From the NCBI GenBank assembly GCA_016763715.1, contig JAESTG010000125.1, forward strand, positions 1 through 6,987: a stretch of 6,987 nucleotides of DNA, given 5' to 3'. Both the position numbers and the translations under genes were made by a program. This DNA comes from Flavobacteriaceae bacterium. GTDB taxonomy: Bacteria > Bacteroidota > Bacteroidia > Flavobacteriales > Flavobacteriaceae. Of this stretch, positions 1 through 6,987 are shown in pieces (the first letter of the stretch is position 1; each line of letters begins with the position of its first letter). Under the pieces are notes generated by a model. It had not been told where the DNA came from and ran no database searches. It worked only from the letters and a program-made list of their open reading frames with translations.

Positions 1-1
1 A

Positions 2-154
2 GATATTCAATTTATTGGAGATCATATGGCTTCTGTAAAAATTACACTCACCAGCCCTGGAAAACCTACATTAAAGAACTTTTATTCTCTTGTAAAAATC
101 AAAGGTAAATGGTTAGTAGTTCAAGATTATGTGACATTAATTCCAAAAAAATAA
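2..154 (+). CDS. NTF2-like / lumazine-binding-like protein, C-terminal fragment
   Basis: This is the last 50 codons of a gene that starts left of the window; an open frame runs from base 2 to a TAA at 152-154. The visible end contains GDHMASVKITL, then a short loop, then FYSLVKIKGKWLVVQDYV. That is the usual ending of small NTF2-superfamily proteins of the lumazine-binding-like type, where two last strands carry the 'L-K-x-x-G-K-W-x-x-V' pattern. Family members form a cone-shaped pocket and may bind or convert a small ligand, but nothing here identifies that ligand. The stop lies 4 nt before the next ATG, so the two genes are probably co-transcribed. The family call is moderately secure; the function is unknown. 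Confidence 0.6.
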   Translation, partial: DIQFIGDHMASVKITLTSPGKPTLKNFYSLVKIKGKWLVVQDYVTLIPKK

Positions 155-158
155 TATT

Positions 159-527
159 ATGACAAATCAAGACATTGTAAAAAAATTTTTAAACGGATTT
201 AATAATCCATCACAAATTCAAGCATCTTTAGCTTTATTAGCAGATGATTACAAATTTAAGAATCCTATGGTGGAGTTAAATTCTAAAGAAGAATTTATCG
301 CCTTAGCTAAAGAGATTGGAGCTGTAATAACTGGAATAGATATTATAAATATATCTGAAAACGGAAATTGGGTAGCTACATTTTATGATTTCAAATCATC
401 TATATCTGGATTGGAATCAAACATAGCTTCTGAATGGTTTAGACTTGAAAATGGAATGATAAAAGAATCTCATTTGATTTATGATACTCCTGAATGGCGA
501 AAATTTTATGAGCAAATGAATGATTAG
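159..527 (+). CDS. SnoaL-like / NTF2-fold small protein
   Basis: This is a 122-residue protein with no signal peptide or membrane segment, so it is probably cytoplasmic. It opens with an amphipathic helix (IVKKFLNGFNN), continues with 'LLADDYKFKNPM' around residues 25-37, and ends with strands ending in 'EWFRLENGMIKESHLIYDTPEWRKFYEQM'. The layout, length and 'W-F-R-L-E-N-G-x-I' strand fit the SnoaL-like polyketide cyclase / ketosteroid-isomerase-like branch of the NTF2 superfamily, which often has 110-150 residues. Catalysis is not proven: many members are only ligand binders or stress-linked hypotheticals. It follows the previous stop by 4 nt and precedes a broken small ORF by 5 nt, so it sits in a compact operon of pocket-fold proteins. 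No clear Shine-Dalgarno is seen, as is usual in Bacteroidota. Confidence 0.75.
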   Translation: MTNQDIVKKFLNGFNNPSQIQASLALLADDYKFKNPMVELNSKEEFIALAKEIGAVITGIDIINISENGNWVATFYDFKSSISGLESNIASEWFRLENGMIKESHLIYDTPEWRKFYEQMND

Positions 528-532
528 TCAGC

Positions 533-740
533 ATGTCAAATAATAATCTAACAAAAGAAGAGAAACGAGAATTATCTTTTTTTTGAAAAAACGAATAGCT
601 TTTTATGCTGTGATGTTATTAAAGAAAAGGAACAACTAAAAATTTGGCATTCTCTCAAAGACAAAGGGTTTATCAAATTTAAAGGAAATCAAGAAAGTCT
701 TCAATATTTTCAAATAATAATAAGCAATGAAAGTCGATAA
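533..740 (+). pseudogene. Small unknown ORF interrupted by a +1 frameshift at an eight-T run
   Basis: An ATG at 533, 5 nt after the previous stop, opens a frame reading MSNNNLTKEEKRELSFF. It stops at TGA 584-586, directly after a run of eight T (577-584). Skipping one T continues into an open frame from GAA 585 to TAA 738-740, which encodes 51 more plausible, charged residues including WHSLKDKGFIKFKGNQESLQ. The downstream frame has no ATG, GTG or TTG start of its own, so the two halves fit one 68-residue protein. Its end overlaps the next gene's ATG (727) by 14 nt, consistent with one operon. I do not recognise the family; the 'IWHSLKDKGFIKF' stretch loosely recalls a winged-helix end, but that is a guess. 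The break could be a true pseudogene, a homopolymer sequencing error, or slippage at TTT-TGA. Confidence 0.5.
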
Positions 741-1305
741 TTTCAAATTGATTTTCCTGACCGGATTAGCATTAACAGTATTTAGCACAACGGTTATGGC
801 GCAAAAAGAAAAAAAACACAAGGTAATAGAACAGACATTAAAAAGTGACACCATCAATGTTTCAGCAGATTCGCTTTGGGAAATTCTCAGAGAATTTGAC
901 AAAGTAGGTGAATGGACTTCTACTTTAGACCACTCAAAAGGAGCTGGAGAAGTAAAGTTTAAAGGGACAACTTGCAACGAGAGAGTCTGTCAATCGAAGA
1001 ATACAAAGTTAGTAGAAAAGCTAATTATGTTTGATGACGATAAAAAGGAATTGGCCTATGAATTGATAGAAGGAGCACCTGGTTTTGTAAAACTTGCAAG
1101 AAATCATTGGAAGGTTTATGAAATTAGTCCCAATCAATCGGTAGTTCAAATGAATGTTACTATGCACCTTTCAAAATTTATGGGCTTTCTCCTTGGAGGA
1201 GCAATAACAAAAACAATGATTAAGAAAGTTAGAATTGTCCAAAATGAATTAAAAATATATGCCGAAACTGGCGAAGTTTCTGAAGCGAAAAAAGCACAAG
1301 AATAG
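727..1305 (+). CDS. Exported SRPBCC (START-like / polyketide cyclase 2) family protein
   Basis: This is a 192-residue protein. Residues 1-25 form a signal peptide: Lys near the start, hydrophobic core IFLTGLALTVFSTTV, and probable cleavage at VMA|Q. The mature part starts with a Lys-rich stretch. It then shows the SRPBCC pattern: a first strand with 'VSADSLWEILREFDKVGEWTSTL' (residues about 45-67), a middle 'VEKLIMFDDDKKELAYELIEGAPG', and a long C-terminal helix about 150-180. In this fold a helix packs over a sheet to enclose a hydrophobic ligand. The signal peptide implies a periplasmic location. Cys83 and Cys88 (TTCNERVC) could form a disulfide. The ATG overlaps the upstream frameshifted ORF by 14 nt, suggesting translational coupling. 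The ligand is unknown. The C-terminal tail is rich in Lys, Glu and Ala. Confidence 0.8.
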   Translation: MKVDNFKLIFLTGLALTVFSTTVMAQKEKKHKVIEQTLKSDTINVSADSLWEILREFDKVGEWTSTLDHSKGAGEVKFKGTTCNERVCQSKNTKLVEKLIMFDDDKKELAYELIEGAPGFVKLARNHWKVYEISPNQSVVQMNVTMHLSKFMGFLLGGAITKTMIKKVRIVQNELKIYAETGEVSEAKKAQE

Positions 1306-1349
1306 AACAAGACTATTAAATTAATAGAAATAAAACTTAGGATGTGCAT

Positions 1350-1455
1350 AATTAATTGCCAGTTCTTGCCTACTTACAAAAATCATTGCGGATTTTCTAT
1401 TCGGTTTTTATTTGCAAAATCAGGGTGCTTAACCACGCCACAAACACGTTACAAT
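1350..1455. repeat. Candidate dispersed intergenic repeat with nested inverted repeats
   Basis: This noncoding block lies between convergent genes. It contains AAAATC (1379-1384), GATTTT (1391-1396) and AAAATC again (1416-1421), so the central GATTTT can pair with either flank and form two alternative hairpins. It continues into GTGCTTAACCACGCCACA and AACACGTTAC. From memory this resembles blocks repeated between genes in marine Flavobacteriaceae, sometimes next to cassette-like small genes. That is recollection, not a search result. Only one copy is in this window. The boundaries are approximate. Confidence 0.35.
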
Positions 1456-1489
1456 AAAGAGCCTGAAATATAACTTTTAGGCTCTTTTT
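1456..1489 (+). terminator. Intrinsic terminator after the SRPBCC gene
   Basis: The arms AAAGAGCCTGAAA (1456-1468) and TTTTAGGCTCTTT (1475-1487) form a 13-bp stem with one G-U pair and a 6-nt loop (TATAAC). The right arm runs into TTTTT (1485-1489). The T-run favours + strand termination of the small-gene row. On the opposite strand the hairpin is followed by only a short T-run, so it may also weakly end the DAHP synthase/chorismate mutase transcript. Confidence 0.85.
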
Positions 1490-1515
1490 ATACTCGCCTC
1501 AGTTCACAAAAACTT

Positions 1516-2604
1516 TTATGACTTATAGATAATTTCTTGATGATGAATAGATTCTTGATGAATCGCCTTAAAAACTTTTAAAATAAACTCCTCACTCAAC
1601 TGTTGCTCTTCTCCTTGAAGAATCATTTTACCAAGAATTTCATTCCAACGCTTGGTTTGCAATATCGCCACATTATTGCTGCGTTTTAAATGACCAATTT
1701 CATCACTAATCTTCATTCGCTTTCCGAGAATTTCAATTAATTGATGATCCACCACATCTATTTTTGTTCGGGCTGTGGAAAGCTTATTTTTAAATTCTAT
1801 AGCATCACCTTCTGCCACTCTAATTTTAAGATCTACCGTCATTTTATCCAGTGCCTCTGGTGTTATTTGCTGTTTCGCATCGCTCCAAGCATTATCTGGA
1901 TCAAAATGCGTCTCCACCATCAAACCATCGTAGTTTAGATCTAAAGCCGTTTGACAAAGGTCAAATATAATATCCCTTCGCCCCGCAATATGAGAAGGAT
2001 CTAAAATTAACGGTAAATCGGGGAAACGATTCTGAAGATCAATAGGAATTTGCCATTCCGGGTTATTCCGGTAACGTGTTTTCTCATAGGTAGAAAACCC
2101 ACGGTGTATGACGCCTAAATTCTTCACCCCAGCTTCATAAAAACGTTCTACCGCCCCTAACCATAGTGCCAAGTCTGGGTTGACAGGGTTTTTAATCAAC
2201 ACCGTTTTATTGGTGCCTTTCATTGCTTCAGCAATTTCTTGAACTATAAAAGGTGACACCGTAGTTCGAGCTCCTATCCAAAGAATATCAACATCGTGCT
2301 TCAACGCTAAATCCACATGATTTGGATTGGCCACTTCTGTAGTAGTGAGCATCCCTGTTTCTTCCTTTGCAGTCTGCAACCATTTTAAACCCAAGGCTCC
2401 AACACCTTCAAAATTACCTGGGCGCGTTCTTGGCTTCCAAATACCAGCACGCAACACCGTTGCATCAGTATCCTTTAACTGATGTGCGATTTTGACAACT
2501 TGCGCTTCGGTTTCTGCACTACATGGACCAGCAATCACTAATGGATGTGCTAAATTCATGTTGTTAAGCCAATTTCTTAATTCTTTCTTATTTTCCATTT
2601 TCAA
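1516..2604 (-). CDS. Bifunctional 3-deoxy-7-phosphoheptulonate synthase / chorismate mutase type II
   Basis: This 362-residue cytoplasmic enzyme joins the first shikimate-pathway step (PEP + erythrose 4-phosphate to DAHP) to chorismate mutase (chorismate to prephenate). Residues about 15-255 are a short class I-beta DAHP synthase: GPCSAET with Cys28, KPRTRPGNFEG (57-67), IKNP (137-140), HRGF (167-170), DPSHIAGRR with His205, and VETHFDPDNAWSD with Glu231 and Asp242. Cys28, His205, Glu231 and Asp242 match the metal ligands of the family. Residues about 272-360 are an AroQ-type mutase, with Arg279, Arg296, Lys307 and Arg319 in the expected places. The C-terminal mutase, the order known from Porphyromonas, is thought to give feedback control by prephenate. 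The start is either Met1 (2604) or Met3 (2598); homologues as I recall them begin at the second. Either way it overlaps the end of pheA, so the pair is translationally linked. Symbols for this fusion vary (aroA, aroF, aroG), so none is given. Confidence 0.95.
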   Translation of the reverse strand: MKMENKKELRNWLNNMNLAHPLVIAGPCSAETEAQVVKIAHQLKDTDATVLRAGIWKPRTRPGNFEGVGALGLKWLQTAKEETGMLTTTEVANPNHVDLALKHDVDILWIGARTTVSPFIVQEIAEAMKGTNKTVLIKNPVNPDLALWLGAVERFYEAGVKNLGVIHRGFSTYEKTRYRNNPEWQIPIDLQNRFPDLPLILDPSHIAGRRDIIFDLCQTALDLNYDGLMVETHFDPDNAWSDAKQQITPEALDKMTVDLKIRVAEGDAIEFKNKLSTARTKIDVVDHQLIEILGKRMKISDEIGHLKRSNNVAILQTKRWNEILGKMILQGEEQQLSEEFILKVFKAIHQESIHHQEIIYKS

Positions 2605-3457
2605 TCATATCTGTAAGTTCGCTTGGCACATTTCTATGATTCTGCGTATAGGCACCTACAATTTTTAATTCTTTTACTACCGACTCCAACGACTCCATTG
2701 CATCATAAAACTTCTGTGCATCTGCAAAGGTAACATCTACAAAAAAGGAATACTTCCACGGCGTCCCTAACATTGGAAGGGATTGTATTTTAGTTAGATT
2801 GATATCGTAACTAACCAACACTTGTAAAGTCTGGCTCAAAGTACCAACTTCGCTACCAAGTACAAATTTGATGGTTGCTTTGTCTGGGGACCTTTTACTT
2901 AAAACCGTACCGCGCTTTCCAATGAGGACAAAACGAGTTTGGTTTTCCTTAATGTCTTGAATATTACTATCCAATATTTTCAATCCATATCGCTCGGCGA
3001 CTTGCTTTCCAGCAATGGCAGCAACTCCCGCTAAGTTATTTTCTTTAATTCGTTTGGCTTCACTGGCCGTATCTTTTCCTTCAATTACCTTGAATTGAGG
3101 AGGGAACTTTCTCAAGTAGTCTTTACATTGTAATAATGCTACCGGATGCGAATGTACTTCGAAAATATCAATAATAGACTCACTCTCCAAAGACATTAAA
3201 TACATTTGAATGTTCAGAAAAACCTCATCAAAAATTTCAAAATCTCCTGCTTCTATAAGATTATAATTAGGTAAAATAGAACCTGCAATAGTGTTTTCAA
3301 TGGCAATAACACCAAAGTCTGCCTTATTGTTTTTCACGCTTTGAGTAACCGCGTCAAAGGAATCACACATTACTAAATCTACGTCCTTCTTCGGAAATAA
3401 TTTTTGCACGGCTTCATCATGAAAGGAGCCTTCAATACCTTGGATTGCGATTTTCAT
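2588..3457 (-). CDS. pheA: Prephenate dehydratase with C-terminal ACT domain
   Basis: This 289-residue cytoplasmic enzyme converts prephenate to phenylpyruvate, the committed step to phenylalanine. The two-lobed dehydratase domain (about 1-182) shows GIEGSFHDEA, IENTIAGSI (53-61), HSHPVALLQC (102-111), DTASEA (129-134) and the catalytic TRF (174-176). An ACT domain follows (about 194-275) with GTLSQTL (205-211) and LTKIQSLP (221-228), corresponding to the Phe-binding 'GALV' and 'ESRP' regions, so allosteric inhibition by Phe is likely. There is no fused chorismate mutase; that activity is in the next gene, whose start overlaps this stop. Upstream, on the same strand, lie an aromatic-rich leader peptide and a terminator ending 26 nt before this ATG, so expression should depend on read-through. 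A spurious ATG-AAG-AAA-CTA-TGA overlaps the true start. Confidence 0.95.
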   Translation of the reverse strand: MKIAIQGIEGSFHDEAVQKLFPKKDVDLVMCDSFDAVTQSVKNNKADFGVIAIENTIAGSILPNYNLIEAGDFEIFDEVFLNIQMYLMSLESESIIDIFEVHSHPVALLQCKDYLRKFPPQFKVIEGKDTASEAKRIKENNLAGVAAIAGKQVAERYGLKILDSNIQDIKENQTRFVLIGKRGTVLSKRSPDKATIKFVLGSEVGTLSQTLQVLVSYDINLTKIQSLPMLGTPWKYSFFVDVTFADAQKFYDAMESLESVVKELKIVGAYTQNHRNVPSELTDMIENGK

Positions 3458-3483
3458 AGTTTCTTCATTTAAAATTTAGCAAT

Positions 3484-3514
3484 AAAAAAACCCAGAAGTT
3501 AAGTTCTGGGTTTT
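3484..3514 (-). terminator. Attenuator terminator in the pheA leader
   Basis: Read on the - strand, AAAACCCAGAA (3514-3504) pairs perfectly with TTCTGGGTTTT (3497-3487) across a 6-nt loop (CTTAAC). The 11-bp stem merges into seven T (3490-3484), giving a standard intrinsic terminator. It ends 26 nt before the pheA ATG and 24 nt after the leader-peptide stop. No complete gene precedes it on this strand, because the neighbour gldA is divergent. It can therefore only act on transcripts heading into pheA. On the + strand the T-run is only four bases and no gene ends there. Confidence 0.9.
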
Positions 3515-3537
3515 CATTATATAATTATCAAAATTAA

Positions 3538-3609
3538 TTACATATTCACCCGACTCTTTCCAAAGAAATAGAAAAACCAAAAGTTAAAATATGTAAAAAA
3601 CTTGTTCAT
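3538..3609 (-). CDS. Aromatic-rich leader peptide of the pheA operon (pheL-like)
   Basis: This is a 23-residue ORF with an ATG at 3609-3607 and a TAA at 3540-3538. Its core reads FFTYFNFWFFYFF (residues 4-16), followed by Gly-Lys-Ser-Arg-Val-Asn-Met. Phe occurs at 4, 5, 8, 10, 12, 13, 15 and 16, Tyr at 7 and 14, and Trp at 11, so 11 of 23 residues are aromatic. Such density in a tiny ORF just ahead of a terminator and a Phe-biosynthesis operon is the hallmark of a transcription-attenuation leader, functionally like E. coli pheL but with a different sequence. A ribosome starved of charged tRNA-Phe (or Tyr/Trp) would stall here and influence the terminator 24 nt beyond the stop. A promoter-like site lies 18 nt upstream. 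The peptide itself probably has no other function. The ORF and context are seen directly; the regulation is inferred. Confidence 0.88.
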   Translation of the reverse strand: MNKFFTYFNFWFFYFFGKSRVNM

Positions 3610-3610
3610 T

Positions 3611-3628
3611 GCAGTACTTTATTACTGC
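3611..3628 (-). repeat. Inverted repeat at the predicted transcription start
   Basis: GCAGTA (3628-3623) and TACTGC (3616-3611) are perfect 6-bp arms with a 6-nt spacer (ATAAAG), ending 1 nt before the leader-peptide ATG. It overlaps the last base of the candidate -7 element. It could be an operator for a dimeric regulator or, if transcribed, a small hairpin at the leader start. A chance palindrome is possible. Confidence 0.35.
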
Positions 3629-3656
3629 TAATGTACACATTGTTTTATAACAACAA
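3628..3656 (-). promoter_or_regulatory. Candidate Bacteroidota-type promoter for the leader/pheA operon
   Basis: On the - strand TTG (3656-3654) is followed after 18 nt by TACATTAG (3635-3628). This matches the Bacteroidota pattern TTG-N17-23-TAnnTTTG with one mismatch in the -7 element. Transcription would start roughly at 3621-3623, leaving a leader of about 12-14 nt before the peptide ATG. The inverted pair ATTGTT (3657-3652) and AACAAT (3644-3639) lies between the two elements and could be a protein site, but this is unproven. Confidence 0.55.
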
Positions 3657-3746
3657 TCTTTTTTTGCGTTTTTTTAATGACATCACCCCGACATGAAAAG
3701 TGTCCTATTAATGATCGAATCAAAGATGGATTGTATCAAAGTTTGT

Positions 3747-3775
3747 TTGTCTATCTCTAATTAGTTTTATCTTCG
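3747..3775 (+). promoter_or_regulatory. Candidate Bacteroidota-type promoter for gldA
   Basis: TTG (3747-3749) is followed by an 18-nt spacer and TATCTTCG (3768-3775), one mismatch from TAnnTTTG. The -7 element ends only 7 nt before the gldA ATG at 3783. Transcription would then start at or beside the start codon, implying a leaderless or near-leaderless mRNA. No Shine-Dalgarno fits in that gap. Confidence 0.5.
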
Positions 3776-3782
3776 CATTCAT

Positions 3783-4685
3783 ATGTCAATAGAAGTATCT
3801 AATATTACTAAAGTCTACGGAAACCAAAAGGCGCTCCAAGATGTTTCCTTCACCATTAATAAAGGAGAAGTTGTTGGGTTTTTAGGCCCAAACGGTGCTG
3901 GAAAGTCAACCCTTATGAAAATCTTAACCACTTACATTCAAGCAAGTAGTGGGACAGCAAAAGTGAATGGATTTATTGTTTCTGAAGAAAACAAACAGGT
4001 GCAAAAGAGTATTGGATACTTGCCAGAACACAATCCGTTATATCTGGAAATGTATGTGAAAGAATATCTTTCATTCAATGCAAAAGTATACAATGTCCCT
4101 TCGGAAGAAGTTGACAAAGTGATTCAACAAACGGGACTCTCCTCAGAAGCACATAAAAAAATTGAGCAACTTTCGAAAGGATATCGTCAACGTGTGGGAC
4201 TGGCCAATGCGTTGCTTCATAATCCTGATGTGCTAATTCTTGATGAACCAACTACAGGCTTAGATCCCAATCAACTAATTGAAACACGAGAACTCATTAA
4301 AAGCGCTGGAAAGGAAAAAACAGTTTTGCTTTCTACGCATATCATGCAGGAGGTGGAAGCCATTTGTGATAGGGTGATTATTATAAACAAAGGGCAAATA
4401 GTATTAGACAAAACACTAAAATCTTTAAGTGAAGACAAAGAACACATTGTCGAAGTCGAGTTTGACTATCGAGTGGAAGAAGTGGCGTTACAAAAAATGG
4501 ACAAAGTAAAAAAGGTGGAAAACTCTCATGGATTTTTATATCAAATTCATTTCGCTACCCAAGAAGATATGCGTGCTAAAGTATTCGATTTTGCCCATGA
4601 CAATGGCCTGAAAATACTTCAGTTACATCAAAAAAATACGAGTTTAGAAAAATTATTTATTAGTCTTACTGCTCCTGAAAAATAA
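3783..4685 (+). CDS. gldA: Gliding motility-associated ABC transporter ATP-binding protein GldA
   Basis: This is a 300-residue ABC ATPase without membrane segments, acting at the cytoplasmic face of the inner membrane. Visible motifs are Walker A GPNGAGKST (35-43), signature LSKGYRQRVGLA (130-141), Walker B LILDEP (151-156), D-loop GLDPNQ (159-164) and switch His186 in STHIMQEVEAICDR. The usual Q-loop glutamine region reads GYLPEHNPLYLEMYVKEYL, a form I associate with GldA and related ABC-2 exporters. GldA is known from Flavobacterium to work with GldF and GldG and to be needed for gliding there, and its gene lies apart from gldFG, as here. Residues about 215-300 form a C-terminal domain common in this subfamily. 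A generic ABC-2 exporter role cannot be excluded in a non-gliding species. The gene is divergent from the pheA operon, and its end overlaps the opposing lipoprotein gene by 20 bp. Confidence 0.9.
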   Translation: MSIEVSNITKVYGNQKALQDVSFTINKGEVVGFLGPNGAGKSTLMKILTTYIQASSGTAKVNGFIVSEENKQVQKSIGYLPEHNPLYLEMYVKEYLSFNAKVYNVPSEEVDKVIQQTGLSSEAHKKIEQLSKGYRQRVGLANALLHNPDVLILDEPTTGLDPNQLIETRELIKSAGKEKTVLLSTHIMQEVEAICDRVIIINKGQIVLDKTLKSLSEDKEHIVEVEFDYRVEEVALQKMDKVKKVENSHGFLYQIHFATQEDMRAKVFDFAHDNGLKILQLHQKNTSLEKLFISLTAPEK

Positions 4686-5451
4686 GAGTTCCTGTAAAGA
4701 ATTCCTCCACATCTACAATAGGAGGTTCATTCACCGAAATGACATCACCCAACCCTCTTATTTCTCCTGTAATAGAATTAATAGGATGCACTATCATTTT
4801 TTGAGTCCCTCTGTGATAGATAATCAAGTCATTAATCAATAAATCCTGTGCTTCAATACGCCCATCTCCGTTAAAAATTTCGAATCGAGCTTCGTTAGCA
4901 GCACCTGTCAAATAAAAATTGGAAATTCCTGTTCCTACCAATCCCAAAATACCAATATTAAGATCTAAACGAAAGTCTCCATCAATATGAAATTGATCCT
5001 GATTGTCTTCATCTTCTGAAAGTAAAAGCAGTTCAGGATAATTTAAAACACCATCGCTTTCTACGGTAAGTCCAGAGCTATTACGAATTTCTGTAATATT
5101 AGGGGAGGTAACAATTACTTTGGTGATACCATAGTCACGTACTAGATTGCAACCATTATCATTCTTAATACTAAGAGTATTGTTAATTGAAGTCACAATA
5201 ATATCATTCAACAAGTTTTCACCTGTTTCAATTACCACTTTCTGTACGGGTCCTTCAGAAATAATTAATTGAACACGCTCACGCACCAATATTTTCTCAA
5301 AGATCTTTACCTCGTATTCCTGCTGAATTATATCCCCAGCAGCTTGAAAACAATTCAAACCATCTTCAGTATTACAACTCCAGAAAAGAACTAAAACTAA
5401 TAGATAACTAAAAGATTTCAAACGTTTCATATATCTTGCTTTTGACCTCAT
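4666..5451 (-). CDS. GIN-domain (DUF2807-like) lipoprotein
   Basis: This 261-residue protein has a lipoprotein signal. The n-region is Lys/Arg-rich, followed by hydrophobic SYLLVLVLFW and a lipobox-like stretch ending at Cys26 (LFWSC); Phe/Trp before the Cys is loose but acceptable in Bacteroidota. The mature part starts CNTEDGLNCFQAAGDIIQQEYEVKIFEKILV, then alternates short strands: VQLIISEGPVQKVVIETGENLL, LSIKNDNGCNL, KVIVTSPNITEIRNSSGLTV. That is the repetitive beta-helix pattern of head GIN-domain (putative auto-transporter adhesin-like) proteins. It is probably anchored in the outer membrane; no function is established. ATG 5451 overlaps the upstream stop as TAATG, favouring coupled translation. 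A second in-frame ATG at 5430 gives a more typical short signal peptide and is a real alternative. Its last 20 bp overlap gldA from the opposite strand. Confidence 0.8.
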   Translation of the reverse strand: MRSKARYMKRLKSFSYLLVLVLFWSCNTEDGLNCFQAAGDIIQQEYEVKIFEKILVRERVQLIISEGPVQKVVIETGENLLNDIIVTSINNTLSIKNDNGCNLVRDYGITKVIVTSPNITEIRNSSGLTVESDGVLNYPELLLLSEDEDNQDQFHIDGDFRLDLNIGILGLVGTGISNFYLTGAANEARFEIFNGDGRIEAQDLLINDLIIYHRGTQKMIVHPINSITGEIRGLGDVISVNEPPIVDVEEFFTGTLIFQEQ

Positions 5452-6563
5452 TACAATCGTACTCCAATTCCAAATTCAACTCCTTCTGCTTTTGCCCAAT
5501 GTGACTTTACAGTAACGGCGGCAAAAATTCGGTCTTCCCAAAAATATCGCTTCACACCTAGACGGTTGTATACTCTATTTTCAAATTCGAAATCCCATTT
5601 TGTATAATAACCTAACTGAGAAACAAAGGCTGTTCTAAAAAAGCGTAGCTCATGACCAATGAATACACCAATACGGATGTAGTCTTCTTCTCCAGTAAGA
5701 TTGTCCTCTGGAAAGGCTATAGCTCTATATCTAATAAATTCTTCCAAAAACTTTGAATCGAAATAATCTACACCAGCTTGTAAGGTACTTTTAAAACCAA
5801 TTCGTTTGTCAACGAAAGCAGAATAGGTTTTAAAAGGAAACTGTCCAGACCCTACAACATCACTTTCATTCCATCCAAAACGATATACTAAGTTCAACTT
5901 AAATCGCTCTGCATGACTCTTACTTGGTGGATCATTGTCTGGGCTCACATATTCCGGTTGATTATCATGATCAAACAAATAGCTGAATCCAGCATTAAAA
6001 GCCCAAGTATTCGTACTATTATTAGGAGCTCTTAAATTGGCATTACTATAATGTATAATCGAAAAACCAGCTTGTATCCCAATTCCTTCCCAAATATTTT
6101 CCTTCACAAAGTTTGCCTTTAAAAAGGTAGAACTCAAAATATCGGAACCAAACGCATTGTTTAAAAAATTAGTTTCAGGGTCATACGGGTTTGTAGTGTA
6201 AGCAATACCTTGCCCCACTCGAAGCACCAAATGTCTTTTTAGGAAATACCAATTATAATGCCCGTACAAGCTATAATTTTCTCCCAGTATTGAATTTTGA
6301 AAATCTTGATATACAAAGGTAAAACCCCAATCTGGATAATTATACCTTCTTTCAGCCTCGCGGAACCCGTAGGTCTTCTTATTAAAGCTTAAAATGACAC
6401 CCTTGGGATGTTGCGAAATTAAATGCGCAATATCATCATTGTGCTCTAGAATACTTCCGTAAAAATAATCGGCCTCTATCGAAAAAGGGTTGGACTTTCC
6501 GTCCTGTGAAAACGCAAAGACGCTTACAAACAGAAAACTTAAAAATGATAATGTATACTTCAT
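5451..6563 (-). CDS. Acyloxyacyl hydrolase / PagL-like lipid A deacylase family outer-membrane protein
   Basis: From the chosen start this is 370 residues. The signal peptide MKYTLSFLSFLFVSVFAFSQ probably has cleavage near FAFSQ|D. The mature part resembles the Bacteroidota acyloxyacyl hydrolase family: EADYFYGSILEHNDDIAHLISQ near the start, then YPDWGFTFVYQDF, LYGHYNWYFLKRHLVLRVGQGIAY and NPYDPETN. The 'HYSNANLRAPN' motif follows, with His171 and Ser173 matching the catalytic His-x-Ser of PagL. Many alternating aromatic strands and the terminal VEFGIGVRL fit an outer-membrane beta-barrel. PagL removes a 3-O acyl chain from lipid A. The catalytic glutamate expected about 14 residues after the His is not obvious (Asn is found near there). 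An upstream ATG at 6590 would add 9 residues, but it lies just beyond a promoter-like TATATTTA, so 6563 is preferred. The gene is followed at once by the GIN-domain lipoprotein. Confidence 0.8.
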   Translation of the reverse strand: MKYTLSFLSFLFVSVFAFSQDGKSNPFSIEADYFYGSILEHNDDIAHLISQHPKGVILSFNKKTYGFREAERRYNYPDWGFTFVYQDFQNSILGENYSLYGHYNWYFLKRHLVLRVGQGIAYTTNPYDPETNFLNNAFGSDILSSTFLKANFVKENIWEGIGIQAGFSIIHYSNANLRAPNNSTNTWAFNAGFSYLFDHDNQPEYVSPDNDPPSKSHAERFKLNLVYRFGWNESDVVGSGQFPFKTYSAFVDKRIGFKSTLQAGVDYFDSKFLEEFIRYRAIAFPEDNLTGEEDYIRIGVFIGHELRFFRTAFVSQLGYYTKWDFEFENRVYNRLGVKRYFWEDRIFAAVTVKSHWAKAEGVEFGIGVRL

Positions 6564-6579
6564 AGTCAGTTGGATGCCG

Positions 6580-6587
6580 TAAATATA
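6580..6587 (-). promoter_or_regulatory. Candidate -7 element for the acyloxyacyl hydrolase unit
   Basis: TATATTTA on the - strand is one mismatch from TAnnTTTG and ends 16 nt before the preferred ATG at 6563. No TTG lies at the usual distance upstream, so the -33 element is missing or degenerate. The gap 6564-6716 shows no other clear feature and no convincing terminator for the upstream gene. Confidence 0.3.
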
Positions 6588-6716
6588 CATTAATCTTGAA
6601 AAAATAAACCCCCTGTGGAAAATTCTTCTGCGGCAATTCTACCTAAAGGTAAACTGAACAAAAAAATTATATCTGAGGAGGTATCATAACACCAATATTT
6701 GCAAGCATTTACACCT

Positions 6717-6987
6717 TTAAAATACTTCGGAAGCAATGGCTCTAATGTTATCACTTTTCCCCATAGAATAGTAGTGTAGAAAAGGAGCTCCTGCCTTAAT
6801 CAACTCCTTACTTTGCTTCACACACCAATCAATTCCTACTTGACGTACGGCTTTGTTATCCTTGCATTTTACAATTTCCATAATAAGTTCATCAGGCAAC
6901 TCCAAACTAAAACGATGCGGAATCAAATTGAGTTGTTTTTTGGTCGCAATAGGTTTTAAGCCTGGAATAATAGGCACCGTGACACCT
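6717..6987 (-). CDS. metF: 5,10-methylenetetrahydrofolate reductase (MetF), C-terminal fragment
   Basis: The frame is open to the right window edge, so this is only the last 89 residues; the GTG inside GVTVPIIPGLKPI is not the real start. The sequence VPIIPGLKPIATKKQLNLIPHRFSLELP matches the MetF TIM-barrel strand and loop 'PIIPGLKPI'. It is followed by DNKAVRQVGIDWCVKQSKELIKAGAPFLHYYSMGKSD, where MetF typically has 'G-x-x-x-x-x-x-Q-x-x-x-L-x-x-x-G-x-P-x-x-H-x-Y-x-x'. The enzyme reduces 5,10-methylene-THF to 5-methyl-THF for methionine synthesis, with FAD and NAD(P)H, in the cytoplasm. It stops at TAA 6719-6717, 153 nt before the preferred start of the next gene on this strand. Confidence 0.88.
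   Translation of the reverse strand, partial: GVTVPIIPGLKPIATKKQLNLIPHRFSLELPDELIMEIVKCKDNKAVRQVGIDWCVKQSKELIKAGAPFLHYYSMGKSDNIRAIASEVF

Follow-up and report, generated by a model that had tools for sequence, protein, structure and literature searches.

A leader rich in aromatic codons, a terminator and a matching antiterminator strand upstream of pheA in Flavobacteriaceae: a probable ribosome-mediated attenuator

The window, the whole 6,987-nucleotide stretch of a Flavobacteriaceae genome that was analyzed, carries on its minus strand a promoter-like box, a short leader ORF, a terminator, pheA and a gene for a bifunctional DAHP synthase/chorismate mutase, in this order (Table 1). The pheA product scored 210.6 bits with NF008865, slightly below the cut-off of 219, and its ACT domain match was also below cut-off; the second gene overlaps pheA and has an in-frame ATG at 2598. 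Upstream, the neighboring gene is gldA, divergent as the sequence-only reading of this DNA had claimed. At the other end, an SRPBCC-type protein (Polyketide_cyc2) and a SnoaL-like protein, encoded at 727-1305 and 159-527 on the plus strand, face the end of the DAHP synthase gene. Among 25 close loci, 24 have DAHP synthase/chorismate mutase after pheA (the sequence of L002 ends too early), and 11 of the 12 longer order- and family-level loci show the order pheA, aminotransferase, tyrA, DAHP synthase/chorismate mutase, the twelfth (L172) having pheA and then DAHP synthase. Given these gene orders downstream of pheA, the candidate attenuator described here precedes the entry step of the aromatic pathway and the Phe branch, and often the Tyr branch as well.

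Table 1. Positions of the leader, its proposed regulatory strands and the neighboring genes in the window
Feature	Position	Strand	Remark
DAHP synthase/chorismate mutase (bifunctional), second gene under the proposed control	1516..2604	-	PF00793 and PF01817, both above cut-off
pheA, prephenate dehydratase, first gene under the proposed control	2588..3457	-	PF00800 above cut-off
Strand 4, terminator 3' arm TTCTGGGTTTT plus T run	3484..3497	-	
Strand 3, terminator 5' arm, AAAACCCAGAA	3504..3514	-	Alternative partners: strand 2 or strand 4
Strand 2, CGGGT, codons 20-21, putative antiterminator strand inside the leader ORF	3548..3552	-	
Control codons, residues 4-16 (8 Phe, 2 Tyr, 1 Trp among 13)	3562..3600	-	
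Leader peptide ORF, 23 codons, MNKFFTYFNFWFFYFFGKSRVNM	3538..3609	-	Aromatic-rich leader: 135/163 loci
TACATTAG, likely sigma-A -7 box of the Bacteroidetes TAnnTTTG type	3628..3635	-	
TTG, likely -33 promoter element	3654..3656	-	18 nt ahead of the -7 box
gldA, divergent from pheA	3783-4685	+	

The translation of the 23-codon ORF (3609-3538) agrees with the earlier count of 8 Phe, 2 Tyr and 1 Trp, all of them within residues 4-16, and the promoter-like TTG-N18-TACATTAG (3656-3628) is present as described; according to a passage in PMC9723704, the sigma-A consensus TAnnTTTG lies at -12 to -5. In the window, transcription would start near 3623, about 14 nt ahead of the leader ATG. Between leader and first gene lies an intrinsic terminator, as in ribosome-mediated attenuators: AAAACCCAGAA-CTTAAC-TTCTGGGTTTT (3514-3487) forms an 11-bp stem with a 6-nt loop, and a twelfth pair, G-T, can also be counted. 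It had been read as an 11-bp hairpin followed by seven U at 24 nt from the leader; the stem and the T run (3490-3484) stand, the first four T being paired within the stem, and the gap from the stop codon to the 11-bp stem is 23 nt. The region 3640-3458 folded better than 200 of 200 dinucleotide shuffles, with a z of -4.88.

To assess how widely this arrangement occurs, pheA loci were taken from 25 close relatives, from 50 of the 62 order-level matches (108 genomes) and from 95 of the 140 family-level matches (159 genomes); the sets overlap and some places were taken twice, and the total is 163 loci, window included. The scan covered the 700 nt upstream of pheA and required a 10-40-residue ORF in which some 12-residue stretch holds 7 or more F/Y/W, followed by a terminator at most 110 nt past the stop codon. 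Leader and terminator were found upstream of pheA in 135 of the 163 loci, and the same scan gave 0/163 on the opposite strand, 0/163 in mononucleotide shuffles and 0/978 in dinucleotide shuffles, the last with an identical result on repetition. By set, 25/25 loci of close relatives, 93/95 at the family level and 24/50 at the order level passed. The comparison with relatives that the sequence-only reading had proposed thus came out in its favor: all 25 close relatives have an F/Y/W-rich ORF at the equivalent place, then a terminator, and over the wider set the remaining peptide diverges strongly with the aromatic cluster kept.

The 28 loci that failed the scan (L051, L054, L055, L057-L060, L062-L075, L030, L034, L047, L052, L056, L086 and L102) are of several kinds. 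Five of them, L030, L034, L052, L056 and L102, show an aromatic ORF and a terminator by eye, beyond the limits of the scan; reading the sequences of L047 and L086 revealed no such pair. Seven genomes of about 0.6 Mb (L051, L054, L055, L057-L060) keep pheA and fail the scan for leader and terminator; this is the size of insect endosymbionts such as Blattabacterium. Fourteen order-level genomes (L062-L075) have a low-similarity pheA (29-35% identity) and no leader before it. In the genomes with a low-similarity pheA (17), no attenuator was found upstream of the DAHP synthase gene in 18 loci, and two weak F-rich ORFs (L189 and L190) sit downstream of that gene.

As for more distant genomes, a class-wide sample gave a pheA match in 52 of 198; of its 42 newly examined loci, 16 passed the scan, 4 more passed a looser one (5 or 6 aromatics), and in L197, L199, L200, L206, L210, L220 and L228 an aromatic ORF can be seen by eye, along with a terminator whose loop is longer or imperfect. 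PheA from 12 of the 16 positives is at most 41% identical to that of the window, the lowest value among the 140 family matches being 42%; the element therefore probably extends past the family of the window.

The 135 positive loci correspond to 128 distinct leader-terminator stretches. A TANNTTNG box lies 12-55 nt 5' of the leader ATG in 117 of these (74/640 dinucleotide shuffles), accompanied by a TTG 17-21 nt above it in 88 (10/640 shuffles). The start codon is ATG in 128/128 leaders; 86 of them carry A at -3 and 72 carry it at -6, positions at which, as stated in a passage on F. johnsoniae, A favors initiation (PMC6847099). The peptide is under constraint at the codon level in the close clade: in 21 distinct close leaders, all with 23 codons, codons 2-15 give a pN/pS of 0.089 when single-base codon changes alone are counted (585 synonymous differences over 1195 sites, 334 nonsynonymous over 7625 sites), and about 0.2 if the 431 multi-base codon differences set aside are all counted as nonsynonymous. 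The leaders were picked by locus, 23 of 26 having the 23-codon form, and L011, L021 and L025 were left out; this value replaces one of 0.066 obtained from 20 leaders chosen by the motif itself, because such a choice lowers the estimate. In L025, whose leader lies about 143 nt 5' of pheA, an 8-nt alignment gap puts the ORF out of frame and leaves a shortened peptide, MNKFFTYFNFFFLRK, with strand 2 and the terminator retained; judging from the alignment, this attenuator is damaged or mis-assembled.

Among the 128 distinct leaders, Tyr occurs in 128 and Trp in 92, and Phe is found in every listed leader. Asn makes up 140 of the 290 non-aromatic residues inside the F/Y/W clusters and is present at least once in 110 of the 128 clusters, where it perhaps interrupts U runs. 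This share of Asn, together with the recurrence of NFWFFYF or a near variant in most close leaders, is what speaks for nascent-chain arrest, in which the peptide itself would stall the ribosome, as metabolite-sensing arrest peptides do, in place of slow decoding for want of charged tRNAs; however, the order of residues is not kept beyond the close clade, and F and Y interchange, as expected if codons for scarce amino acids matter, so that we regard arrest by the peptide as very unlikely.

In ribosome-mediated attenuators, a second strand competes for the 5' arm of the terminator, and such an antiterminator was absent from the sequence-only reading. By base complementarity, it is carried by the 3' end of the leader (strand 2): strands 2 and 3 can form 5 or more contiguous base pairs in 126 of the 128 distinct stretches, and in one locus, L091, no helix of 4 bp or more was obtained with the arm chosen by the scan. 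The window itself reaches 4 bp, since only GGGT (3551-3548) pairs contiguously with strand 3 (GGGT/ACCC), and this is the shortest helix scored; strand 2 is CCGGGT or longer in most close relatives, relative to which strands 3 and 4 of the window are altered and strand 2 is unchanged. With the shortest antiterminator helix of the set, the window copy may lean to termination, or its base changes may be a sequencing matter.

Strand 2 and the corresponding part of strand 4 are identical in 65 of 127 stretches, and 84 distinct strand 2/3/4 triples occur, for instance CCGGGT/ACCCGG/CCGGGT, CGGGACT/AGTCCCG/CGGGACT, CGAGAC/GTCTCG/CGAGAC, AGGATT/AATCCT/AGGATT and GAGGCTTT/AAAGCCTC/GAGGCTTT; in Aequorivita antarctica (L019) all three strands change together, CCAGG/CCTGG/CCAGG standing where its congeners have CCGGG/CCCGG/CCGGG. 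The tail of each leader scored above all 20 of its own shuffles in 100 of 128 cases. When tails were swapped among 76 distinct arms, each represented once, the true pairing had a mean score of 17.3, which 0 of 20,000 permutations reached (permuted mean 12.7, sd 0.31), with kinship among loci uncorrected; the own tail fell under the median of all tails in 3 of the 76 arms. Two further pairings were considered and dropped: folding gave no support to a conserved protector hairpin between strands 1 and 2, and the signal for an inner hairpin conserved between strands 2 and 3 was weak (z below -1.5 in 25/127).

Regarding its position, strand 2 has its first paired nucleotide 12-16 nt from the first base of the codon that ends the cluster, defined as the final aromatic codon in the best 12-residue stretch. 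This holds for 105/127 stretches (83%) compared with 17% in shuffles, and the commonest distance is 13 or 14 nt; in the window the cluster ends by this definition at codon 15, at a distance of 16, and the distance from Phe-16 is 13. Of the 128 stretches, 116 have the start of strand 2 within the ORF and the other 12 have it at or past the stop codon, where a ribosome at the stop would cover strand 2 by its front only; in 15, strand 2 ends at least 7 nt beyond the first base of the stop codon. Relative to the ORF, the starts of strand 2 fall in frames 0, 1 and 2 in 27, 41 and 59 cases; being found in all three frames, it is therefore kept as RNA and not as peptide, and the C-terminal leader residues would be by-products of the RNA strand. 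This distribution bears also on the idea that the ORF encodes a real small membrane protein forming a separate unit with its own terminator, pheA using another promoter, to which the hydrophobic core conserved in the close clade and the terminator immediately 3' of the ORF would lend themselves; a protein would have no need of a 3' end that fits the terminator arm in three frames, and outside the close clade sequence, length and register vary with F/Y/W density kept, which makes such a protein extremely improbable. The loci were all chosen by pheA, and linkage to this gene was tested by the core pattern TTTTGGTTTTTYTAYTTY only, which has one match per genome, at the pheA leader, in 6 of 7 whole genomes of close relatives and was not found in the seventh, which has a divergent leader.

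The consequences of this spacing were modeled by folding the RNA as far as the terminator loop, the ribosome footprint and front edge being assumed. The predicted 2:3 pairing probability is about 0.99 with a ribosome stalled in the cluster, and averages 0.04 with one at the stop codon, where it is below 0.3 in 122 of 128 stretches. For the window, the model has pairing drop from 0.92 at codon 16, the last Phe, to 0.03 at codon 17, and a stall at any Phe, Tyr or Trp codon leaves strand 2 free. The model is stable with the front edge placed 9-13 nt past the first base of the A-site codon and weaker at 14-15, pairing at the last cluster codon coming down to 0.56 at +15 nt. The pairing probability was discarded as a discriminator: shuffled tails average 0.67 and exceed 0.7 in 74/128, so the stalled value alone is weak evidence, and the argument rests on the helix score, the match of each tail to its own arm, and the position. 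With the footprint assumed and a stalled value that is not specific, the spacing is one that lets a stalled ribosome free strand 2 and a finishing ribosome cover it. In an untranslated transcript of the window, strand 2 is predicted to be hidden (2:3 pairing 0.06); without a ribosome, the 2:3 helix stays paired in 83 of the 128 distinct stretches and unpaired in 28, and the untranslated state, as modeled, is not conserved among relatives.

Taken together, the leaders and terminators of the relatives and the antiterminator matched to its own arm support the earlier proposal of a transcription attenuator, and we consider it very probable that this is a ribosome-mediated one, in which the supply of charged Phe-, Tyr- and Trp-tRNA sets the transcription of pheA and the DAHP synthase/chorismate mutase gene. 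From the leader, its cluster, the terminator, the complementary strand 2, the own-arm match and the spacing, all visible in the compared sequences, we infer promoter activity, leader translation, stalling and a change in termination that would be linked as follows. Transcription would begin shortly 5' of the leader ORF, and a ribosome would initiate on the leader. With aromatic tRNAs charged, it would traverse the cluster to the stop codon, its body hiding strand 2; strand 3 would then pair with strand 4, and RNA polymerase would terminate ahead of pheA. If one aromatic tRNA were scarce, the ribosome would stall within the cluster, strand 2, just beyond it, would capture strand 3, no terminator would form and the operon would be transcribed. 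On this model, we read the element as sensing Phe and Tyr, plus Trp in leaders that have its codon.

A ligand-binding riboswitch or a T-box-like RNA could also drive a terminator behind a structured leader, with the ORF being incidental. At gathering score, though, no Rfam family matched the window or the pheA loci of ten relatives; coding is conserved, and among the folds sought the pairing found is the strand 2/3/4 set, so that an RNA of this kind has a negligible probability. Weaker Rfam matches (MicC, ohsC and others) were rejected, being far under their cut-offs, and the three that were aligned cover the terminator hairpin. RF01859 (Phe_leader), like the pheA element a Phe leader with a terminator, reached 18.1 bits in the window with its covariance model, the gathering score being 55.

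The ribosome-mediated attenuators of amino acid operons are known from trp, phe, his and ilv of E. coli. The pheA element shares with them an ORF rich in codons for the product, an intrinsic terminator before the first gene and a mutually exclusive antiterminator; unlike them, its strand 2 starts within the last leader codons (116/128) in any frame, it has no conserved hairpin between strands 1 and 2, and a single leader mixes Phe and Tyr, often also Trp, codons. The E. coli phe leader has Phe codons and is not known to have Tyr or Trp codons. A further difference lies in the host phylum, members of which are described in a passage of PMC6847099 as being without Shine-Dalgarno sequences.

A parallel system exists in the same family, Bacteroid-trp (RF01692, cut-off 49 bits), which has Trp codons whereas the pheA element has Phe and Tyr; PMC2864571 lists it for Bacteroidetes. 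It had no match in the window or in the ten pheA loci, occurs above cut-off in 36 of 60 family genomes and in 2 of 99 class-sample genomes, and occupies a different locus, which in one genome (G088) is about 175 kb from pheA on the same contig. A WWW leader followed by a terminator was seen in 10 of 18 Bacteroid-trp loci scanned. In these ten leaders, from loci L236-L249, Asn-Thr directly precedes WWW in seven and the ORF ends in TCGTGA in eight; by eye, this hexamer is complementary to TCACGA across the loop and 3' arm of most Bacteroid-trp terminators, and is perhaps another antiterminator in an ORF tail.

The mixture of Phe, Tyr and Trp codons had been thought to suit an operon that holds the shared first step and the Phe branch, an explanation that needs correcting: mixed codons are common to operons with and without tyrA, and codon content is therefore no simple mirror of gene content. 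The Tyr share of aromatics is 0.36 in the 94 leaders before pheA-aminotransferase and 0.22 in the 31 before pheA-DAHP synthase, a group consisting mostly of the clade of the window. That Tyr codons track operon content was rejected, since in two apparently independent pheA-DAHP synthase loci, L050 and L100, with PheA 42% and 45% identical to that of the window, Tyr is not lower (4/11 and 3/8 of aromatics).

As to novelty, an earlier comparative study of attenuators by Vitreschak and others from 2004 may mention Bacteroidetes. In 2010, a passage of PMC2965389 held that Proteobacteria and Actinobacteria were the only groups in which leader-peptide systems had been demonstrated. The present element had been put forward as a flavobacterial case with its own peptide sequence; it is not the first case in the phylum: Bacteroid-trp is found in the same family with Trp-codon leader and terminator in the 10 loci given above, and a conserved structured element upstream of pheA, hence at the same gene in the same family, was named in a 2021 study of F. 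psychrophilum (PMC9723704). The portion of that article on pheA reports this 5' element in other Flavobacteriaceae genera, without an Rfam hit, and contains no leader sequence, antiterminator or wider range; another of its statements is that amino acid synthesis operons show strong clues of leader-peptide attenuation. In Bacteroides thetaiotaomicron, sORFs in long 5' UTRs are mentioned in PMC7366714, in a passage that concerns another gene, BT_4401, and asks for validation. The literature search found no detailed account of the pheA leader, the nearest being the cited part of PMC9723704. The pheA element is thus a known type of switch, with an antiterminator and a range described here and with no Rfam family match.

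In conclusion, a clean and widespread regulatory element for aromatic amino acid synthesis emerges for a major phylum; its leader peptide is shorter than gene calling usually detects. More tentatively, at somewhat under even confidence, it may represent a broad Bacteroidia family of attenuators whose single leader works as an OR gate of as many as three amino acids (Phe, Tyr and Trp), using two competing RNA pairings, the front edge of the ribosome as a ruler and no conserved protector hairpin, with the antiterminator mostly in the last codons of the leader and in any frame. If true, this would imply that ribosome and polymerase are tightly coupled no more than about 100 nt from the start site, in a phylum in which mRNAs generally have no Shine-Dalgarno sequence. 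A stalled ribosome can bring about attenuation only where ribosome and RNA polymerase move in step, and the element would therefore be a natural reporter of transcription-translation coupling in Bacteroidia, its differing frames combined with a nearly fixed spacing of about 13 nt amounting to a natural experiment on the front edge of the ribosome.
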